Origin: Variovorax sp. EL159
Lineage (GTDB): Bacteria > Pseudomonadota > Gammaproteobacteria > Burkholderiales > Burkholderiaceae_C
Length of the DNA stretch: 64,000 nt
Assembly (NCBI RefSeq): GCF_900100965.1
Contig: NZ_FMUJ01000003.1
Span: 620,001-684,000 of the forward strand
Reading direction: 5' to 3'
Made by a program: the position numbers and the translations under genes. Shown one piece after another: positions 1 through 64,000 of the stretch; position 1 is the stretch's first letter, and every line of letters starts with the position of its first letter. Under the pieces are notes generated by a model, which did not search any database, was not told the origin of the DNA, and saw only the letters and a list, made by a program, of their open reading frames with translations.

Positions 1-95
1 CTCGCATGGAATAGATGGGGCATGCAGGTAACAGTCGTGTCCGTGAAGAAAGACGCAGGCACGCAGACAAACTCCCCGAAGCCGCTCGCTGCAAA

Positions 96-449
96 TCACT
101 CGGCGAGAACCGCCCCCGCCTCCGCGAAGAAGGCCAGCTTCCGGGCACGAGGCAGCGACTTGACCTGCAGCTCCGCCCGCAGTGCGGCCCCCTTGTTCGC
201 ATACTCGCGCGCGGCCAGCACGCGCACCGGAGGGCGGGCGCGTGTGAACTTGGCGCCCACTCCGAAGAGATGCTGAAAGAAGCGCCGCTCCACGTCGATT
301 GCGATGCCCACGTAGTACACGCCGCCCTCGCATTCGAGCAGGTAGAGCCAGTACGGCGTGGACGATGGAGCAGGCGGGGTTCGAGGCACGCGGCGATTGT
401 GCGGCGACAATTCCCCGATGGCCCAAGGCAAACGCATTTCAGTCGACAT
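96..449 (-). CDS. GIY-YIG nuclease family protein
   Basis: Small single-domain protein of the GIY-YIG superfamily (UvrC/YhbQ-like fold). The hallmark is visible as a 'YWLYLLEC' strand followed by 'YYVGIA', then 'RRFFQHLFG' and a conserved 'A..Y' region, about 90 residues in all. Small members of this group are presumed DNA nucleases, but most have no known role. The ATG at 449 gives 117 residues and overlaps the start of the divergent HTH gene. A GTG at 389 (residue 21) removes that overlap and lies just before the domain, so the true start is uncertain. The domain call is firm; the cellular role is unknown. Confidence 0.8.
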   Translation of the reverse strand: MSTEMRLPWAIGELSPHNRRVPRTPPAPSSTPYWLYLLECEGGVYYVGIAIDVERRFFQHLFGVGAKFTRARPPVRVLAAREYANKGAALRAELQVKSLPRARKLAFFAEAGAVLAE

Positions 450-687
450 CGGCAGTACCGCCCTTCAGGCGATCAAGGACATGGGCGCAGCCGCCAAGCT
501 GGCGCGCACTCGTGCCGGGGAAGGCCAGGCCGCAGCGGCCGCCCGGCTGGGCGTGCATGTGCAGACGATCGCCCGCATTGAATCAGGCGAGCCCGGCGTT
601 GCCATCGGGCACGTGCTGGGCCTGCTGGCGCAATACGGAATCGCAACGAGATTGCAGCCTCCGGAAGACGGGCAGCCCGAATCCTGA
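418..687 (+). CDS. XRE-family helix-turn-helix protein (orphan HipB-like)
   Basis: An 89-residue DNA-binding protein. After about 25 N-terminal residues there is a Cro/C1-type helix-turn-helix: 'KLARTRAGEGQAAAAARLGV' then 'VQTIARIESGEPG', ending 'HVLGLLAQYGIATRL'. This resembles HipB-type antitoxins and small regulators. The ATG at 418 is chosen because the upstream extension (from 358) is low-complexity and lies inside the divergent GIY-YIG gene. No hipA-like toxin gene follows: downstream is the TPP riboswitch and a transporter. It is therefore either a solitary regulator or an antitoxin that lost its partner. Target unknown. Confidence 0.75.
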   Translation: MAQGKRISVDIGSTALQAIKDMGAAAKLARTRAGEGQAAAAARLGVHVQTIARIESGEPGVAIGHVLGLLAQYGIATRLQPPEDGQPES

Positions 688-857
688 GTTGATTCAGCAG
701 AAGGGGTGCGAATTTTCTGCGCCCTTTCAACTCCCCTTTTTCATCCAGCACAGCCTCGCTCGAACGGCCCTCCTCGGTTGCCCGACCGACCACCGGGGCC
801 AGCCCCAAGTCACCCACACCGCCCGCATCCCCATTGGCAGCGCCTACAATGCGCGCT

Positions 858-968
858 TGCTAGGGGTGCTGGAACGGCTTTGCCGGACCGGCTGAGATCA
901 GACCCTTTGAACCTGTTCCGCCGCAATTCATTTTGTCGGCTTGAGGTAATCCTCGCGCAGGGAAGCTG
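858..968 (+). promoter_or_regulatory. TPP (THI-box) riboswitch
   Basis: The conserved thi-box elements appear in order: 'GGGGTGCT' at about 863, 'GGCTGAGATCAGACCC' at 890-905, 'TTTGAACCTGTTCCG' at 906-920, and the closing 'GAGGTAATCCTCGCGCAGGGAA' region split over 943-964. These are the pyrimidine- and pyrophosphate-sensing helices of the thiamin pyrophosphate aptamer. It sits about 90 nt upstream of cytX, so thiamine sufficiency should repress that gene and anything co-transcribed. A TACAAT at 845-850 is a possible -10 element. The remainder of the gene-free stretch 688-1055 shows nothing else that I recognise. Confidence 0.95.
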
Positions 969-1055
969 GTCCGGTGGCCTGTCGCGTTGTCTCGCGCGAT
1001 GGCCGAGCTGCTGGGGCCTCGCCCACCTGCCAAACCTTTGCACTGGAGCAAATGG

Positions 1056-2387
1056 ATGGCACACGACAACAACGATCACTCCAGCGCCAACGAGGCGCTG
1101 ACGCCGCTGCCCGCGTCCAAGCGCGTCTTCGGCTGGCACGACCATGCCTCGCTGTGGTTCAGCCTGGGCGTGGGGTTGCTGGTGATGCAGATCGGCGCCT
1201 ACCTGGTGCCGGCGGTGGGCACGCGCGATGCGGCCATTGCGATCGTCGTCGGCTCCGTCATCGGCGCCGGCCTGTTGGCCTGGACCGCGCGGCTGGGCTG
1301 CGAAAGCGGCCTCGCCAGCGCCGGCCTGATGCATGCAACCTACGGCAGCGCCTTTGCGCGCCTGCCGGTGCTGTTGAACATCGTGCAACTGGTGGGCTGG
1401 ACCACCTTCGAGCTGGTGGTCATGCGAGAAGGCACGCAGGCCATCGGCCAGCTGGCGTTCGGGCCGTCGCTCGGCTCCTTCTGGGGCGGCGTGCTGACCA
1501 CGCTGTTCTGGGGCGCGGTGCTGCTGGCGCTGCTCGCAGGCTCGATGGTCAAGCTGGTGCGGCGCTTCGTGAGCCGCTTCGGCCTGCCGCTGGTGGTGCT
1601 GTCGCTGCTGTGGCTCAGTTGGCAGTTCGCGACACGGCTGCAGGCCAAGGGGCTGGACGCCTTCTGGGCGCGGCCGGGCGACGGCAGCATGGGCATGTTC
1701 GGCGCGCTCGATCTGGTGATCGCGATGCCGGTGTCATGGCTGCCGCTGGTGGCCGACTACGCGCGGCACGGCAAGCGCAGCACGGGAGGTCTGGGCGGAG
1801 CGTTCAACGGCACCTGGATCGGCTACGCACTGGCCAACATCTGGTGCTATGCGCTGGGCGTGATGGTGGTGAGCGTGGCCGAACCGGGTGTCAGCCTCGT
1901 CACCGCGCTGCTGCTGGCGCAGGGCGGGCTGGTGGCGCTGGGCCTGATCCTCATCGACGAACTCGACAACGCCTATGGCGACGTCTACTCGGGCTCGGTC
2001 TCCACCCACAGCCTGCTGCCCCGATGGAGCGTGCGGCGCTGGGGCCTGCTGCTGGCCACGCTGTGCATTGCGCTGGCGCTGGTGCTGCCGATGCACACGC
2101 TCGAGCCCTTCCTGCTGTTGCTCAGTTCGGTGTTCGTGCCGCTCTACGGTGTGATCCTCGGGCGACTGGGCAGTGGCCAGTCGGTGGTGACGACCGGCAC
2201 GCGCCAGGTCGATTTCAGCGCGGCACTGATCTGGATCACCGGCATTGCGGCGTACCACGCGCTGGCCAAGTGGGCGCCACAACTGGGCTCGGCGCTTCCG
2301 ACGCTGGCAACGACCTTCGTGCTTGCTTGGCTCAGCCGCCCGTCGCGGGCAGGCGGTGCGTCGGCACTGGCGCAAAGCCGTGGTTGA
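1056..2387 (+). CDS. cytX: Putative hydroxymethylpyrimidine transporter CytX (NCS1 family)
   Basis: A 443-residue polytopic inner-membrane protein of the nucleobase:cation symporter-1 family, with about 12 hydrophobic segments. The N-terminal part 'HDHASLWFSLGVGLLVMQIG' is typical of cytosine permease-like proteins. CytX members sit behind TPP riboswitches and are proposed to import the thiamine pyrimidine precursor HMP. The riboswitch directly upstream and the thi genes downstream support that substrate. The ATG at 1056 is preceded by GGAG at about 1044, and earlier in-frame starts would overlap the riboswitch. Its last 56 bases overlap the 3' end of thiD on the opposite strand. Confidence 0.88.
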   Translation: MAHDNNDHSSANEALTPLPASKRVFGWHDHASLWFSLGVGLLVMQIGAYLVPAVGTRDAAIAIVVGSVIGAGLLAWTARLGCESGLASAGLMHATYGSAFARLPVLLNIVQLVGWTTFELVVMREGTQAIGQLAFGPSLGSFWGGVLTTLFWGAVLLALLAGSMVKLVRRFVSRFGLPLVVLSLLWLSWQFATRLQAKGLDAFWARPGDGSMGMFGALDLVIAMPVSWLPLVADYARHGKRSTGGLGGAFNGTWIGYALANIWCYALGVMVVSVAEPGVSLVTALLLAQGGLVALGLILIDELDNAYGDVYSGSVSTHSLLPRWSVRRWGLLLATLCIALALVLPMHTLEPFLLLLSSVFVPLYGVILGRLGSGQSVVTTGTRQVDFSAALIWITGIAAYHALAKWAPQLGSALPTLATTFVLAWLSRPSRAGGASALAQSRG

Positions 2388-3180
2388 GCGGACCATGGCC
2401 CGCACCGATCTGCACGTTCGCACCGGCGGCCATTGCGCCGAGGATGTACGCACGCGCCTTCTCGACCGCTTCGGGCAAGGCAAAGCCCAGTGCCAGATGC
2501 GCCGCGATGGCGGACGACAGCGTGCAGCCGGTGCCATGCAGATTGCGGCTCGCGATGCGCTTCGACGCCAGCCGCTTGCGCGCGCCGCCAGCCTGCAGCA
2601 GCACGTCGACCACGTCATCGCCCGGCAGATGTCCGCCCTTGAGCAGCACGGCCTTGGCGCCGAGCGCCAGCAGTTCGTCGGCGGCGCCATCGAGCGCATC
2701 CACGCCATCGATGGCATGGCCGATCAGCAAGGCCGCTTCGTCCAGATTGGGCGTGACGACCAGCGCACGCGGGAACAGTTCGCGCACCAGCACCTGCACG
2801 GTCTCCGCGGCGATCAGGCGGTCACCGCTGGTGGCGACCATCACCGGGTCGAGCACCACGTTCTTCAGTTGATAGCGGTCGATGGCCCAGGCCACCACGT
2901 CCACCACTTCGGGCGCATGCAGCATGCCGAGCTTGACGGCATCGACGCCGATGTCTTCGACCACCGCCTGGATCTGCGCCTTCAGAAAGTCGGGCGGCAC
3001 ACCATGAATGCCCGACACGCCCAGCGTGTTCTGCGCGGTGAGCGCGGTGATGGCCGTCATGCCGTAGCAGCCGAGGGCCGCGAAGGTCTTGAGATCGGCC
3101 TGGATGCCGGCGCCACCGCCGCTGTCGGAGCCGGCGATGGAAAGCACACGTGCGTAGCGCTGGGAAAGTCCTTGGGTCAT
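2332..3180 (-). CDS. thiD: Bifunctional HMP kinase / HMP-phosphate kinase ThiD
   Basis: A 282-residue ribokinase-fold enzyme that phosphorylates hydroxymethylpyrimidine twice to give HMP-PP for thiamine synthesis. Visible motifs: 'SIAGSDSGGGAGIQADLKT' near residues 14-32, 'DPVMVATSGD' in the middle, and the 'NLHGTGCTLSSAIAAHLALG' anion-hole and catalytic region. The ATG at 3180 begins directly before the conserved N-terminus. Upstream in-frame codons fall in a repeat element and are not credible. The gene is inverted between cytX and thiO, converges with cytX with a 56-bp overlap, and diverges from thiO across the repeat. Confidence 0.95.
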   Translation of the reverse strand: MTQGLSQRYARVLSIAGSDSGGGAGIQADLKTFAALGCYGMTAITALTAQNTLGVSGIHGVPPDFLKAQIQAVVEDIGVDAVKLGMLHAPEVVDVVAWAIDRYQLKNVVLDPVMVATSGDRLIAAETVQVLVRELFPRALVVTPNLDEAALLIGHAIDGVDALDGAADELLALGAKAVLLKGGHLPGDDVVDVLLQAGGARKRLASKRIASRNLHGTGCTLSSAIAAHLALGFALPEAVEKARAYILGAMAAGANVQIGAGHGPLNHGFAPVPTHRLPATGG

Positions 3181-3210
3181 GCCGAAAATTATCGGCGACT
3201 GGCTTTGAAT

Positions 3211-3313
3211 TTCTCCCTCCACTCCCGGGGGAGGGTTGGGGTGGGGGCACGCGGCGTCTCCATCGGGCGCTCTGCCTGCCCCCATCCCAACCTTCCCCCA
3301 GAGGGGGAAGGAG
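3211..3313. repeat. REP/BIME-like inverted pair of GC-rich palindromes
   Basis: Two palindromic units face each other between divergent thiD and thiO. The right unit contains a perfect hairpin, CCTTCCCCC-AGA-GGGGGAAGG (3291-3311). The left unit holds CTCCCGGGGGAG (3223-3234). Longer outer arms, GGTTGGGGTGGGGGCA (3234-3249) and TGCCCCCATCCCAACC (about 3277-3292), are inverted complements with one mismatch. This arrangement matches bacterial interspersed repetitive extragenic palindromes. Only this one copy occurs in the window. Confidence 0.7.
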
Positions 3314-3320
3314 CCAGACC

Positions 3321-4415
3321 ATGAACCTGCCATTTCGATCAGTCGCCGTCCTCGGCGCGGGCCTCATGGGGCGGTTGCTGGCGGTCTCGCTGGCACAGGC
3401 CGGCTGCAGAGTCGACCTGTACGAAGCAGGCAGCGCCGACGCCGAAGGCGCGGCGGCGCGCGTAGCCGCCGCCATGCTCGCACCGCTGGCCGAATCGGCC
3501 GTGGCGCCGGTGTCGGTGGTGCGCATGGGCCAGCACGCGCTGTCGCGCTGGCCCGAACTGCTGGCCTCGCTCGCGCAGCCCGTGTTCTTCCAGCGCGAAG
3601 GCACGCTCGTGCTTTGGCATCGGCAAGACGCCGCCGAAGCCTCGCGGCTCGCACGCGTGCTTGCCGCAACGGGCACGCAGGTGCCCGAACTCGCGCCGAT
3701 GCAGGCAATCGACGCGGCAGCCATCGCCGCGCTGGAGCCCTCGCTGGGCCAGCGTTTCGCACAGGGCCTGTTCCTTCCGGGTGAAGGCCAGCTCGACAAC
3801 CGTGCGCTGCTGGCGTCGCTGCTCGCCACCTTGCAAGCCCATCCGAACGTCAGCCTGCACTGGCAATCGCCGCGCGCCCCGGCAGATTTTTCACCCGGCA
3901 CCACCGGCCAGCCCGACTGGGTGATCGACTGCCGTGGCCTCGGTGCCAAGCCCCAGTGGCAGGCGCTACGTGGCGTGCGCGGCGAAGTGATCCGCGTGCA
4001 TGCGCCCGAAGTGACGCTGAAGCGCCCCACCCGCCTGGTGCACCCTCGCTATCCGCTCTACATCGCGCCCAAGCCCGACAACCTCTTCGTGATCGGCGCG
4101 ACCGAGATCGAGTCGGACGACATGTCGCCCGCCAGCGTGCGCTCCACGCTCGAGTTGCTGAGCGCCGCCTATGCCGTGCACAGCGGCTTTGCCGAAGCAC
4201 GCATCGTGGAGATCGCCACGCAGTGCCGCCCCACGTTGCCCGACAACCTGCCGTCCATCCGCCAGCCGCAGCCGCGCGTGCTGCAGATCAACGGCCTGTA
4301 CCGCCACGGCTTCATGATCGCGCCCGCCCTCCTCGACGCCACCATGGAACTGCTTGCGCACGGCCACGCCACGCTTGCGCGCAGCTTCGGCATGGAGACC
4401 TCCGACAACGCATGA
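3321..4415 (+). CDS. thiO: Glycine oxidase ThiO
   Basis: A 364-residue FAD-dependent oxidase of the DAO family. It oxidises glycine to the imine (dehydroglycine) used in thiazole formation. The Rossmann motif 'VAVLGAGLMGRLLAVSLAQ' lies at the N-terminus, and the C-terminal 'INGLYRHGFMIAPAL' is the conserved FAD-contact region of this family. The ATG at 3321 follows GGAG (3310-3313) and starts right before the Rossmann fold; the longer open frame upstream is translated repeat. The gene leads a thiO-thiS-thiG-thiE-TonB receptor run with overlapping junctions. No second riboswitch is visible upstream. Confidence 0.93.
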   Translation: MNLPFRSVAVLGAGLMGRLLAVSLAQAGCRVDLYEAGSADAEGAAARVAAAMLAPLAESAVAPVSVVRMGQHALSRWPELLASLAQPVFFQREGTLVLWHRQDAAEASRLARVLAATGTQVPELAPMQAIDAAAIAALEPSLGQRFAQGLFLPGEGQLDNRALLASLLATLQAHPNVSLHWQSPRAPADFSPGTTGQPDWVIDCRGLGAKPQWQALRGVRGEVIRVHAPEVTLKRPTRLVHPRYPLYIAPKPDNLFVIGATEIESDDMSPASVRSTLELLSAAYAVHSGFAEARIVEIATQCRPTLPDNLPSIRQPQPRVLQINGLYRHGFMIAPALLDATMELLAHGHATLARSFGMETSDNA

Positions 4416-4615
4416 CGATGAACATCCTGATCAACGACAAGCCCTTCGCGCTGCCCGACAGCGCCACGCTCACCGACGCGCTGACGGCATTGAACGCCAC
4501 GCCGCCGTTCGCGGTGGCCGTGAACCGCGAGTTCGTGCCGCGCTCGGCCTATGCGGCGCGCACGCTGCAACCCGACGACCGCGTCGAGGTGATCCGCCCG
4601 GTGACGGGCGGCTGA
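4412..4615 (+). CDS. thiS: Sulfur carrier protein ThiS
   Basis: A 67-residue ubiquitin-like sulfur carrier that delivers thiocarboxylate sulfur to the thiazole ring. It ends in the required Gly-Gly ('RPVTGG') and carries the family pattern '[14 protein letters not shown]' and '[13 protein letters not shown]'. The ATG at 4412 overlaps the thiO stop (ATGA), implying translational coupling; an alternative ATG is at 4418. It precedes thiG by 7 bases, the usual thiS-thiG order. Confidence 0.95.
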
Positions 4616-4622
4616 ACAAACG

Positions 4623-5453
4623 ATGGAGACAACACCCATGACGAACAACACGAACGACCCGCTGGTTCTCTATGGCCAGACCTTCCAGAGCCGCCTGCTG
4701 CTGGGCACCGCGCGCTACCCCTCGCCCGACCTGCTCGAAGCCGCGGTGAAGCGCGCCAAGCCCGCGATGCTGACCGCGTCGCTGCGCCGCCAGGCTGCCC
4801 ACCAGGGCTCGGGCAACAGCGACCTCGGTAACGGCTTCTGGGAATTGCTGCGCAACCTCGGCGTGCCGGTGCTGCCCAACACCGCCGGCTGCCACAGCGT
4901 GCAGGAGGTGGTCGCGACCGCGCAGATGGCACGCGAGCTGTTCGACACGCCGTGGATCAAGCTCGAGCTGATCGGCGACGACTACACGCTGCAGCCCGAC
5001 ACGCTGAACCTCGTCGATGCCGCATCGCAGCTGATCCGCGATGGCTTCAAGGTGCTGCCCTATTGCACCGAAGACCTGGTGTTGTGCCAGCGGCTGGTCG
5101 ACGTCGGCTGCGAAGCCGTGATGCCCTGGGCCGCGCCCATCGGCACCGGCCGCGGGCCGATCAACCCCTACGCGCTGCAGGTGCTGCGCGACCGGCTCAA
5201 GGTGCCGATGCTGGTCGACGCGGGCCTGGGCCTTCCGTCGCACGCCTGCCAGGTCATGGAGTGGGGATACGACGGCGTGCTGCTCAACACGGCCGTGGCC
5301 CTCGCGCAAGACCCGGTCGCCATGGCGGGCGCTTTCGCCGACGCCGTGCAGGCGGGCCGCACGGCGTATCGCGCCGGCGCCATGGCCGCGCAAGACGCCG
5401 CACAGCCGAGCACGCCCGTGCTCGGCACACCCTTCTGGCACCACGCACCATGA
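4623..5453 (+). CDS. thiG: Thiazole synthase ThiG
   Basis: A 276-residue TIM-barrel enzyme that condenses deoxyxylulose 5-phosphate, dehydroglycine and ThiS-thiocarboxylate into the thiazole phosphate. Visible family motifs: '[18 protein letters not shown]', '[17 protein letters not shown]', the Schiff-base lysine strand '[10 protein letters not shown]', '[12 protein letters not shown]' and '[20 protein letters not shown]'. The C-terminus has a roughly 15-residue tail. The start may be 4623 or 4638 (both ATG in frame). It ends in an ATGA overlap with thiE. Confidence 0.96.
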
Positions 5454-6385
5454 GCAGCACTTACGACGCCCGCGCCGTGGCGCAAGCCATCGTCGCCGCC
5501 CATGGATTGCGCTTCGGAAGCAACACCGCGGCCCCTGTCAGCGCACCGATCTTTTCTTCGGACGATCCTGTCTATCGCGGTGCCAAGCAGGCCTGCGCGG
5601 CCCTTGGCTTCATCGAGATCGATGCCGAGTGCCTTGCACGCGCCTGGCGCGCGCAGACCGAACGGCTGAGCCAGTTCGACGCAGCACAGTGGCCCGACAA
5701 CCCCGCCGACTTCGGCTTGCGGTCGTTTCCTCCCGCCGCGCGCGGCGACGCCTTTCCGCCCTGCCCCGAACGGCTCGGCCTCTACGCGGTGCTGCCCGAT
5801 GCGGCCTGGGTCGGCCGCATGGCGCGCGCCGGCGTGCCGACCGTGCAGCTGCGCTTCAAGTCCGACGACGCAGCGGCCATCGAACGCGAAGTGCGCGCGG
5901 CCGTCGAAGCCGTGCAAGGCACCGATGCCCTGCTCTTCATCAATGACCACTGGCAAGTGGCCATCGCTGCCGGCGCCTACGGCATTCACCTCGGCCAGGA
6001 AGACCTCGACGCGCTTTCGCCCGCGCAGTTGCAGGCGCTTCGTGCGTCCGGCTTGCGGCTGGGTGTCAGTACCCATGGCTACGCCGAGATGGTGCGCGCC
6101 GATGCCGTGAGCCCGAGCTACATCGCGATGGGCGCGGTGTACCCGACGACGCTCAAGAAGATGGCGACCGCACCGCAGGGCGTGGCCCGGCTCGCGGCCT
6201 ACGCGCGCCTGCTGCGCGGCTATCCGCAGGTCGGCATCGGCGGCATCGACGCCGTGCGGCTGCCGGAAGTGCTGGCCACCGGCGTCGGCTCGGTCGCCGT
6301 GGTGCGCGCGCTGGTCGCGGCCGAAGACCCCGAGGCCACGGCCGCGCAATGGATGGCCGCCCTGGGCGCCGCCGCAGGCAACTGA
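5450..6385 (+). CDS. thiE: Thiamine-phosphate synthase ThiE with N-terminal extension
   Basis: A 311-residue protein. The C-terminal ~200 residues are a ThiE domain, which joins HMP-PP and thiazole phosphate. Visible motifs: 'VPTVQLRFK', '[20 protein letters not shown]', '[14 protein letters not shown]', '[14 protein letters not shown]' and 'VGIGGID'. ThiE is normally about 210 residues. Here roughly 100 residues ('[15 protein letters not shown]' through '[12 protein letters not shown]') precede it and match nothing I recognise. The ATG at 5450 overlaps the thiG stop, and the N-terminal region keeps the codon usage of its neighbours, so the long form is probably real. It is followed 5 bases later by the TonB receptor gene. 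Confidence 0.9.
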
Positions 6386-6390
6386 ACAGA

Positions 6391-8541
6391 ATGAACCAAC
6401 GACTCCCTTTCCTTTCTTCCATCCAGCCGCTCTCTCCCGTTTCACGTGCGATCGCCGTTGTGTTCCTTGCGACCGCTTGCAGCGCCCATGCGCAGCAAGC
6501 CTCGCTGCCCGAAGTCACCGTCAATGAAGGCGCAGCCGCGCCGCAAGCGGACATCAGCGGCTTCGGCGACGTGCCGCTGCGCGAGCTGCCGATCTCGGCC
6601 ACGGTGATCGACAGCCAGCAGCTGCGCGCCAGCGGCGCGCGCCGGCTGGCCGACCTCACGCAGTTCGATGCCTCGGTCACCGATGCCTACAACTCCGCCG
6701 GCTACTGGGACTACCTGACGGTGCGCGGCTTCGTGCTCGACAACCGCTTCAACTACCGGCGCGAAGGCCTGCCGATCAGCGCGGAGACATCGATCCCGCT
6801 CGACAACAAGGAGCGCGTCGAGATCCTTCGCGGCACCAGCGGCATCCAAGCCGGCACCAGCGCACCGGGCGGACTGGTCAACTACGTCGTCAAGCGGCCG
6901 ACCGAACAAGACCTGCGCGTGGTGCGCATCGAAACCACCAGCCGTGGCAGCGTGCTGGGCGCCATCGACCTTGGCGGACGCTTCGGCGAAAACCGGCAGT
7001 TCGGCTACCGGCTCAATGTGGCGAGCGAAAACCTCAAGCCGCTCACGCACGACCTCGACGGCAACCGCAACCTGTTCTCGCTCGCGGCCGACTGGCGCAT
7101 CACGCGCGACTCGGTGCTGGAGTTCGAGATCGAACAAAGCCGCAAGACGCAGCCGAGCCAGAACGGTTACAGCCTGTTGGGCAATGTGCTGCCCGCGCCT
7201 GTCGATCCGCGCATCAACCTCAACAACCAGCCATGGTCGCAGCCCTCGGTATTCAAGGCTGTGACGGGCACGGTGCGCTTCAGCCAGACGATCAACACCG
7301 ACTGGCGCTGGAGCGCGCAGATCGGCCAGCAGCGCCTGAAGAGCGACGACCGGCTGGCCTATGCCTTCGGCTGCAGCGCCGAAGGCAACTACGACCGCTA
7401 CTGCTCCGACGGCACCTTCGACGTCTACGACTTCCGCAGCGAGAACGAGCGCCGCACGCAGACAGCGGGCAGCCTGAACCTCAAGGGCAACGTGATGACC
7501 GGCAGCGTGCGGCACGAGCTGGGCTTCGGCCTGCTGCAAAGCCGTGTGCGCAACCGCTTCCAGAACCAGGCCTACAACTACGCGGGCACCGGCAACATCT
7601 GGGCCACGGCCATGGTGCCGCCGAACCCCGACGCCACCACGCCGCAGACGAATCGCGACGAGCGTTCGACCGAACTCTCGGTGCAGGACGCGATCCGCTG
7701 GAACGATCGTTTCACCACCTGGCTCGGCGCACGCCACACGCGGCTCGACCGCAGCAGCATCGGCAACGACGGCTCGAACCCGACCGGCTACAAGCAGGGC
7801 GTGACCACGCCGTGGCTCGCCGCCAGTTTCGCGATACAGCCGGGGCTGCTCGCCTATGCGAGCTGGGGCCAGGGTGTCGAGTCGCAGGTCGTGCCGAACA
7901 AGAGCTCGCAATACAGCAATGCCGGCCAGGCGCTGCCCGCGCTACGCTCGCGCCAATGGGAGCTGGGCCTGAAGGGCGGCAACGACGCCTTCAACTGGCA
8001 GCTTGCGTGGTTCGACATCTCGCGGCCGATGACCAACCTCGACCTGTGCAGCGGCCTGTGCGAAGTGCGCAACGATGGCCGCGCGGTGCATCGCGGCCTC
8101 GAAGCCGGCGCGCAATGGAGCCAGGGGCCCTGGCGCATTGGCGGCAGCCTCACGCTGATCGATGCGAAGCGGCGCGACAGCACGGCCAACCCGGCTCTCA
8201 ATGGCCAGTCGCCCACCAACGTGCCCAAGCAGGTGCTGCGCGCGCAGACGGCCTATCGCTTCGCATCGGTGCCGGGCCTCGAACTGGCGGGGCAGCTTTC
8301 GTACGAAGGCCGCCGCAATGTGCTGCCCGATGGCTCGGTCACGCTGCCTTCGTGGACGCGCGTCGATGCGGTGTTGCGCTACGACACGAAGCTGCGCGGC
8401 GCGAATGCAACCTGGACGCTGGCCGTCGACAACCTGTTCGATCGCCGCTACTGGAAGGAATCGCCCTACCAGTTCAGCCACGTCTACCTCTTTCCGGGAG
8501 CGCCGCGCACCTTGCGCCTGGGGTTGAGCATTGCGCTGTGA
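6391..8541 (+). CDS. TonB-dependent outer-membrane receptor
   Basis: A 716-residue outer-membrane receptor of the siderophore-type TonB family. There is an N-terminal signal peptide ending near 'CSAHAQQ', a plug domain (about residues 45-165, with 'LRELPISATVIDSQQL', 'RVEILRGTSGIQAGTSAPGG' and 'LVNYVVKRPT'), then a 22-strand-type barrel ending 'RTLRLGLSIAL'. By sequence it would be called a ferrisiderophore receptor. It starts 5 bases after thiE and is surely part of the thi transcript, which makes uptake of thiamine or a precursor a reasonable inference. The ATG at 6391 begins the signal peptide. Confidence 0.88.
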   Translation: MNQRLPFLSSIQPLSPVSRAIAVVFLATACSAHAQQASLPEVTVNEGAAAPQADISGFGDVPLRELPISATVIDSQQLRASGARRLADLTQFDASVTDAYNSAGYWDYLTVRGFVLDNRFNYRREGLPISAETSIPLDNKERVEILRGTSGIQAGTSAPGGLVNYVVKRPTEQDLRVVRIETTSRGSVLGAIDLGGRFGENRQFGYRLNVASENLKPLTHDLDGNRNLFSLAADWRITRDSVLEFEIEQSRKTQPSQNGYSLLGNVLPAPVDPRINLNNQPWSQPSVFKAVTGTVRFSQTINTDWRWSAQIGQQRLKSDDRLAYAFGCSAEGNYDRYCSDGTFDVYDFRSENERRTQTAGSLNLKGNVMTGSVRHELGFGLLQSRVRNRFQNQAYNYAGTGNIWATAMVPPNPDATTPQTNRDERSTELSVQDAIRWNDRFTTWLGARHTRLDRSSIGNDGSNPTGYKQGVTTPWLAASFAIQPGLLAYASWGQGVESQVVPNKSSQYSNAGQALPALRSRQWELGLKGGNDAFNWQLAWFDISRPMTNLDLCSGLCEVRNDGRAVHRGLEAGAQWSQGPWRIGGSLTLIDAKRRDSTANPALNGQSPTNVPKQVLRAQTAYRFASVPGLELAGQLSYEGRRNVLPDGSVTLPSWTRVDAVLRYDTKLRGANATWTLAVDNLFDRRYWKESPYQFSHVYLFPGAPRTLRLGLSIAL

Positions 8542-8584
8542 GTGCCGCCGCGCTGCAGAAATTTAGCGAGGCAGTGGCGGGCAC

Positions 8585-8614
8585 TTGAGAAGCCTCGAAA
8601 AACCACGCTATAAT
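8585..8614 (+). promoter_or_regulatory. Promoter of first tRNA-Asn
   Basis: TTGAGA (8585-8590) and a perfect TATAAT (8609-8614), spaced 18 bp, lie 11 bases before the tRNA 5' end. This fits a strong sigma-70 stable-RNA promoter. Confidence 0.7.
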
Positions 8615-8625
8615 CTAAGGCTTGT

Positions 8626-8701
8626 TCCTCGATAGCTCAGTTGGTAGAGCGCCGGACTGTTAATCCGTAGGTCCCTGGTTCGAGCCCAGGTCGAGGAGCC
8701 A
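8626..8701 (+). tRNA. tRNA-Asn (GTT anticodon)
   Basis: A 76-nt cloverleaf with acceptor stem TCCTCGA/TCGAGGA, a D-loop with AGCTCAGTTGGTAGAGC, anticodon loop CTGTTAA (anticodon GTT), T-arm CCTGGTTCGAGCCCAGG and an encoded 3' CCA. It is the first of a tandem pair. Confidence 0.97.
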
Positions 8702-8723
8702 CTACAAGCCGCAAGGCAACTGG

Positions 8724-8760
8724 ATGCCCCGCTACTCAAAGGTAGCGGGGCATTTTCATT
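8724..8760 (+). terminator. Intrinsic terminator of first tRNA-Asn
   Basis: A perfect 12-bp stem, ATGCCCCGCTAC / GTAGCGGGGCAT, with a 6-nt loop, followed by TTTTCATTT. It lies 22 bases after the tRNA. Confidence 0.9.
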
Positions 8761-8836
8761 TGCGGCTTCACCACGCTCCGCGCATTGCCTCTCAAAAAAT
8801 GAAGTCGGCAAGCCCGGAATCGACAATTTCATTGAA

Positions 8837-8842
8837 TATAAT
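8837..8842 (+). promoter_or_regulatory. -10 element of second tRNA-Asn
   Basis: A perfect TATAAT 11 bases before the second tRNA, followed by the same GAGGCTTGT/AAGGCTTGT-like context as copy one. I do not see a good -35 at the right distance. Confidence 0.55.
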
Positions 8843-8853
8843 TTGAGGCTTGT

Positions 8854-8929
8854 TCCTCGATAGCTCAGTCGGTAGAGCGCCGGACTGTTAATCCGTAGGT
8901 CCCTGGTTCGAGCCCAGGTCGAGGAGCCA
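8854..8929 (+). tRNA. tRNA-Asn (GTT anticodon), second copy
   Basis: Identical to the first copy over 76 nt except one D-loop base (AGTCGG in place of AGTTGG). Anticodon GTT, encoded CCA. It has its own -10 box and its own terminator, so it is a duplicated transcription unit rather than part of one tRNA operon. Confidence 0.97.
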
Positions 8930-8952
8930 AAACAAACCCTCGTGGTTCTTGG

Positions 8953-8990
8953 ATGCCCCGCTACTCACAAGGTAGCGGGGCATTTTCTTT
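8953..8990 (+). terminator. Intrinsic terminator of second tRNA-Asn
   Basis: The same 12-bp stem as the first terminator (ATGCCCCGCTAC / GTAGCGGGGCAT) with loop TCACAAG, then TTTTCTTTT. The convergent ynfA-like gene ends just downstream. Confidence 0.9.
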
Positions 8991-9001
8991 TGGCGTTCCG
9001 A

Positions 9002-9319
9002 CTAGCTCGGCTGGAACGCAATCAGCCCCATGCCGACAAGGCATACCGCAACGCCTGCAACGTCCCACGGCGTGGGCCGCATGCCGTCCACCGCCCACAG
9101 CCACGCGATGGCCACGCCGATGTACACGCCGCCATACGCCGCATAGACACGGCCCGCCGCGGCCTCATGCAATGTGAGCAGCCACGCGAAGGCCGCGAGG
9201 CTGATCGCCGCCGGCACCAGCAGCCACGCCGAGCGATCCTGCTTGAGCCAGAGGTAAGGCAGGTAGCAACCGATGATTTCCGCGAGGGCTGTCGCAACAT
9301 AAAGAAGAAAGGTCCGCAT
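9002..9319 (-). CDS. YnfA family small inner-membrane protein
   Basis: A 105-residue protein with four hydrophobic helices and little else, matching the UPF0060/YnfA family in length and in the motifs '[16 protein letters not shown]', '[18 protein letters not shown]' and '[11 protein letters not shown]'. Family members resemble small multidrug resistance pumps, and some have been linked to cation or drug efflux; the substrate here cannot be read from sequence. The ATG at 9319 is chosen because nine extra upstream residues are polar and not conserved in type. It converges on the tRNA terminator. Confidence 0.9.
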
Positions 9320-9693
9320 CCATCGATTGTGCGGGCCGCGTTGCATGCCGCACGGCCGGGCTTATCGGCAAGGCACGTGAGGCCATTGCTTGATGCCCCC
9401 ACACGGCACACCTACACTCGCCCGAATGGTCTCCCCGTCCTCGTCCCGCAAGCACCCCACGTGCGCAGCCCTGCCGCTGGCAGCGGCCGGCCGTCGCGCG
9501 GGCTTGGCCGTTGCGGCGGCCACGATGGTCATCCGACGTACCTCCGCACTTTCCTGAGCCCGGCGGTCCGCTACTTCCCTTCTTGTTGCGCGAACCATTG
9601 ACCGCCGGGCACCCGCCGCGCGGTCGCGACTTCGCCTGCTCCAACACAACACAGACGCAGACAGGGCGAGGTCGCATTCCATTGGAGTGCTTC
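9320..9693. other. Gene-free stretch between ynfA and rnk
   Basis: This 374-bp region separates divergent genes and must hold both promoters. A 43-codon open frame (9426-9557) is Ala/Ser-rich and without a ribosome site, so I do not call it. No RNA motif recognised. Confidence 0.5.
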
Positions 9694-10095
9694 ATGCTTG
9701 CAACCATTCACGGGGAGCGCACGCTCACCGAACTCGACGTCGCCCGCCTCAACAAGCTGAACGGCAGCCAGCTTCCGCCCGCGCTGGCCGATCTTCTCGA
9801 CCTGGCAGAGGTCTTGCCATCGCGCGAGGTGCCCGCGGACATCGTGACGATGTACTCGCAGATCGAGGTCGAAGACTTGGCCACGCAGCAGACGCAGAAG
9901 ATCACGCTCTGCTACCCGGGCGACGCGGAGCCGGCGTCCGGCTTCATCTCCGTGCTCTCGCCGGTGGGCATCGGCCTGCTCGGCGTGAAGGCTGGCACGC
10001 TGGCGCGCTGGCAGATGCCGAACGGCGCGGAAGGCGCGGCGCGCGTGGTCGCGATTCTTTTCCAGCCGGAAGCCAGCGGCGACTACACGACCTGA
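9694..10095 (+). CDS. rnk: Nucleoside diphosphate kinase regulator (Rnk/GreA-like)
   Basis: A 133-residue protein with a GreA/GreB C-terminal FKBP-like domain: 'LCYPGDAEPASGFISVLSPV' and 'GIGLLGVKAGTLARW' are the family signature. Rnk lacks the long coiled coil of Gre factors and has a short N-terminal helical part, as here. It can bind RNA polymerase and is named for effects on nucleoside diphosphate kinase. The ATG at 9694 follows a clear GGAG at 9684. Apparently monocistronic. Confidence 0.88.
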   Translation: MLATIHGERTLTELDVARLNKLNGSQLPPALADLLDLAEVLPSREVPADIVTMYSQIEVEDLATQQTQKITLCYPGDAEPASGFISVLSPVGIGLLGVKAGTLARWQMPNGAEGAARVVAILFQPEASGDYTT

Positions 10096-10573
10096 GCTTC
10101 AACGCATGGTGCAGTCGATGGCCGCAACGCCATCAAGCACCCCGGCTGTAACCTTCGAGACAGCGCCGCCCTGCCCCCTCTCAGGCAAGGCGCCGCGCCC
10201 TCCCATCACACGCCTGTTCGATGAGGAGTCCTGAGTAATAATCGCCCCGCTCCGCTGGCCGCCCTCGCACAGAGCTCTCTGTTTGGCGTCATGGCTGGAG
10301 CGACCGAGGATCGGGTTGCTGGCAACCCATGCGTCCCCGTTCCTGACACGGGTCGACATGCCCTCCACGGTGAGCGGCAGACGACCGGGCCTTGCGCGCA
10401 TGCACATGACTTTCGGCACTGGTGTGCCTGACTTTCAGGTCGTATCGTCGCGCGGCCGCTTGCTGCAGCGCGTCGGATCGGGAGGCCGTACAGGCCACGC
10501 AGCCCCCTCTTCGGTTCTCGACGCGTGCCGCCCGCAACGGGCACCGCATTGTTTTCACTTGATAGATCGGGAC
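10096..10573. other. Gene-free stretch upstream of the CsgG-like lipoprotein
   Basis: A 478-bp region with no convincing ORF. It has several short perfect hairpins in a row: GGGTTGC/GCAACCC (10313-10328), CCCGT/ACGGG (10336-10352), GGCAC/GTGCC (10415-10428), CCTGA/TCAGG (10427-10439) and GCCCG/CGGGC (10530-10542). The last is followed by a T-rich run before the next gene. This could be a long structured leader, but GC-rich DNA forms such stems easily. Confidence 0.4.
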
Positions 10574-11473
10574 ATGGCTTTTTCTAAACTCTCTCTCGCA
10601 AGCGCACTCGCCGGCCTGCTGGCTCTTTCGGGCTGCCAGACCATGGACATGCAGATGGGCAGCCAGTCGGCCAAGACCGTGGCTACCGGCAGCGCGGCAG
10701 GCGCCGCCACCTCCGGCGAAAGCAGCCAGCTCGAGCGCTGCGACTCGCCGTTGGGCACCGTCTCGCTGATCGAGAACGTCAATGCCGGCTGGTACACGGT
10801 GCTCACCGGCGAATACAAGCTGCCGCCCACAGCCAACCTGTTGCGCCTGCTGGTGCAGCAATCGAACTGCTTCGTGGTGGTCGAGCGCGGCGCCGCCGGC
10901 ATGAATGCCATGACGCGTGAGCGCGCCCTGATGCAGTCGGGCGAAATGCGCGGCGGCAGCAACTTCGGCCGCGGCCAGATGGTGGCTTCCGACTACGGCC
11001 TGTCGCCCGAGATCGTTTTCAGCAACAGCGATGCCGGCGGCATCGGCGGTGCGCTCGGCGGCCTGGTCGGTGGTGGCCGTGGCCGTGCACTGGCCCAGCT
11101 CGGTGCCAACCTGCAGACCAAGGAAGCCAGCGCGCTCCTGACGCTGATCGACAACCGCTCGGGCGTGCAGGTCGCAGCGGCCGAAGGCAGTGCCTCCAAG
11201 ACCGACTTCGGCGGCTTCGCCAACCTGAGCGGCATCTCCGCTGCCGGCGGCATCGGTGGCTACACGCGCACGCCGCAAGGCAAGGTGATCGCCGCGGCCT
11301 TCATGGACGCCTTCAACCAGATGGTCCGTTCGCTGCGCAACTACAAGGCGCAGACCGTGCGCGGCCAGGGCCTCGGTGGCGGCGGCCGCCTGGGCGTGGA
11401 CGGCGGTGCGGCACCGTCGCAAACCTCGGCACCGAGCACGTCCAGGGGACGTCGCAAGCAGCAGCAACAGTAA
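10574..11473 (+). CDS. CsgG/HfaB-like outer-membrane lipoprotein
   Basis: A 299-residue predicted lipoprotein. The signal peptide ends in a lipobox 'LLALSGC' with Cys21. The body matches CsgG-type proteins: 'NLLRLLVQQSNCFVVVERG' , 'SDYGLSPEIVFSN', a Gly-rich segment, 'LTLIDNRSGVQVAAAEGSA' and 'GKVIAAAFMDAFNQMVRSLR'. CsgG forms the curli secretion pore, but no curli genes are nearby. Many betaproteobacteria carry stand-alone members of unknown role. The C-terminal ~45 residues are low-complexity (Gly, Ser, then RRKQQQQ). The start at 10574 places the signal peptide at the N-terminus. Confidence 0.8.
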   Translation: MAFSKLSLASALAGLLALSGCQTMDMQMGSQSAKTVATGSAAGAATSGESSQLERCDSPLGTVSLIENVNAGWYTVLTGEYKLPPTANLLRLLVQQSNCFVVVERGAAGMNAMTRERALMQSGEMRGGSNFGRGQMVASDYGLSPEIVFSNSDAGGIGGALGGLVGGGRGRALAQLGANLQTKEASALLTLIDNRSGVQVAAAEGSASKTDFGGFANLSGISAAGGIGGYTRTPQGKVIAAAFMDAFNQMVRSLRNYKAQTVRGQGLGGGGRLGVDGGAAPSQTSAPSTSRGRRKQQQQ

Positions 11474-11764
11474 GCACCCGGGTTCACCGCCGGCCGGCCA
11501 CGCCTCCAGCGGAGGTGCACGCCGACGGCCGGCTGAACAAGGCCGCGCGCCAGCCCGGAAAAGCGGCGCGCCGCCTCCCCCGTATATAGGATGTGCACGG
11601 GCCCAACCGGCCCCTACCCTCGGCGTCATTCAGCAAACCTGCCGCCAAGGGCTCCCCATGCGCCTCGCCTTCCTGTCCTGTATGAGCGCATACAGTTTTC
11701 TCACACCGGGTATCGCCTTCGGCGCCTTCCCGGCGGATGGGCCGAAGCTGCGCCGGGCAGGCGC

Positions 11765-12460
11765 ATGACGATGGCGACGCAGGTCGCGCTGGTCGAGGAC
11801 GACACCGGCATGCGCGAGCGCATCGCACGGGTCGTCGATGCCGACCCTTCGCTGACCCTGGCCTACAGCGCCTCCAACGCCCTCGACATCCTGGCCTGGC
11901 TGGTCGACAACCCGGTCGACGTGCTGCTGGTCGACCTCGGCCTGCCCGACCACCCCGGCCTGCAGGTCATCAGCCAGTGCCGCCACATGCAGCCGGCCTG
12001 CGCGGTGATGGTGCTGTCCATCTTCGGCGACGAGGCCAACATGGTCCAGGCCTTCGAGGCCGGTGCCAGCGGCTACCTGCTGAAAGATGGCACCGAGGCA
12101 GACCTGGCCACCCACATCCGCCACCTGCGCGCAGGCGGCTCGCCTATGTCGCCGGTGATCGCGCGCCAGTTGCTGCGCCGCTGGCAGACCCGCGCCGGCA
12201 CGCCGCCCGAACCCGTCGCCGCCCGGCCGTCGAGCGCTGCGGCCTACGGCGCCAGCACCGCCTCCGAGCGCCTGTCGCCGCGCGAATTCGAAGTGCTCGA
12301 CCTGGTGTCTCGTGGTTTCACCTATGTCGAAGTCGGCGTGCAGATGGGAGTCTCGGCCTCGACGGTCCAAACCCATATCCGCAATATCTACGGCAAGCTG
12401 GATGTGCACAACAAATCGGAAGCCGTGTTCGAGGCTCGCAATCTCGGCTGGCTTCCCTAG
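11765..12460 (+). CDS. LuxR/NarL-family response regulator
   Basis: A 231-residue two-component regulator. The receiver domain (residues 5-120) has acidic 'EDD' at 11-13, phospho-acceptor Asp57 in 'LLVDLGLP' and Lys in 'YLLKDG'. The C-terminal LuxR-type HTH is 'LSPREFEVLDLVSRGF' through 'STVQTHIRNIYGKLDV'. An Ala/Pro-rich linker joins them. The start MTMATQ at 11765 sits directly before the first receiver strand. The sensor kinase begins about 4 bases after the stop, so the two form one unit. Signal and targets unknown. Confidence 0.92.
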   Translation: MTMATQVALVEDDTGMRERIARVVDADPSLTLAYSASNALDILAWLVDNPVDVLLVDLGLPDHPGLQVISQCRHMQPACAVMVLSIFGDEANMVQAFEAGASGYLLKDGTEADLATHIRHLRAGGSPMSPVIARQLLRRWQTRAGTPPEPVAARPSSAAAYGASTASERLSPREFEVLDLVSRGFTYVEVGVQMGVSASTVQTHIRNIYGKLDVHNKSEAVFEARNLGWLP

Positions 12461-12464
12461 TCCC

Positions 12465-14330
12465 GTGGCCGCAGGAGGAGTCCATCGCCTGCTGCTCGCG
12501 GCACTGCTGCTGATCGCCGCGTTGACGGGCCATCCTGCCCACGCGGCCAGGTCCGCCGAAGCCATCGACGCGAGCTTCGCCGAGGCCACCCTCGAGCCCG
12601 ATGGCTTTCCCGTCCAGGTGCGCCGCGTGCCACTGCCGTTCCGCTGGGACCACGAGTTTCCCGGCCTAGGCGGCAAGGCCAGCTACCGCATCGATCTTCC
12701 CGCTTCGGCGGTACCGGCCGGCGAATCCGCGGCGCTGCTGATGTCGGGCGTGGGCAACCAGGTGGCCGTCGTGTTCAACGACGCGCTCGTCGCCAGCTTC
12801 GGCACGCTGGGCGACCCCGAATACGACGCGGCCAAGGGCAACCAGCTGGTTCCCCTGGCGGCCGCGCTGCATCGCGAGGGGCAGTCGCAGGTGCTGGTCG
12901 TGCGCACCACCATCCAACGCCAGCGCGGCGCGGGGCTGGCCAGCATCCGCTATGGCACCGAAGCCTCGCTCGCATCGCTCTACCGCACGCAGCAGAACTG
13001 GCGCAACACGTCGGCCATCGTCTATGCGGTCAGCCTGCTGCTGATGGGCGGCATGGCCGGCGGCCTGTGGCTGCGTCAGCGCGATGCGCTCTACGGCTGC
13101 TTCGCGCTGGCAGCGCTGTCGGGCGTGACGCGCAACCTCGACCGCGTCTGGCCCGAAGTGCCCGTGCCGTGGCCGCTGTGGGGCGCGGTGGTGGCGGTCT
13201 GCTATGCGCTGCACATCGGCCTCATCGCACGCTTCGTGCTGCTGGTACTGGACCGCAACCCGCCGTGGCTGGTGCGGTCGATCTACGCCGCGCTGACGCT
13301 GTCGGTGACGCTGGCCTGCGCCTCCTTCGCCTTTGCATTGCCCAAGCTGTGGACCAGCGGCCTCGTCATCCTGCAGGTGACCAGCATCGTCTGCCTGCCC
13401 TATGTGGTCCACGGCGCATTGGTGGCACGGCGGCGCATTGCGGGCGTGCTGATGGCGGCCGGCACGCTCGCCATCCTGGCCGGTGCGCACGACCTGCTGC
13501 TGGTGCGCATGGGGCTCTTCGGCGGCGCCTACTACACGCTCACGCCGCATGCGATGTTCTTCTTCGTGATGATCCTCGCGGGGCTGGTGGTCGAGCGCTA
13601 CAGCCGCACCGTGGCCGACTACGGCGCGCTCAACGCCAACCTCGCGGCCCGCGTCGCGGAACGCGAAGAGCAGCTGCGTGGCGCCTTCGAAACCATGCGC
13701 CAGCAGCAACAGGAACAGGCGGTGCTGCTGGAGCGCCAGCGCATCATGCGGGAGATCCACGACGGCGTGGGCTCGCAACTGGTGGGCCTGCTCAACGTGG
13801 TGACCCAGACCACGCCCGACCGTGGCGTGGTCGAAGAGCACGTGAAGCTCGCATTGGACGAAATGCGCATGGCCGTCGATTCGCTGCAGCCCACGCACGA
13901 CGACCTGCCCACCGTGCTGGCCACCTTGCGCTATCGCCTGCAACCGCGCCTGGATGCCGCCGGCATCGAACTGGTGTGGGACGTGGCCGTGATTCCCACC
14001 GTCGCGCCCTTCGCCGCGCAGGCTGCCCTGCAGTTGCAGCGCATCCTGCTGGAAGCCTTCACCAATGTGCTCAAGCACGCATCGGCCACGCGCATCGTGC
14101 TGCATGCAAGCTGGCACGGCGACGAAACGCCGCCGCTGGTGCGCATCGTGCTCACCGACAACGGACGCGGCCTGCCCGCAGCCCCCGCCGGCGGCCGGCC
14201 CGCGGGGCATGGCATCAACAACATGCGGGCACGCGCCCAATCCATCGGTGCGCGGCTGCACATCGAAACGGCCGACGAACGCGCGGGAGGGACGCGCATT
14301 CAGCTCGACTGGCCCTGTGCTCTGCCCTGA
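12465..14330 (+). CDS. Membrane sensor histidine kinase (HisKA_3 / NarL partner type)
   Basis: A protein of about 620 residues. An N-terminal signal segment ('LLLAALLLIAALTGHPAHAA') is followed by a roughly 150-residue exported domain, then a block of about seven hydrophobic helices (7TM-DISM-like layout), a short coiled coil ('REEQLRGAFETMRQQQQEQ'), a HisKA_3 dimerisation region with the phospho-His in 'MREIHDGVGSQLVGLL', and an ATPase domain ('LTDNGRGLP', 'GHGINNMRARAQSIGARL'). The partner is the regulator just upstream. The start is uncertain: GTG at 12465 is the only standard codon in place, but a strong AGGAGGAG (12473-12480) lies inside it. Confidence 0.88.
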   Translation: MAAGGVHRLLLAALLLIAALTGHPAHAARSAEAIDASFAEATLEPDGFPVQVRRVPLPFRWDHEFPGLGGKASYRIDLPASAVPAGESAALLMSGVGNQVAVVFNDALVASFGTLGDPEYDAAKGNQLVPLAAALHREGQSQVLVVRTTIQRQRGAGLASIRYGTEASLASLYRTQQNWRNTSAIVYAVSLLLMGGMAGGLWLRQRDALYGCFALAALSGVTRNLDRVWPEVPVPWPLWGAVVAVCYALHIGLIARFVLLVLDRNPPWLVRSIYAALTLSVTLACASFAFALPKLWTSGLVILQVTSIVCLPYVVHGALVARRRIAGVLMAAGTLAILAGAHDLLLVRMGLFGGAYYTLTPHAMFFFVMILAGLVVERYSRTVADYGALNANLAARVAEREEQLRGAFETMRQQQQEQAVLLERQRIMREIHDGVGSQLVGLLNVVTQTTPDRGVVEEHVKLALDEMRMAVDSLQPTHDDLPTVLATLRYRLQPRLDAAGIELVWDVAVIPTVAPFAAQAALQLQRILLEAFTNVLKHASATRIVLHASWHGDETPPLVRIVLTDNGRGLPAAPAGGRPAGHGINNMRARAQSIGARLHIETADERAGGTRIQLDWPCALP

Positions 14331-14342
14331 CCGGATGGCGCA

Positions 14343-14684
14343 TCAGCGCAACGCAAACGCCAGCGTGACCGCGCCGAGCGCCAGCAACGCCAGTCCGGCG
14401 ATGAAGACCATCTCGCCCCAGGCCTCGAGCCGCGCACCCGACTTGCGCGTACGCATCGAGATGAAAGACAACAACGCGCTGGCCAGGAAGACCAGCGCGT
14501 CGACGGCCAGCAAACGATCGATCAGCAACCGCATATCGTCGCGCGGCCCCAGATGGCCGATCGACATCACGGTCATGCACACGCCGATCATCGTGGCCGA
14601 CGTGGGCAGGATGTGCGCCGACAGGCCGCCGGTCGGCGCACGCTCCTGGAGCACTTCGTGCGGCAGCTTGCCGGGCGGCTTCAT
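14343..14684 (-). CDS. Small membrane protein of unknown function
   Basis: A 113-residue protein with a polar N-terminus ('MKPPGKLPHEVLQERAPTGG') and three hydrophobic helices. It has no motif I can name. The ATG at 14684 is used because the frame upstream is antisense-like and runs into degP. It lies 19 bases after the degP stop on the same strand, so it may be co-transcribed with the protease. It converges with the sensor kinase gene. Confidence 0.6.
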   Translation of the reverse strand: MKPPGKLPHEVLQERAPTGGLSAHILPTSATMIGVCMTVMSIGHLGPRDDMRLLIDRLLAVDALVFLASALLSFISMRTRKSGARLEAWGEMVFIAGLALLALGAVTLAFALR

Positions 14685-14703
14685 CCGACCGAAGCCCTTC
14701 CCG

Positions 14704-16191
14704 TCAGCCGATGCGCACCGGCACGAAGATCTTGTCTTCGCCGCGCTGAATGAGCAGCGCCACCGACTTGTTGGTGGCCTTCGCCACCACCTCGCGCACC
14801 TGCTCCAGGCTTTGCGCCGGCGTGCCGTTGATGGCCAGCAGCACGTCGCCGGCCTGCACACCCGCCATGGCCGAGGGGCCCGCCGCATCTTCGATCAGCA
14901 GCCCGCCGTCAACGCCGGCCTCGCGCTTTTCCTGCGGCTGCAGGGGACGCAGCGCCAGGCCCAGCTTGCCCTGGCCCGTGGCGGTGTCGGCCTTGGCGAC
15001 CTTCGCCGGCTTGTCGCTGGCGTCGCCGAGCTTCGCCTGCAGCTCCTGCCGCTCACCCTGGCGCCACACTTCGAGCGTGACCTTCTTGCCCGGTGCCTGC
15101 TGACCGATCACCGCGGGCAAGTCGCCCGACGACACGATGGCCTGCCCGTCGACCTTGCGAATCACGTCGCCCGCCTTCAGGCCGGCCTTGTCGCCAGGGC
15201 CGCCCTTCTCGATGTTCGAGACCAGCGCACCTTCGGGCTTGTCGAGCTTGAACGAATCGGCAAAGGCCTGGTTCACTTCCTGCACCGCAATGCCGAGCCG
15301 CGCGTGCTGCGCTTTGCCGGTGGCGACGATCTGGTCTTTCACCTGGATCGCCACGTCGATCGGGATCGCGAACGACAGGCCCTGGTAGCCGCCGCTGCGG
15401 CTGTAGATCTGCGAGTTGATGCCGACCACCTCGCCGCGCGTGTTGAGCAGCGGGCCACCGGAATTGCCGGGGTTCACGGCCACGTCGGTCTGGATGAAGG
15501 GCACGTAGCTGTCGTCGGGCAGCGAGCGGCCCTTGGCGCTGACCACGCCGGCCGTCACGGTGTTCTCGAAACCGAAGGGCGAGCCGATGGCCAGCACCCA
15601 TTCGCCGACCTTCAGGTCCTTGGTGTTGCCCAGTGCCAGCACGGGCAGGTTCTTCGCGTCGATCTTGAGCACGGCGATGTCGGTCTTGGCATCGGCGCCG
15701 AGCACCTTGGCGCGGAACTCGCGGCGGTCGGTCAGCTTGACGGTGACTTCCTTCGCGTCCTTCACGACGTGGGCATTGGTGATGATGATGCCGTTCGGGT
15801 CCACGATGAAGCCCGAGCCTTCGGCACGCACCGGCACGTCGCGTTGCTGTTGCTGGCCGCGCGGGTTCATCTGGCCCTGGAAGCGGCGGAAGAACTGGAA
15901 CATCGGATCGTCGGGGTCGATGCCCTGGATCTCGGCGGCGGCCTGGTCGTCCGAGGCCTTCATGGTGCCGGTCACGCTGATGTTGACCACGGCCGGGCCG
16001 TCGCGCGAGGTAATGGTCGAGAAGTCGGGCAGCGTGACCATGGCCGCGGGCGCCGCCGTCGTGGCGGTGGTGGTCGCCGGGGCATTCACGGCACGGGCGC
16101 TGGTGTAGGCACCGGCACCGACGGCGCCGATCACACCTGCGCTCGCCAGTGCAATCACCAGGGCGCGGGGCGAAGTCAGACGGGTGTTCAT
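14704..16191 (-). CDS. DegP/HtrA-family periplasmic serine protease (Do)
   Basis: A 495-residue periplasmic protease/chaperone for misfolded envelope proteins. After a signal-anchor (residues 8-30) comes a trypsin-like domain with catalytic His141 ('TNAHVV'), Asp171 ('KTDIAVLKI') and Ser244 ('NPGNSGGPLLN'), then two PDZ domains (about 270-365 and 400-490). A Thr/Ala-rich linker (35-52) follows the anchor. The ATG at 16191 has the ribosome site AAAGGA 7-8 bases upstream. It sits downstream of a QseB/QseC-like system, with a PmrA-type box and a hairpin in the intervening 90 bp. Confidence 0.95.
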   Translation of the reverse strand: MNTRLTSPRALVIALASAGVIGAVGAGAYTSARAVNAPATTTATTAAPAAMVTLPDFSTITSRDGPAVVNISVTGTMKASDDQAAAEIQGIDPDDPMFQFFRRFQGQMNPRGQQQQRDVPVRAEGSGFIVDPNGIIITNAHVVKDAKEVTVKLTDRREFRAKVLGADAKTDIAVLKIDAKNLPVLALGNTKDLKVGEWVLAIGSPFGFENTVTAGVVSAKGRSLPDDSYVPFIQTDVAVNPGNSGGPLLNTRGEVVGINSQIYSRSGGYQGLSFAIPIDVAIQVKDQIVATGKAQHARLGIAVQEVNQAFADSFKLDKPEGALVSNIEKGGPGDKAGLKAGDVIRKVDGQAIVSSGDLPAVIGQQAPGKKVTLEVWRQGERQELQAKLGDASDKPAKVAKADTATGQGKLGLALRPLQPQEKREAGVDGGLLIEDAAGPSAMAGVQAGDVLLAINGTPAQSLEQVREVVAKATNKSVALLIQRGEDKIFVPVRIG

Positions 16192-16198
16192 TTGTCGG

Positions 16199-16238
16199 TT
16201 CCTTTCAATGCGTATGGACGCAAACACGATGAAAGGAA
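16199..16238 (-). promoter_or_regulatory. Inverted repeat sequestering the degP ribosome-binding site (candidate RNA switch)
   Basis: In the degP sense direction, TTCCTTTCA (16238-16230) is a perfect 9-bp complement of TGAAAGGAA (16207-16199), which contains the Shine-Dalgarno sequence. Between them lies a second stem, TGCGT/ACGCA, with a CCAT loop (16222-16209). If transcribed, the start region would be hidden. Whether the whole repeat is in the mRNA depends on the unknown start site. Confidence 0.5.
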
Positions 16239-16252
16239 TGTCGTTGCGCTGA

Positions 16253-16269
16253 CTTAAGCGCCGCTTAAA
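16253..16269 (-). promoter_or_regulatory. PmrA/QseB-type response regulator box upstream of degP
   Basis: Read toward degP the sequence is TTTAAG-CGGCG-CTTAAG. This fits the tandem (C/T)TTAA-N6-CTTAA half-site layout known for PmrA/QseB-type OmpR-family regulators. It lies 62 bases upstream of the degP ATG, and the gene for such a regulator is two genes upstream. Confidence 0.6.
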
Positions 16270-16281
16270 CGGGCCAGGGCT

Positions 16282-17628
16282 CTATGCCTTCGCCTTTTCC
16301 GGGCCAGAAGGGGCAAACACCACCCGCACGCGCAGGCCGCCCAGGCTGGGCGAGGCATCGAGCGCCACCGTGGCGCCGTGCAGCTCGGCAATCGACTTGA
16401 CGATGGCAAGGCCCAGCCCGCTGCCGGGCGCCTGCGTTTCGCCCGAGCGATAGAAGCGGTCGAGCACACGCTCGCGCTCGGCTTCGGGCAGGCCCGGGCC
16501 GCTGTCTTCGACGCTGAGTTCGACCGCGCCGTCGAGTCGCGCAATGCCGATGTCGACGCGGCCTTCGAGGGGCGTGTACTTGACCGCGTTCTCCAGCAGG
16601 TTGCGCAGCAGCATGCGCAAGGCCTCGGGCTGGCCGCTGACCACGGCCGCATCCGCATGGTTGATGCCGATGTCGATGCCGCGCGCCTGCGCGGCGGCCA
16701 CGGCGTCGGACACGGCCAGGCGCGCGACCTCGGACAGGTCGACCGGCTCGGGCCTGGCACCGGCCGCCATGCTGGCTTCGTGGCGGGCCAGCGCGAGCAT
16801 CTGCTCGACCAGCCGCGTGGCACGGTCGATGCCCGCGACCAGCCGGCTCACGGCCAGGTCGCGCGACGCGCCATCGGGTGCGCGTTGCAGGCCCTGCACC
16901 TGCAGCTTGAGCGCGGCAAGCGGTGATCGAAGCTCATGCGCCGCATCGGCGACGAAGTGCTTCTGCGCATCGAAGGCATGCCGCACGCGGTCGAACAGCA
17001 GGTTCAACTCCTGCACCAACGGGCGCACTTCGTCGGGCAGGTCTTCTTCGCTCACAGGCGACAGGTCGTCCGCCTGCCGCGACGCCACCTGCGTTCGCAC
17101 GCGCGCCACCGGCGCCAATGATCGGCTCACCACCCACCACACGACCAGCATCAGCAGGGGCGCCATCAACGCCACCGGCGCGATGGTTCGCAGCGCCAGC
17201 GTGCCGGCCATGCTGCGCCGCGCCGCCATGTCCTGCGCCACCTGGATCACCAGCCCACGCGTCTGCATCGAGAACACGCGGTAGGTGGTGCCGCGCGCGT
17301 GCACATCGGCAAAGCCCAGCACCGCGAGCTGCGGCAGCGCGGCCTGCTCGGCCGACTCGAAGACGCGCACACCGTCAGCCGTCCACACCTGCACGACGAA
17401 GTCGAAGTTCTGCTCACCGCTGCCGATGCCGCCGACGGCCGCGCTCGGCGGCAGGCCGGCGCGCAACGACATCGCCATCTGCTGCATGTGGTAGTCGAAG
17501 ATGTCGTCGGCTTCGCTCAGCACGGTGCGGTAGGCCACGAGGGCCTGCGCACCGGCGGCCAGCACGATGGCCGCGAGCAGGAACCACAGCAGGCGCGCGC
17601 GCAGCGATCCGGTCAGGCTGCGCCTCAT
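16282..17628 (-). CDS. Sensor histidine kinase, QseC/PmrB-like
   Basis: A 448-residue inner-membrane kinase. TM1 is at about 12-32 and TM2 at about 148-168, enclosing a periplasmic sensor of roughly 115 residues. A HAMP-like segment follows, then phospho-His231 in 'VADAAHELRSPLAAL', N-box 'LLRNLLENAVKYTP', and G-boxes 'VEDSGPGLP' and 'GSGLGLAIVKSIAELHG'. The ATG overlaps the response regulator stop (ATGA at 17625-17628). The partner and the degP-side box suggest an envelope-stress or metal/cationic signal, but the ligand cannot be read from sequence. Confidence 0.92.
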   Translation of the reverse strand: MRRSLTGSLRARLLWFLLAAIVLAAGAQALVAYRTVLSEADDIFDYHMQQMAMSLRAGLPPSAAVGGIGSGEQNFDFVVQVWTADGVRVFESAEQAALPQLAVLGFADVHARGTTYRVFSMQTRGLVIQVAQDMAARRSMAGTLALRTIAPVALMAPLLMLVVWWVVSRSLAPVARVRTQVASRQADDLSPVSEEDLPDEVRPLVQELNLLFDRVRHAFDAQKHFVADAAHELRSPLAALKLQVQGLQRAPDGASRDLAVSRLVAGIDRATRLVEQMLALARHEASMAAGARPEPVDLSEVARLAVSDAVAAAQARGIDIGINHADAAVVSGQPEALRMLLRNLLENAVKYTPLEGRVDIGIARLDGAVELSVEDSGPGLPEAERERVLDRFYRSGETQAPGSGLGLAIVKSIAELHGATVALDASPSLGGLRVRVVFAPSGPEKAKA

Positions 17629-18284
17629 ACCTTCGGGACCATGTAGCCGACGCCACGCACGTTGCGGATCAGCTCGGCGCCGAGCTTCTTGCGCAGGCCG
17701 TGCACGTACACCTCGACGGCGTTGCTGCTGATCTCGTCTTTCCAGCTGTAGAGCTTTTCTTCGAGCTGTGCGCGCGAAAGCACCATGCCGGGCCGCGCGA
17801 GCAGCGGCTCCAGCACGGCCCATTCGCGCGCCGAGAGCACCACCGGCTGTCCGTTGACCGTGACCTCGCGCGTGGCCGGGTTGATGCTCACGCCCATGTG
17901 CTCGTACACGGGCTCCGCCCGGCCCGCGGCGCGGCGCAGCAAGGCCCGGATGCGGGCCAGCAGTTCGTCGAGGTCGTAGGGCTTGAGCACGTAGTCGTCG
18001 GCACCGGCATCGAGCCCTTCGATGCGCTGCTGCACCGAGTCGCGCGCGGTGGCGATCAGCACCGGCATGCGCTGCTTGCGCGCGCGCAGGTTGCGCAGCA
18101 CCTCGAGGCCGTCGCGCCGGGGCACGCCCAGGTCGAGCATCACGAGGTCGTATTGCTGGGCGCGCAATGCCGACTCGGCGGCATCGCCGTCTTTCACCCA
18201 GTCCACCGCGTATTGCTCGGCGCGCAGCAGGTCGAGCACGGCCTCGCCGATCATCACGTCGTCTTCGAGAAGCAGGAGTCGCAT
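17625..18284 (-). CDS. OmpR-family response regulator, QseB/PmrA-like
   Basis: A 219-residue regulator. The receiver has acidic residues 'LEDD' at 6-9, phospho-acceptor Asp51 ('VMLDLGVPRRDG') and Lys in 'YVLKPYDL'. The winged-helix domain has 'LSAREWAVLEPLLARPG' and 'SNAVEVYVHGLRKKLG', ending 'IRNVRGVGYMV'. The subfamily assignment rests on overall pattern and on the TTTAAG-N5-CTTAAG box near degP. It is first in a unit with the kinase and probably degP further on. Confidence 0.93.
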   Translation of the reverse strand: MRLLLLEDDVMIGEAVLDLLRAEQYAVDWVKDGDAAESALRAQQYDLVMLDLGVPRRDGLEVLRNLRARKQRMPVLIATARDSVQQRIEGLDAGADDYVLKPYDLDELLARIRALLRRAAGRAEPVYEHMGVSINPATREVTVNGQPVVLSAREWAVLEPLLARPGMVLSRAQLEEKLYSWKDEISSNAVEVYVHGLRKKLGAELIRNVRGVGYMVPKV

Positions 18285-18337
18285 GGTTGTTGTGTTCCGT
18301 TTTTGGCTTCGAGGCAGGGCTTGCGGCGAAGTTCAGT

Positions 18338-20839
<2,502 letters not shown>

Positions 20840-20854
20840 GGCAATGCGCGCGCC

Positions 20855-21214
20855 TCAGGGGCAGACGGCCTCGACGTTGTTGCCATCCGGATCGATCAGG
20901 AAGGCCGCGTAGTAGGTCGGGCTGTAGTCCGTGCGCGGACCGGTGCCGCCGTTGTCGGTGCCGCCGGCCTTCAGGCCCGCCTTGTGGAAGGCCGCGACGG
21001 CCTTGTGGTCGGTGGCGCGGAACGCGATGTGGGTGCCCGGCCCCTTCGTGCCTTTGGCCGCATAGAGCCACAGCGCGGGCGCTCCGGCCGGGCCGATGCC
21101 GGCATAGCTGTCGTCGTGCGAGGCCAGCACGTGGCCGAGCGGCGCAAGCGCGGCTTCGTAGAAACGGCGGCTCGCGGCGAGGTCCGCGACTTTCAATCCG
21201 ATGTGGTCGTACAT
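20855..21214 (-). CDS. VOC (glyoxalase/dioxygenase superfamily) protein
   Basis: A 119-residue vicinal-oxygen-chelate protein. The pattern '[22 protein letters not shown]' at the start, '[18 protein letters not shown]' in the middle and '[18 protein letters not shown]' at the end are the paired beta-alpha-beta modules, with metal-ligand candidates His4, His66-area and Glu near the C-terminus. Substrate unknown. Its start overlaps the AraC gene stop by 22 bases, so translation is probably coupled. Confidence 0.85.
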
Positions 21215-22101
21215 GATGGCTTCCTGCTCGATGTGTGAATCAGGCGGTCATCATGGAAGAGCGCGGCAATGCGGTCTTGGAAAATCTTGCGGTCGCCCTT
21301 GGCGGCCTGCCGGAAGCCGCGCGGCGACACGCCGGCAGCCCGGTGGAAGGTGCGCACGAAGTTGCTGAGATCGGCAAAGCCCACGTCGAAGGCCACGTCG
21401 GTGACGGGGCGCTCGTCGTCCGCGAGCAGGCGCGCGGCGTGGCGCAGCCGGGAGCGCACGAGGTACTGGTGCGGCGTCACGCCGAGCACCTGCGAGAACA
21501 GGCGCAGGAAGTGGAACGAGCTCAGGCCCGCTTCGGATGCCGCGCCATCGAGGCCGATGTCGTCGTGGGAGTTGGCGTCGATCCACATCGCCGCATCGAC
21601 CGCGCGGCGGCGGTCTCGCGCACCGGCGGACTTCGGTGCCGGCTTGCCCTGACCACCCACGACCTCGACGAAGCGGCTGGCGAACCACATGCCCAGCTCA
21701 TCGAGCCCGACGTCGCTCTGCCCTTCGGCCGCGACCTGGGCCAGCTCGCCCAGCACCATGAGTTCGGGCAGCGGCGGCAGCGCAGCCGTGCGCCACGTGC
21801 GCTGGTCGCCGCCGATCAGGTCGACGAAACCCGGGGACAGGTGAAAGGCCAGGCACTCGTCGCCGCAGATGTGGTGATCGTGCGTGCAGACGTACTCGTC
21901 GCCCGGACAGCCCACCAGCACCGAACCCGCGACCAGCTCATAGGCGTTGCCGCGCGTGCGATAGCCGAAGCTGCCCTTGCGCACGTACGAGACCGAGTAG
22001 CCCTCGTGCATCTCGGTGAACGGCTGCGCATCGGGGCCCGCGTCGCAGCGGTAGCGCGACACGCGGATCGGGTCGGTCTGCAGTTCGGTGGTGACGAGCA
22101 T
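21193..22101 (-). CDS. AraC-family transcriptional regulator
   Basis: A 302-residue regulator. The N-terminal cupin-like part has '[20 protein letters not shown]' and a Cys/His-containing stretch ('[15 protein letters not shown]'). The C-terminal double HTH (about 185-285) has '[20 protein letters not shown]' and '[20 protein letters not shown]', the AraC signature. The Cys/His cluster is notable and could bind metal, but that is a guess. It leads the VOC and SRPBCC genes, which are its probable targets. The ATG at 22101 is clear. Confidence 0.9.
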
Positions 22102-22130
22102 CGCGTTTCACCCTGCGGCGAGCGGCCTTC

Positions 22131-24461
22131 CTAGTCGATGGTCTGCATCGCCTGCCAGACGCGCGACGGGCTCAGTGGCATGTGCAGGCGCGGTGCGCGC
22201 GCTGCCAGGCCGTTGCGCGCAAAGGCATCGGCCACCGCATTCACGATGGCCGGCGTGGCGCCGATGGTGCCGAGTTCGCCCACGCCCTTCACGCCCAGCG
22301 GGTTGTTGATGCAGGGGGTCGATTCGTCCATCTCCATGTTGAACATGGTGCTGACGATGTCGGCGCGCGGCGCCGCATAGTCCATCAGGCTGCCGGTGAC
22401 GGGCTGGCCGGTTTCGTGGTCGTACACCACCTGCTCGTAGAGCGCCTGCCCGATGCCCTGCACCGCGCCGCCTTCGAGCTGGCCGCGCACGATCATCGGG
22501 TTGATGACGCGGCCGACGTCGTTGACGGAGCTGTAGGCCACCACGCTGATCTCGCCGGTGGGCGGATCGATCTCGATCTCGCAGATGTGGCAGCCGTTGG
22601 GCCAGGTGGGGCCGGCCACCGTGCTGGTGGAGTCGACGAAGATTTCGCGCTCGGGCTGCTTGCCGGCGAGCGTGAAGAGGTCGAGTTCGAGGTCGGTGCC
22701 GGCCACGGTGAACACGCCGCGGGTGTAGGTGATGTCGTCGAGGGCGGCCTCGAACTCTTGCGCCGCGAGTTCGCGGGCCTTGTCGATGGTGCGCTCGGCG
22801 CCGATGCGCACGGCCGAGCCACCTGTGAAGAGCGAACGCGAGCCGGCGCTGCCGAAGCCGTCGCCGCGGTCGGTGTCGCCCAGCACCACGCGCACTTTGT
22901 CGATCGGCACGCCGAAGGCATCGACCGCCAGCTGGGCGAGCGAGGTGGCAATGCCCTGCCCCATGGCGTTGACGGCGGAGAACACCTCGATCACGCCGTC
23001 GGCCTGCACCGAGACCGTGACGCGCTCCTCGAACACGTTGCCGCCCGTCCATTCGAGAAAGGTGGCGATGCCCAGGCCGCGGTGCTTGCCCTGGCTGGCC
23101 GATTCGGCCGCGCGGGCCTCGAAGCCCTGCCAGTCGGCGAGCGTCAGGGCCTGGTCCATCACCGACTCGAAGTTGCCGGTGTCGTAGGTCTGCGCCATCG
23201 GGTTCTTGTACGGCATCTGCTCGGGGCGGATGAAATTGCGGCGGCGCAGCACGATGCGGTCGATGCCGGTCTGGCGCGCGGCCTCGTCCATCAGGCGCTC
23301 GATGGTGAAGATGGCCTCGGGCCGCCCTGCGCCACGGTAGGCGCCGGTGGGCGCCGTGTTGGTGAGCACGGCCTTGAAGTGGAAGTCGATGGTCTGGATG
23401 TCGTAGACGCTGGTCTGGACCCACGGGCCGATCAGCAGCTGGATCGCGACGCCGGTGCCGGTGGCATAGGCGCCCACGTTGGCCAACGTCTTGATGCGCA
23501 GCGCCAGGATCTTGCCCTGGGCATCGAGCGCCATTTCAGCGCGGGCCTCGATGTCGCGGCCGTGCGCGCTCGACAGGAATTCTTCGCTGCGGTCGGCCAC
23601 CCACTTGACCGGCCGCTTGACCTGCAAGGCCGCAAAGGCGACCGCGATGTCTTCGGGATAGGCGCCGGTCTTCATGCCGAAACCGCCGCCCACGTCGCCG
23701 ACGACCACGCGCACTTTTTCCTTGGCAAGGCCGATGGCCGCGCAGACGGAATCGCGCACGCCTGAGGGCATCTGGGTGCTCATGCGGATCGTGAGGCGGC
23801 CGGTTTCGTCGTCTTGCACCGCCAGCACGGAGCGCGGCTCGATGGTGAGCGCAACCACGCGCTGGTTGTGGACGTCGAGCGCGACCACGTGGCTGGCCTT
23901 GGCGAAGGCGGCCGTTGCGGCTTCGCTGCTGCCGTGCCGCATTTCGGCGGCGATGTTGCCGGTGGCCTCCTCGCACAGCTGCGGCGCGCCTTCGGCGGTG
24001 GCGCTGGCGAGGTCGACGACCATGGGCAGGTCTTCGTACTCAACCAGGATGGCTTCGGTGGCATCGCGCGCCTGCTGGACCGTGTCGGCAATGACCGCCG
24101 CCACCGCCTCGCCGACGAAGCGCGTGCGCTCGTGGGCCATGGCACGGCGCGGCGGGCTGGCGCTGTCGGTGCCGTCGGCGCGCTTGAAGCCTGCTGCGCC
24201 CGGCATCGGTTTGACGCCTGCTACAGCCATGTCGGCGCCGGTGATCACGCGCAGCACACCGGGCATGGCCGCGGCCGCGCTGGTGTCGATCGACAGGATG
24301 CGTGCGTGGGGATAGGCGGAACGAAGGAAGACCAGATGGGCCTGGTCGGGCAGCGTGACGTCGTCTGTGTAGTGGCCGGCGCCTGCCAGCAGGCTTTCAT
24401 CTTCAAGGCGGCGCACCGCCTGGCCGCTGCCGAAGCGCGTGGGGTTGGGTTCAGTGGTCAA
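22131..24461 (-). CDS. Molybdenum hydroxylase large subunit (CoxL form II-like / aldehyde or xanthine dehydrogenase type)
   Basis: A 776-residue Mo-cofactor subunit. Motifs: 'GSGQAVRRLEDESLLAGAGH' at the N-terminus, 'VGDVGGGFGMKTGAYPED', 'TGAYRGAGRPEA' and the catalytic Glu region 'GVGELGTIGATPAIVNAV'. The AYRGAGR loop is that of CoxL form II proteins, not the AYxCSFR of true CO dehydrogenase, so the substrate is probably an aldehyde or heterocycle. The FAD (CoxM) and Fe-S (CoxS) subunit genes are absent on both sides. The start is a TTG at 24461 with AGAGG just upstream; the long open frame beyond it is antisense to aat. Confidence 0.85.
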   Translation of the reverse strand: MTTEPNPTRFGSGQAVRRLEDESLLAGAGHYTDDVTLPDQAHLVFLRSAYPHARILSIDTSAAAAMPGVLRVITGADMAVAGVKPMPGAAGFKRADGTDSASPPRRAMAHERTRFVGEAVAAVIADTVQQARDATEAILVEYEDLPMVVDLASATAEGAPQLCEEATGNIAAEMRHGSSEAATAAFAKASHVVALDVHNQRVVALTIEPRSVLAVQDDETGRLTIRMSTQMPSGVRDSVCAAIGLAKEKVRVVVGDVGGGFGMKTGAYPEDIAVAFAALQVKRPVKWVADRSEEFLSSAHGRDIEARAEMALDAQGKILALRIKTLANVGAYATGTGVAIQLLIGPWVQTSVYDIQTIDFHFKAVLTNTAPTGAYRGAGRPEAIFTIERLMDEAARQTGIDRIVLRRRNFIRPEQMPYKNPMAQTYDTGNFESVMDQALTLADWQGFEARAAESASQGKHRGLGIATFLEWTGGNVFEERVTVSVQADGVIEVFSAVNAMGQGIATSLAQLAVDAFGVPIDKVRVVLGDTDRGDGFGSAGSRSLFTGGSAVRIGAERTIDKARELAAQEFEAALDDITYTRGVFTVAGTDLELDLFTLAGKQPEREIFVDSTSTVAGPTWPNGCHICEIEIDPPTGEISVVAYSSVNDVGRVINPMIVRGQLEGGAVQGIGQALYEQVVYDHETGQPVTGSLMDYAAPRADIVSTMFNMEMDESTPCINNPLGVKGVGELGTIGATPAIVNAVADAFARNGLAARAPRLHMPLSPSRVWQAMQTID

Positions 24462-24665
24462 CGTGGTCCTCTTGTGCTCATCCCCAACGTGTGCGTGGGC
24501 CTGCCTGATCTTGCTGTGTGCTGCGAATGCAAGCTGTGCACTATAGGGTTTTCGGCGGATTTTGTGGTGCCGTAGCTTGTGAGCCGAACCCTCGTGGCGG
24601 TGTCGGCGATCTGCGATTTTCGCCCAACTGGAGTGGGGTTGGTGAAGCCGTGTATACCTATGCCC

Positions 24666-25421
24666 ATGCGACAACTGCCTTGGCTCGAACCCGGAGATGC
24701 CCTGCCCGACCCCGCCTCGGCATGGGGCATGGCCGACCCTGTACCCGGTCTTCTTGCGGCCGGTGGTGCACTGGACGTCAATACTTTGATGCAGGCCTAC
24801 AGCCACTGTGTCTTTCCGTGGTTCAGCGAAGACCAGCCGATCCTCTGGTGGAGCCCGGACCCGCGCATGGTGCTGCAGGTGGCGCAGTTCAAGCTGCACC
24901 GCTCGCTGCGCAAGACACTGATCCGATTTGCGGAAACGCCCGGCTGCGAAGTGCGCATCGACCATGACTTCGCCTCGGTCATCGAGGCCTGCTCGCGCTC
25001 GCCGCGCGTGGGCCAGACTGGCACCTGGATCGTGCCGGACATGGTCAAGGCCTATACGAATTTGCACGAGGCCGGCCATGCCCACAGCGTCGAGACCTGG
25101 ATCGACGGCAAGCTCGCGGGCGGCCTGTATTGCGTGGCGCTGGGCCGCGCGGTGTTCGGCGAGTCGATGTTCACCCGCCAGCCCGATGCCTCGAAGATCG
25201 CGCTGGCCGCGCTGGTGTCGCTGTGCCGCCGCTTCGGCGTGCAGATGATCGACTGCCAGCAGAACACCGCCCATCTGGCGAGCCTCGGCGCCCGCGAGAT
25301 GGCGCGCAAGCGCTTCGTCGCGCATGTGGCCGCGGCACGGAACGAGGAGGCGCCACGGTGGCGATTCGAGCCCGTATACTGGAACGAACTCCTGTCCGCG
25401 CGACCTCCTCTTTCGACGTGA
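24666..25421 (+). CDS. aat: Leucyl/phenylalanyl-tRNA--protein transferase Aat
   Basis: A 251-residue N-end-rule enzyme that adds Leu or Phe from tRNA to proteins with N-terminal Arg or Lys, marking them for ClpAP. Motifs: '[20 protein letters not shown]', '[19 protein letters not shown]', '[19 protein letters not shown]' and '[16 protein letters not shown]'. The start is ATG 24666 (MRQLPWLEP) or the adjacent 24660; the longer frame from 24579 is not supported. It ends in a GTGA overlap with bpt. Confidence 0.96.
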
Positions 25422-26167
25422 CGCACCTCAAGGATCTCCCGCTTCACACGCTGCAGTTCTATGCGACGGCGCCCTATCCGTGCAGCTATCTGCCGGATCG
25501 CCAGGCCCGCTCGCAGGTGGCCACGCCCAGCCACCTGATCCACAACGACGCCTATTCCGACCTGGTGCTCAGCGGCTTCCGGCGCAGCGGCATGTTCACC
25601 TACCGCCCCTACTGCGACGGCTGCCGCGCGTGCATTCCGCTGCGGGTGCTGGCGAACAGCTTTCGCCCCACGCGCAGCCAGCGGCGCGCGCTCAAGCAGC
25701 ACTCCGATCTGCAGGCGCGCGTGCTCAAGCTGTGCTTCATGCCCGAGCACTACCAGCTCTACCTGCGCTACCAGAACGGCCGCCACGCGGGCGGCGGCAT
25801 GGACCACGACAGCATCGACCAGTACACCCAGTTCCTGCTGCAGAGCCGGGTCAATTCGCGGCTGGTGGAGTTTCGCGAGACGCTGCCCGACGGCAGCGCC
25901 GGCGCATTGCGGATGGTGTCGATCCTCGACGTGCTGAACGATGGCATTTCAGCCGTCTACACCTTCTATGAGCCTGATACGAGCGCTGGCTACGGCACCT
26001 ACAGCGTGCTCTGGCAGATCGAGCAGGCCCGCAAGCTGGGGTTGCCGCACGTCTACCTCGGCTACTGGATCGAGCACAGCTCGAAGATGAACTACAAGGC
26101 GCGCTTTTCCCCTCACGAAGTGTTGGTGGATGGACACTGGCAGGCACCAAGCGATTTCACAAGGTAA
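25418..26167 (+). CDS. bpt: Aspartate/glutamate leucyltransferase Bpt (arginyltransferase family)
   Basis: A 249-residue protein of the ATE1/Bpt family. It transfers leucine to proteins with N-terminal Asp or Glu, feeding the same ClpS/ClpAP pathway as Aat. The N-terminal Cys pair region 'APYPCSYLP' and '[13 protein letters not shown]', plus '[20 protein letters not shown]' and '[16 protein letters not shown]', are the family hallmarks. The start is GTG 25418, overlapping the aat stop, which gives the normal N-terminus just before 'LPLHTLQFY'. The ORF beyond it is a shadow of aat. Confidence 0.93.
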
Positions 26168-26197
26168 AATGGCGCCCGGTCTTCACCGCACAGCGCC

Positions 26198-27031
26198 ATG
26201 AGAAAAAACCAATCCGACGTTCCAGCCGTTCCCGTGATCCAGGTGATCGAGCGCATGTTCTCGCTGATCGATGTCCTGGCATCGCGCGAGGAGGCCATTT
26301 CGCTGAAGGAGATCAGCGAAAAGACCGGCCTCCACCCCTCCACCACGCACCGCATCCTCAATGACCTGGCTGTCGGGCGCTTTGTCGACCGGCCCGAGGC
26401 GGGCAGCTACCGGCTCGGCATGCGCCTGCTGGAGCTGGGCAATCTGGTGAAGGGCCGGCTCAACGTCCGCGACGCCGCCCTGGGCCCGATGCGCGAGCTG
26501 CACAAGCTCACGCAGCAGCCCGTCAACCTGAGCATGCGCCAGGGCGACGAGATCGTGTACATCGAGCGCTCCTACAGCGAGCGCTCGGGCATGCAGGTGG
26601 TGCGCGCCATCGGCGGCCGGGCCGCCCTGCACCTGACGTCGACCGGCAAGCTGTTCCTGGCGGCCGACGATCCACAGCGCGTACGCAGCTACGCCACGCG
26701 CACGGGCTTGGCCGGCCACACGCGCAACAGCATCACGCAGTTGCCCGCGCTCGAACGGGAGCTGTCGAAGGCGCGCCAGTACGGCATCGCCCGCGACAAC
26801 GAAGAACTCGAACTGGGCGTGCGCTGCATGGCCGCAGGCATCTACGACGACCAGGGCAAGCTGGTGGCGGGCCTGTCGATTTCCGCCCCTGCCGACCGTC
26901 TGGATGAAGGCTGGCTGCCGAAGCTGCAGGCCACGGCCAACGAAATATCGGGAGCGCTTGGGTTCAAGGACGGGGCGTCTGCCACGCCGGCACCCGCTGG
27001 CAACAGTTCTTCGTCGACTGCGGGCGTTTGA
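26198..27031 (+). CDS. IclR-family transcriptional regulator
   Basis: A 277-residue IclR protein. The winged helix has 'ISLKEISEKTGLHPSTTHRI' and 'LNDLAVGRFVDR'; the effector domain has 'IVYIERSYSERSGMQVVRA', 'ALHLTSTGKLFLA' and 'AAGIYDDQGKLVAGLSISAP'. The C-terminal 20 residues are Ala/Ser/Pro low complexity. It lies 30 bases after bpt on the same strand but has its own promoter space within bpt only, so it may be co-transcribed. No obvious adjacent target; regulon unknown. Confidence 0.9.
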   Translation: MRKNQSDVPAVPVIQVIERMFSLIDVLASREEAISLKEISEKTGLHPSTTHRILNDLAVGRFVDRPEAGSYRLGMRLLELGNLVKGRLNVRDAALGPMRELHKLTQQPVNLSMRQGDEIVYIERSYSERSGMQVVRAIGGRAALHLTSTGKLFLAADDPQRVRSYATRTGLAGHTRNSITQLPALERELSKARQYGIARDNEELELGVRCMAAGIYDDQGKLVAGLSISAPADRLDEGWLPKLQATANEISGALGFKDGASATPAPAGNSSSSTAGV

Positions 27032-27076
27032 TCGACCCCCTTGGCCTTCGGCCAGGGCCCCTTCGACTGCGCAAAT

Positions 27077-27106
27077 AAAAAAGCCCGCTGCAGAGCGGGC
27101 TTTTTT
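27077..27106. terminator. Bidirectional terminator
   Basis: AAAAAAGCCCGCT-GCAG-AGCGGGCTTTTTT is a symmetric stem with A and T runs on both sides, between the convergent IclR and PBP7-like genes. Confidence 0.95.
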
Positions 27107-27120
27107 GTGGATCGTGCCTC

Positions 27121-28341
27121 TCAGCCAGCGACCTGGAAGCTCGTGTTCCGGGAAGAAGCTGCCGGCGAACCGACGGCATGTGTGGCCTCGACCCATCGAC
27201 GCACGCGCTCGGCGTCGGCAATGCGGCTGAACTTGCCGGCCGAATCCAGGAACACCATGATCAGCTTGCGCCCAGCCACCTTCGCCTGCATCACGAGGCA
27301 CTGGCCGGCTTCAGAGATGTAGCCGGTCTTTTGCACGCCGATTTCCCAATCCGGGCTCTTCACGAGACGGTTGGTGGTGTTGAACTGCAGCACGCGGTTG
27401 CCGACCTCGACCTGGTATTCAGGCGACGTCGAAAGCGAGCGCACCGTGGCATCGGAATACGCGGCATTGACCAGCAGCGCCAGGTCTTGGGCGCTCGACT
27501 GGTTGCGGCTCGACAGGCCCGTGGGCTCCACGTAGCGCGTGTCCTTCATGCCGAGCATCCTGGCCTTGGCGTTCATGATGCTCACGAAGGTCGCCAGGCC
27601 ACCCGGATAGGTGCGGCCCAGTGCATGCGCCGCGCGGTTTTCGCTCGACATCAGCGCCAGGTGCAGCAGTTCGCCGCGCGACAGCGTGGTGCCGACCGTC
27701 AGGCGCGAGCTGCTGCGCTTTTCGGTATCGACGTCATCCTGGGTGATGGTGATGAGTTCGTCGTTCGGCAGATGGGCTTCGCTGATCAGCAGGCCGGTCA
27801 TCAGCTTGGTGAGCGACGCGATCGGCAGCACGGCGTGGTCGTTCTTGCTGAACAGCACTTCGTGGGTGTCCTGGTCGATCACCAGTGCAACGCTCGACTT
27901 CAGGTCAAGCACGTCTTCGGTGCCATGCAGGCCGGCCATCTGGCCGAAGGACTGACGCGGGGGGGCTTCGACGCGAACGATCGAGCGGCGCTGGACGGCC
28001 ACCACGGTCTTGCCGTTCTTCTTGTGGATGGTCGCGACGACATTGCGGCCACCGCGAACGACCTTTTCTGCTCTTTCGGCCTTCTCGGCCCGGCCACCGC
28101 GCTTGGCGACAACGGCGGTAGCGCCGCGCGCGCCCTTGACGGACGCGGTGCGCTTGACTTCGACCGGCACCGGACCCTTCGCCTTCTTGGCGGCGGCGGT
28201 CTTGGTGGCGGTGGGCTTTTCTTTCTTTGCTGCCTGGGCGCCAGGCAGCAAAAACGCCGTGGCACAGAGCGCGACGGCGATGAATTTGAACGCGGGTAGA
28301 AACCGCTGGCTGGAAACTCGGCGGAGACGGGCTTCAGGCAT
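27121..28341 (-). CDS. pbpG: PBP7-like D-alanyl-D-alanine endopeptidase
   Basis: A 406-residue periplasmic low-molecular-weight penicillin-binding protein that cleaves peptidoglycan cross-links. The signal peptide (about 15-37) ends 'GAQAA'. The catalytic motifs are Ser176-Leu-Thr-Lys ('PIASLTKLMTG'), SxN as 'SSEN' and 'KTG' in 'GVQKTGYISEAG'. Between the signal and the catalytic domain lies a basic Lys/Arg/Ala-rich stretch (about 39-120), unusually long for PBP7 and possibly a wall- or membrane-contact linker. The ATG at 28341 places the signal at the N-terminus. Confidence 0.9.
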   Translation of the reverse strand: MPEARLRRVSSQRFLPAFKFIAVALCATAFLLPGAQAAKKEKPTATKTAAAKKAKGPVPVEVKRTASVKGARGATAVVAKRGGRAEKAERAEKVVRGGRNVVATIHKKNGKTVVAVQRRSIVRVEAPPRQSFGQMAGLHGTEDVLDLKSSVALVIDQDTHEVLFSKNDHAVLPIASLTKLMTGLLISEAHLPNDELITITQDDVDTEKRSSSRLTVGTTLSRGELLHLALMSSENRAAHALGRTYPGGLATFVSIMNAKARMLGMKDTRYVEPTGLSSRNQSSAQDLALLVNAAYSDATVRSLSTSPEYQVEVGNRVLQFNTTNRLVKSPDWEIGVQKTGYISEAGQCLVMQAKVAGRKLIMVFLDSAGKFSRIADAERVRRWVEATHAVGSPAASSRNTSFQVAG

Positions 28342-28458
28342 TAATAAATCTCCAGCGGCGACAAACGAGGACCGCAGTGTATCGAATTCAAAAAAGACAC
28401 GCAATATCAGTTACTTGCATCCTCTTCTTCATTCGAATACCAAGGAACGCCTGAAAAC

Positions 28459-29997
28459 CTAACCTTGCGCTGCCACTCTCTCAGCTTGGCTCTGTAACTT
28501 GTTGAGCGCACTCAAATAAGCCTTTGCCGAAGCGACCACGATGTCGGGGTCTGCACCCACACCGTTGACCACCCGCCCTGCGTTTTGTAACCGGACTGTA
28601 ACTTCTCCCTGGCTTTCCGTCGAGCCACTGATGGCGTTGACAGAGTAAAGAACCATCTCGGCGCCGCTTTGGACGTGCGACTCGATCGCCTTGAGGGAAG
28701 CATCCACCGGGCCATTCCCGTCGGACTCGCCGGTGACTTCCTTGCCCTGGACGGTGAAAACCACCTTCGCCTGGGGGCGCTCGCCGGTTTCGCTGTGCTG
28801 GGAGAGAGAGACGAAAGCAAACTGCTCACCAACGTTCGACACCTCTTCCGCGCTGACGAGCGCGAGGATGTCTTCGTCAAAAATTTCGGACTTGCGGTCG
28901 GCCAGCTCCTTGAAGCGCGAAAACGCGGCATTGATGTCGGCTTCGCTCGCCATGGCCACGCCCAGGTCGGTCAGGCGCTGCTTGAAGGCATTGCGGCCGC
29001 TGAGCTTGCCCAGCACGATCTTGTTGGCCGTCCAGCCCACGTCTTCGGCCCGCATGATCTCGTAGGTGTCGCGCGCCTTGAGCACGCCATCCTGGTGAAT
29101 GCCCGAGGCGTGCGCAAAGGCGTTCGCCCCCACCACGGCCTTGTTGGGCTGCACCACGAAACCGGTGGTCTGGCTCACCATGCGGCTGGCGGCCACGATG
29201 TGCTGGGTGTCGATCCGCAGGTCGAGCCCGAAGTAGTCCTTGCGGGTCTTCACCGCCATGACGACTTCTTCGAGCGAACAGTTGCCCGCGCGTTCGCCCA
29301 GGCCATTGATGGTGCACTCCACCTGGCGCGCGCCGCCGATCTTCACGCCGGCCAGCGAGTTGGCCACCGCCATCCCGAGGTCGTTGTGGCAGTGCACGGA
29401 CCAGATCGCCTTGTCGCTGTTGGGCACGCGCTCGCGCAGCATCTTGATGAAGCTGCCGTAGAGCTCGGGGATCGCGTAGCCGACGGTGTCGGGCACGTTG
29501 ATGGTGGTGGCGCCTTCGTTGATCACGGTCTCGATGACGCGGCAGAGAAAGTCGGGGTCGCTGCGGTAGCCGTCTTCGGGGCTGAACTCGACGTCGCCCA
29601 CCAGATTGCGCGCAAAGCGCACGGCCAGCTTGGCCTGCTCATGCACCTCCTCGGGCGACATGCGCAGCTTTTTCTCCATGTGCAGCGGCGATGTCGCAAT
29701 GAAGGTGTGGATGCGGCCGCGCGCCGCGCCCTTCAGCGCCTCGGCCGCGCGTGCGATGTCGCGATCATTGGCGCGCGAAAGGCCGCACACCGTCGCGTCC
29801 TTGATGACATCTGCAATCGCCTTGACCGCTTCGAAGTCGCCGTTCGAGCTGGCCGGGAAGCCGGCTTCGATCACGTCGACCTTGAGCCGCTCCAGCTGCT
29901 TGGCAATGCGCATCTTCTCGTCGCGCGTCATCGAGGCGCCGGGCGATTGCTCGCCGTCGCGCAAGGTGGTGTCGAAAATTATGAGTTGGTCAGCCAT
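28459..29997 (-). CDS. leuA: 2-isopropylmalate synthase, type 1 (LeuA)
   Basis: A 512-residue enzyme condensing acetyl-CoA with 2-ketoisovalerate, the first leucine step. Motifs: '[18 protein letters not shown]', '[18 protein letters not shown]' (metal-binding HxH) and '[11 protein letters not shown]'. A C-terminal regulatory domain for leucine feedback is present (about 390-505). The ATG at 29997 has AAGGAGA upstream. It follows the type 2 leuA by 51 bases on the same strand, so both enzymes may be under the same attenuator. Confidence 0.95.
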
Positions 29998-30048
29998 CGT
30001 GAATCTCCTTTGTTCGTTTCCACCTTGCGCACCCGGCAAAGGGCAGCG

Positions 30049-31752
30049 TCAGGCGACTTCAACCGCCGATTGTGCGCTGCGCGCGCCCCGGCTCCGCGCC
30101 CGCTCGACGCCCGAGACGATGGCCTTGAGCGATGCCGAGATCACGTTCGCGTCGATGCCGACGCCGAACAGGGTCTGGCTTTCGTCAACGCGCAGTTCAA
30201 GGTACGCCACCGACTTGGCATCGGCACCGGCGCCGATGGCGTGCTGGTGGTAGTCCATCACGCGCACGGTGTGGCCGGTGGCCTTGCTCAGTGCCTGCGT
30301 GAAGGCGTCGATCGGCCCGTTGCCACGGCCTTCGATGGCGCGGATCTCACCGTCCCAGGGCAGGTCGCCGCGCAGAACCACGACAGCATCGGCGCCCTCG
30401 CCCTCTTCCTCGATCACGCGGTGCTGCAGTGAATGGGCGGCCTCGATGCCGTACTCGCGCACGAAGAGATCCCAGAGGTCGGCCGCCGTGAGCTCCTTGC
30501 CGGCCACGTCCATCACGCGCTGCACGGTCTGCATGAATTCCATCTGCAGGCGGCGCGGCATCTCGATGCCGTACTCGCTCTCGAGCAGGTAGGCCATGCC
30601 GCCCTTGCCCGACTGGCTGTTGACGCGGATCACGGCCTCGTAGCTGCGGCCCACGTCCTTCGGGTCGATGGGGAGGTAGGGCATGTCCCAGATGTCGCCG
30701 TCCTTGCGCGCGGCGAAGGCCTTCTTGATCGCATCCTGGTGCGAGCCCGAGAACGAGGTGTAGACCAGATCGCCCACGTACGGGTGGCGCGGGTGTACCG
30801 GAATCTGGTTGCAGTGCTCGACCGTCGCGCGAATTTCGTCGATGTTCGAGAAGTCGAGCTCGGGCGACACGCCTTGCGTGTAGAGATTGAGCGCGACGTT
30901 CACGAGGTCGAGGTTGCCGGTGCGTTCACCGTTGCCGAAGAGGCAGCCTTCGATGCGCTCGGCACCCGCCATCAATGCCAGCTCACCTGCCGCCGTGCCA
31001 GTACCGCGGTCGTTGTGCGGATGCACGCACAGGATGATCGAGTCGCGCCGCGCAAGGTTGCGGTGCATCCACTCGATCATGTCGGCAAAGATATTCGGCG
31101 TGGAATGCTCCACCGTGGTGGGCAGGTTGACGATGCACTTGCGCTCGGGCGTCGGCGCCCAGACTTCGGTGACCGCATCGACCACGCGCTTGGAAAACGC
31201 GACGTCGGTGCCCGAGAACATTTCGGGCGAATACTGGAAGGTCCACTGCGTCGCCGGCTGCTTGGCGGCGAAGTCGTTGAACATGCGCGCATGGGTGGTG
31301 GCGAGCTCGACGATCTGGTCTTCGCTCATGCCGAGCACCACGCGGCGCATCACCGGGGCCACGGCGTTGTAGAGGTGAACGATGGCGCGCGGTGCGCCCT
31401 GCAGCGCCTCGAAGGTGCGGGCGATGAGGTGGTCGCGTGCCTGCGTCAGCACCTGGATCGTCACGTCGTCGGGAATGCGGTCTTCCTCGATCAGCTTGCG
31501 CACGAAGTCGAATTCGACCTGGGAAGCGGAAGGAAAGCCGACTTCGATTTCCTTGAAGCCGATGGCCACGAGGGTCTCGAACATGCGCATCTTGCGCGCG
31601 ATGTCCATGGGCTCGACCAGGGCCTGGTTGCCATCACGCAGATCGGTCGACAGCCAGATCGGGGCCTTGGTCAGCACGGCATCGGGCCAGGTGCGGTCCT
31701 TGAGGCCGATCGGGGCGAATGCGCGGTATTTGGCTTGAGGTTGCTTGAGCAT
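30049..31752 (-). CDS. leuA: 2-isopropylmalate synthase, type 2 (LeuA2)
   Basis: A 567-residue isopropylmalate synthase of the longer, actinobacterial/fungal-like class. Motifs: '[20 protein letters not shown]' (equivalent to the TTLRDGEQ of type 1), '[20 protein letters not shown]' and '[12 protein letters not shown]'. The regulatory C-terminus is '[20 protein letters not shown]' onward. The ATG at 31752 is preferred over upstream in-frame codons. A leucine-rich leader ORF and a terminator lie upstream, so leucine supply should control it by attenuation. Confidence 0.93.
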
Positions 31753-31793
31753 GTCGATTTCTCTGTGATGGTTGGTATTCAACCAGCAACCCC

Positions 31794-31830
31794 AAAAACA
31801 AACGGCCCGTTGCTGGTGCGAACGGGCCGT
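31794..31830 (-). terminator. Attenuator terminator upstream of leuA2
   Basis: Read on the minus strand: ACGGCCCGTT, loop CGCACCAGC, AACGGGCCGT, then TTTGTTTTT. The 10-bp perfect stem plus T-run lies between the leader peptide and the leuA start. The 5' arm includes GCCCGT, which can instead pair with ACGGGC at codons 14-16 of the leader (31868-31863), giving an antiterminator. Confidence 0.85.
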
Positions 31831-31851
31831 GGTGAGGGATTTGCGCGTGCG

Positions 31852-31908
31852 CTACCGTCTCCGCCCGTGAGGGAGAGCTAGTAGGGCCAGCAGCGAAATC
31901 TTGGTCAT
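31852..31908 (-). CDS. leuL: Leucine leader peptide (attenuator ORF)
   Basis: An 18-residue ORF, M-T-K-I-S-L-L-A-L-L-A-L-P-H-G-R-R-R. Five of the 18 codons are leucine (CTG, CTG, CTA, CTA, CTC), including two adjacent CTA, a rare codon in this GC-rich genome. It is followed 21 bases later by the attenuator hairpin. Low charged tRNA-Leu would stall the ribosome here, expose the ACGGGC segment and favour antitermination, turning on leuA2 and perhaps leuA1. Confidence 0.85.
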   Translation of the reverse strand: MTKISLLALLALPHGRRR

Positions 31909-31959
31909 GAGGGTTGCGAATGTAGCACAGCCTTTGCGGGCCTGGGAAGGCCCCAGGGC

Positions 31960-32784
31960 TCAGTTGTGCAGGCCTCGCTCGTCGGGCTCTTCGGTCGAGG
32001 TGCTGATCACGCTGGCCGGCTGGCCCTTGGCCTTGCGCCATCCGTAGACCACATACCCGCTCAGCCCATAGACGACGAACAGGCCGAACAGCACGGTCGG
32101 CGGATGGATGTTGATGACCGCGATGCCCAGCGCGATCAGCACGATCGCTGCAAAGGGCACGCTCTTCTTCATCTGGATGTCCTTGAAGCTGTAGAACGGC
32201 GCATTGGTGACCATCGTCAGGCCCGCATACAGCGTGAACGCGAAGGTGACCCAGGTGATCTGCGTCCACGAGAGGTACAGCACCTCGCCGCCGCGCTTGC
32301 CCCACTCGTCCACCAGCCAGATGAAGCCCGCCACCAATGCCGCAGCCGCAGGCGATGGCAGGCCCTGGAACCAGCGCTTGTCGACCACGCCGGTGTTGAC
32401 GTTGAAGCGTGCCAGCCGCAGCGCGGCACAGGCGCAGTACACAAAAGCTGCGATCCAGCCCCAGCGCCCCAGGCCCTTGAGCGACCACTCGTAGGCGATC
32501 AACGCAGGCGCGGCACCGAACGACACCATGTCGGACAGCGAATCCATCTGCTCGCCGAATGCGCTTTGCGTGTTGGTCATGCGCGCGACGCGGCCATCGA
32601 GGCTGTCGAGAATCATCGCGGCGAACACGCCGAGCGCTGCGAGATCGAAGCGCGCGTTCATGGCCATCACGACCGAGTAGAAACCGCCGAACAACGCCGC
32701 CAGCGTGAACAGGTTCGGCAGGATGTAGATGCCCTTGCGGCGTTTGCGCGGTTGCACCTCGTCGGGAACCGTATCGTCATGCAT
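31960..32784 (-). CDS. pssA: CDP-diacylglycerol--serine O-phosphatidyltransferase PssA
   Basis: A 274-residue integral membrane enzyme that makes phosphatidylserine, the precursor of phosphatidylethanolamine. The CDP-alcohol phosphotransferase motif DGxxAR(x8)GxxxDxxxD is present as 'DGRVAR...FGEQMDSLSD' (about residues 62-84). About eight hydrophobic segments follow. The ATG at 32784 gives a basic cytosolic N-terminus ('RKRRKGIYILPNLFT'). It lies between the ilvC terminator and the leu leader. Confidence 0.94.
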   Translation of the reverse strand: MHDDTVPDEVQPRKRRKGIYILPNLFTLAALFGGFYSVVMAMNARFDLAALGVFAAMILDSLDGRVARMTNTQSAFGEQMDSLSDMVSFGAAPALIAYEWSLKGLGRWGWIAAFVYCACAALRLARFNVNTGVVDKRWFQGLPSPAAAALVAGFIWLVDEWGKRGGEVLYLSWTQITWVTFAFTLYAGLTMVTNAPFYSFKDIQMKKSVPFAAIVLIALGIAVINIHPPTVLFGLFVVYGLSGYVVYGWRKAKGQPASVISTSTEEPDERGLHN

Positions 32785-32895
32785 TGAATTTGCCTCCGTC
32801 CCTCATGGGCACTGCGCGGTCAGCTATCCATTCGATAGCATCTTGATCTGTGAGTCGCATGGTTCGCAGTGTAGTTCAGGGGATGCTTTGCCCCC

Positions 32896-32930
32896 ATCAA
32901 ACAAAAGGGCCACCGCGACGGGTGGCCCTT
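32896..32930 (-). terminator. Intrinsic terminator after ilvC
   Basis: On the minus strand AAGGGCCACC-CGTCGC-GGTGGCCCTT is followed by TTGTTTG. The 10-bp perfect stem closes the ilv unit before pssA. Confidence 0.9.
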
Positions 32931-32969
32931 GGGAAACAGGTGCCGAAGCACCCGTTCTTGCCTGCAGAA

Positions 32970-34001
<1,032 letters not shown>

Positions 34002-34038
34002 TTAATCTCGGGCACCCCCTCCACGGGGGTGCGTTCAC

Positions 34039-34311
34039 TCACAGTTGGCCGGAAGAATTCCGGTCCTTCATTTGCTGATTGATGGACACGAGGTTGTCGT
34101 GAATGCGGAACAGCAGGATCAGCAATTCGCTGTAGACGCGAACCATGATCGCGCCGATAACCAGAATGGCGAGGCCGGCAACAATGCCCCTGAGGCCGCC
34201 GCTGAAAAGCGTGCCGACCCCGGTAATCAATACCGCCAACAACCCCAGGAAATACAGTACCCGGATGACGATGGGGGTCACCATCTTGTCGAAACCCAGC
34301 AAATCTTGCAT
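34039..34311 (-). CDS. DUF4282 small membrane protein
   Basis: A 90-residue protein with two hydrophobic helices ('IVIRVLYFLGLLAVLITGVG' and 'IVAGLAILVIGAIMVRVY'), ending in a polar tail 'IHDNLVSINQQMKDRNSSGQ'. It resembles DUF4282 proteins; no function is known for that family. The ATG at 34311 is used in place of the GTG three bases earlier. It sits within the ilv run, 55 bases from ilvH and 52 from ilvC, so it is probably co-transcribed. Confidence 0.75.
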   Translation of the reverse strand: MQDLLGFDKMVTPIVIRVLYFLGLLAVLITGVGTLFSGGLRGIVAGLAILVIGAIMVRVYSELLILLFRIHDNLVSINQQMKDRNSSGQL

Positions 34312-34366
34312 CACCTTCTCCTCATGTCGTGTTGATAAACGATGGAACTGAGGGGATCTTCACCCC

Positions 34367-34858
34367 CTACACGCGCAGGATGCGCTCGCCGCGCCCGATG
34401 CCGCTGGCACCGGTGCGGACAGTCTCGAGGATAGCGCTACGGTCGATCGCTTCAAGAAAAGCGTCGTTCTTGCCGTGGTCGCCGGTGAGTTCGATGGTGT
34501 AGCTCTTGTCGGTCACGTCGATGATGCGGCCTCGGAAGATCTCGGCCATGCGCATCATTTCTTCGCGCTCCTTGCCGACCGCGCGCACCTTCACCATCAT
34601 GAGCTCGCGCTCGGTGTAGGCGCCTTCGGTCAGGTCGACGACCTTCACGACTTCGATCAGGCGGTTCAGGTGCTTGGTGATCTGCTCGATCACGTCGTCC
34701 GAACCGGTGGTGACGATCGTCATGCGCGAGAGGCTCGAGTCCTCGGTCGGCGCGACGGTCAGCGATTCGATGTTGTAGCCACGGGCCGAGAAAAGGCCCA
34801 CCACGCGGGAAAGAGCACCCGGCTCGTTTTCCAGCAGCACTGCAATGATGTGTTTCAT
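34367..34858 (-). CDS. ilvH: Acetolactate synthase small (regulatory) subunit IlvH
   Basis: A 163-residue regulatory subunit that activates the large subunit and confers valine inhibition. An N-terminal ACT domain has 'VLLENEPGALSRVVGLFSAR' and 'GYNIESLTVAPTED'; the C-terminal domain has 'VKVRAVGKEREEMMRMAEIF' and 'SYTIELTGDHGKNDAFLEAI'. The ATG at 34858 starts right before the first ACT strand. It follows ilvB by 143 bases. Confidence 0.96.
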   Translation of the reverse strand: MKHIIAVLLENEPGALSRVVGLFSARGYNIESLTVAPTEDSSLSRMTIVTTGSDDVIEQITKHLNRLIEVVKVVDLTEGAYTERELMMVKVRAVGKEREEMMRMAEIFRGRIIDVTDKSYTIELTGDHGKNDAFLEAIDRSAILETVRTGASGIGRGERILRV

Positions 34859-35001
34859 GTTTGCGTGACTCCTCATTTCGCCTGCGCGGAAGCTTTCGCT
34901 TTCGCCGCCCTCCCCCGCGCACGGTAATGCGCGGGCTTGGCGGGCAATAGATTCGTCAGTAAGGGTTGAACGAGAACTAGCGAACGAACGGGGAACCGGG
35001 A

Positions 35002-36786
35002 TCAGAGATCCTCGGAACCCAGGAGCATCTCGGTGATGCCCATGCCGGCCTTCACCATCGGGAACACGTTCTCGGTGGGGTCGGTACGGAAGTCCATGAA
35101 CACCGTGCGGTCCTTGAGCTTGCGTGCTTCGCGCAGCGCCGGCTCCACGTCTTGTGGACGCTCGATCAGCATGCCGACGTGGCCGTAGGCCTCGGCAAGC
35201 TTCACGAAGTTGGGCAGTGCATCCATGTAGCTGTGGCTGTAGCGGCCGGAGTATTCGATCTCCTGCCACTGGCGCACCATGCCCAGGTAGCGGTTGTTCA
35301 GCGAGCAGATCTTGATCGGCGTGTTGTATTGCAGGCAGGTAGAGAGTTCCTGGATGCACATCTGCACCGAGCCTTCGCCGGTGATGGTGAACACTTCCGA
35401 CTCGGGCTTGGCGAGCTTGATGCCCATGGCGTAGGGAATGCCCACGCCCATGGTGCCCAGGCCGCCCGAGTTGATCCAGCGGCGCGGCTCGTCGAAGCGG
35501 TAGTACTGGGCGGCCCACATCTGGTGCTGGCCGACGTCCGACGTGATGTACGCGTCAGCGTCTTTGGTCATGTTCCAGAGGGTCTCGACCACGTACTGCG
35601 GCTTGATGACGTCCTTGTTGTCGCGGTCGTACTTGAGGCAATCGCGCGAGCGCCAGGCCTCGATGGTCTTCCACCAGTCGGCCAGTGCGCCGGCGTCAGG
35701 CTTGGTCGTGCTCTCGCGGATCATCGAGATCAGTTCGGTGAGCACGTCCTTCACGTCGCCGACGATCGGGATGTCGACCTTCACGCGCTTGGAAATGCTC
35801 GACGGATCGATATCGACGTGGATGATCTTGCGTTCGTTCTGCGCAAAGTGCTTGGGGTTGCCGATCACGCGGTCGTCGAAGCGCGCACCCACCGCCAGCA
35901 GCACGTCGCAGTTCTGCATCGCGTTGTTGGCTTCGATGGTGCCGTGCATGCCCAGCATGCCGAGGAACTTGCGGTCGCTCGCCGGATAGGCACCCAGGCC
36001 CATCAGCGTGTTGGTGACCGGGTAGCCGAGCATGTCGACCAGCGTGCGCAGTTCGTTGCAGGCATTGCCCAGCAGCACGCCGCCGCCGGTGTAGATGTAC
36101 GGACGCTTGGCCGCCAGCAGCAGTTGCAGCGCCTTGCGGATCTGGCCGCCATGGCCCTTGCGCACGGGGTTGTACGAGCGCATCTCGACCTTGTCGGGAT
36201 AGCCGGCGTAAGGCGTCTTCTTGAAGGAAACGTCCTTGGGCACATCCACCACCACGGGGCCGGGGCGGCCGCTGCGTGCGATGTGGAAGGCCTTCTTCAT
36301 CGTCATGGCCAGATCCTTCGGATCCTTGACGAGGAAGTTGTGCTTGACGATGGGGCGGGTGATACCGACCGTGTCGCATTCTTGGAAAGCATCGAGGCCG
36401 ATGGCTGCCGTCGGCACCTGGCCCGAGATGATCACCATCGGGATCGAATCCATGTACGCCGTGGCGATACCGGTGACCGCGTTGGTCAGGCCAGGGCCCG
36501 AGGTGACCAGCGCCACGCCGACTTCGCCGGTAGCGCGCGCATAGCCGTCGGCTGCGTGGACAGCGGCCTGCTCGTGGCGCACCAGCACGTGCTGGATGGT
36601 GTCCTGCTTGTAGAACGCGTCGTAGATGTAGAGGACCGCGCCGCCGGGGTAGCCCCAGACGTACTGAACGCCTTCGGCCTGCAGTGCCTTGACCAGCACT
36701 TCAGCGCCCATGAGTTCTTGCGTGGCATTGCCGGCGCCGGAAGACGCGGCGGCTGCGGAGATGATTTCCGCTTTCGAGATTTCCAT
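35002..36786 (-). CDS. ilvB: Acetolactate synthase large (catalytic) subunit IlvB/IlvI
   Basis: A 594-residue ThDP-dependent enzyme making acetolactate and acetohydroxybutyrate. The catalytic Glu is in 'VLVRHEQAAVHAADGYARAT'; the ThDP motif is 'TGEGSVQMCIQELSTCLQ' to 'SLNN', with GEG where many enzymes have GDG; FAD-region 'VGARFDDRVIGNP' is intact. The first ~25 residues are an Ala/Ser-rich extension. The start is ATG 36786. No BCAA-rich leader is visible in the 280 bp to the divergent sigma gene. Confidence 0.96.
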   Translation of the reverse strand: MEISKAEIISAAAASSGAGNATQELMGAEVLVKALQAEGVQYVWGYPGGAVLYIYDAFYKQDTIQHVLVRHEQAAVHAADGYARATGEVGVALVTSGPGLTNAVTGIATAYMDSIPMVIISGQVPTAAIGLDAFQECDTVGITRPIVKHNFLVKDPKDLAMTMKKAFHIARSGRPGPVVVDVPKDVSFKKTPYAGYPDKVEMRSYNPVRKGHGGQIRKALQLLLAAKRPYIYTGGGVLLGNACNELRTLVDMLGYPVTNTLMGLGAYPASDRKFLGMLGMHGTIEANNAMQNCDVLLAVGARFDDRVIGNPKHFAQNERKIIHVDIDPSSISKRVKVDIPIVGDVKDVLTELISMIRESTTKPDAGALADWWKTIEAWRSRDCLKYDRDNKDVIKPQYVVETLWNMTKDADAYITSDVGQHQMWAAQYYRFDEPRRWINSGGLGTMGVGIPYAMGIKLAKPESEVFTITGEGSVQMCIQELSTCLQYNTPIKICSLNNRYLGMVRQWQEIEYSGRYSHSYMDALPNFVKLAEAYGHVGMLIERPQDVEPALREARKLKDRTVFMDFRTDPTENVFPMVKAGMGITEMLLGSEDL

Positions 36787-37067
36787 GATCAACCTTTGTC
36801 TATTTCGGGAACGAAATACCTTGGGTGCCCCTTGCCAACCCTTGTGAGGTCGCGCCAGGACTTGAGGCCATAGCCATGAGCGGACTGATGTTCCGCCGGA
36901 CCTTGACCCGTTTGCCTTTTGACTTGCAGGGCGGATTATGACATTTCCGGGCGTTCAGATTCGCTTCAGCTGTCGTGTAAAGACACAAAGGCATAATCCC
37001 CGGCGGTAAACATACGCGATCGCTAGACACCTCCTCCCCACGCGGCGCGCCCTGCGCCCCTTCTCGC

Positions 37068-37634
37068 TTGGCCACTGAACAAGAACTCTCCGACTTCCTG
37101 AAAAGCGTCGAACGGCGCGCTTTCAAGCGCTCGGTCTATCACGTGCGGGATGAAGAAGCGGCGCTCGACATCGTGCAGGACAGCATGATGAAGCTGGCGC
37201 AGCACTACGGCGACAAGCCGGCGAACGAGCTGCCGATGCTGTTCCAGCGCATCCTGTCGAACTGCACGCTCGACTGGTTCCGCCGCCAGAAAACCCGCCG
37301 CGCCCTGTTCTCGAACCTCAGCGATTTCGACTCGATCGACGACGACGGCGATTTCGATCTGCTCGAGAACTTCGTCTCGCCCGCCGACTCTAGGGAGACG
37401 GAGAGCGCCGAAGACACGACCCGCCGCGCCCAGGTCTTCCACGAGATCGAGGAACAAATCGCGGCGCTGCCGGGCCGTCAACGCGAGGCTTTCCTGATGC
37501 GTTACTGGGAGGAAATGGACGTCGCCGAGACGGCCGCCGCGATGGGCTGCTCCGAAGGCAGCGTCAAAACCCATTGCTCGCGAGCCGTTCACGCTCTGAG
37601 CAAGGCGCTCAAGGCCAAGGGAATATCGCTATGA
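37068..37634 (+). CDS. ECF-type RNA polymerase sigma factor
   Basis: A 188-residue sigma-70 family factor with region 2 ('DEEAALDIVQDSMMKLAQHY', 'LPMLFQRILSNCTLDWFRR') and region 4 ('IEEQIAALPGRQREAFLMRY', 'ETAAAMGCSEGSVKTHCSRA'), joined by an acidic linker. The start appears to be TTG at 37068; I see no in-frame ATG or GTG upstream before region 2. It overlaps the next gene by ATGA and leads sigma-DUF3619-DUF3106-RDD. DUF3619, with one membrane helix, could act as an anti-sigma-like partner, but that is inferred only from position. Confidence 0.88.
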   Translation: MATEQELSDFLKSVERRAFKRSVYHVRDEEAALDIVQDSMMKLAQHYGDKPANELPMLFQRILSNCTLDWFRRQKTRRALFSNLSDFDSIDDDGDFDLLENFVSPADSRETESAEDTTRRAQVFHEIEEQIAALPGRQREAFLMRYWEEMDVAETAAAMGCSEGSVKTHCSRAVHALSKALKAKGISL

Positions 37635-38053
37635 ACACTAAGGTTCCAACTTCTTCATCCGCCGCCGAGGACCAGTTCGGCCAGCGTCTGGCTGCACGCC
37701 TGTCGAGCGGCAACCGCGAGCTGTCGCACGACATCGGCGAGCGCCTGCGAGTCGCCCGTGCGCAAGCCGTGGCCGCACGCAAGCTGCCGCCGCAGTTGCG
37801 AACGGCGCCCGTCGTGGTTCGGTCGGGCCATACGGCCACGCTGGGTGGCAGTTGGTGGACCCGTATTGGTTCGGTGGTGCCCTTGATTGCGCTCGTCGCC
37901 GGGCTCGTCACCATCAGCGTGATGCAGGACGACGACCGAGCCAGCGAACTGGCCGAAGTGGATTCCGCGCTCCTGACGGGCGATCTGCCGCCTGCCGCCT
38001 ATACCGACCCCGGTTTTGCCCAATTTCTGAAGGCCGACAGCGCCTCCGACTGA
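37631..38053 (+). CDS. DUF3619 family protein (candidate anti-sigma partner)
   Basis: A 140-residue protein with a soluble basic N-terminal half (about residues 20-70), one membrane helix ('IGSVVPLIALVAGLVTISVM') and a short acidic periplasmic tail ('ELAEVDSALLTGDLPPAAYT'). It matches the DUF3619 pattern. Single-span proteins encoded directly behind an ECF sigma factor are often anti-sigma factors. The ATG overlap with the sigma gene supports a functional link, but the N-terminal part does not show a zinc-binding anti-sigma motif. Confidence 0.75.
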   Translation: MNTKVPTSSSAAEDQFGQRLAARLSSGNRELSHDIGERLRVARAQAVAARKLPPQLRTAPVVVRSGHTATLGGSWWTRIGSVVPLIALVAGLVTISVMQDDDRASELAEVDSALLTGDLPPAAYTDPGFAQFLKADSASD

Positions 38054-38068
38054 ACTTTCACCGACCGA

Positions 38069-38920
38069 ATGCGACGCCGCTCTCCCCCCAGCGCGAACAA
38101 GCCCCGCCCGTTGCGCCCGCTCCCGGCGGGCGCAGTCGTTTGGGCGGGTGCGCTTGCAGCCGCGGCCTTCAGCCTGACGCTCGCCAGCGCCCAGACCCGC
38201 CCCGAGGCGGCAATCAAGGCAGCGGGCAGCCCGGCGGCGGCCGCCTCTTCCGCGGCTGCCACCAGCCCCAAGGCGGTTTCGCCGACCAAGCCGCTCTGGA
38301 GCGAACTCACCGCAGGGCAGCAAATGGCCCTCAAGCCGTTGGCTCCTCACTGGAACGCGCTGAACGCCGGCCAGAAACGCAAATGGCTGGCCCTGTCGCG
38401 CAATTTCGCGAACATGTCGGCCGACGACCAGGTCACGCTGCACAGCCGCATGATCGAATGGGCCGCGCTCAGCAACCAGCAGCGCACCCAGGCCCGGCTG
38501 AATTTCGCCGAGGTCAAGCGCATCCCGGCCGATGAGCGCAAGGCGAAGTGGGAGCAATACCAGGCCCTGAGCGAAGAAGAAAAGCGCAAGCTCGCTGAGC
38601 GCGCACCGGTCAAGCCACGCGGCGCGGCCATTCCGGTGCGCCCGGTTTCCGCCCAGAAGCTCGTGCCCGTGCCGGCCATCGCGCCCGGTGGACAGCACAC
38701 GCCCCGAATCCTGCTGACGCCCCCGCCTGCCCCGGCTTCAGCCCCGGCAACGATGATGGTGGCGACACCAGCTGAACGGGTTCCGGCGACCACCCCAGCC
38801 GTCGCCGTCGTGCCGGCAGCACCGCCCGCCCCCGCCAGCATCACGTCGCCTCCGGTCCCGGCCGAAGCCCAGGTACCGCCGCCGTCCTCGGCGACCGAGC
38901 CGCCTTCCTCCGCTCCCTGA
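38069..38920 (+). CDS. DUF3106 domain protein, exported
   Basis: A 283-residue protein with a basic N-terminus and signal peptide ending near 'SLTLASAQT'. The conserved core (about 72-165) is 'LWSELTAGQQMALKPLAPHW' to 'RLNFAEVKRIPADERKAKWE', with repeated W/L helices typical of DUF3106. The C-terminal ~110 residues are Pro/Ala-rich and disordered. It sits 15 bases after DUF3619, so it belongs to the sigma unit. Function unknown. Confidence 0.75.
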   Translation: MRRRSPPSANKPRPLRPLPAGAVVWAGALAAAAFSLTLASAQTRPEAAIKAAGSPAAAASSAAATSPKAVSPTKPLWSELTAGQQMALKPLAPHWNALNAGQKRKWLALSRNFANMSADDQVTLHSRMIEWAALSNQQRTQARLNFAEVKRIPADERKAKWEQYQALSEEEKRKLAERAPVKPRGAAIPVRPVSAQKLVPVPAIAPGGQHTPRILLTPPPAPASAPATMMVATPAERVPATTPAVAVVPAAPPAPASITSPPVPAEAQVPPPSSATEPPSSAP

Positions 38921-38932
38921 CCGAAGGCTTCG

Positions 38933-39499
38933 ATGGTTTCCAGCACGCCCGAGGCTTCGGGGTCCAATCAGCCCGGCTCGCCTGCTCCTGTTTCAAGCAG
39001 CGCCTCAGCTTCGATCGTGCCCAGCCTGTGGCGCCGCATGGCCTGCTGGCTCTACGAAGGCATGCTGCTCTTCGCCGTGGTCTTCGTTTCAGGCTGGCTG
39101 TTCAGCACGCTGGGCCAGATGCGCGACGCGATGGACTCGCGCCGACACCTCTTCCAGGCCTTCCTGTTCGTGGTGTTCGGCGTGTACTTCGTCTGGTTCT
39201 GGGCCAAGGGCCAGACGCTCGCCATGAAAACCTGGAACATCCGCATCGTCGATGCTCAGTGCCATCCCGTCAGCCAGCGCCGCGCATTGGCGCGCTACCT
39301 GCTGAGCTGGGTCTGGTTCCTGCCGCCGCTGGCCGCCATTGCGCCTTTCAAGCTGTCGGGCGGCGAAACAACGCTCCTCGTCTTTGGCTGGGTCGCCATC
39401 TGGGCCCTGCTCGCCCGTTTTCACCCCGATCGCCAGTTCTGGCACGACGCCTGGGCCGGTACGCGGCTCATCACCTCCCAACCGATGAGCCGCCGATGA
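38933..39499 (+). CDS. RDD family membrane protein
   Basis: A 188-residue protein with three or four hydrophobic helices and the RDD-family layout: 'SLWRRMACWLYEGMLLFAVV' near the first helix, 'AKGQTLAMKTWNIRIVDAQC' and 'WHDAWAGTRLI' at the end. RDD proteins have been proposed as transporters or membrane-associated factors; no substrate is clear. Its stop overlaps the dgkA start (ATGA). Confidence 0.85.
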   Translation: MVSSTPEASGSNQPGSPAPVSSSASASIVPSLWRRMACWLYEGMLLFAVVFVSGWLFSTLGQMRDAMDSRRHLFQAFLFVVFGVYFVWFWAKGQTLAMKTWNIRIVDAQCHPVSQRRALARYLLSWVWFLPPLAAIAPFKLSGGETTLLVFGWVAIWALLARFHPDRQFWHDAWAGTRLITSQPMSRR

Positions 39500-39903
39500 G
39501 TGCCTTGCCCAATCTTCCCGATCCCGCCGTCAACCCGCAGAAGGCCCGCAAGGGCTTCGAGCGCGTCTGGCACGCCACACTGATCTCGCTGCACGGCCTG
39601 CGTGCCGGCTGGAGCGAACCCGCCTTCCGCCAGGAGGCCGTCCTGTCGATCGTGATGATCCCGGCCTCTTTCTGGCTCGGGCGCAGCTGGGTCGAGGTGG
39701 CGCTGCTCGCGGGCAGTGCCATCCTGGTGATGATCGTCGAGCTGCTCAACACTGCCGTGGAAGCCGCCATCGACCGTATCGGCCCTGAATGGCACGACCT
39801 TTCCAAGCGTGCCAAGGACATGGGCAGCGCCGCCGTGCTGCTCTCGCTGACGCTGTGCGGTGGCATCTGGGCGGCAGCGCTCTGGCAACGCTTCGTGTCA
39901 TGA
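39496..39903 (+). CDS. dgkA: Diacylglycerol kinase DgkA
   Basis: A 135-residue integral membrane kinase recycling diacylglycerol to phosphatidic acid. Three helices, with the signature 'VELLNTAVEAAIDRIGPEWH' followed by 'KDMGSAAVLLSL'. The catalytic Glu and Asn are in 'ELLNTAVE'. The start overlaps the RDD stop. The N-terminal ~20 residues extend beyond the compact core. Confidence 0.95.
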   Translation: MSALPNLPDPAVNPQKARKGFERVWHATLISLHGLRAGWSEPAFRQEAVLSIVMIPASFWLGRSWVEVALLAGSAILVMIVELLNTAVEAAIDRIGPEWHDLSKRAKDMGSAAVLLSLTLCGGIWAAALWQRFVS

Positions 39904-39934
39904 GACAGCCCGCCGGCTACGGCATGATGGCGGG

Positions 39935-40525
39935 ATGAATCCTGAATTTTCGATCTGTGTCTATTGCGGCTCGCGCCCCGGCGAGCGCCCCGAGTTTTCC
40001 CAGGCCGCACAAGCGGTCGGCCAGTGGATCGGCCAGCATCGCGGCCAACTGGTCTACGGCGGCGGCCGCACCGGCCTGATGGGCACGGTGGCCGAGGCCA
40101 CCCGCCAGGCCGGCGGCCGCGTGGTCGGCATCATTCCCAAGGCACTGGTCGACAAGGAACTGGCCAATCCGCTGTGCGACGAACTGCATGTGGTCGACAC
40201 CATGCACGAGCGCAAGGCCATGATGGGCGAGCGCGCCGATGCCTTCGTGGCGCTGCCGGGCGGCATTGGCACCTTCGAAGAGCTGTTCGAGATCTGGACC
40301 TGGCGCCAGCTCGGCTATCACGACAAGCCGACCGGCATCCTCAACACCGCGGGCTACTACGACGGGTTGCTGGGCTTCCTGGCGCACAGCGTGCGCGAGG
40401 GCTTCATGGGGGAATGGCAGATGGAGCTGATCCGCACCGGTACCGACGCAACCGAATTGCTGTCGGCACTGCGCGCCGAAGTGCCGCTCCATCCGCGTGA
40501 AGACAGGCTGTCCGAAAACCTCTGA
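39935..40525 (+). CDS. LOG family protein (cytokinin riboside 5'-monophosphate phosphoribohydrolase-like)
   Basis: A 196-residue Rossmann-fold protein. It has 'SICVYCGSRPGERPEF', 'LVYGGGRTGLMGTVAE', 'MHERKAMMGERADAFVALPG' and the PGGxGTxxE motif 'PGGIGTFEELFEIWTW'. LOG proteins cleave ribose-phosphate from nucleotide monophosphates; in bacteria the natural substrate is usually AMP or unknown. Start at 39935. It ends just before a terminator. Confidence 0.92.
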   Translation: MNPEFSICVYCGSRPGERPEFSQAAQAVGQWIGQHRGQLVYGGGRTGLMGTVAEATRQAGGRVVGIIPKALVDKELANPLCDELHVVDTMHERKAMMGERADAFVALPGGIGTFEELFEIWTWRQLGYHDKPTGILNTAGYYDGLLGFLAHSVREGFMGEWQMELIRTGTDATELLSALRAEVPLHPREDRLSENL

Positions 40526-40543
40526 CGCCCGCCTTCGACGACA

Positions 40544-40565
40544 AAGCCCCGCAAGGGGCTTTTTT
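40544..40565. terminator. Intrinsic terminator after the LOG gene
   Basis: AAGCCCC-GCAA-GGGGCTT then TTTT. A GNRA tetraloop hairpin between the convergent LOG and glnB genes; the T-run favours the plus direction. Confidence 0.9.
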
Positions 40566-40573
40566 GCGCCTTG

Positions 40574-42606
<2,033 letters not shown>

Positions 42607-42625
42607 ACAGAAGGAAGAAAAAGGC

Positions 42626-43828
42626 TTGAACGATTATGTCATTCGGGTTCTGGCGTCACCGTCGGACGTGAGCCCGCAAGCCTGGAACGCGCTGCTGGCC
42701 ACCGAGGCCGAGCCCTCGCCCTTCATGCGCCACGAATACCTGTCGGCGCTGCATGAAAGCGGCAGCGCCTCGCCCGCCAGCGGATGGATGCCGCAGTTCG
42801 TGACGCTGTGGCGCGGCAAGCGGCTGGAGGCCGCCTGCCCGTTCTACATCAAGGACCATTCGTACGGCGAGTACGTCTTCGACTGGGCCTGGGCCAATGC
42901 CTACGAGCAGCACGGCCTGGCCTACTACCCCAAGGCCGTGGTTGCGGTGCCTTTCACGCCGGTGCCGGGCACGCGGCTGCTGGCGCGCAACGCCGAAAGC
43001 CGCACGCTGCTGGTGCAGGCGCTGGTCGCCCTGTGCAAGCAGGAAGAACTGTCGTCGCTGCACCTGCTGTTCGGCGCCGACGCGGACATCGCCGCCTGCA
43101 CCGAGGCCGGGCTGATGCTGCGCAACACGGTTCAGTTCCACTGGACGAATGCGGCCCCGAAGCCCTGCGGCGATGGGCCACTGCAGCCCGCTGAAGGCGA
43201 AGCGACCTACCCGGACTTCGACACCTTCCTCGCAAGCCTCTCCCACGACAAGCGCAAGAAGATCCGCCAGGAGCGCCGCAAGGTGGCCGACGCTGGCGTG
43301 AGCTTTCGCTGGTCACGCGGCGCCGATATTTCCGCGACCGACTGGGATTTCTTCTACCGCTGCTATGAGCGCACCTACCGCGAGCACGGCAACCCGCCCT
43401 ACCTCACCCGCGACTTCTTCCAGCGCATGGCCGACACGATGCCCGAGGCCTGGCTCCTGTTCATCGCCGAGCGCAACGGCAAGCCCATGGCCTCCAGCCT
43501 GATCGCCCTCTCGACGCAAGAGGGCAAGGCGCTGGTTGCCTACGGTCGTTACTGGGGGGCGCTGGAACGGGTCGATTGCCTGCACTTCGAGGCTTGCTAC
43601 TACCAGCCGCTGGCGTGGTGCATCGCGCATGGCGCGAAGCGCTTCGAGGGCGGTGCCCAGGGCGAGCACAAGATGGCGCGGGCGTTGATGCCGGTGAAGA
43701 CGACCAGCGCGCATTGGCTGGCACACCCGGCGTTCTCCGATGCCGTGGAGCGCTTTCTCGAACGCGAGGGCGCGGGCATCGAAAACTACATGGACCACCT
43801 GGGCGAACGCAGCCCGTTCAAGGCTTAG
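42626..43828 (+). CDS. FemAB/GNAT-like acyltransferase family protein (DUF482-like)
   Basis: A 400-residue protein with the FemAB-like GNAT duplication. Motifs: 'HEYLSALHESGSAS', 'WAWANAYEQHGLAYYPKAVV', 'KRKKIRQERRKVADAGVSFR', 'YERTYREHGNPPYLTRDFF' and 'EGGAQGEHKMARALMPVKT'. This family is often annotated as peptidogalycan biosynthesis or GNAT; the substrate is unknown. The start is TTG 42626 with GGAAG 8-9 bases upstream; ATG candidates before it belong to the nadE shadow. It is divergent from nadE with only 19 bp between starts. Confidence 0.8.
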   Translation: MNDYVIRVLASPSDVSPQAWNALLATEAEPSPFMRHEYLSALHESGSASPASGWMPQFVTLWRGKRLEAACPFYIKDHSYGEYVFDWAWANAYEQHGLAYYPKAVVAVPFTPVPGTRLLARNAESRTLLVQALVALCKQEELSSLHLLFGADADIAACTEAGLMLRNTVQFHWTNAAPKPCGDGPLQPAEGEATYPDFDTFLASLSHDKRKKIRQERRKVADAGVSFRWSRGADISATDWDFFYRCYERTYREHGNPPYLTRDFFQRMADTMPEAWLLFIAERNGKPMASSLIALSTQEGKALVAYGRYWGALERVDCLHFEACYYQPLAWCIAHGAKRFEGGAQGEHKMARALMPVKTTSAHWLAHPAFSDAVERFLEREGAGIENYMDHLGERSPFKA

Positions 43829-43948
43829 GTTCGCCCCAGGCTTCACGCACTTCGTGTCGCGTCAACTCCCTCGATCGGGAGCAGCACCCGCAGCCCGGCA
43901 AGGCCGGCTCCGCGGTGTTTCACGAATCACGAAGACGCTGGCTTGCTC

Positions 43949-44476
43949 CTACTTCTTGTAAGCGGCGATGCCGTCCAGCACTTCCTTCTTGGCGGCGTCG
44001 ATGCCTTCCCAGCCCAGCACCTTGACCCACTTGCCGGCTTCCAGGTCCTTGTAGTGCTCGAAGAAGTGGCTGATGGCCTTCAGGCGCATCGGGTTCACGT
44101 CGTCGACCGACTTCCAGTGGCTGTAGATCGGCAGCACCTTGTCGGTAGGCACGGCCAGCACCTTGCCGTCGACGCCGGCTTCGTCTTCCATCATCAGGAT
44201 GCCGAGCGGGCGGCAAGGCACCACCACGCCGGGCAGCAGCGGGTACGGCGCGATCACCAGCACGTCGACCGGGTCGCCGTCGCCCGACAGCGTCTGCGGC
44301 ACGTAGCCGTAATTGGCCGGGTAGTACATGGCCGTCGTCATGAAGCGGTCGACGAAGATCGCGCCCGATTCCTTGTCGACCTCGTACTTGATCGGGTCGG
44401 CGTTCATCGGGATTTCGATGACCACATTGAAGGCGTCGGGAACGTTCTTGCCGGGGGAAACTTTGTCGAAGGACAT
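43949..44476 (-). CDS. ppa: Inorganic pyrophosphatase (soluble, family I)
   Basis: A 175-residue hexameric family I pyrophosphatase. The signature 'DGDPVDVLV' with three Asp and '[10 protein letters not shown]', '[10 protein letters not shown]' and '[18 protein letters not shown]' are intact. Its length equals the E. coli enzyme. Start ATG 44476 before '[13 protein letters not shown]'. It is divergent from the membrane pyrophosphatase gene, so cytosolic and proton-coupled pyrophosphate hydrolysis share one promoter region. Confidence 0.97.
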
Positions 44477-44729
44477 GACGTTTTTCGAGTAGTTGAAAAG
44501 TATGAGAGGGATGGGGACAAACCCGGAGTTTACTTTCCGTGTCACGGCGCGGTCGCACACGCATCTGTTTTTGCCTGTAAATTGCCACCGTTGGCCAATC
44601 GGCTCCGCACCTTCGGTGCAGTGAGCTTCGAGGAAGCAACGCGGCGGAAATCAGGTCCCGTACGCGTTGTGCGCAGGGCCCCTGCTGTCCGTCTCCACAA
44701 GTCACAACGAACGAATGGAGAAGCAAAGC

Positions 44730-47243
<2,514 letters not shown>

Positions 47244-47244
47244 G

Positions 47245-47613
47245 ATGCCCACTGCCGCACGACTCGAATCCTTCATCGCCGCCGTCGAAGGCGGCGCGCA
47301 TGCCCAGGCCATCGAGGACTACTACACCGAAGACGCCACCATGCGCGAGAACCAGGCCGAACCGCGGCGCGGCCGCAGCACGCTGGTGGCACAGGAAACC
47401 GCCGTGCTCGCGCGCACCGAATCGGTCACCAGCACCTGCGTGCGGCCGGTGCTGGTGAACGGCGACCACGTGGCGATCCACTGGGTCTTCGAGTTCATCT
47501 TCAAGAATGGCGGCACGATGCGCATGGAAGAGATCGCGTGGCAGCGCTGGGAAGGCGAGCGCATCGCCGAAGAACAGTTCTTCTACGACCCGGCGCAAAG
47601 AAAGCCGGGCTGA
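47245..47613 (+). CDS. SnoaL/NTF2-like family protein
   Basis: A 122-residue single-domain NTF2-like protein with 'RLESFIAAVEGGAHAQAIED', 'YYTEDATMRENQAEPRRG' and a C-terminal 'AEEQFFYDP', typical of SnoaL-like ligand-binding or isomerase folds. It starts 1 base after the hppA stop, so it is translated with the pump. The role is unknown. Confidence 0.78.
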   Translation: MPTAARLESFIAAVEGGAHAQAIEDYYTEDATMRENQAEPRRGRSTLVAQETAVLARTESVTSTCVRPVLVNGDHVAIHWVFEFIFKNGGTMRMEEIAWQRWEGERIAEEQFFYDPAQRKPG

Positions 47614-47664
47614 AGACACTGCACGCTTCCACCGCCATGGCGCTGAAGACCACCTCCTAGCCCC

Positions 47665-49566
47665 ATGCGATACCTCCGCGCACTGATTGCCGGCACGCTG
47701 ACCATCGCCCTGGCCGAACTGGCGATCGTGCGGCGCTTTCCGCGCATCCTGCTGGCCGTGGTGGCCGTTGGCGTGGTGCCGGCGATCTATGCGCTGATCT
47801 ATCTCACGAGCGTCTGGGACCCGGCCGGCCACACGGCCGACCTGCCCGCGGCCATCGTGAACGAGGACCGCGGCGTCACCTACATGGCGCACTCGGTCAA
47901 CGTCGGCGACGAGCTGACGCGCACTTTGCTTACCAAGCGCGCGTTCGGCTTTCGGGTGATGACCGATGCCGAGGCCGCGCGCGCCGAGGTGCGGCGCGGC
48001 ACGCTGGCCTTTGCGCTGTTCATCCCCGGCGACTTCAGTGCCAACGCGGTGCCGGGCACCCAGCGCGGCGCCGGGCAACTGGTGGTCTACACCTCCGAAG
48101 GCAACAACTACAGCTCGGCCGGACTGGCCCGCCGCTTCGCAGGCGAGCTGGGCCACCAGGTCAACGAAATGCTCAACGAGCAGCGCTGGGGCCTGGTGCT
48201 GAACGCGGCCTCCGGCTCGCAAGCGCGGCTCGACAAGCTCAAGCAGGCGTTGCTGGAGCTGCGCGACGGCAGCCAGACACTCGCCAACGGGGCGGCCCAG
48301 TACAGCGCCGCGGCGCAGCAGGTCGGCGGCGGGTTCAAGCAGGTCAACGGCGGCATCCGGACCATCCAGTCGAAACTGCCGGCCGACGCGGACCTGCGTG
48401 CGCTCAAGAGCGGCGCGCAGCAACTCACAGCCGGCCAGCATGAGCTGGGCAGTGGCCTCGCGCAGATCGGCGACGGGCTCGAACTGCTCAATGGCGGCGC
48501 CGGCCAGTTGGGCGACGGCGCGCGGCGGATGCAGAAAGAAACGGCCGACATCCCTTTCGTCGGCGACCGCCTCGCCAAGGGCGCCGGAGAACTCGCTGCC
48601 GGCGCGGACAAGCTGCACGGTGGCCTCGGGCAGGCCCAAGCCGCACTCGGCAAGGCGGAAGAAGGCAACCAGAAGCTGGCCACCGGCGCTTCGGCCCTCG
48701 AGGGCGGTGTCGGCAAGCTCACCGACGGCATGGGCGCGCTGTCCGCCGGCATCCGCACCATGGCGGGCAAGTTGCCCGAAGACCGCAAGCTCGACGAATT
48801 CATCCAGGGCGGCGCACAACTGGCGCAGGGCGCGCAGCGACTGCTGACCGGCGTGCGCACCATCGAAGCCGCCCTGCCCGCGTCCATCACCCGCATCCAG
48901 GGCAGCGCCTCGGGGCTGGCCGATTCGGTCGAGCCCAAGGTCGAGGTGGTGGCGCCGGTGGCCAACAACGGCAGCGCCTTCGTGCCGAACATGGTGTCGG
49001 TTGCGCTGTGGATCGGCGCCGTGATGGCCGGCTACCTGTTCAACATCCGCATCGTGCTGGTGGACCACACCCACTATCCGAAGCTCGCCAAGGCCCTGGG
49101 CAAGATCACCGTGCCGGCGCTCATCGTGCTGCTGCAGGTGGCGCTGGTGCTGGCCACGCTGCTCGGCGTGCTGGAGGTGCAGGCGCCGCGGGTGGCGGCG
49201 CTTGCGCTCACGATGGCACTGGCCTCGCTGGTGTTTCTCGTGGTGCTGTTCGCGATCCTGCATGTCTTCGGCGATTTCGGCCGCATCCTGACCGTGCTGC
49301 TGCTCACGCTGCAGTTGTCCGCCGGCGGCGGCGTGTTGCCGGTGGAACTGTCGGCGGGGTTCTTTCGCACCGTCCATAGCTGGCTGCCCTTCAGCTGGGT
49401 GGTGCAGGCCTTCCGCGCCGTGATGTTCGGCGCCTTCGACGACGGCTGGGCGCATGCCTGCGGCGTGGTGGTGCTGTCGGGCGCGGTGGCGGTCGGACTG
49501 ATGGCGATCTTCGGCAAATGGAAGGAGGTGCTGCTGTCGGACTACAAGCCCACGATCCAGGTCTGA
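47665..49566 (+). CDS. YhgE/Pip-family membrane protein (ABC-2-like)
   Basis: A 633-residue protein: one N-terminal helix, a roughly 400-residue extracytoplasmic domain, then about five C-terminal helices. The exported part has a chain of 'QLxxG...LxxG' heptad-like repeats (about 190-400, for example 'GLAQIGDGLELLNGGAGQLG'), typical of YhgE/Pip phage-infection-type proteins and MmpL-like coiled coils. It is related in layout to ABC-2 permeases and sits before a MerR gene and an efflux cassette, so a role in export is likely but unproven. Confidence 0.82.
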   Translation: MRYLRALIAGTLTIALAELAIVRRFPRILLAVVAVGVVPAIYALIYLTSVWDPAGHTADLPAAIVNEDRGVTYMAHSVNVGDELTRTLLTKRAFGFRVMTDAEAARAEVRRGTLAFALFIPGDFSANAVPGTQRGAGQLVVYTSEGNNYSSAGLARRFAGELGHQVNEMLNEQRWGLVLNAASGSQARLDKLKQALLELRDGSQTLANGAAQYSAAAQQVGGGFKQVNGGIRTIQSKLPADADLRALKSGAQQLTAGQHELGSGLAQIGDGLELLNGGAGQLGDGARRMQKETADIPFVGDRLAKGAGELAAGADKLHGGLGQAQAALGKAEEGNQKLATGASALEGGVGKLTDGMGALSAGIRTMAGKLPEDRKLDEFIQGGAQLAQGAQRLLTGVRTIEAALPASITRIQGSASGLADSVEPKVEVVAPVANNGSAFVPNMVSVALWIGAVMAGYLFNIRIVLVDHTHYPKLAKALGKITVPALIVLLQVALVLATLLGVLEVQAPRVAALALTMALASLVFLVVLFAILHVFGDFGRILTVLLLTLQLSAGGGVLPVELSAGFFRTVHSWLPFSWVVQAFRAVMFGAFDDGWAHACGVVVLSGAVAVGLMAIFGKWKEVLLSDYKPTIQV

Positions 49567-49614
49567 AGGCGTCCGGCGAATGCAACACTTTCGATGTCAC
49601 ATAGAATTTGTCGA

Positions 49615-50355
49615 ATGACTGCACCCGCCACGCCCACCGCCGACACCGACGTCGACGCCACCCAGGAGCTCTCCATCGAAGCCCTGGCAGCGCGCACGGG
49701 CGTCACGGTGCGCAACATCCGCGCCTACACCACGGCGGGGCTGCTGCCATCGCCCAGGCTGCGGGGCCGCCTCGGGCTGTACGGCGACGACCACGCGCAG
49801 CGGCTGGCGCTGATTCGCGAGCTGCGCGACCAGGGCTTCGGCATCGAGGCGATCCGCCGTATCTTCGGGCGCGCCCCGGCCTCGGCCTGGGGCGACCTGG
49901 TTGCCGTCGCGCGCTCTGTGTCGGGCAGCCTCTTTGCCTCGGAAACGCCCGTCGTGGTGTCGGCCAAGGCGCTCGCCGCCAAATGGAAAGGCCAGATGAC
50001 GCCGGCCCTGCTCGTGCGCGCAGCCAAGGCCGGCCTGATGCGCGAACTGCCCGACGGCCAGGTGCAGATGCTGAGCCCCGCGCTCGGCCAGATCGCCGAG
50101 CAGTTGGCTGCGCTGGGCCTGCCGCTCGAAGAAGTGATCGGCATGCAGGAAACCATGGCCTGCACGCTGCGCACCACCGCGCGCCATTGGCTGCGCACGC
50201 TGGCCGACAGCCTGCTGGCGGGCGATGCGATCGATGCCGAACGCACCGCGCAACTGCTCGAAAAGGCGCGGCCGCTGGCCACCGGCGCGGTGCAGGCCGC
50301 GTTCCCCGTGATCCTGCAGCAGGAGCTCGACGCCCTGCTGCGCAAGGCCGCCTGA
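49615..50355 (+). CDS. MerR-family transcriptional regulator
   Basis: A 246-residue regulator. The winged helix has 'LSIEALAARTGVTVRNIRAY', 'TTAGLLPSPRLRGRLGLYGD' and 'LALIRELRDQGFGIEAIRRI'. The C-terminal part (about 100-246) is longer than in classical metal sensors and lacks a Cys metal site, as in drug- or redox-sensing MerRs. It lies 5 bases before the TolC gene, so it leads the efflux operon it probably controls. Confidence 0.88.
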   Translation: MTAPATPTADTDVDATQELSIEALAARTGVTVRNIRAYTTAGLLPSPRLRGRLGLYGDDHAQRLALIRELRDQGFGIEAIRRIFGRAPASAWGDLVAVARSVSGSLFASETPVVVSAKALAAKWKGQMTPALLVRAAKAGLMRELPDGQVQMLSPALGQIAEQLAALGLPLEEVIGMQETMACTLRTTARHWLRTLADSLLAGDAIDAERTAQLLEKARPLATGAVQAAFPVILQQELDALLRKAA

Positions 50356-50360
50356 ACCCG

Positions 50361-51782
50361 ATGACAAGCCCCCGCCACGCCCTCCTCCACACCTTGCTGC
50401 TGTTGCCGGCCCTGGCCGGCGGCACCGCCTTCGCGCAAACCCGCGGCGACACGCTGGCGCTGAGCTTCGACGCGGCCCGCGCCCGCATGATCGAGCGCTC
50501 CGACAAGCTGGCCGCCGCGCACGCGGCAGTCGAATCCAAGGAGCTGCAGAGCCAGGGCCTCAAGGGCCTGGGCGGCCCGTCCGTCAGCGTCTCGGGTCTG
50601 GCCTATGCGTACAACGCCAACCTGAACCTCGACCTCGATCCGCTCAACCAGAGGCTCGGGCAGCTTGGCCAGGCGTTGCCGTCGCCCATCCAGGGCCTCA
50701 TCTCGCAGATGCCGATTCCGCAGCTGCCCAACAGCTACACGATCAACCGGCACGACACCGGCTCCAACGCCTCGGTCTCGGCGGTCTGGCCGATCTACGT
50801 CGGCGGCGCGACCGACGCGGTGCGCGGCTTCGTGTCAGCGCAGACGCGCGAAGCGCAGGCCGATGCCGACCAGGCCGGCCACGAGGTCGACACGCTGCTG
50901 GTGCAGCGCTACTTCGGTGCCCAGCTCGCCCGGCGCGCGGCCGCGCTGCGTGCGCAGGCCGAGCGCACCATCGCCCAGCACGACTCGGCCGCGCAAAAGA
51001 TGCTCGCGGCCGGCGTGATCTCGCGCGTGGAGCGCCTGCAGGCCAGCGCGGCTTACGAAGAAGCCCGGCGCAACGCGCGCAAGGCCGAAGACGACGCGGC
51101 ACTGGCCGCCGTGGCGCTCGCGCGCACCGTGCGCGCCGACGGCAGCGTGGCACCGCAAACGCCCCTCTTCCTCATCAGCACACCCATCGAACCGCTCGGC
51201 TACTTCATCGATTCGGCGCTCACGCGCCACCCGGGGCTGGACAAGGTCGCGGCCAAGAAGTCGCAGGCCGAGCAGCTGCACGAAGGCGAAGAAGCCTTGC
51301 GGCGCCCGCAGGTCATTGCCTTCGGCACACGACAGATCAAGGGCGGCAATGCCGACTGGGTGGCCGGCCTGGGCGTGCGCTGGACGCTCTATGACTCCGT
51401 GGACCGCGACGCGCTCTCGGCCTCCTCGATGAAGAAGGTCGAGCAGGCGGAACGCACCGACGCGCAGGCGCGCAGCGACATCTCGCTGCTGGTCGAGCGT
51501 AACTGGCGCGCGCTTGAAAACGCGCGGCGCCAATACCTGGAAATGAAGGCCTCGGTCGAGCTGGCGCAGGAAGTCGTCAAGCTGCGCACCTCAGGCCTGC
51601 GCGAAGGCACGAGCACCACGCTCGACCTGATCGACGCCGAAACCAATCAAGCCAAGGTGCTGACCGAGCGTGCGCAAGCCGCCAACGACTACGTGCAGGC
51701 GCTCGCGCAACTGCTCGAAAGCGCGGGCCTTTCCGACAAGTTTTCCGACTACATCGCGCGCGCCGACGTGAGGGTGAATTGA
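50361..51782 (+). CDS. TolC-family outer-membrane efflux protein
   Basis: A 473-residue OMF protein with signal peptide ending 'GGTAFAQ' and two internally repeated helical coiled-coil stretches (about 30-220 and 270-460). 'RTSGLREGTSTTLDLIDAET' is the conserved second-repeat motif. It forms the outer-membrane channel for the downstream HlyD and permeases. Its stop overlaps the hlyD-like start (TGATG). Confidence 0.9.
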   Translation: MTSPRHALLHTLLLLPALAGGTAFAQTRGDTLALSFDAARARMIERSDKLAAAHAAVESKELQSQGLKGLGGPSVSVSGLAYAYNANLNLDLDPLNQRLGQLGQALPSPIQGLISQMPIPQLPNSYTINRHDTGSNASVSAVWPIYVGGATDAVRGFVSAQTREAQADADQAGHEVDTLLVQRYFGAQLARRAAALRAQAERTIAQHDSAAQKMLAAGVISRVERLQASAAYEEARRNARKAEDDAALAAVALARTVRADGSVAPQTPLFLISTPIEPLGYFIDSALTRHPGLDKVAAKKSQAEQLHEGEEALRRPQVIAFGTRQIKGGNADWVAGLGVRWTLYDSVDRDALSASSMKKVEQAERTDAQARSDISLLVERNWRALENARRQYLEMKASVELAQEVVKLRTSGLREGTSTTLDLIDAETNQAKVLTERAQAANDYVQALAQLLESAGLSDKFSDYIARADVRVN

Positions 51783-52774
51783 TGATGAGTGCCAAGACCC
51801 GAAAACTGATCGCGATCCTTGCTGCCCTGCTGGTGCTGGCGCTGCTCATCTGGGGCTTCTGGCGCGCGTCGCAGCCCGCGCCCGAGGTGTTCCAGGGCCA
51901 GATGGAAGCGCGCGAGACCGACGTGGCCGGCAAGGTGACGGCGCGCATCGCCGAAGTGCTGGTGAAGGAAGGCGACCGCATCCCGGCCGGCGCGGTGCTG
52001 GTGCGCATGGACAGCCCCGAAGTGCGAGCCAAGCTCGCACAAGCCACCGCCGCCGAACAGGCCGCGCAGGCCGTGGCCGAGAAGGCGCAGAACGGCGCTC
52101 GCCCGCAAGAAGTCGAGATGGCACGCATGCAGTGGCAGCGCGCCGAAACCGCGGCCCAACTGGCGCAAACATCTTTCCGCCGTGTCGACGGACTGGCCCG
52201 CGAAGGCCTGGTGGCCGACCAGAAACGCGACGAGGCCGAAGCCAACTGGAAAGCCTCGCGCGATGCCGCCATCGCAGCCAAGGCGCAGTACGACATGGCA
52301 CGAAGCGGCGCCCGCCCCGAAGACAAGGCGGCGGCCAGCGCACAGGCGCGCCAGGTCGCGGGCGTGGTGGCCGAGGCCGAAGCCGCCAAGGCCGAGACCG
52401 AATTGCGCAGCCCCGTGGGTGGCGAAGTGGCCAAGGTGCTGGCCAAGGTCGGTGAGCTGTCGCCGCAGGGCGTGGCGGTGGTCACGGTGGTCGACCTGAG
52501 CGATCAGTGGGTGGTGCTCAACGTGCGCGAAGACCGGCTCGCCCGCTTCGCGCTCGGCAACGAGTTCGATGCCCGCCTGCCCGCGCTGGCCAGCGGCGGC
52601 AACAAGCGCGAGGCCCGCTTCAAGGTCTACTACAGCGCCGTCATGCCCGACTTCGCGACCTGGCGCGCAACGCGCGGCGGTGCCGGCTTCGACGTGCGCA
52701 CCTTCGAGGTTCGCGCGCGGCCGCTCAAGCCCATCGAAGGCGCGCGCCCCGGCATGAGCGTGCTGGTCGACTGA
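51782..52774 (+). CDS. HlyD-family periplasmic adaptor protein
   Basis: A 330-residue membrane-fusion protein with an N-terminal anchor helix ('LIAILAALLVLALLIWGFW'), a split lipoyl domain ('VAGKVTARIAEVLVKEGDRI' and 'VGGEVAKVLAKVGELSP'), a long coiled-coil hairpin (about 95-195) and a beta-barrel domain. It links the inner-membrane permeases with TolC. The start is ATG 51782 or 51785. Confidence 0.92.
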   Translation: MMSAKTRKLIAILAALLVLALLIWGFWRASQPAPEVFQGQMEARETDVAGKVTARIAEVLVKEGDRIPAGAVLVRMDSPEVRAKLAQATAAEQAAQAVAEKAQNGARPQEVEMARMQWQRAETAAQLAQTSFRRVDGLAREGLVADQKRDEAEANWKASRDAAIAAKAQYDMARSGARPEDKAAASAQARQVAGVVAEAEAAKAETELRSPVGGEVAKVLAKVGELSPQGVAVVTVVDLSDQWVVLNVREDRLARFALGNEFDARLPALASGGNKREARFKVYYSAVMPDFATWRATRGGAGFDVRTFEVRARPLKPIEGARPGMSVLVD

Positions 52775-52793
52775 GCCCGCACGGCGCCCTCCG

Positions 52794-53978
52794 ATGAGCC
52801 TCCGAGGCTTTTCCGCAGCCAGTGCCCGGCGCGAGTTCTCGCTGCTGCGCACCCGCCCCTGGGATCTGGCCATGATCTCGTGGGTGCCGTTGCTCGCGGT
52901 GTGGCTGATCTGGTGGATCTTCTCGGCCGGCCTGCCCGAGCGCCTGCCGATCGGCGTGCTCGACCAGGACCACTCGGCCCTCTCGCGCCAGCTGGTGCGC
53001 TTTCTCGATGCCACGCCCGGCCTGCGCGTGGTGCAACAGTTCGACGACGAAGGCGCGATGTCGCGCGCGCTCACCAGCGGTGCGGTCGATGCGGCGGTGC
53101 AGCTGCCGCGTGACCTGAGCCGCGACGTCAAGCAGGGCCGCGTCGGCCAGGTGCTGCTGCTGCACAACGCGCAACTGGGCACGCATTCGAGCCTGATCCA
53201 GCGCGACGTGCGCACCGCCGTCGGCACCGTGTCGGCCGGCGTCGAACTCACGGTGCGCAACAAGCGTGGCGAATCGATGACATCGGCGCGCGTGAGCATG
53301 GAGCCGATCAAGGCGAGCATGGTGGCGCTGTTCAACACCTCGACCGACTACGAACAGTTTCTTGGCGCGGCGCTCATTCCGGCGCTGCTGCACATCCTGG
53401 CGATGACGGCCGGCGCCTGGGCCGTGGGCCGCGAGCTGCGCGACCGCAGCATCGCGCAGTGGCTCGGCACCTCGCCGCGCTGGCACGAGGCGCTGGCTGC
53501 GCTGGCGGGCAAGCTGGCGCTGCCGTTCGCCAGCCTTTCCACGGTGGGGATCGCGGCCATGCTGTGGATCACGGCCGGGCGCGGATGGCATCCGGTCGGC
53601 TCCGTGGGGTGGACGCTGTTTGCGCTCGTGGTGTTCCTTGCGTTGTCGATCGCGCTGGGTGCCTTTGCCGCCAGCCTCACGCGGTCGCTGCGCACTGCGC
53701 TGTCGGCCACCGGCTTCATCACCGCGCCGGCCTTCGCGTTCGGTGGCGTGGGCTTTCCGCTGGTCGCGATGCCTTTCTTTGCACAGGCCTGGGCCACCCT
53801 GCTGCCCTACACGCACTACATCCGCGTGCAGATGGAGCAGTTGCAGATGGGCGCGCCGCTGGCCTATTCGGCGGCCACGCCACTCTGGATGGTGCTGGGC
53901 ACGGCGGTGCTGCTTGCTGTGTCGGCTTGTGCGCTGGTGCGCGCCGCCGGAGCGCCCGACACCTGGGGTGGCCGCTGA
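52794..53978 (+). CDS. ABC-2 type permease (first of pair)
   Basis: A 394-residue ABC-2 membrane protein. One N-terminal helix, a large periplasmic loop with 'IGVLDQDHSALSRQLVRFLD', then about five helices from residue 185. It resembles YhhJ/YbhR-type half-transporters. No ABC ATPase is encoded anywhere in the cluster. Its stop overlaps the next permease start (TGATG), so the two are translated in pairs and probably form a heterodimer. Confidence 0.88.
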   Translation: MSLRGFSAASARREFSLLRTRPWDLAMISWVPLLAVWLIWWIFSAGLPERLPIGVLDQDHSALSRQLVRFLDATPGLRVVQQFDDEGAMSRALTSGAVDAAVQLPRDLSRDVKQGRVGQVLLLHNAQLGTHSSLIQRDVRTAVGTVSAGVELTVRNKRGESMTSARVSMEPIKASMVALFNTSTDYEQFLGAALIPALLHILAMTAGAWAVGRELRDRSIAQWLGTSPRWHEALAALAGKLALPFASLSTVGIAAMLWITAGRGWHPVGSVGWTLFALVVFLALSIALGAFAASLTRSLRTALSATGFITAPAFAFGGVGFPLVAMPFFAQAWATLLPYTHYIRVQMEQLQMGAPLAYSAATPLWMVLGTAVLLAVSACALVRAAGAPDTWGGR

Positions 53979-55132
53979 TGACGAACGATGCGAGCCGCAC
54001 CCGCCTGGGCGCCGCCTGGCGCGATACCGCGCTGGCGGTGCTGCGCGACAAGGGCGTGCTGCTGATCATGCTGCTCGCGCCCATCATCTACGGCTTCTTC
54101 TACCCGTGGCCCTACGGCACGCAAGCGGTGACGCGCGTGCCGGTGGCGGTGGTCGATCAGGATCACAGCGGGCTGTCGCGGCAGATCGCGCGCTTTGCCA
54201 TGGCCAACCCGCGCCTCGACGTGCGGATGGTCACGGCCGATGTGCGCGAGGCGCAGCAGGCGCTCTGGCGCGGCGATATCGAGGGCTATGCGCTGCTGCC
54301 GGCCGATCTCAAGCGCAACGTGCTGCGCGGCACGTCGGCGGTGGTCACGATCGAGGGCAACGGCGCCTATGCGCTGCTCAACAAAGCGGTGCTGTACGGT
54401 TTTTCGGAGGCGGTCGGCACGGTCTCGGCGGGTGTCGAGATTCGCAAGCTGCAGGCCGGCGGCCAGAGCGCCATTCAGGCGGCACGCAGCCGCAGCCCGC
54501 TCAGCACGCAGCTCGTGGCGCTGTTCAACCCGACCGAAGGCTACGGCAGCTACGTGGTGCCGGCGGTGGCGCTGCTGATCCTGCAACAGACGCTGCTGAT
54601 GGGTGCCGCAATGCTGGCCGGCACCTGGGCCGAGGCCGGGCGGCTGCGTGCGTCCACGAGTGCGTGGCTGGGGCGCCTGGGCGCGCTGTCGGTGTTCGGG
54701 GTTCTCAGCGGCCTTTTCTATTTCGGCTGGGTGTTCTTCCTGCAGGACTACCCGCGCGGCGGCAATCCGTGGGGGGCGCTGGTGCTGCTGGTGTTCTACG
54801 TGCCCGCGATCTGCACGCTGGGCCTGCTGCTGGGCTGCTGGTTCCGCGATCGGGAGCGGGCCTTGCAGGTGCTGCTGTTCACTGCATTGCCGATGGCTTT
54901 TCTCTCGGGCTTCTCATGGCCGGTCGAAGCCCTGCCCGGGCCGCTGCAGGGGTTGCGCTGGATTTTCCCGAGTACCTCGGGCATTCAGGCTTCCTTGCGC
55001 CTCAACCAGATGGGCGCGCCGCTGCATGACGTGCTGCCCTACTTGGGCGTGCTGCTGTCGCTGACGTTTGCGGGGCTGCTGACGCTGTGGCTCGCCGCCA
55101 CGCCGCGCGCCGCCGACAAGAAACGTCTCTAG
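53978..55132 (+). CDS. ABC-2 type permease (second of pair)
   Basis: A 384-residue paralogue of the preceding gene: the same single N-terminal helix, 'VAVVDQDHSGLSRQIARFAM' loop and C-terminal helix bundle. The sequence similarity points to a tandem duplication. Last gene of the efflux unit; its stop overlaps the convergent TetR gene by 4 bases. Confidence 0.88.
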   Translation: MTNDASRTRLGAAWRDTALAVLRDKGVLLIMLLAPIIYGFFYPWPYGTQAVTRVPVAVVDQDHSGLSRQIARFAMANPRLDVRMVTADVREAQQALWRGDIEGYALLPADLKRNVLRGTSAVVTIEGNGAYALLNKAVLYGFSEAVGTVSAGVEIRKLQAGGQSAIQAARSRSPLSTQLVALFNPTEGYGSYVVPAVALLILQQTLLMGAAMLAGTWAEAGRLRASTSAWLGRLGALSVFGVLSGLFYFGWVFFLQDYPRGGNPWGALVLLVFYVPAICTLGLLLGCWFRDRERALQVLLFTALPMAFLSGFSWPVEALPGPLQGLRWIFPSTSGIQASLRLNQMGAPLHDVLPYLGVLLSLTFAGLLTLWLAATPRAADKKRL

Positions 55133-55758
55133 CGCTGGCTCTCGGCGGCCACCGCGCGCACCAGCCGCGTGGCCGGGCCGACCAGTTCACGCAGATCGCC
55201 CGCGCGGTCCTGCTCGATCGACTGCAGCACCAGTTCATTGATGCCGCCGACCACCGTCATCGCCATCTCGTTCGTCAGGTGCACCGCGGGGTCTTCCGCG
55301 CCACCGCTGCTGTTGATCGCGATCTGGATGAAGTTGGCGATCTCGTCGTTCACCCGGCGCCGCACCACAAGGCCCGGCATGCCCAGCCCCAGGATCTCGA
55401 CGAAGAGCGTGCGCAGCAGCACCGGGTCTTGCGCAAGGTAGTCGAAGTACGCGGTCATTGCCTGCTCGACCTGCGCATGCCAGGGCTGCACCGGATCGAA
55501 CGCCTCGCTCACCGCCTGCAGCGCCAGCCGGCTCGCGGTTTCGTAGAGCGCGATCAGGCACTCGGTCTTGGTGCTGAAATGCTCGTAGAAAGTGCGGCGC
55601 GAGACGGCGGCCTCGCGCACGATGTCGGCAATGGTGGTTTCGGCGTAGCCCTTGGCCGCCACGGCATGCGCCATGCCCTGGAGCAGCCGGGCGTAGTGTT
55701 CGTTGACCGGGCCTTCGGCAGGCTTGGCAACGGCTGTCTTTTCGATGGTTGCGCTCAT
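55129..55758 (-). CDS. TetR-family transcriptional regulator
   Basis: A 209-residue regulator. N-terminal HTH 'TIADIVREAAVSRRTFYEHF' with 'STKTECLIALYETASRLALQ' is diagnostic. The ligand domain (about 80-209) has no motif that names its effector. The start is ATG 55758; a GTG nine bases earlier is possible. It is divergent from the metal-dependent hydrolase gene, and two GGTAC-N6-GTACC palindromes between them are probable operators. Confidence 0.9.
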   Translation of the reverse strand: MSATIEKTAVAKPAEGPVNEHYARLLQGMAHAVAAKGYAETTIADIVREAAVSRRTFYEHFSTKTECLIALYETASRLALQAVSEAFDPVQPWHAQVEQAMTAYFDYLAQDPVLLRTLFVEILGLGMPGLVVRRRVNDEIANFIQIAINSSGGAEDPAVHLTNEMAMTVVGGINELVLQSIEQDRAGDLRELVGPATRLVRAVAAESQR

Positions 55759-55782
55759 GAATGGCACATTTTCCTACGTCTC

Positions 55783-55798
55783 GGTACTTGACAGTACC
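55783..55798. promoter_or_regulatory. Palindromic operator 1 (GGTAC-N6-GTACC)
   Basis: GGTAC TTGACA GTACC; the spacer is itself a consensus -35 (TTGACA) oriented toward the hydrolase gene. A repressor here would cover that promoter. Confidence 0.7.
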
Positions 55799-55826
55799 AG
55801 CCTGCGATTGCACCATGGCGGCATTC

Positions 55827-55842
55827 GGTACGCAGTTGTACC
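55827..55842. promoter_or_regulatory. Palindromic operator 2 (GGTAC-N6-GTACC)
   Basis: GGTAC GCAGTT GTACC, the same half-sites and spacing as operator 1, with centres 44 bp apart (about four helical turns). Confidence 0.65.
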
Positions 55843-55887
55843 AATCGCCCATCCCACGCTTCCCGTGCTTTTTCGAGGATTGTTTTC

Positions 55888-56730
55888 ATGACTGAACTCG
55901 TTGTTCGCCGCCTTCTGATCGATCTGCAATCGCCATTTGCCCGCGACTGGTGCGGCGGCGATGCATTCTCGACCGCTTTCTTCAACGCGCTGTCGATGAG
56001 CTTCCCGTTCGGAGAGCAGTTTTTCATCGATGCCGTGCGCGACGCGGTGGCCACCCTGCCCCCCGAGGTCCAGGAAAAGTACCGCGCCGACGTGCGCGGC
56101 TTCATCGGCCAGGAGGCCACGCACCGCCGCATCCATTCGCTGTTCAACGCCCACCTCGAAAGCCAGGGCCTGGTGGACGGCTGGACCGCGCGCGCCGGCA
56201 AGCGCATGACCTTGATGGAAGGCGCCGATCCGCGCCACGCGCTGGCGGTTACCGCGGCCACCGAGCACTTCACCGCGATGTTTGCCGAATGGCTGCTGGC
56301 CCACCCCGGGATACTCGACGGCGCCGAGCCGCGCCTGCGCACCATGTGGCTGTGGCACAGCGCCGAGGAGCTGGAGCACAAGAGCGTCGCCTTCGACATC
56401 TACAAGGCCGCGGACGGCTCCGAGGCCTGGCGCAAGCGCTGGTTCCGCCGCGTGACGATGATGTTCCTCGGCGACCTGATGCACCAGACCATCGACAACC
56501 TGCGCCACGAAAAGCAGTTGTGGAAATGGTCGACCTGGAAGAGCGCCGCGCGCATCCTGCTAAGCCGCGATGGCCTGTTGCGCGGCAACCTGAGCGGCTG
56601 GCGCAGCTACCTGCGCGCGGATTTCCATCCGGCACAGCAGGACAGCAGCCTGTCGACGCGCTGGCTGGTGGACAACCGCGCGCAATACACGCCCGTGGGC
56701 GCGGCGCCCGAGGCGGCCGCCGCTCGATGA
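55888..56730 (+). CDS. Metal-dependent hydrolase family protein (PF10118-like, ferritin-like)
   Basis: A 280-residue helical protein. Likely metal ligands occur in 'GFIGQEATHRRIHSLFNAHL', 'AATEHFTAMFAEWLL' and 'WHSAEELEHKSVAFDIY', a pattern of paired Glu/His as in di-iron helical bundles. The family is called a predicted metal-dependent hydrolase, but an oxygenase-type role is equally possible. The ATG at 55888 follows GAGGA. It is probably repressed by the divergent TetR protein. Its stop abuts the convergent neighbour. Confidence 0.82.
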   Translation: MTELVVRRLLIDLQSPFARDWCGGDAFSTAFFNALSMSFPFGEQFFIDAVRDAVATLPPEVQEKYRADVRGFIGQEATHRRIHSLFNAHLESQGLVDGWTARAGKRMTLMEGADPRHALAVTAATEHFTAMFAEWLLAHPGILDGAEPRLRTMWLWHSAEELEHKSVAFDIYKAADGSEAWRKRWFRRVTMMFLGDLMHQTIDNLRHEKQLWKWSTWKSAARILLSRDGLLRGNLSGWRSYLRADFHPAQQDSSLSTRWLVDNRAQYTPVGAAPEAAAAR

Positions 56731-56731
56731 A

Positions 56732-57319
56732 TCAGTAAAAGGTGGCGCGGTGCGGGCCGCCGCTGCCAGCCTGCTGGTGCTCGGGGCGCAGCGTGAGGTC
56801 GTGCAGCGTGTCGAAGTCCGACGGGGCGTCGGGCACGCGCATCACCACTTCGAGTTCGTGCATCGACGTCACCCAGCGGCCGGCCGGCGATTCGGCCGGT
56901 TCGTCGTTGGCGAACACGCCGTCGCGGATGTAGAGGGTTTCGCCTTCGGGGCGCTCGCCGTGGAGCTCGATCAGGCGCGCGATCGAGAAGTTGTACGTCA
57001 CAAGCTTCTCGCGCGTCTTGCGGTCCTTGCCGCCGCAGTTGAACGAGCCTTCGGCGGCGATGACGATGCAGGAGCCGTCCACGCCGCCATCCACGTCGAT
57101 CTCGTTGCCCGAGCGCCAGATGGCGTTGGGCAGGCGCACCCGGACCTTGTCGATCACGAGGTCGCGCTGCTTGTTGAGGCTGCCCAGGGGCGGAACGAGC
57201 GAACGCAGCTGGCGCAGTCGCTCGGCGAAGTTGTCGTCCATCAGGAATTCGACGTGGTGCGTGGCGCTGCCGGACGAGCGCTTGACCACCTGCATGACCA
57301 CATGGCGCGGCTTGCTCAT
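56732..57319 (-). CDS. Hypothetical protein
   Basis: A 195-residue soluble protein with no motif I recognise. Features: 'KPRHVVMQVVKRSSGSATHH' at the start, 'DGSCIVIAAEGSFNCGGKDR' with a Cys, and 'RWVTSMHELEVVMRVP'. The ATG at 57319 is used because the frame upstream is basic and unsupported. It lies downstream of the lipid operon terminator with an AT-rich 200-bp gap that may hold its own promoter. Confidence 0.65.
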   Translation of the reverse strand: MSKPRHVVMQVVKRSSGSATHHVEFLMDDNFAERLRQLRSLVPPLGSLNKQRDLVIDKVRVRLPNAIWRSGNEIDVDGGVDGSCIVIAAEGSFNCGGKDRKTREKLVTYNFSIARLIELHGERPEGETLYIRDGVFANDEPAESPAGRWVTSMHELEVVMRVPDAPSDFDTLHDLTLRPEHQQAGSGGPHRATFY

Positions 57320-57516
57320 GGCTGAACCCCTTTGCGAGCGTTGAAATCCGCGCCCGGTGCGGAGCGCCAATGGCTTTGCTGCAAATTCATTGGAAATCGA
57401 CTACAGATTAGAACTTTTGAATAAATGCAAATCGATGCATCATTTGTTTCCAACTGTATATCGATTGGGCCCGATGTGGAAGCCAATCAGCGACAAGCTC
57501 GCGCGGAAATGTCGCC

Positions 57517-57549
57517 AAAACGTCTCCCCACCGTGGTAGCGGGGAGACG
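57517..57549 (-). terminator. Terminator at the end of the lipid-modifying operon
   Basis: On the minus strand CGTCTCCCC, an 11-nt loop, GGGGAGACG, then TTTT. The 9-bp perfect stem begins 6 bases after the last stop codon of the run. The opposite strand also has TTTTATT after the stem. Confidence 0.8.
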
Positions 57550-57554
57550 CTGTT

Positions 57555-57791
57555 TTATTCCGCCGCCAATGCCTCGTCGAGCGCCTTGCACGAAGGCGCG
57601 CAAACGGTCTGGGATTTTCCGAGCACCTGGCGCGTACGCAACTGCGAGCGAACGCGGTGCTTGCCGCACATGAAGCAGGACATGGTCGCGCCGCTGAACG
57701 ATGCCGAGGCGCGGAACGGCGAGCCCGGCGTCTTGGTCTTGTAGCGCAGGCCGTCCGCCACCACTGCCGTCTTCACTTCACCCTTCGCCAT
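57555..57791 (-). CDS. Small Cys-containing protein of unknown function
   Basis: A 78-residue protein. 'SCFMCGKHRVRSQLR' and 'TVCAPSCKALDE' give a CxxC and a CxxxC pair, so four Cys that could bind zinc or iron. It is not a canonical rubredoxin (CxxC twice). Its start overlaps the upstream gene stop by 14 bases, so it is the last gene of the run ending at the terminator. Role unknown. Confidence 0.65.
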   Translation of the reverse strand: MAKGEVKTAVVADGLRYKTKTPGSPFRASASFSGATMSCFMCGKHRVRSQLRTRQVLGKSQTVCAPSCKALDEALAAE

Positions 57792-58140
57792 GCGTCTTGT
57801 CCTTGTTGTTCGGTTCGGCACGGCGCATCGCGCGTGCAATGGCTTCCCTGGCGCTGGCCTCAGCCGCAAGGGAAACGTCCAGCGCCGAGCGGCACAGCCC
57901 GGCGTGTTGATAGTTGAGATTTTCGTAGACCTCGGAGGCGGCCGGATAGGCATCGAGCAGCCGGCCGAGGTCGGCGCCCTGTTCGACATCCTCGAACTCG
58001 TGGACAAGGTGCTCGACCACCGAGCGGTACTGCTCGGCGCCGACGGGCACGGGGCTGTGCTCGAGCTTTTCCAGCAGTTGAGCCAGCACGTGGGTCACTG
58101 CCAGATCGGTCTTGGGCGACGGATTTCGGGTCGTGTTCAT
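57778..58140 (-). CDS. Hypothetical protein in the lipid operon
   Basis: A 120-residue soluble helical protein; 'LAQLLEKLEHSPVPVGAEQY' and 'LVHEFEDVEQGADLGRLLDA' are its best-defined parts. No known motif. Start ATG 58140, or 58149 (MQT) three codons earlier. It follows the next gene by 26 bases and overlaps the small Cys protein. Function unknown. Confidence 0.6.
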   Translation of the reverse strand: MNTTRNPSPKTDLAVTHVLAQLLEKLEHSPVPVGAEQYRSVVEHLVHEFEDVEQGADLGRLLDAYPAASEVYENLNYQHAGLCRSALDVSLAAEASAREAIARAMRRAEPNNKDKTHGEG

Positions 58141-58166
58141 GGTTTGCATCTGGGGGCAGCATACGC

Positions 58167-59078
58167 CTATGCAAGTGGCTGCTCGTACAGGGATGTCTCG
58201 GCTTCCCCCGCTTTCTGCGCCGCCTGCATCCGCTGGAGCAGGCTGTGGAGCATCTCGGTCGACAACCCGTGGATCACCAGCCGGTGCCCCGCGCGCAGGG
58301 TCGACAACGGCACCAGCGGGTGCTTGTTGTTGACCAGGATCAGGTGCTCGGGCGCGTTCAGCAGGGTCGCCGTGTAGATGCCGATGGTTTCGTCCAGTTG
58401 CAAGGAGTTGGCCGCACGCCAGAAATCGTTGTCGGTCAGCATCAGCTGGTAGAGCGGCGTGAAAAGCTCGATCGCGCTTTGCAGGTCGAGAAAGTTCAGC
58501 CTGCCGTTCGGCATGTCTTCCAGCCGCAGCCCCGGCTCCTTGATCATCGAGAAATCGACCTTTTCGGCCTTGCACAGCGCCAGCCCCTTCTCGCGCAGCG
58601 CCGTGTTCAGGCGGATCACGAAATTGAAGAGATTCAGGTCGTGCTTGAGGAACATCTCGTCCTTCAGCGCGTCGATGTCGGCCGGCTCCAGCGGGTTCGT
58701 GGCCACGGGCGCCGGCGAATTGCGGCCGATGAAGGCCAGCACCTGCGAGCCCAGGTGAAAGTGCCGCAGGATCAGCCAGTTGGCCTCGGGCGACACGAAG
58801 CGCGTCAGCCCCCAGGCCAGGAAGCGGTGCAGCAGCTTCGAGTGCGACCAGTTGCGCGGCACGAACACCTTGACGATCTGGATCAGGATGATCGTCAGCC
58901 GCGCCAACGGCCGCAAAAAGGGCAACAGGTACTGCCGCGACCCCGAGCTCGAATCGGCCAGCCACGCCGACTTGACGTTGTCCGGCAGCGGCGTGCTCTG
59001 GTCGAGGTAAAGCGCCAGCCACGGGCTGGGGTCGCGCTCGTCGTGTGCCTGGGTCAGGAATTCAGGCGTTCGGCTCAT
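58167..59078 (-). CDS. Conserved hypothetical protein in the lipid operon
   Basis: A 303-residue protein with one hydrophobic segment (about 50-75, 'FLRPLARLTIILIQIVKVFV') and several conserved-looking His/Asp positions ('WLILRHFHLGSQVLAF', 'MFLKHDLNLFNFVIRLN'). I do not recognise the family. Its start overlaps the KAS III fusion stop by 17 bases, a strong sign of coupled translation. It may be a membrane-associated partner of the fusion enzyme. Confidence 0.65.
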   Translation of the reverse strand: MSRTPEFLTQAHDERDPSPWLALYLDQSTPLPDNVKSAWLADSSSGSRQYLLPFLRPLARLTIILIQIVKVFVPRNWSHSKLLHRFLAWGLTRFVSPEANWLILRHFHLGSQVLAFIGRNSPAPVATNPLEPADIDALKDEMFLKHDLNLFNFVIRLNTALREKGLALCKAEKVDFSMIKEPGLRLEDMPNGRLNFLDLQSAIELFTPLYQLMLTDNDFWRAANSLQLDETIGIYTATLLNAPEHLILVNNKHPLVPLSTLRAGHRLVIHGLSTEMLHSLLQRMQAAQKAGEAETSLYEQPLA

Positions 59079-60984
59079 GGGTCATTCGCTCCGTGATGTG
59101 CTGGAACTGCATCAGATACAGCGCGGCCGTATGGCGCGCCGTGTCGATGATCTGGCGGGCCGCGCGCGCCTGCCCTTCCACGGCCATGACCATCTCGACC
59201 GCGGCGAGCCAACGGTTCAGGTGGTTCTCGTCGTTGTGGCCGTGGTACTCGAGAAAGCGGAAGGCATCGGGCGGCAGCTTCAGGCCGGCCTTGATGAGCG
59301 GCAACAGCGCCGGCACGATGCGCTGGCCCGTGCCCTCGATGATGTAGATGGCGCCCAGCAGGCCGATCGGGTCGCGCGTGGCGGCCAGCCCGTGCAGGTA
59401 GGCATTGAGCGCCTCGCCACCGGGGTTGCGGCGCAGCTCGTCGATCTGCCTGACCGTACCACCGGCCTTCTTGTAGTCGTCGAACAGGATGTTGAAGTCG
59501 TTCTGCTCCTCGCCTGCGTGCACGTCGATCAGCGACGCAAGCATCTGGTAGGGCTCGCTCAGCGAGGCCGCGCCCTCACGCATCCACTTGCTGCCTTCGC
59601 GCACCTGCGGCACCCACTGCTCCATCCAGTTCAGGTAGTCAGGCAAGGCGAAGCGGCGCTCGCGGATCTGGCGGATCAGCGACGTGCGCCAGACGCGCGA
59701 GCGGTAGTCGTGCCAGATCGAGGCCAGCTCCGTCAGCAAGGCACCGAGGCCTTCGGGCGCGGCGGCCGGATCGTGCGGGGGCGCGATGACGAGGTCGTCG
59801 TCGGGCACCGCCGGTACCGTTGCACGGGGCGCAACGGCGGCCGGCGCTGCATCGACCGCCTCGACTTCGAGCAGCATGTACGCCGCCATGAAACGGCCCG
59901 ACTCGGGCACGTAGCAGAAGATCTGCTCGCCGGGCTTCAGCGTCTTGGTGTGCAGGAATTCGGCCAGCATCACAAGGATCGACGCCGCGCCCGTGTTGCC
60001 GCGCCACGCCAGGTTGCTCCACCAGCGTTCGCGCGGAATCGACAGATCGGCCTTTGCCATCAGGTCCTCGACCACCGGAATGAATCTTTCCGACGAGTAG
60101 TGGCACAGGAAGTGATCGACCCGCTTCGGATCGACCCAGCCGTCGCGCACCAGCCCTGCGTATTCGTGGATGCCGACGTCGAACAGGTGCGGCAGCAGGC
60201 GGATGTCTTGCCGCAGCGACAGCGCACCGGCGGCTTCCGCCTCGGCCCAGGAGCCGAAGTCGAGGTGGCCGCGCGCGCGGTCTTCGGTCAGGCCGAGCTG
60301 CATGCAGACCGGGTAGTCGCCCGAAAAGGCGCGCTGGTGCACCCACTTCAGCCGCAGGCGCAGCCCCGGCACCCCGGCCAGTGCCGGCGAACCGTCGGAC
60401 AGCAGCAAGGCACCCGCGCCATCGGACAGCATCCAGCGCAGGAAGTGCGAGTCGAAGTCGGTCTCGTAGCCGCGTGCCGCAAAGCGCGAGCGCTTGAAAA
60501 GCCGCGACGGCATCTCGCTCGCCACTGCCATCGCCGTGCGGTGTGCGCCCAGCTCGATGCCCTGCGCGGCCGTCTGGATCGCCGAAACGCCCGCGGCGCA
60601 GATGCCGTGCACCGAATGCGTTTCCATCGGCTGCGCCGCAAGCTCGCCCTGGATCATGTTGGCAAAGCCGGGCATCAGCGCATCGCCGCCCGACGACCCG
60701 CTGGCCAGCAGCGACACGCGCGACAGCTCGGCCCCGCCGCGCCGCAGGCAGTCGCGGATCGCACCGGCGGCCAGTTGCGCATTGGTGTGCTGCGTCACGC
60801 CTTCGGCGTCGATGGCGTAGTGCCGGGTGAGGATGCCGTTCTCCACCAGGATGCGCCGCTTGATGCGCTCCGACATGCGGTTGAGCGGTGCGATGTACGC
60901 ATCCATGCGCTCGTTGGGAATGGGTTCGCCCGGCATGAAGTAGCCGGCGCTTTCAAGGTAGACGCGTTGAAATGGAACAGGCAT
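59062..60984 (-). CDS. KAS III-like thiolase fused to haem-oxygenase-like iron enzyme
   Basis: A 640-residue fusion. Residues 1-375 are a KAS III/OleA-like condensing domain with an intact Cys129-His295-Asn330 triad ('SVHGICAAGVSAIQ', 'HFLCHYSSERF', 'WRGNTGAASI'). A Pro/Ala linker (about 378-412) follows. Residues 415-640 are a haem-oxygenase-like domain with likely Fe ligands in 'DVHAGEEQNDF' (H489), Glu550 and 'EYHGHNDENHLNRW'. Relatives of this second domain do O2-dependent decarboxylation or N-oxidation. The joint activity is unknown but suggests acyl-chain condensation plus oxidation. Confidence 0.85.
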   Translation of the reverse strand: MPVPFQRVYLESAGYFMPGEPIPNERMDAYIAPLNRMSERIKRRILVENGILTRHYAIDAEGVTQHTNAQLAAGAIRDCLRRGGAELSRVSLLASGSSGGDALMPGFANMIQGELAAQPMETHSVHGICAAGVSAIQTAAQGIELGAHRTAMAVASEMPSRLFKRSRFAARGYETDFDSHFLRWMLSDGAGALLLSDGSPALAGVPGLRLRLKWVHQRAFSGDYPVCMQLGLTEDRARGHLDFGSWAEAEAAGALSLRQDIRLLPHLFDVGIHEYAGLVRDGWVDPKRVDHFLCHYSSERFIPVVEDLMAKADLSIPRERWWSNLAWRGNTGAASILVMLAEFLHTKTLKPGEQIFCYVPESGRFMAAYMLLEVEAVDAAPAAVAPRATVPAVPDDDLVIAPPHDPAAAPEGLGALLTELASIWHDYRSRVWRTSLIRQIRERRFALPDYLNWMEQWVPQVREGSKWMREGAASLSEPYQMLASLIDVHAGEEQNDFNILFDDYKKAGGTVRQIDELRRNPGGEALNAYLHGLAATRDPIGLLGAIYIIEGTGQRIVPALLPLIKAGLKLPPDAFRFLEYHGHNDENHLNRWLAAVEMVMAVEGQARAARQIIDTARHTAALYLMQFQHITERMTHEPNA

Positions 60985-60988
60985 GGGA

Positions 60989-61933
60989 TCAGTGGATTGA
61001 AGAATCGGGAGGCATCAGCGAGCGGCTGCGAAAGCGCGGCCACACGGCCCCCAGCACGAACACCCGCAGCATGTACGGCACCAGCCCGCCCTCGTTGAGC
61101 ACGGGCGCGACCCGCGCGCGGTAGCGCGTGTGATGCAGGTGCGTGAGCTCGGACCAATGGGCATGCGGGTTCTCGTGATGTGCGGTGTGCAGGCCGATGT
61201 TGAACAGCAAGGGGTTGACCAGCCCCTCGAAATTGCGCGCGTAGTTCAGTCCGCTCCCGTGGGTATCGCCCAGCGCCTCTTTCTCCTTGCGCGGCGTCTT
61301 GCGGCCGTCGGCGTGCGCGTGCTGCAGGTAGTTGGTCGCCAGCAGCCAGTGCAGGCCATGCAGCTGCGGCACGATCACGAACAGCAGCGCCTTGCGCCAG
61401 TCGAGCGCCAGCAGCACGGCCCAGCTCGCCAGCCACAGCGCGTACTGCGCCATGCAATAACGCCAGGCGCCCGGCTGGTGCTTGCGCAGCCTCGCGAGCC
61501 AGTCGAAGAACACAGGCATCAGCACCCACACCGCCTGGAACGGGTGCAGCAGGTAGCCCCACAGATGGTTCGTGTCGCCACCGAAACGGTAGGTGCGCGC
61601 CACGTCCTTCGGACCGTGCCGGTAGCGATGGTGGTTGGCCACGTGCGCGGGCCAGAACACGAAGGTCGGGTGCCCCTGCAGCAGCGTGATCCAGAAGTCG
61701 GTCAGCCGGTTCATGCGCCGCCCGCGCCACATGCGCAGGTGCACGTGGTTGTGGTGGATCACGCCGATGCCGAGCGTGAGGAACAGCATCAGCGCGTAGA
61801 GCAGCACGTTGAAGCCATGCACCCACTGCCACGCCGCAAGCGCGGGCAGCGCCACGAGGTAGGCCAGGCTCTGCCAGTCGCGCCAGTGTCTCAGGCGTGG
61901 CAAGCGGCGGCGCACGTCAGGCGGTCGCGCCAT
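60989..61933 (-). CDS. Membrane fatty acid desaturase
   Basis: A 314-residue integral membrane di-iron desaturase. The histidine boxes are 'HHNHVH', 'HVANHHRYRH' and 'HTAHHENPHAHW', in the usual spacing and count. Hydrophobic segments lie at about 18-60 and 150-205. The start is ATG 61933, overlapping the preceding gene's stop by 17 bases, and it ends 4 bases before the KAS III fusion. Confidence 0.9.
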   Translation of the reverse strand: MARPPDVRRRLPRLRHWRDWQSLAYLVALPALAAWQWVHGFNVLLYALMLFLTLGIGVIHHNHVHLRMWRGRRMNRLTDFWITLLQGHPTFVFWPAHVANHHRYRHGPKDVARTYRFGGDTNHLWGYLLHPFQAVWVLMPVFFDWLARLRKHQPGAWRYCMAQYALWLASWAVLLALDWRKALLFVIVPQLHGLHWLLATNYLQHAHADGRKTPRKEKEALGDTHGSGLNYARNFEGLVNPLLFNIGLHTAHHENPHAHWSELTHLHHTRYRARVAPVLNEGGLVPYMLRVFVLGAVWPRFRSRSLMPPDSSIH

Positions 61934-62726
61934 GCTGCTCTGGTTGGGGTTGCTGCTGTTGCCTTTGCAGTTGCTTGTCGCGGAAGGCCTGGAAAAGCGG
62001 CTCAGCGGCATCGGCCGCGATGCGGGTGCGGAACAGCCGGTCCATGAAGGTGAACTGGAAGCCATAGTTGCCGTTGTGAACGGCATGGTGCAGATGATGA
62101 CGGCGGCTCGCGGCAAACCAGTGGTTGTACGACACCCGCCTGAAGAAATCGTAGTTCGAGTGCCCGACGCAATTGAAGAACAGGCTGAACACCGGCACCG
62201 CCGCGAGCGCCCAGAAGCTGAAGTCGTGCACCACCATCGGCAGCAGGATCACGTTGCCCAACATCAGCGCCTCGAGGGGATGAAAGCTGTACGTGGACCA
62301 CGGCGTGGTCACGAACGAGCGGTGATGCGGCCCATGAAAGCGCCGCAGCAATCGCGTGTGCAGCAGGCGGTGGTTGATCCAGAAATGCACGTCGTTCCAG
62401 ACTGCCAGCATGAGGACTTCAATCGCGATCTGCCACCCGCCCGCATCGGCGTCGAGCCGAGCCCAGCCCAGCTGCAGCAAGCCCCACGGAAACACCATGC
62501 CGAGCCCGAAGATCAGCACCGAGATACTCGACTGCCCTATTTCGCGCCGCAATTGCCCCGGCTGCAACGGGCGCGGATCGAGCGCACGCCCGATGCCGAG
62601 CGCCGGCAGCACCCGCTTCGTCAGCAGCCAGAAGATGCCGCCGAAACCGAAGTAGATGCCCCCGAAAAAAAGCACGCCCCACAGCATGACCTGCAGGACG
62701 GACAACGATGTAAAAGTCTGTGCCAT
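61917..62726 (-). CDS. Sterol desaturase / fatty acid hydroxylase family protein
   Basis: A 269-residue membrane protein with the fatty acid hydroxylase superfamily His motifs: 'HFWINHRLLH', 'FHGPHHRS' and 'HHLHH'. Four or five hydrophobic segments. It ends in a Gln-rich tail. Such enzymes hydroxylate or desaturate lipid chains and alkyl ethers. The start is ATG 62726, 9 bases after the phospholipase D gene. Confidence 0.88.
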   Translation of the reverse strand: MAQTFTSLSVLQVMLWGVLFFGGIYFGFGGIFWLLTKRVLPALGIGRALDPRPLQPGQLRREIGQSSISVLIFGLGMVFPWGLLQLGWARLDADAGGWQIAIEVLMLAVWNDVHFWINHRLLHTRLLRRFHGPHHRSFVTTPWSTYSFHPLEALMLGNVILLPMVVHDFSFWALAAVPVFSLFFNCVGHSNYDFFRRVSYNHWFAASRRHHLHHAVHNGNYGFQFTFMDRLFRTRIAADAAEPLFQAFRDKQLQRQQQQPQPEQHGATA

Positions 62727-62735
62727 CCCCCAAGG

Positions 62736-64000
62736 CTACAACAGCATCTCGGGAACGATCGGCGCGATGAGCATGTTGTAGAAGCGCTTGAAGAAACCCG
62801 ACTCGGGTTCGGCGGTCAGGATCACCTCTTTCTCGCCGTCGTTGGTGAGCCATTGCAGCGTGCCGGTGTCCTTGGCCAGCCGCAGCCGGTACGAGTTCTG
62901 CAGCTTGCTGATGTTGATGACGCGCAGCATCTCGCGCGCCAGTTGCGGGCTGTCGACCACCAGCCCCATCTCTGTGTTCTGGCTGGCCGAGCGCGGATCG
63001 AGGTTCATCGAGCCGATGAAGATGCGCTCCTTGTCGATGGCGGCGGTCTTTGCATGCAGCCGGCCGAGCGACTTGCCGAACATGCCGAAGCGCTCGCCCG
63101 CACTGGTGCGCTGCGGGCTCAGCTCGTACAGGTCGGCGCCGCCCTGCAGCAGCCGCTCGCGGTAGCGCGCATAACCGGTGTGCACCAGCGGCTCGTCGTT
63201 GGCGGCCAGCGAGTTGGTCAGCAGCGTGACCTTGATCTTGCGCCGGGACAGATCCTCGAAAGCCGCCATGCCGCGCTCGCCCGGCACGAGGTAGGGCGAG
63301 GTCATGTCGACCTCGGTCTTAGCGTCGAGCAGCAGGGCCCACACCTTCATCGTCACGCTGGTGGCGATGGCCTCGTCGGCCGTCATGGTCGCCGGCTTGG
63401 AGGGCGGGTCGGCAATGGCGCGGGCCTCGCCCCACAGCAGGCCCATGCGGCCGCCGTCGAGCTCTTCGGCGATGGGGCCATAGCCCAGGATGTCGGACGG
63501 CGGCAGCACGATCTTCGGCGGCGGCGCGGCCATGCCGACCCAGCTGTCGAAGTCGTCGGCGCCGGGCTTGTGGCCGCCCTCGCCCGTCACGATGTCGGCA
63601 ATGGGCCAGACCTGCACGCTGTTCCAGTAGGCGTCGAAGATCGATTCGAGCTGCGGCACCACCTTGCCGACCACCAGCGCGTCCATGTCGATGAAATTCT
63701 GGGCCTCGCTCAGCACGAAATATTCTTCGGCGATGTTGCGCCCGCCCACCACGGCCATCACGCCGTCGGCAATGAAGAGCTTGTTGTGCATGCGGTGGTT
63801 GAGCCGGTTGATCTCGAACGGCGAAGCCACGAAGCGCGAGAGAAGTCCGTCACGGCCGCAACAGAAAGGGTTGAACAACCGCACCTCGACGTTGGGCGTT
63901 TCGGACAGCGCCAGCAGCAGCAGCTGGCTCTTGACGGTGTACAGGTCGTCCACCAGCACCCGCACCTTGACGCCCCGGGCCGCGGCCTCGCGCAGCGTGC
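62736..64000 (-). CDS. Phospholipase D-family protein (partial at window edge)
   Basis: Over 420 residues, open at its N-terminus beyond base 64000. Two HKD motifs are visible: 'HNKLFIADGVMAVVGGRNI' and 'HAKTAAIDKERIFIGSMNLD'. The layout is that of cardiolipin-synthase/phospholipase D-like proteins, and the frame continues to the edge ('TLREAAARGVKVRVLVDD'). It is the first visible gene of the run; earlier genes may lie outside the window. Confidence 0.9.
   Translation of the reverse strand, partial: TLREAAARGVKVRVLVDDLYTVKSQLLLLALSETPNVEVRLFNPFCCGRDGLLSRFVASPFEINRLNHRMHNKLFIADGVMAVVGGRNIAEEYFVLSEAQNFIDMDALVVGKVVPQLESIFDAYWNSVQVWPIADIVTGEGGHKPGADDFDSWVGMAAPPPKIVLPPSDILGYGPIAEELDGGRMGLLWGEARAIADPPSKPATMTADEAIATSVTMKVWALLLDAKTEVDMTSPYLVPGERGMAAFEDLSRRKIKVTLLTNSLAANDEPLVHTGYARYRERLLQGGADLYELSPQRTSAGERFGMFGKSLGRLHAKTAAIDKERIFIGSMNLDPRSASQNTEMGLVVDSPQLAREMLRVINISKLQNSYRLRLAKDTGTLQWLTNDGEKEVILTAEPESGFFKRFYNMLIAPIVPEMLL

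Follow-up and report, generated by a model that had tools for sequence, protein, structure and literature searches.

Do the seven tightly packed genes at the end of the window (the whole 64,000-nucleotide stretch of Variovorax sp. EL159 DNA) form a single pathway, and what might such a pathway make? The first-pass annotation had proposed that all seven act together in a new lipid pathway. We found that the conserved unit consists of four genes, encoding FAH, DES, a KS–HDO fusion, and a DUF6999 protein, and that the seven genes are not one functional unit.

Layout of the seven-gene run

The features of the run, listed from its first gene, are:

62736..64000, continuing to about 64313, minus strand: PLD-like lipoprotein gene, a neighbor (PLDc_2, 113.6 bits)
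61917..62726, minus strand: core gene 1, FAH, membrane fatty-acid hydroxylase-superfamily protein, 269 aa (FA_hydroxylase, PF04116)
60989..61933, minus strand: core gene 2, DES, membrane fatty-acid desaturase-superfamily protein, 314 aa (FA_desaturase, PF00487)
59062..60984, minus strand: core gene 3, KS–HDO fusion, 640 aa (ketosynthase part, KS, about 1–380; heme-oxygenase-like dimetal oxidase domain, HDO, about 416–632)
58167..59078, minus strand: core gene 4, DUF6999 protein, 303 aa (PF22523, 437.8 bits)
57778..58140, minus strand: gene 6, a neighbor, 120 aa (no family above cut-off)
57555..57791, minus strand: gene 7, a neighbor, small Cys-containing protein, 78 aa (sub-threshold metal-binding matches only)
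57516..57550, minus strand: hairpin followed by a few T, a probable terminator downstream of gene 7 (fold z –3.56)

All seven genes are co-directional, and remeasuring their junctions on genome stretch L004 gave +9, –17, +4, –17, +26, and –14 bases, exactly the values first reported. We compared the run with 80 homologous loci, which are the best 80 of 211 candidates and are biased to near relatives. The gap between PLD and FAH is +7 to +10 in 26 of these 80 loci, with the other junctions similar in nearly all 26; because this gap recurs, mostly with similar other junctions, the run is above chance. The hairpin, whose main stem spans about 57520–57550, is real: the folding energy of a 66-nt stretch is –28.6 kcal/mol, whereas its shuffles average –18.6 (z –3.56) and none of the 200 was as low. 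It is a probable terminator; just four T follow it, and it was absent from the output of a simple terminator scan.

The domain types originally proposed (PLD, hydroxylase, desaturase, KS III, and iron enzyme) all scored above their Pfam cut-offs, as PLDc_2, FA_hydroxylase, FA_desaturase, ACP_syn_III_C, and Haem_oxygenas_2. Two of the three proteins then called unknown indeed have no family above cut-off, and the third is DUF6999 (438 bits). Extension past position 64000 established that the PLD gene is the first of the run and starts at about window position 64313 (L004:9314). Its full-length product in L004 has 525 aa and carries a lipobox-like motif (LGAC) at the N-terminus. The 420 aa encoded within the window scored 77.9 bits against bacterial cardiolipin synthase (TIGR04265), short of the cut-off of 290. 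The PLD gene is divergent from a gene that, by eye, looks peroxiredoxin-like.

The conserved cassette and its neighbors

FAH, DES, KS–HDO, and DUF6999 are adjacent in 76 of the 80 loci. In a comparison of 31 loci, the clusters of the four core genes were present in 31, 30, 29, and 27, and the next most common flanking cluster in 10, at varying positions. The cassette genes have other neighbors in the non-Variovorax loci (a few of these contigs are short). In two genomes (G1182 and G1183), DES and KS–HDO are paired elsewhere and FAH and DUF6999 are still at the PLD site; since both genomes keep both split pairs, none of the four genes is lost where the linkage is broken. A TetR-like gene (by reading) lies beside the cassette in L104 only.

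We consider it very improbable that the four core genes work with PLD, gene 6, and gene 7 in one seven-gene pathway. Such a pathway would fit the short junctions and common direction, and PLD adjoins the cassette in 30 of the 80 loci (best 80 of 211 candidates) and gene 6 does so in 28, all in Variovorax, where the genes are probably co-transcribed. However, 10 of 20 Variovorax sites have PLD, gene 6, gene 7, and gene 8 in an unbroken run with no cassette, which counts against the proposal that all seven genes act together, and none of these 10 genomes has a KS–HDO match (E ≤ 1e-100). Furthermore, the non-Variovorax loci among the best 80 of 211 candidates showed none of PLD, gene 6, and gene 7 next to the cassette, and in L040, L044, and L045 these genes are split between its two sides, in a different order. 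The cassette-free sites and the other genera thus largely refute a seven-gene pathway as far as these three genes are concerned. We conclude that they are local Variovorax neighbors and not cassette members, and that the cassette is a self-contained four-gene unit that in many Variovorax lies between the gene for the PLD lipoprotein and the small genes 6 and 7. The tight linked set around a KS III–iron enzyme fusion and two membrane di-iron enzymes was therefore borne out by the neighborhood comparison, for four genes but not, outside Variovorax, for PLD, gene 6, and gene 7. The cassette-free site may reflect secondary loss in L187 and L202 and ancestral absence at the more distant sites. At cassette-free sites the gene 6 leader element is CTTGCA in nine of ten, with one variant; in the window, the last DUF6999 codons extend into the gene 6 leader.

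Within the cassette there is a deeper core of KS, HDO, and DUF6999. KS and HDO lie beside DUF6999 in 16 of 18 distinct DUF6999 genomes, fused in eight and split in eight, the split form consisting of separate consecutive genes for KS, HDO, and DUF6999; Pseudoalteromonas THAF3 has this same split order. The two genomes lacking a KS–HDO match are G912, in which DUF6999 is intact, and G892, which has DUF6999 only in three pieces. DES and FAH are not essential to the core, because L149 has neither and L108 lacks FAH. On the tree, a single KS–HDO fusion event would suffice.

Of 81 Variovorax genomes sampled, 49 have KS–HDO, and the best 80 of 211 candidates also include cassettes from Achromobacter, Bordetella, Pseudorhodoferax, Pigmentiphaga, and other named relatives. 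DUF6999 is patchy, with matches in 9 of 398 genomes of a phylum sample; a Caulobacter vibrioides control genome was positive. Plasmid records gave eight matches, of which one, the 801-kb replicon of Pseudoalteromonas THAF3, carries KS and HDO.

Enzymes of the cassette

The KS part (residues about 1–380) is StlD/DarB-like, with the triad C129, H295, and N330. StlD is its best solved match by sequence (7.2e-59), far ahead of others, and also by fold (Z 37.6, rmsd 3.6, 334 aligned), followed by OleA, FabH, and AbyA1 at Z about 31; the matches of this fold search, made with the KS–HDO model, are all KS chains and so cover the KS part. The triad is invariant in 39 of 39 aligned rows (22 cassette and 17 DarB-type). 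Glu E114, a possible counterpart of the OleA and PpyS catalytic base, is absent from five of the 22 cassette rows and three of the 17 DarB-type rows.

To be a DarB in the curated sense, a protein must score 450 bits on NF005293, the model for StlD/DarB family beta-ketosynthases. All eight cassette KSs tested missed this cut-off at 310–414 bits (window, 314.0; L104, 321.7; L105, 398.2; L146, 360.4; L148, 310.3; L149, 311.8; L151, 413.7; L209, 372.1). The DarB-type controls L002, L120, and L128 scored 569.9–588.6 bits, three of three above 450, and were not above the cut-off of 550 of the narrower model NF053539. The cassette KSs also fall outside the DarB group of the tree. A DarA-like gene is present in 17 of 17 DarB-type loci and absent from the other 191 of 208 loci, including every cassette locus; we call its product DarA-like from its position, and it has no family match. 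The host genome has a separate DarB-type KS with a DarA-like neighbor (L002, at G000:C5). The NF005293 scores and the absence of DarA exclude the cassette KS as a true DarB, and it still stands as an analog in mechanism, although it could have a specificity other than DarB's.

Compared with known systems, the cassette shares its KS family, fold, and catalytic triad with the DarA–DarB dialkylresorcinol and StlD cyclohexanedione pathway, making head-to-head acyl condensation likely, and differs in having HDO and DUF6999 in place of DarA. With OleA and PpyS it shares the KS III fold, probable head-to-head thioester chemistry, and, for 17 of the 22 cassette rows, a Glu within the aligned region, but these are structurally less similar than StlD and work with other partner enzymes.

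The HDO domain (about 416–632) has the candidate metal residues E493, D496, E550, H581, D585, and H588, and also H489, all of which are invariant in 13 of 13 rows. PF14518 matched the window HDO at 38.6 bits (cut-off 28.9) and, at 30.7–41.2 bits, all five of the split forms scanned (L104, L105, L146, L148, and L151, out of eight); for the Pseudoalteromonas HDO, the domain scan reported no PF14518 match. In the alignment to the HDO 3dde, Asp496 stands where 3dde has a His, which suggests a metal site of two His and four carboxylates, unless H489 is a ligand, and the site may thus be noncanonical. The cassette HDO resembles UndA, BesC, SznF, and CADD in its PF14518 domain and in keeping the H-x3-D-x2-H and Glu motifs; unlike them, it is fused to or beside a ketosynthase and has the Asp in place of the 3dde His. 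The words "ketosynthase," "fusion," and "fused" do not occur in a 2026 HDO review (PMC13108848). Another HDO, DtpC of Acinetobacter, is linked to desiccation tolerance (PMC13232832).

The window DUF6999 protein passed the PF22523 cut-off of 27 by a wide margin, and all 14 members of its alignment (A4) match this family. The residues invariant across these 14 diverse rows include R105, H106, H146, D147, D198, N224, D229, H270, and E275. The model is helical by prediction with middling confidence (pLDDT 72.8). Foldseek returned no match with E below 2.4, and its weak list, which includes ferritins and BesC, is meaningless; a second structural comparison gave one row only (Z 2.3), and no solved relative by sequence was found up to E 10. 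We considered whether DUF6999 is distantly related to HDOs or ferritin-like proteins and rejected this, with an HDO profile comparison probability of 0.3% and no fold match, which is absence of evidence only. Any enzymatic role for DUF6999 is therefore a guess.

FAH and DES passed the Pfam cut-offs for FA_hydroxylase (78.3 bits; cut-off 31) and FA_desaturase (71.3 bits; cut-off 29.7), respectively, and DES has the His boxes HHNHVH, HVANHH, and HTAHH. Like UndB and the membrane desaturases and hydroxylases, they belong by Pfam to membrane di-iron superfamilies and have His boxes; unlike these, they have no significant solved relative by sequence (none for DES, and one chance-level row for FAH). 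An NCBIfam search gave no match for either, and hence no subfamily, such as UndB-like.

Proposed pathway and its alternatives

We propose, at roughly even odds, that the cassette is a variant of head-to-head acyl condensation in which HDO replaces DarA, DUF6999 adds a step, and the membrane di-iron enzymes decorate the chains. The DarB/StlD-like KS would load a fatty acyl thioester on C129 and join a second one head-to-head, giving a 1,3-dione ring or beta-keto intermediate, as its family, fold, and intact triad suggest. The attached HDO domain would then activate O2 at its dimetal site and oxidize the KS intermediate, taking the place of DarA; the fusion, the adjacency of the two when split, and the absence of DarA point to this step. 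DUF6999, with its predicted helical fold and invariant His, Asp, and Glu residues, may perform or assist a further step. In the window form, the membrane enzymes DES and FAH would, judging by family, modify the alkyl chains. More tentatively, KS, HDO, and DUF6999 may be an undescribed three-enzyme system of at least two proteobacterial classes whose product is a new class of oxidized lipid derived from fatty acids joined head-to-head, with DUF6999 as a new and perhaps metal-dependent enzyme family and an unusual 2-His/4-carboxylate dimetal site in the HDO. Different membrane oxidases, or a small membrane protein containing His, would then diversify the product from lineage to lineage.

If true, this would be an oxygen-dependent branch of the head-to-head ketosynthase pathways, whose resorcinols, diones, and pyrones are antibiotics and signals; it would place an HDO on a ketosynthase product and give DUF6999 its first functional context. 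With three to four genes, the cassette is small and hence testable by expression in a single experiment. We found no paper on the KS–HDO–DUF6999 set in searches of the open-access literature, in agreement with the initial view that the locus matches no known pathway. The candidacy for a new lipid pathway holds for the linked set, reduced from seven genes to four.

Two other products deserve consideration. The KS could make a beta-keto acid like OleA and the HDO cleave or decarboxylate it oxidatively like UndA, giving long-chain alkenes or ketones, with DES and FAH acting before or after. OleA is one of the structures ranked after StlD by fold, and UndA is described as an HDO acting on fatty acids (PMC13108848). 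We nonetheless think this route unlikely: the KS is closer to StlD than to OleA by fold (Z 37.6 versus about 31) and much closer by sequence, no further conserved neighbor among the 31 loci is a candidate for OleB, OleC, or OleD, and one HDO metal residue departs from the aligned 3dde. Less likely still, the cassette could make a small diffusible cyclic dione, pyrone, or resorcinol signal. Related KSs do make signals, such as the dialkylresorcinols and photopyrones of Photorhabdus (PMC4578411), and the patchy spread of DUF6999 would fit. However, the 31 loci have no conserved regulator or receptor gene adjoining the cassette, and the two membrane lipid oxidases suggest a lipid-like product.

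For the proposed condensation pathway, the absence of an ACP, ligase, or thioesterase from the run is not odd, because DarB-type KSs take acyl thioesters and expression of darB with darA led to a dialkylresorcinol in a heterologous host (PMC3992019). Known dar clusters can include a third gene, darC (PMC6403133). A related Streptomyces KS lies on a plasmid in a different setting, with ACP genes beside it. Carrier needs may differ between these systems.

Conserved adjacency within the seven-gene run

The first-pass annotation read seven genes at the right edge of the window as one operon acting together. The window (G000:C7:620001–684000) belongs to a Variovorax genome, judging by near-identical relatives of that name. 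On the minus strand from that edge, the order is PLD (a lipoprotein gene), FAH (fatty-acid hydroxylase superfamily), DES (desaturase superfamily), KS-HDO (a StlD/DarB-like ketosynthase fused to a heme-oxygenase-like dimetal oxidase), DUF6999, gene 6, and gene 7, and we measured the same junctions as had been claimed: +9, –17, +4, –17, +26, and –14 bases. Extending the sequence beyond position 64000 placed the start of PLD outside the window.

PLD, start ~64313, minus strand: 525 aa, lipobox-like start; divergent from a peroxiredoxin-like gene

The hairpin proposed after gene 7 is indeed more stable than chance (z –3.56); its T run is short, and a simple terminator scan did not pick it up. The run and its junctions stand, but conserved adjacency covers only four of the genes. 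FAH, DES, KS-HDO, and DUF6999 are adjacent in 76 of 80 related loci (the best 80 of 211 candidates, a choice biased toward near relatives); of these 80, 30 have PLD next to the cassette and 28 have gene 6, every one Variovorax. The four exceptions are L082, a 3.3-kb contig; L050, which is without FAH; and L048 and L075, in which DES and KS-HDO stand alone at that position. The genomes of L048 and L075 carry FAH and DUF6999 elsewhere, between PLD and gene 6, so DES and KS-HDO form a pair at a distance, with all four genes retained. At these PLD sites (L205 and L206), FAH is joined directly to DUF6999 with a gap of –1 or –4. A gene-by-gene comparison over 31 loci, using genes from a simple ORF caller, found the four core protein clusters in 31, 30, 29, and 27 loci; the next commonest cluster occurred in 10 of 31, at varying position.

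PLD sites also occur without the four-gene cassette. A PLD homologue search matched 79 of 81 genomes of the genus, paralogues counted, and KS-HDO was present in 49 of the 81 (E ≤ 1e–150). Among the 30 loci most like the window PLD, FAH follows PLD in 29 and gene 6 in one. We then fetched 20 PLD sites, comprising 19 picked from lower-ranked matches and the PLD–gene 6 locus again. The cassette lies between PLD and gene 6 in eight (in L192 without FAH); ten read PLD–gene 6–gene 7–gene 8 with no cassette; and in the last two PLD adjoins gene 8, the cassette and genes 6 and 7 all being absent from between them. At E ≤ 1e–100, no KS-HDO match came from any of the ten genomes with cassette-free PLD–gene 6 sites; of the two PLD–gene 8 genomes, one (G1136) carries KS-HDO on the opposite side, at a distance of a few kilobases. 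PLD and gene 6 are 60 to 111 bases apart in the ten cassette-free sites, and the core of the gene 6 leader reads CTTGCA in nine and a one-base variant in the tenth. In the window, the 3' end of DUF6999 overlaps this leader.

Gene 7 (window 57555–57791) encodes a Cys-containing protein of 78 aa with only weak metal-binding (TRASH-like) matches, 83 to 100% identical across those compared Variovorax loci that carry it. Just past the run (window 55129–56730) are genes for a TetR regulator and for a PF10118 protein (predicted metal-dependent hydrolase), the latter divergent; both recur in many of the Variovorax loci compared. Elsewhere in the window, at 28459–31782, two LeuA-like genes (isopropylmalate/homocitrate synthase type) adjoin each other; genes for a CDP-alcohol phosphatidyltransferase and for the small subunit of acetolactate synthase are close by.

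The ketosynthase and its DarB-type relatives

By sequence, the best solved relative of the cassette ketosynthase is StlD (7.2e–59). The predicted KS domain is likewise closest to StlD in fold (Z 37.6, rmsd 3.6, 334 aligned), followed by FabH, AbyA1, and OleA at Z ~31. All 22 cassette and 17 DarB-type rows compared share C129, H295, and N330. All eight cassette ketosynthases tested scored 310 to 414 against NF005293, below its cut-off of 450, and all three DarB-type controls exceeded it (570–589); the same three controls fall below the cut-off of 550 of a narrower DarB model. A DarA-like homologue (query from L002) is present in all 17 DarB-type loci but in none of the remaining 191 of 208 loci, cassette loci included, in a search where some loci were short (~3–5 kb) and most of the 80 related loci span ~22 kb. 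L002 (G000:C5:705962–707080) is the host genome's separate DarB-type ketosynthase, with the DarA-like gene directly upstream. The DarA-like protein of L002 has no family match, and we name it so from its position. The arrangement is that expected for a dialkylresorcinol cluster; in a published DAR cluster, darA adjoins darB (PMC3949708).

We built a KS tree of 40 rows, including 17 DarB-type, 14 fused, and eight split (KS and HDO as separate genes). The DarB-type rows form one group (100/99), as do the fused rows (99/100), so a single fusion suffices. All eight split rows fall outside both groups: six cluster (100/100), L105 lies beside the fused group (93/76), and the long-branched L151 is neighbor to the DarB group (93/86). 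Membrane enzymes are fewer in two of the fused rows close to the base (L149 has neither DES nor FAH, L108 a DES-like gene without FAH), which suggests that these enzymes were added stepwise, although branching among the basal rows is not settled.

A deeper core and its proposed chemistry

A phylum-wide search found DUF6999 in 9 of 398 genomes; within the class of G419 it occurs in 6 of 289, and within that of G559 in 6 of 274. Together these make 18 distinct genomes. In 16 of these, a DarB-like KS and an HDO adjoin DUF6999, fused in eight and as separate consecutive genes in eight. G912, with an intact DUF6999, and G892, with DUF6999 in three pieces, gave no KS-HDO match in the genome. The lone DUF6999 of G912 (L150, ~9389–11412) adjoins a gene resembling, by eye, a transposase/integrase. 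All eight fused genomes belong to the window's class, seven to its order. Two split genomes (G559 and G915) share that class; the other six come from a different one, most likely Alphaproteobacteria because the alphaproteobacterium Caulobacter vibrioides, a control genome, is DUF6999-positive. The large plasmid of Pseudoalteromonas THAF3 carries, consecutively, a 185-aa protein, KS, an "iron-containing redox enzyme," and DUF6999. The first, which has no family match, is 64% identical to the protein adjoining the L105 cassette.

Proteins of 185–188 aa preceding the KS-HDO-DUF6999 genes
L105:11941–12507 (G559): no Pfam family
L209:6436–6993 (THAF3): no Pfam family

By eye, this is a membrane protein with several His, which perhaps takes the role of DES and FAH. 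At L104, a split locus, an MFS/acyltransferase/AMP-ligase fusion gene follows the cassette.

PF14518 scored above cut-off in the window HDO, as it did in all five split forms that were scanned, and was not reported for the Pseudoalteromonas HDO. The 13 rows compared, fused and split, all keep H489, E493, D496, E550, H581, D585, and H588. When aligned with 3dde, E493, E550, H581, D585, and H588 match identical residues but D496 lies opposite a His, and a 2-His/4-carboxylate metal site is therefore possible; H489 could be the source of a third His. According to a review of HDOs, the majority have 3-His/3-carboxylate metal sites and about a quarter 3-His/4-carboxylate (PMC13108848).

Beyond the observed gene architecture and residue conservation, we infer a chemistry by analogy with DarB and StlD, members of the dialkylcyclohexane-1,3-dione-forming KS class. 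The cassette KS would join two acyl thioesters supplied by primary fatty-acid synthesis, the HDO would oxidize the product, and DUF6999, DES, and FAH would finish it. This KS class converts a beta-ketoacyl thioester and an unsaturated one to 2,5-dialkylcyclohexane-1,3-diones (PMC4578411), and a dialkylresorcinol was obtained when darB and darA were expressed heterologously (PMC3992019). Searches of an open-access library yielded no publication on the KS-HDO-DUF6999 set; the enzyme kinds of the cassette are already known, DUF6999 excepted. The AlphaFold model of DUF6999 is nearly all helical (pLDDT 72.8, pTM 0.74), and a fold search with it returned no significant match. Invariant residues over 14 diverse rows include D26, R48, R105, H106, N120, H146, D147, D198, N224, D229, H270, and E275, a pattern that would fit an enzyme rather than a scaffold.
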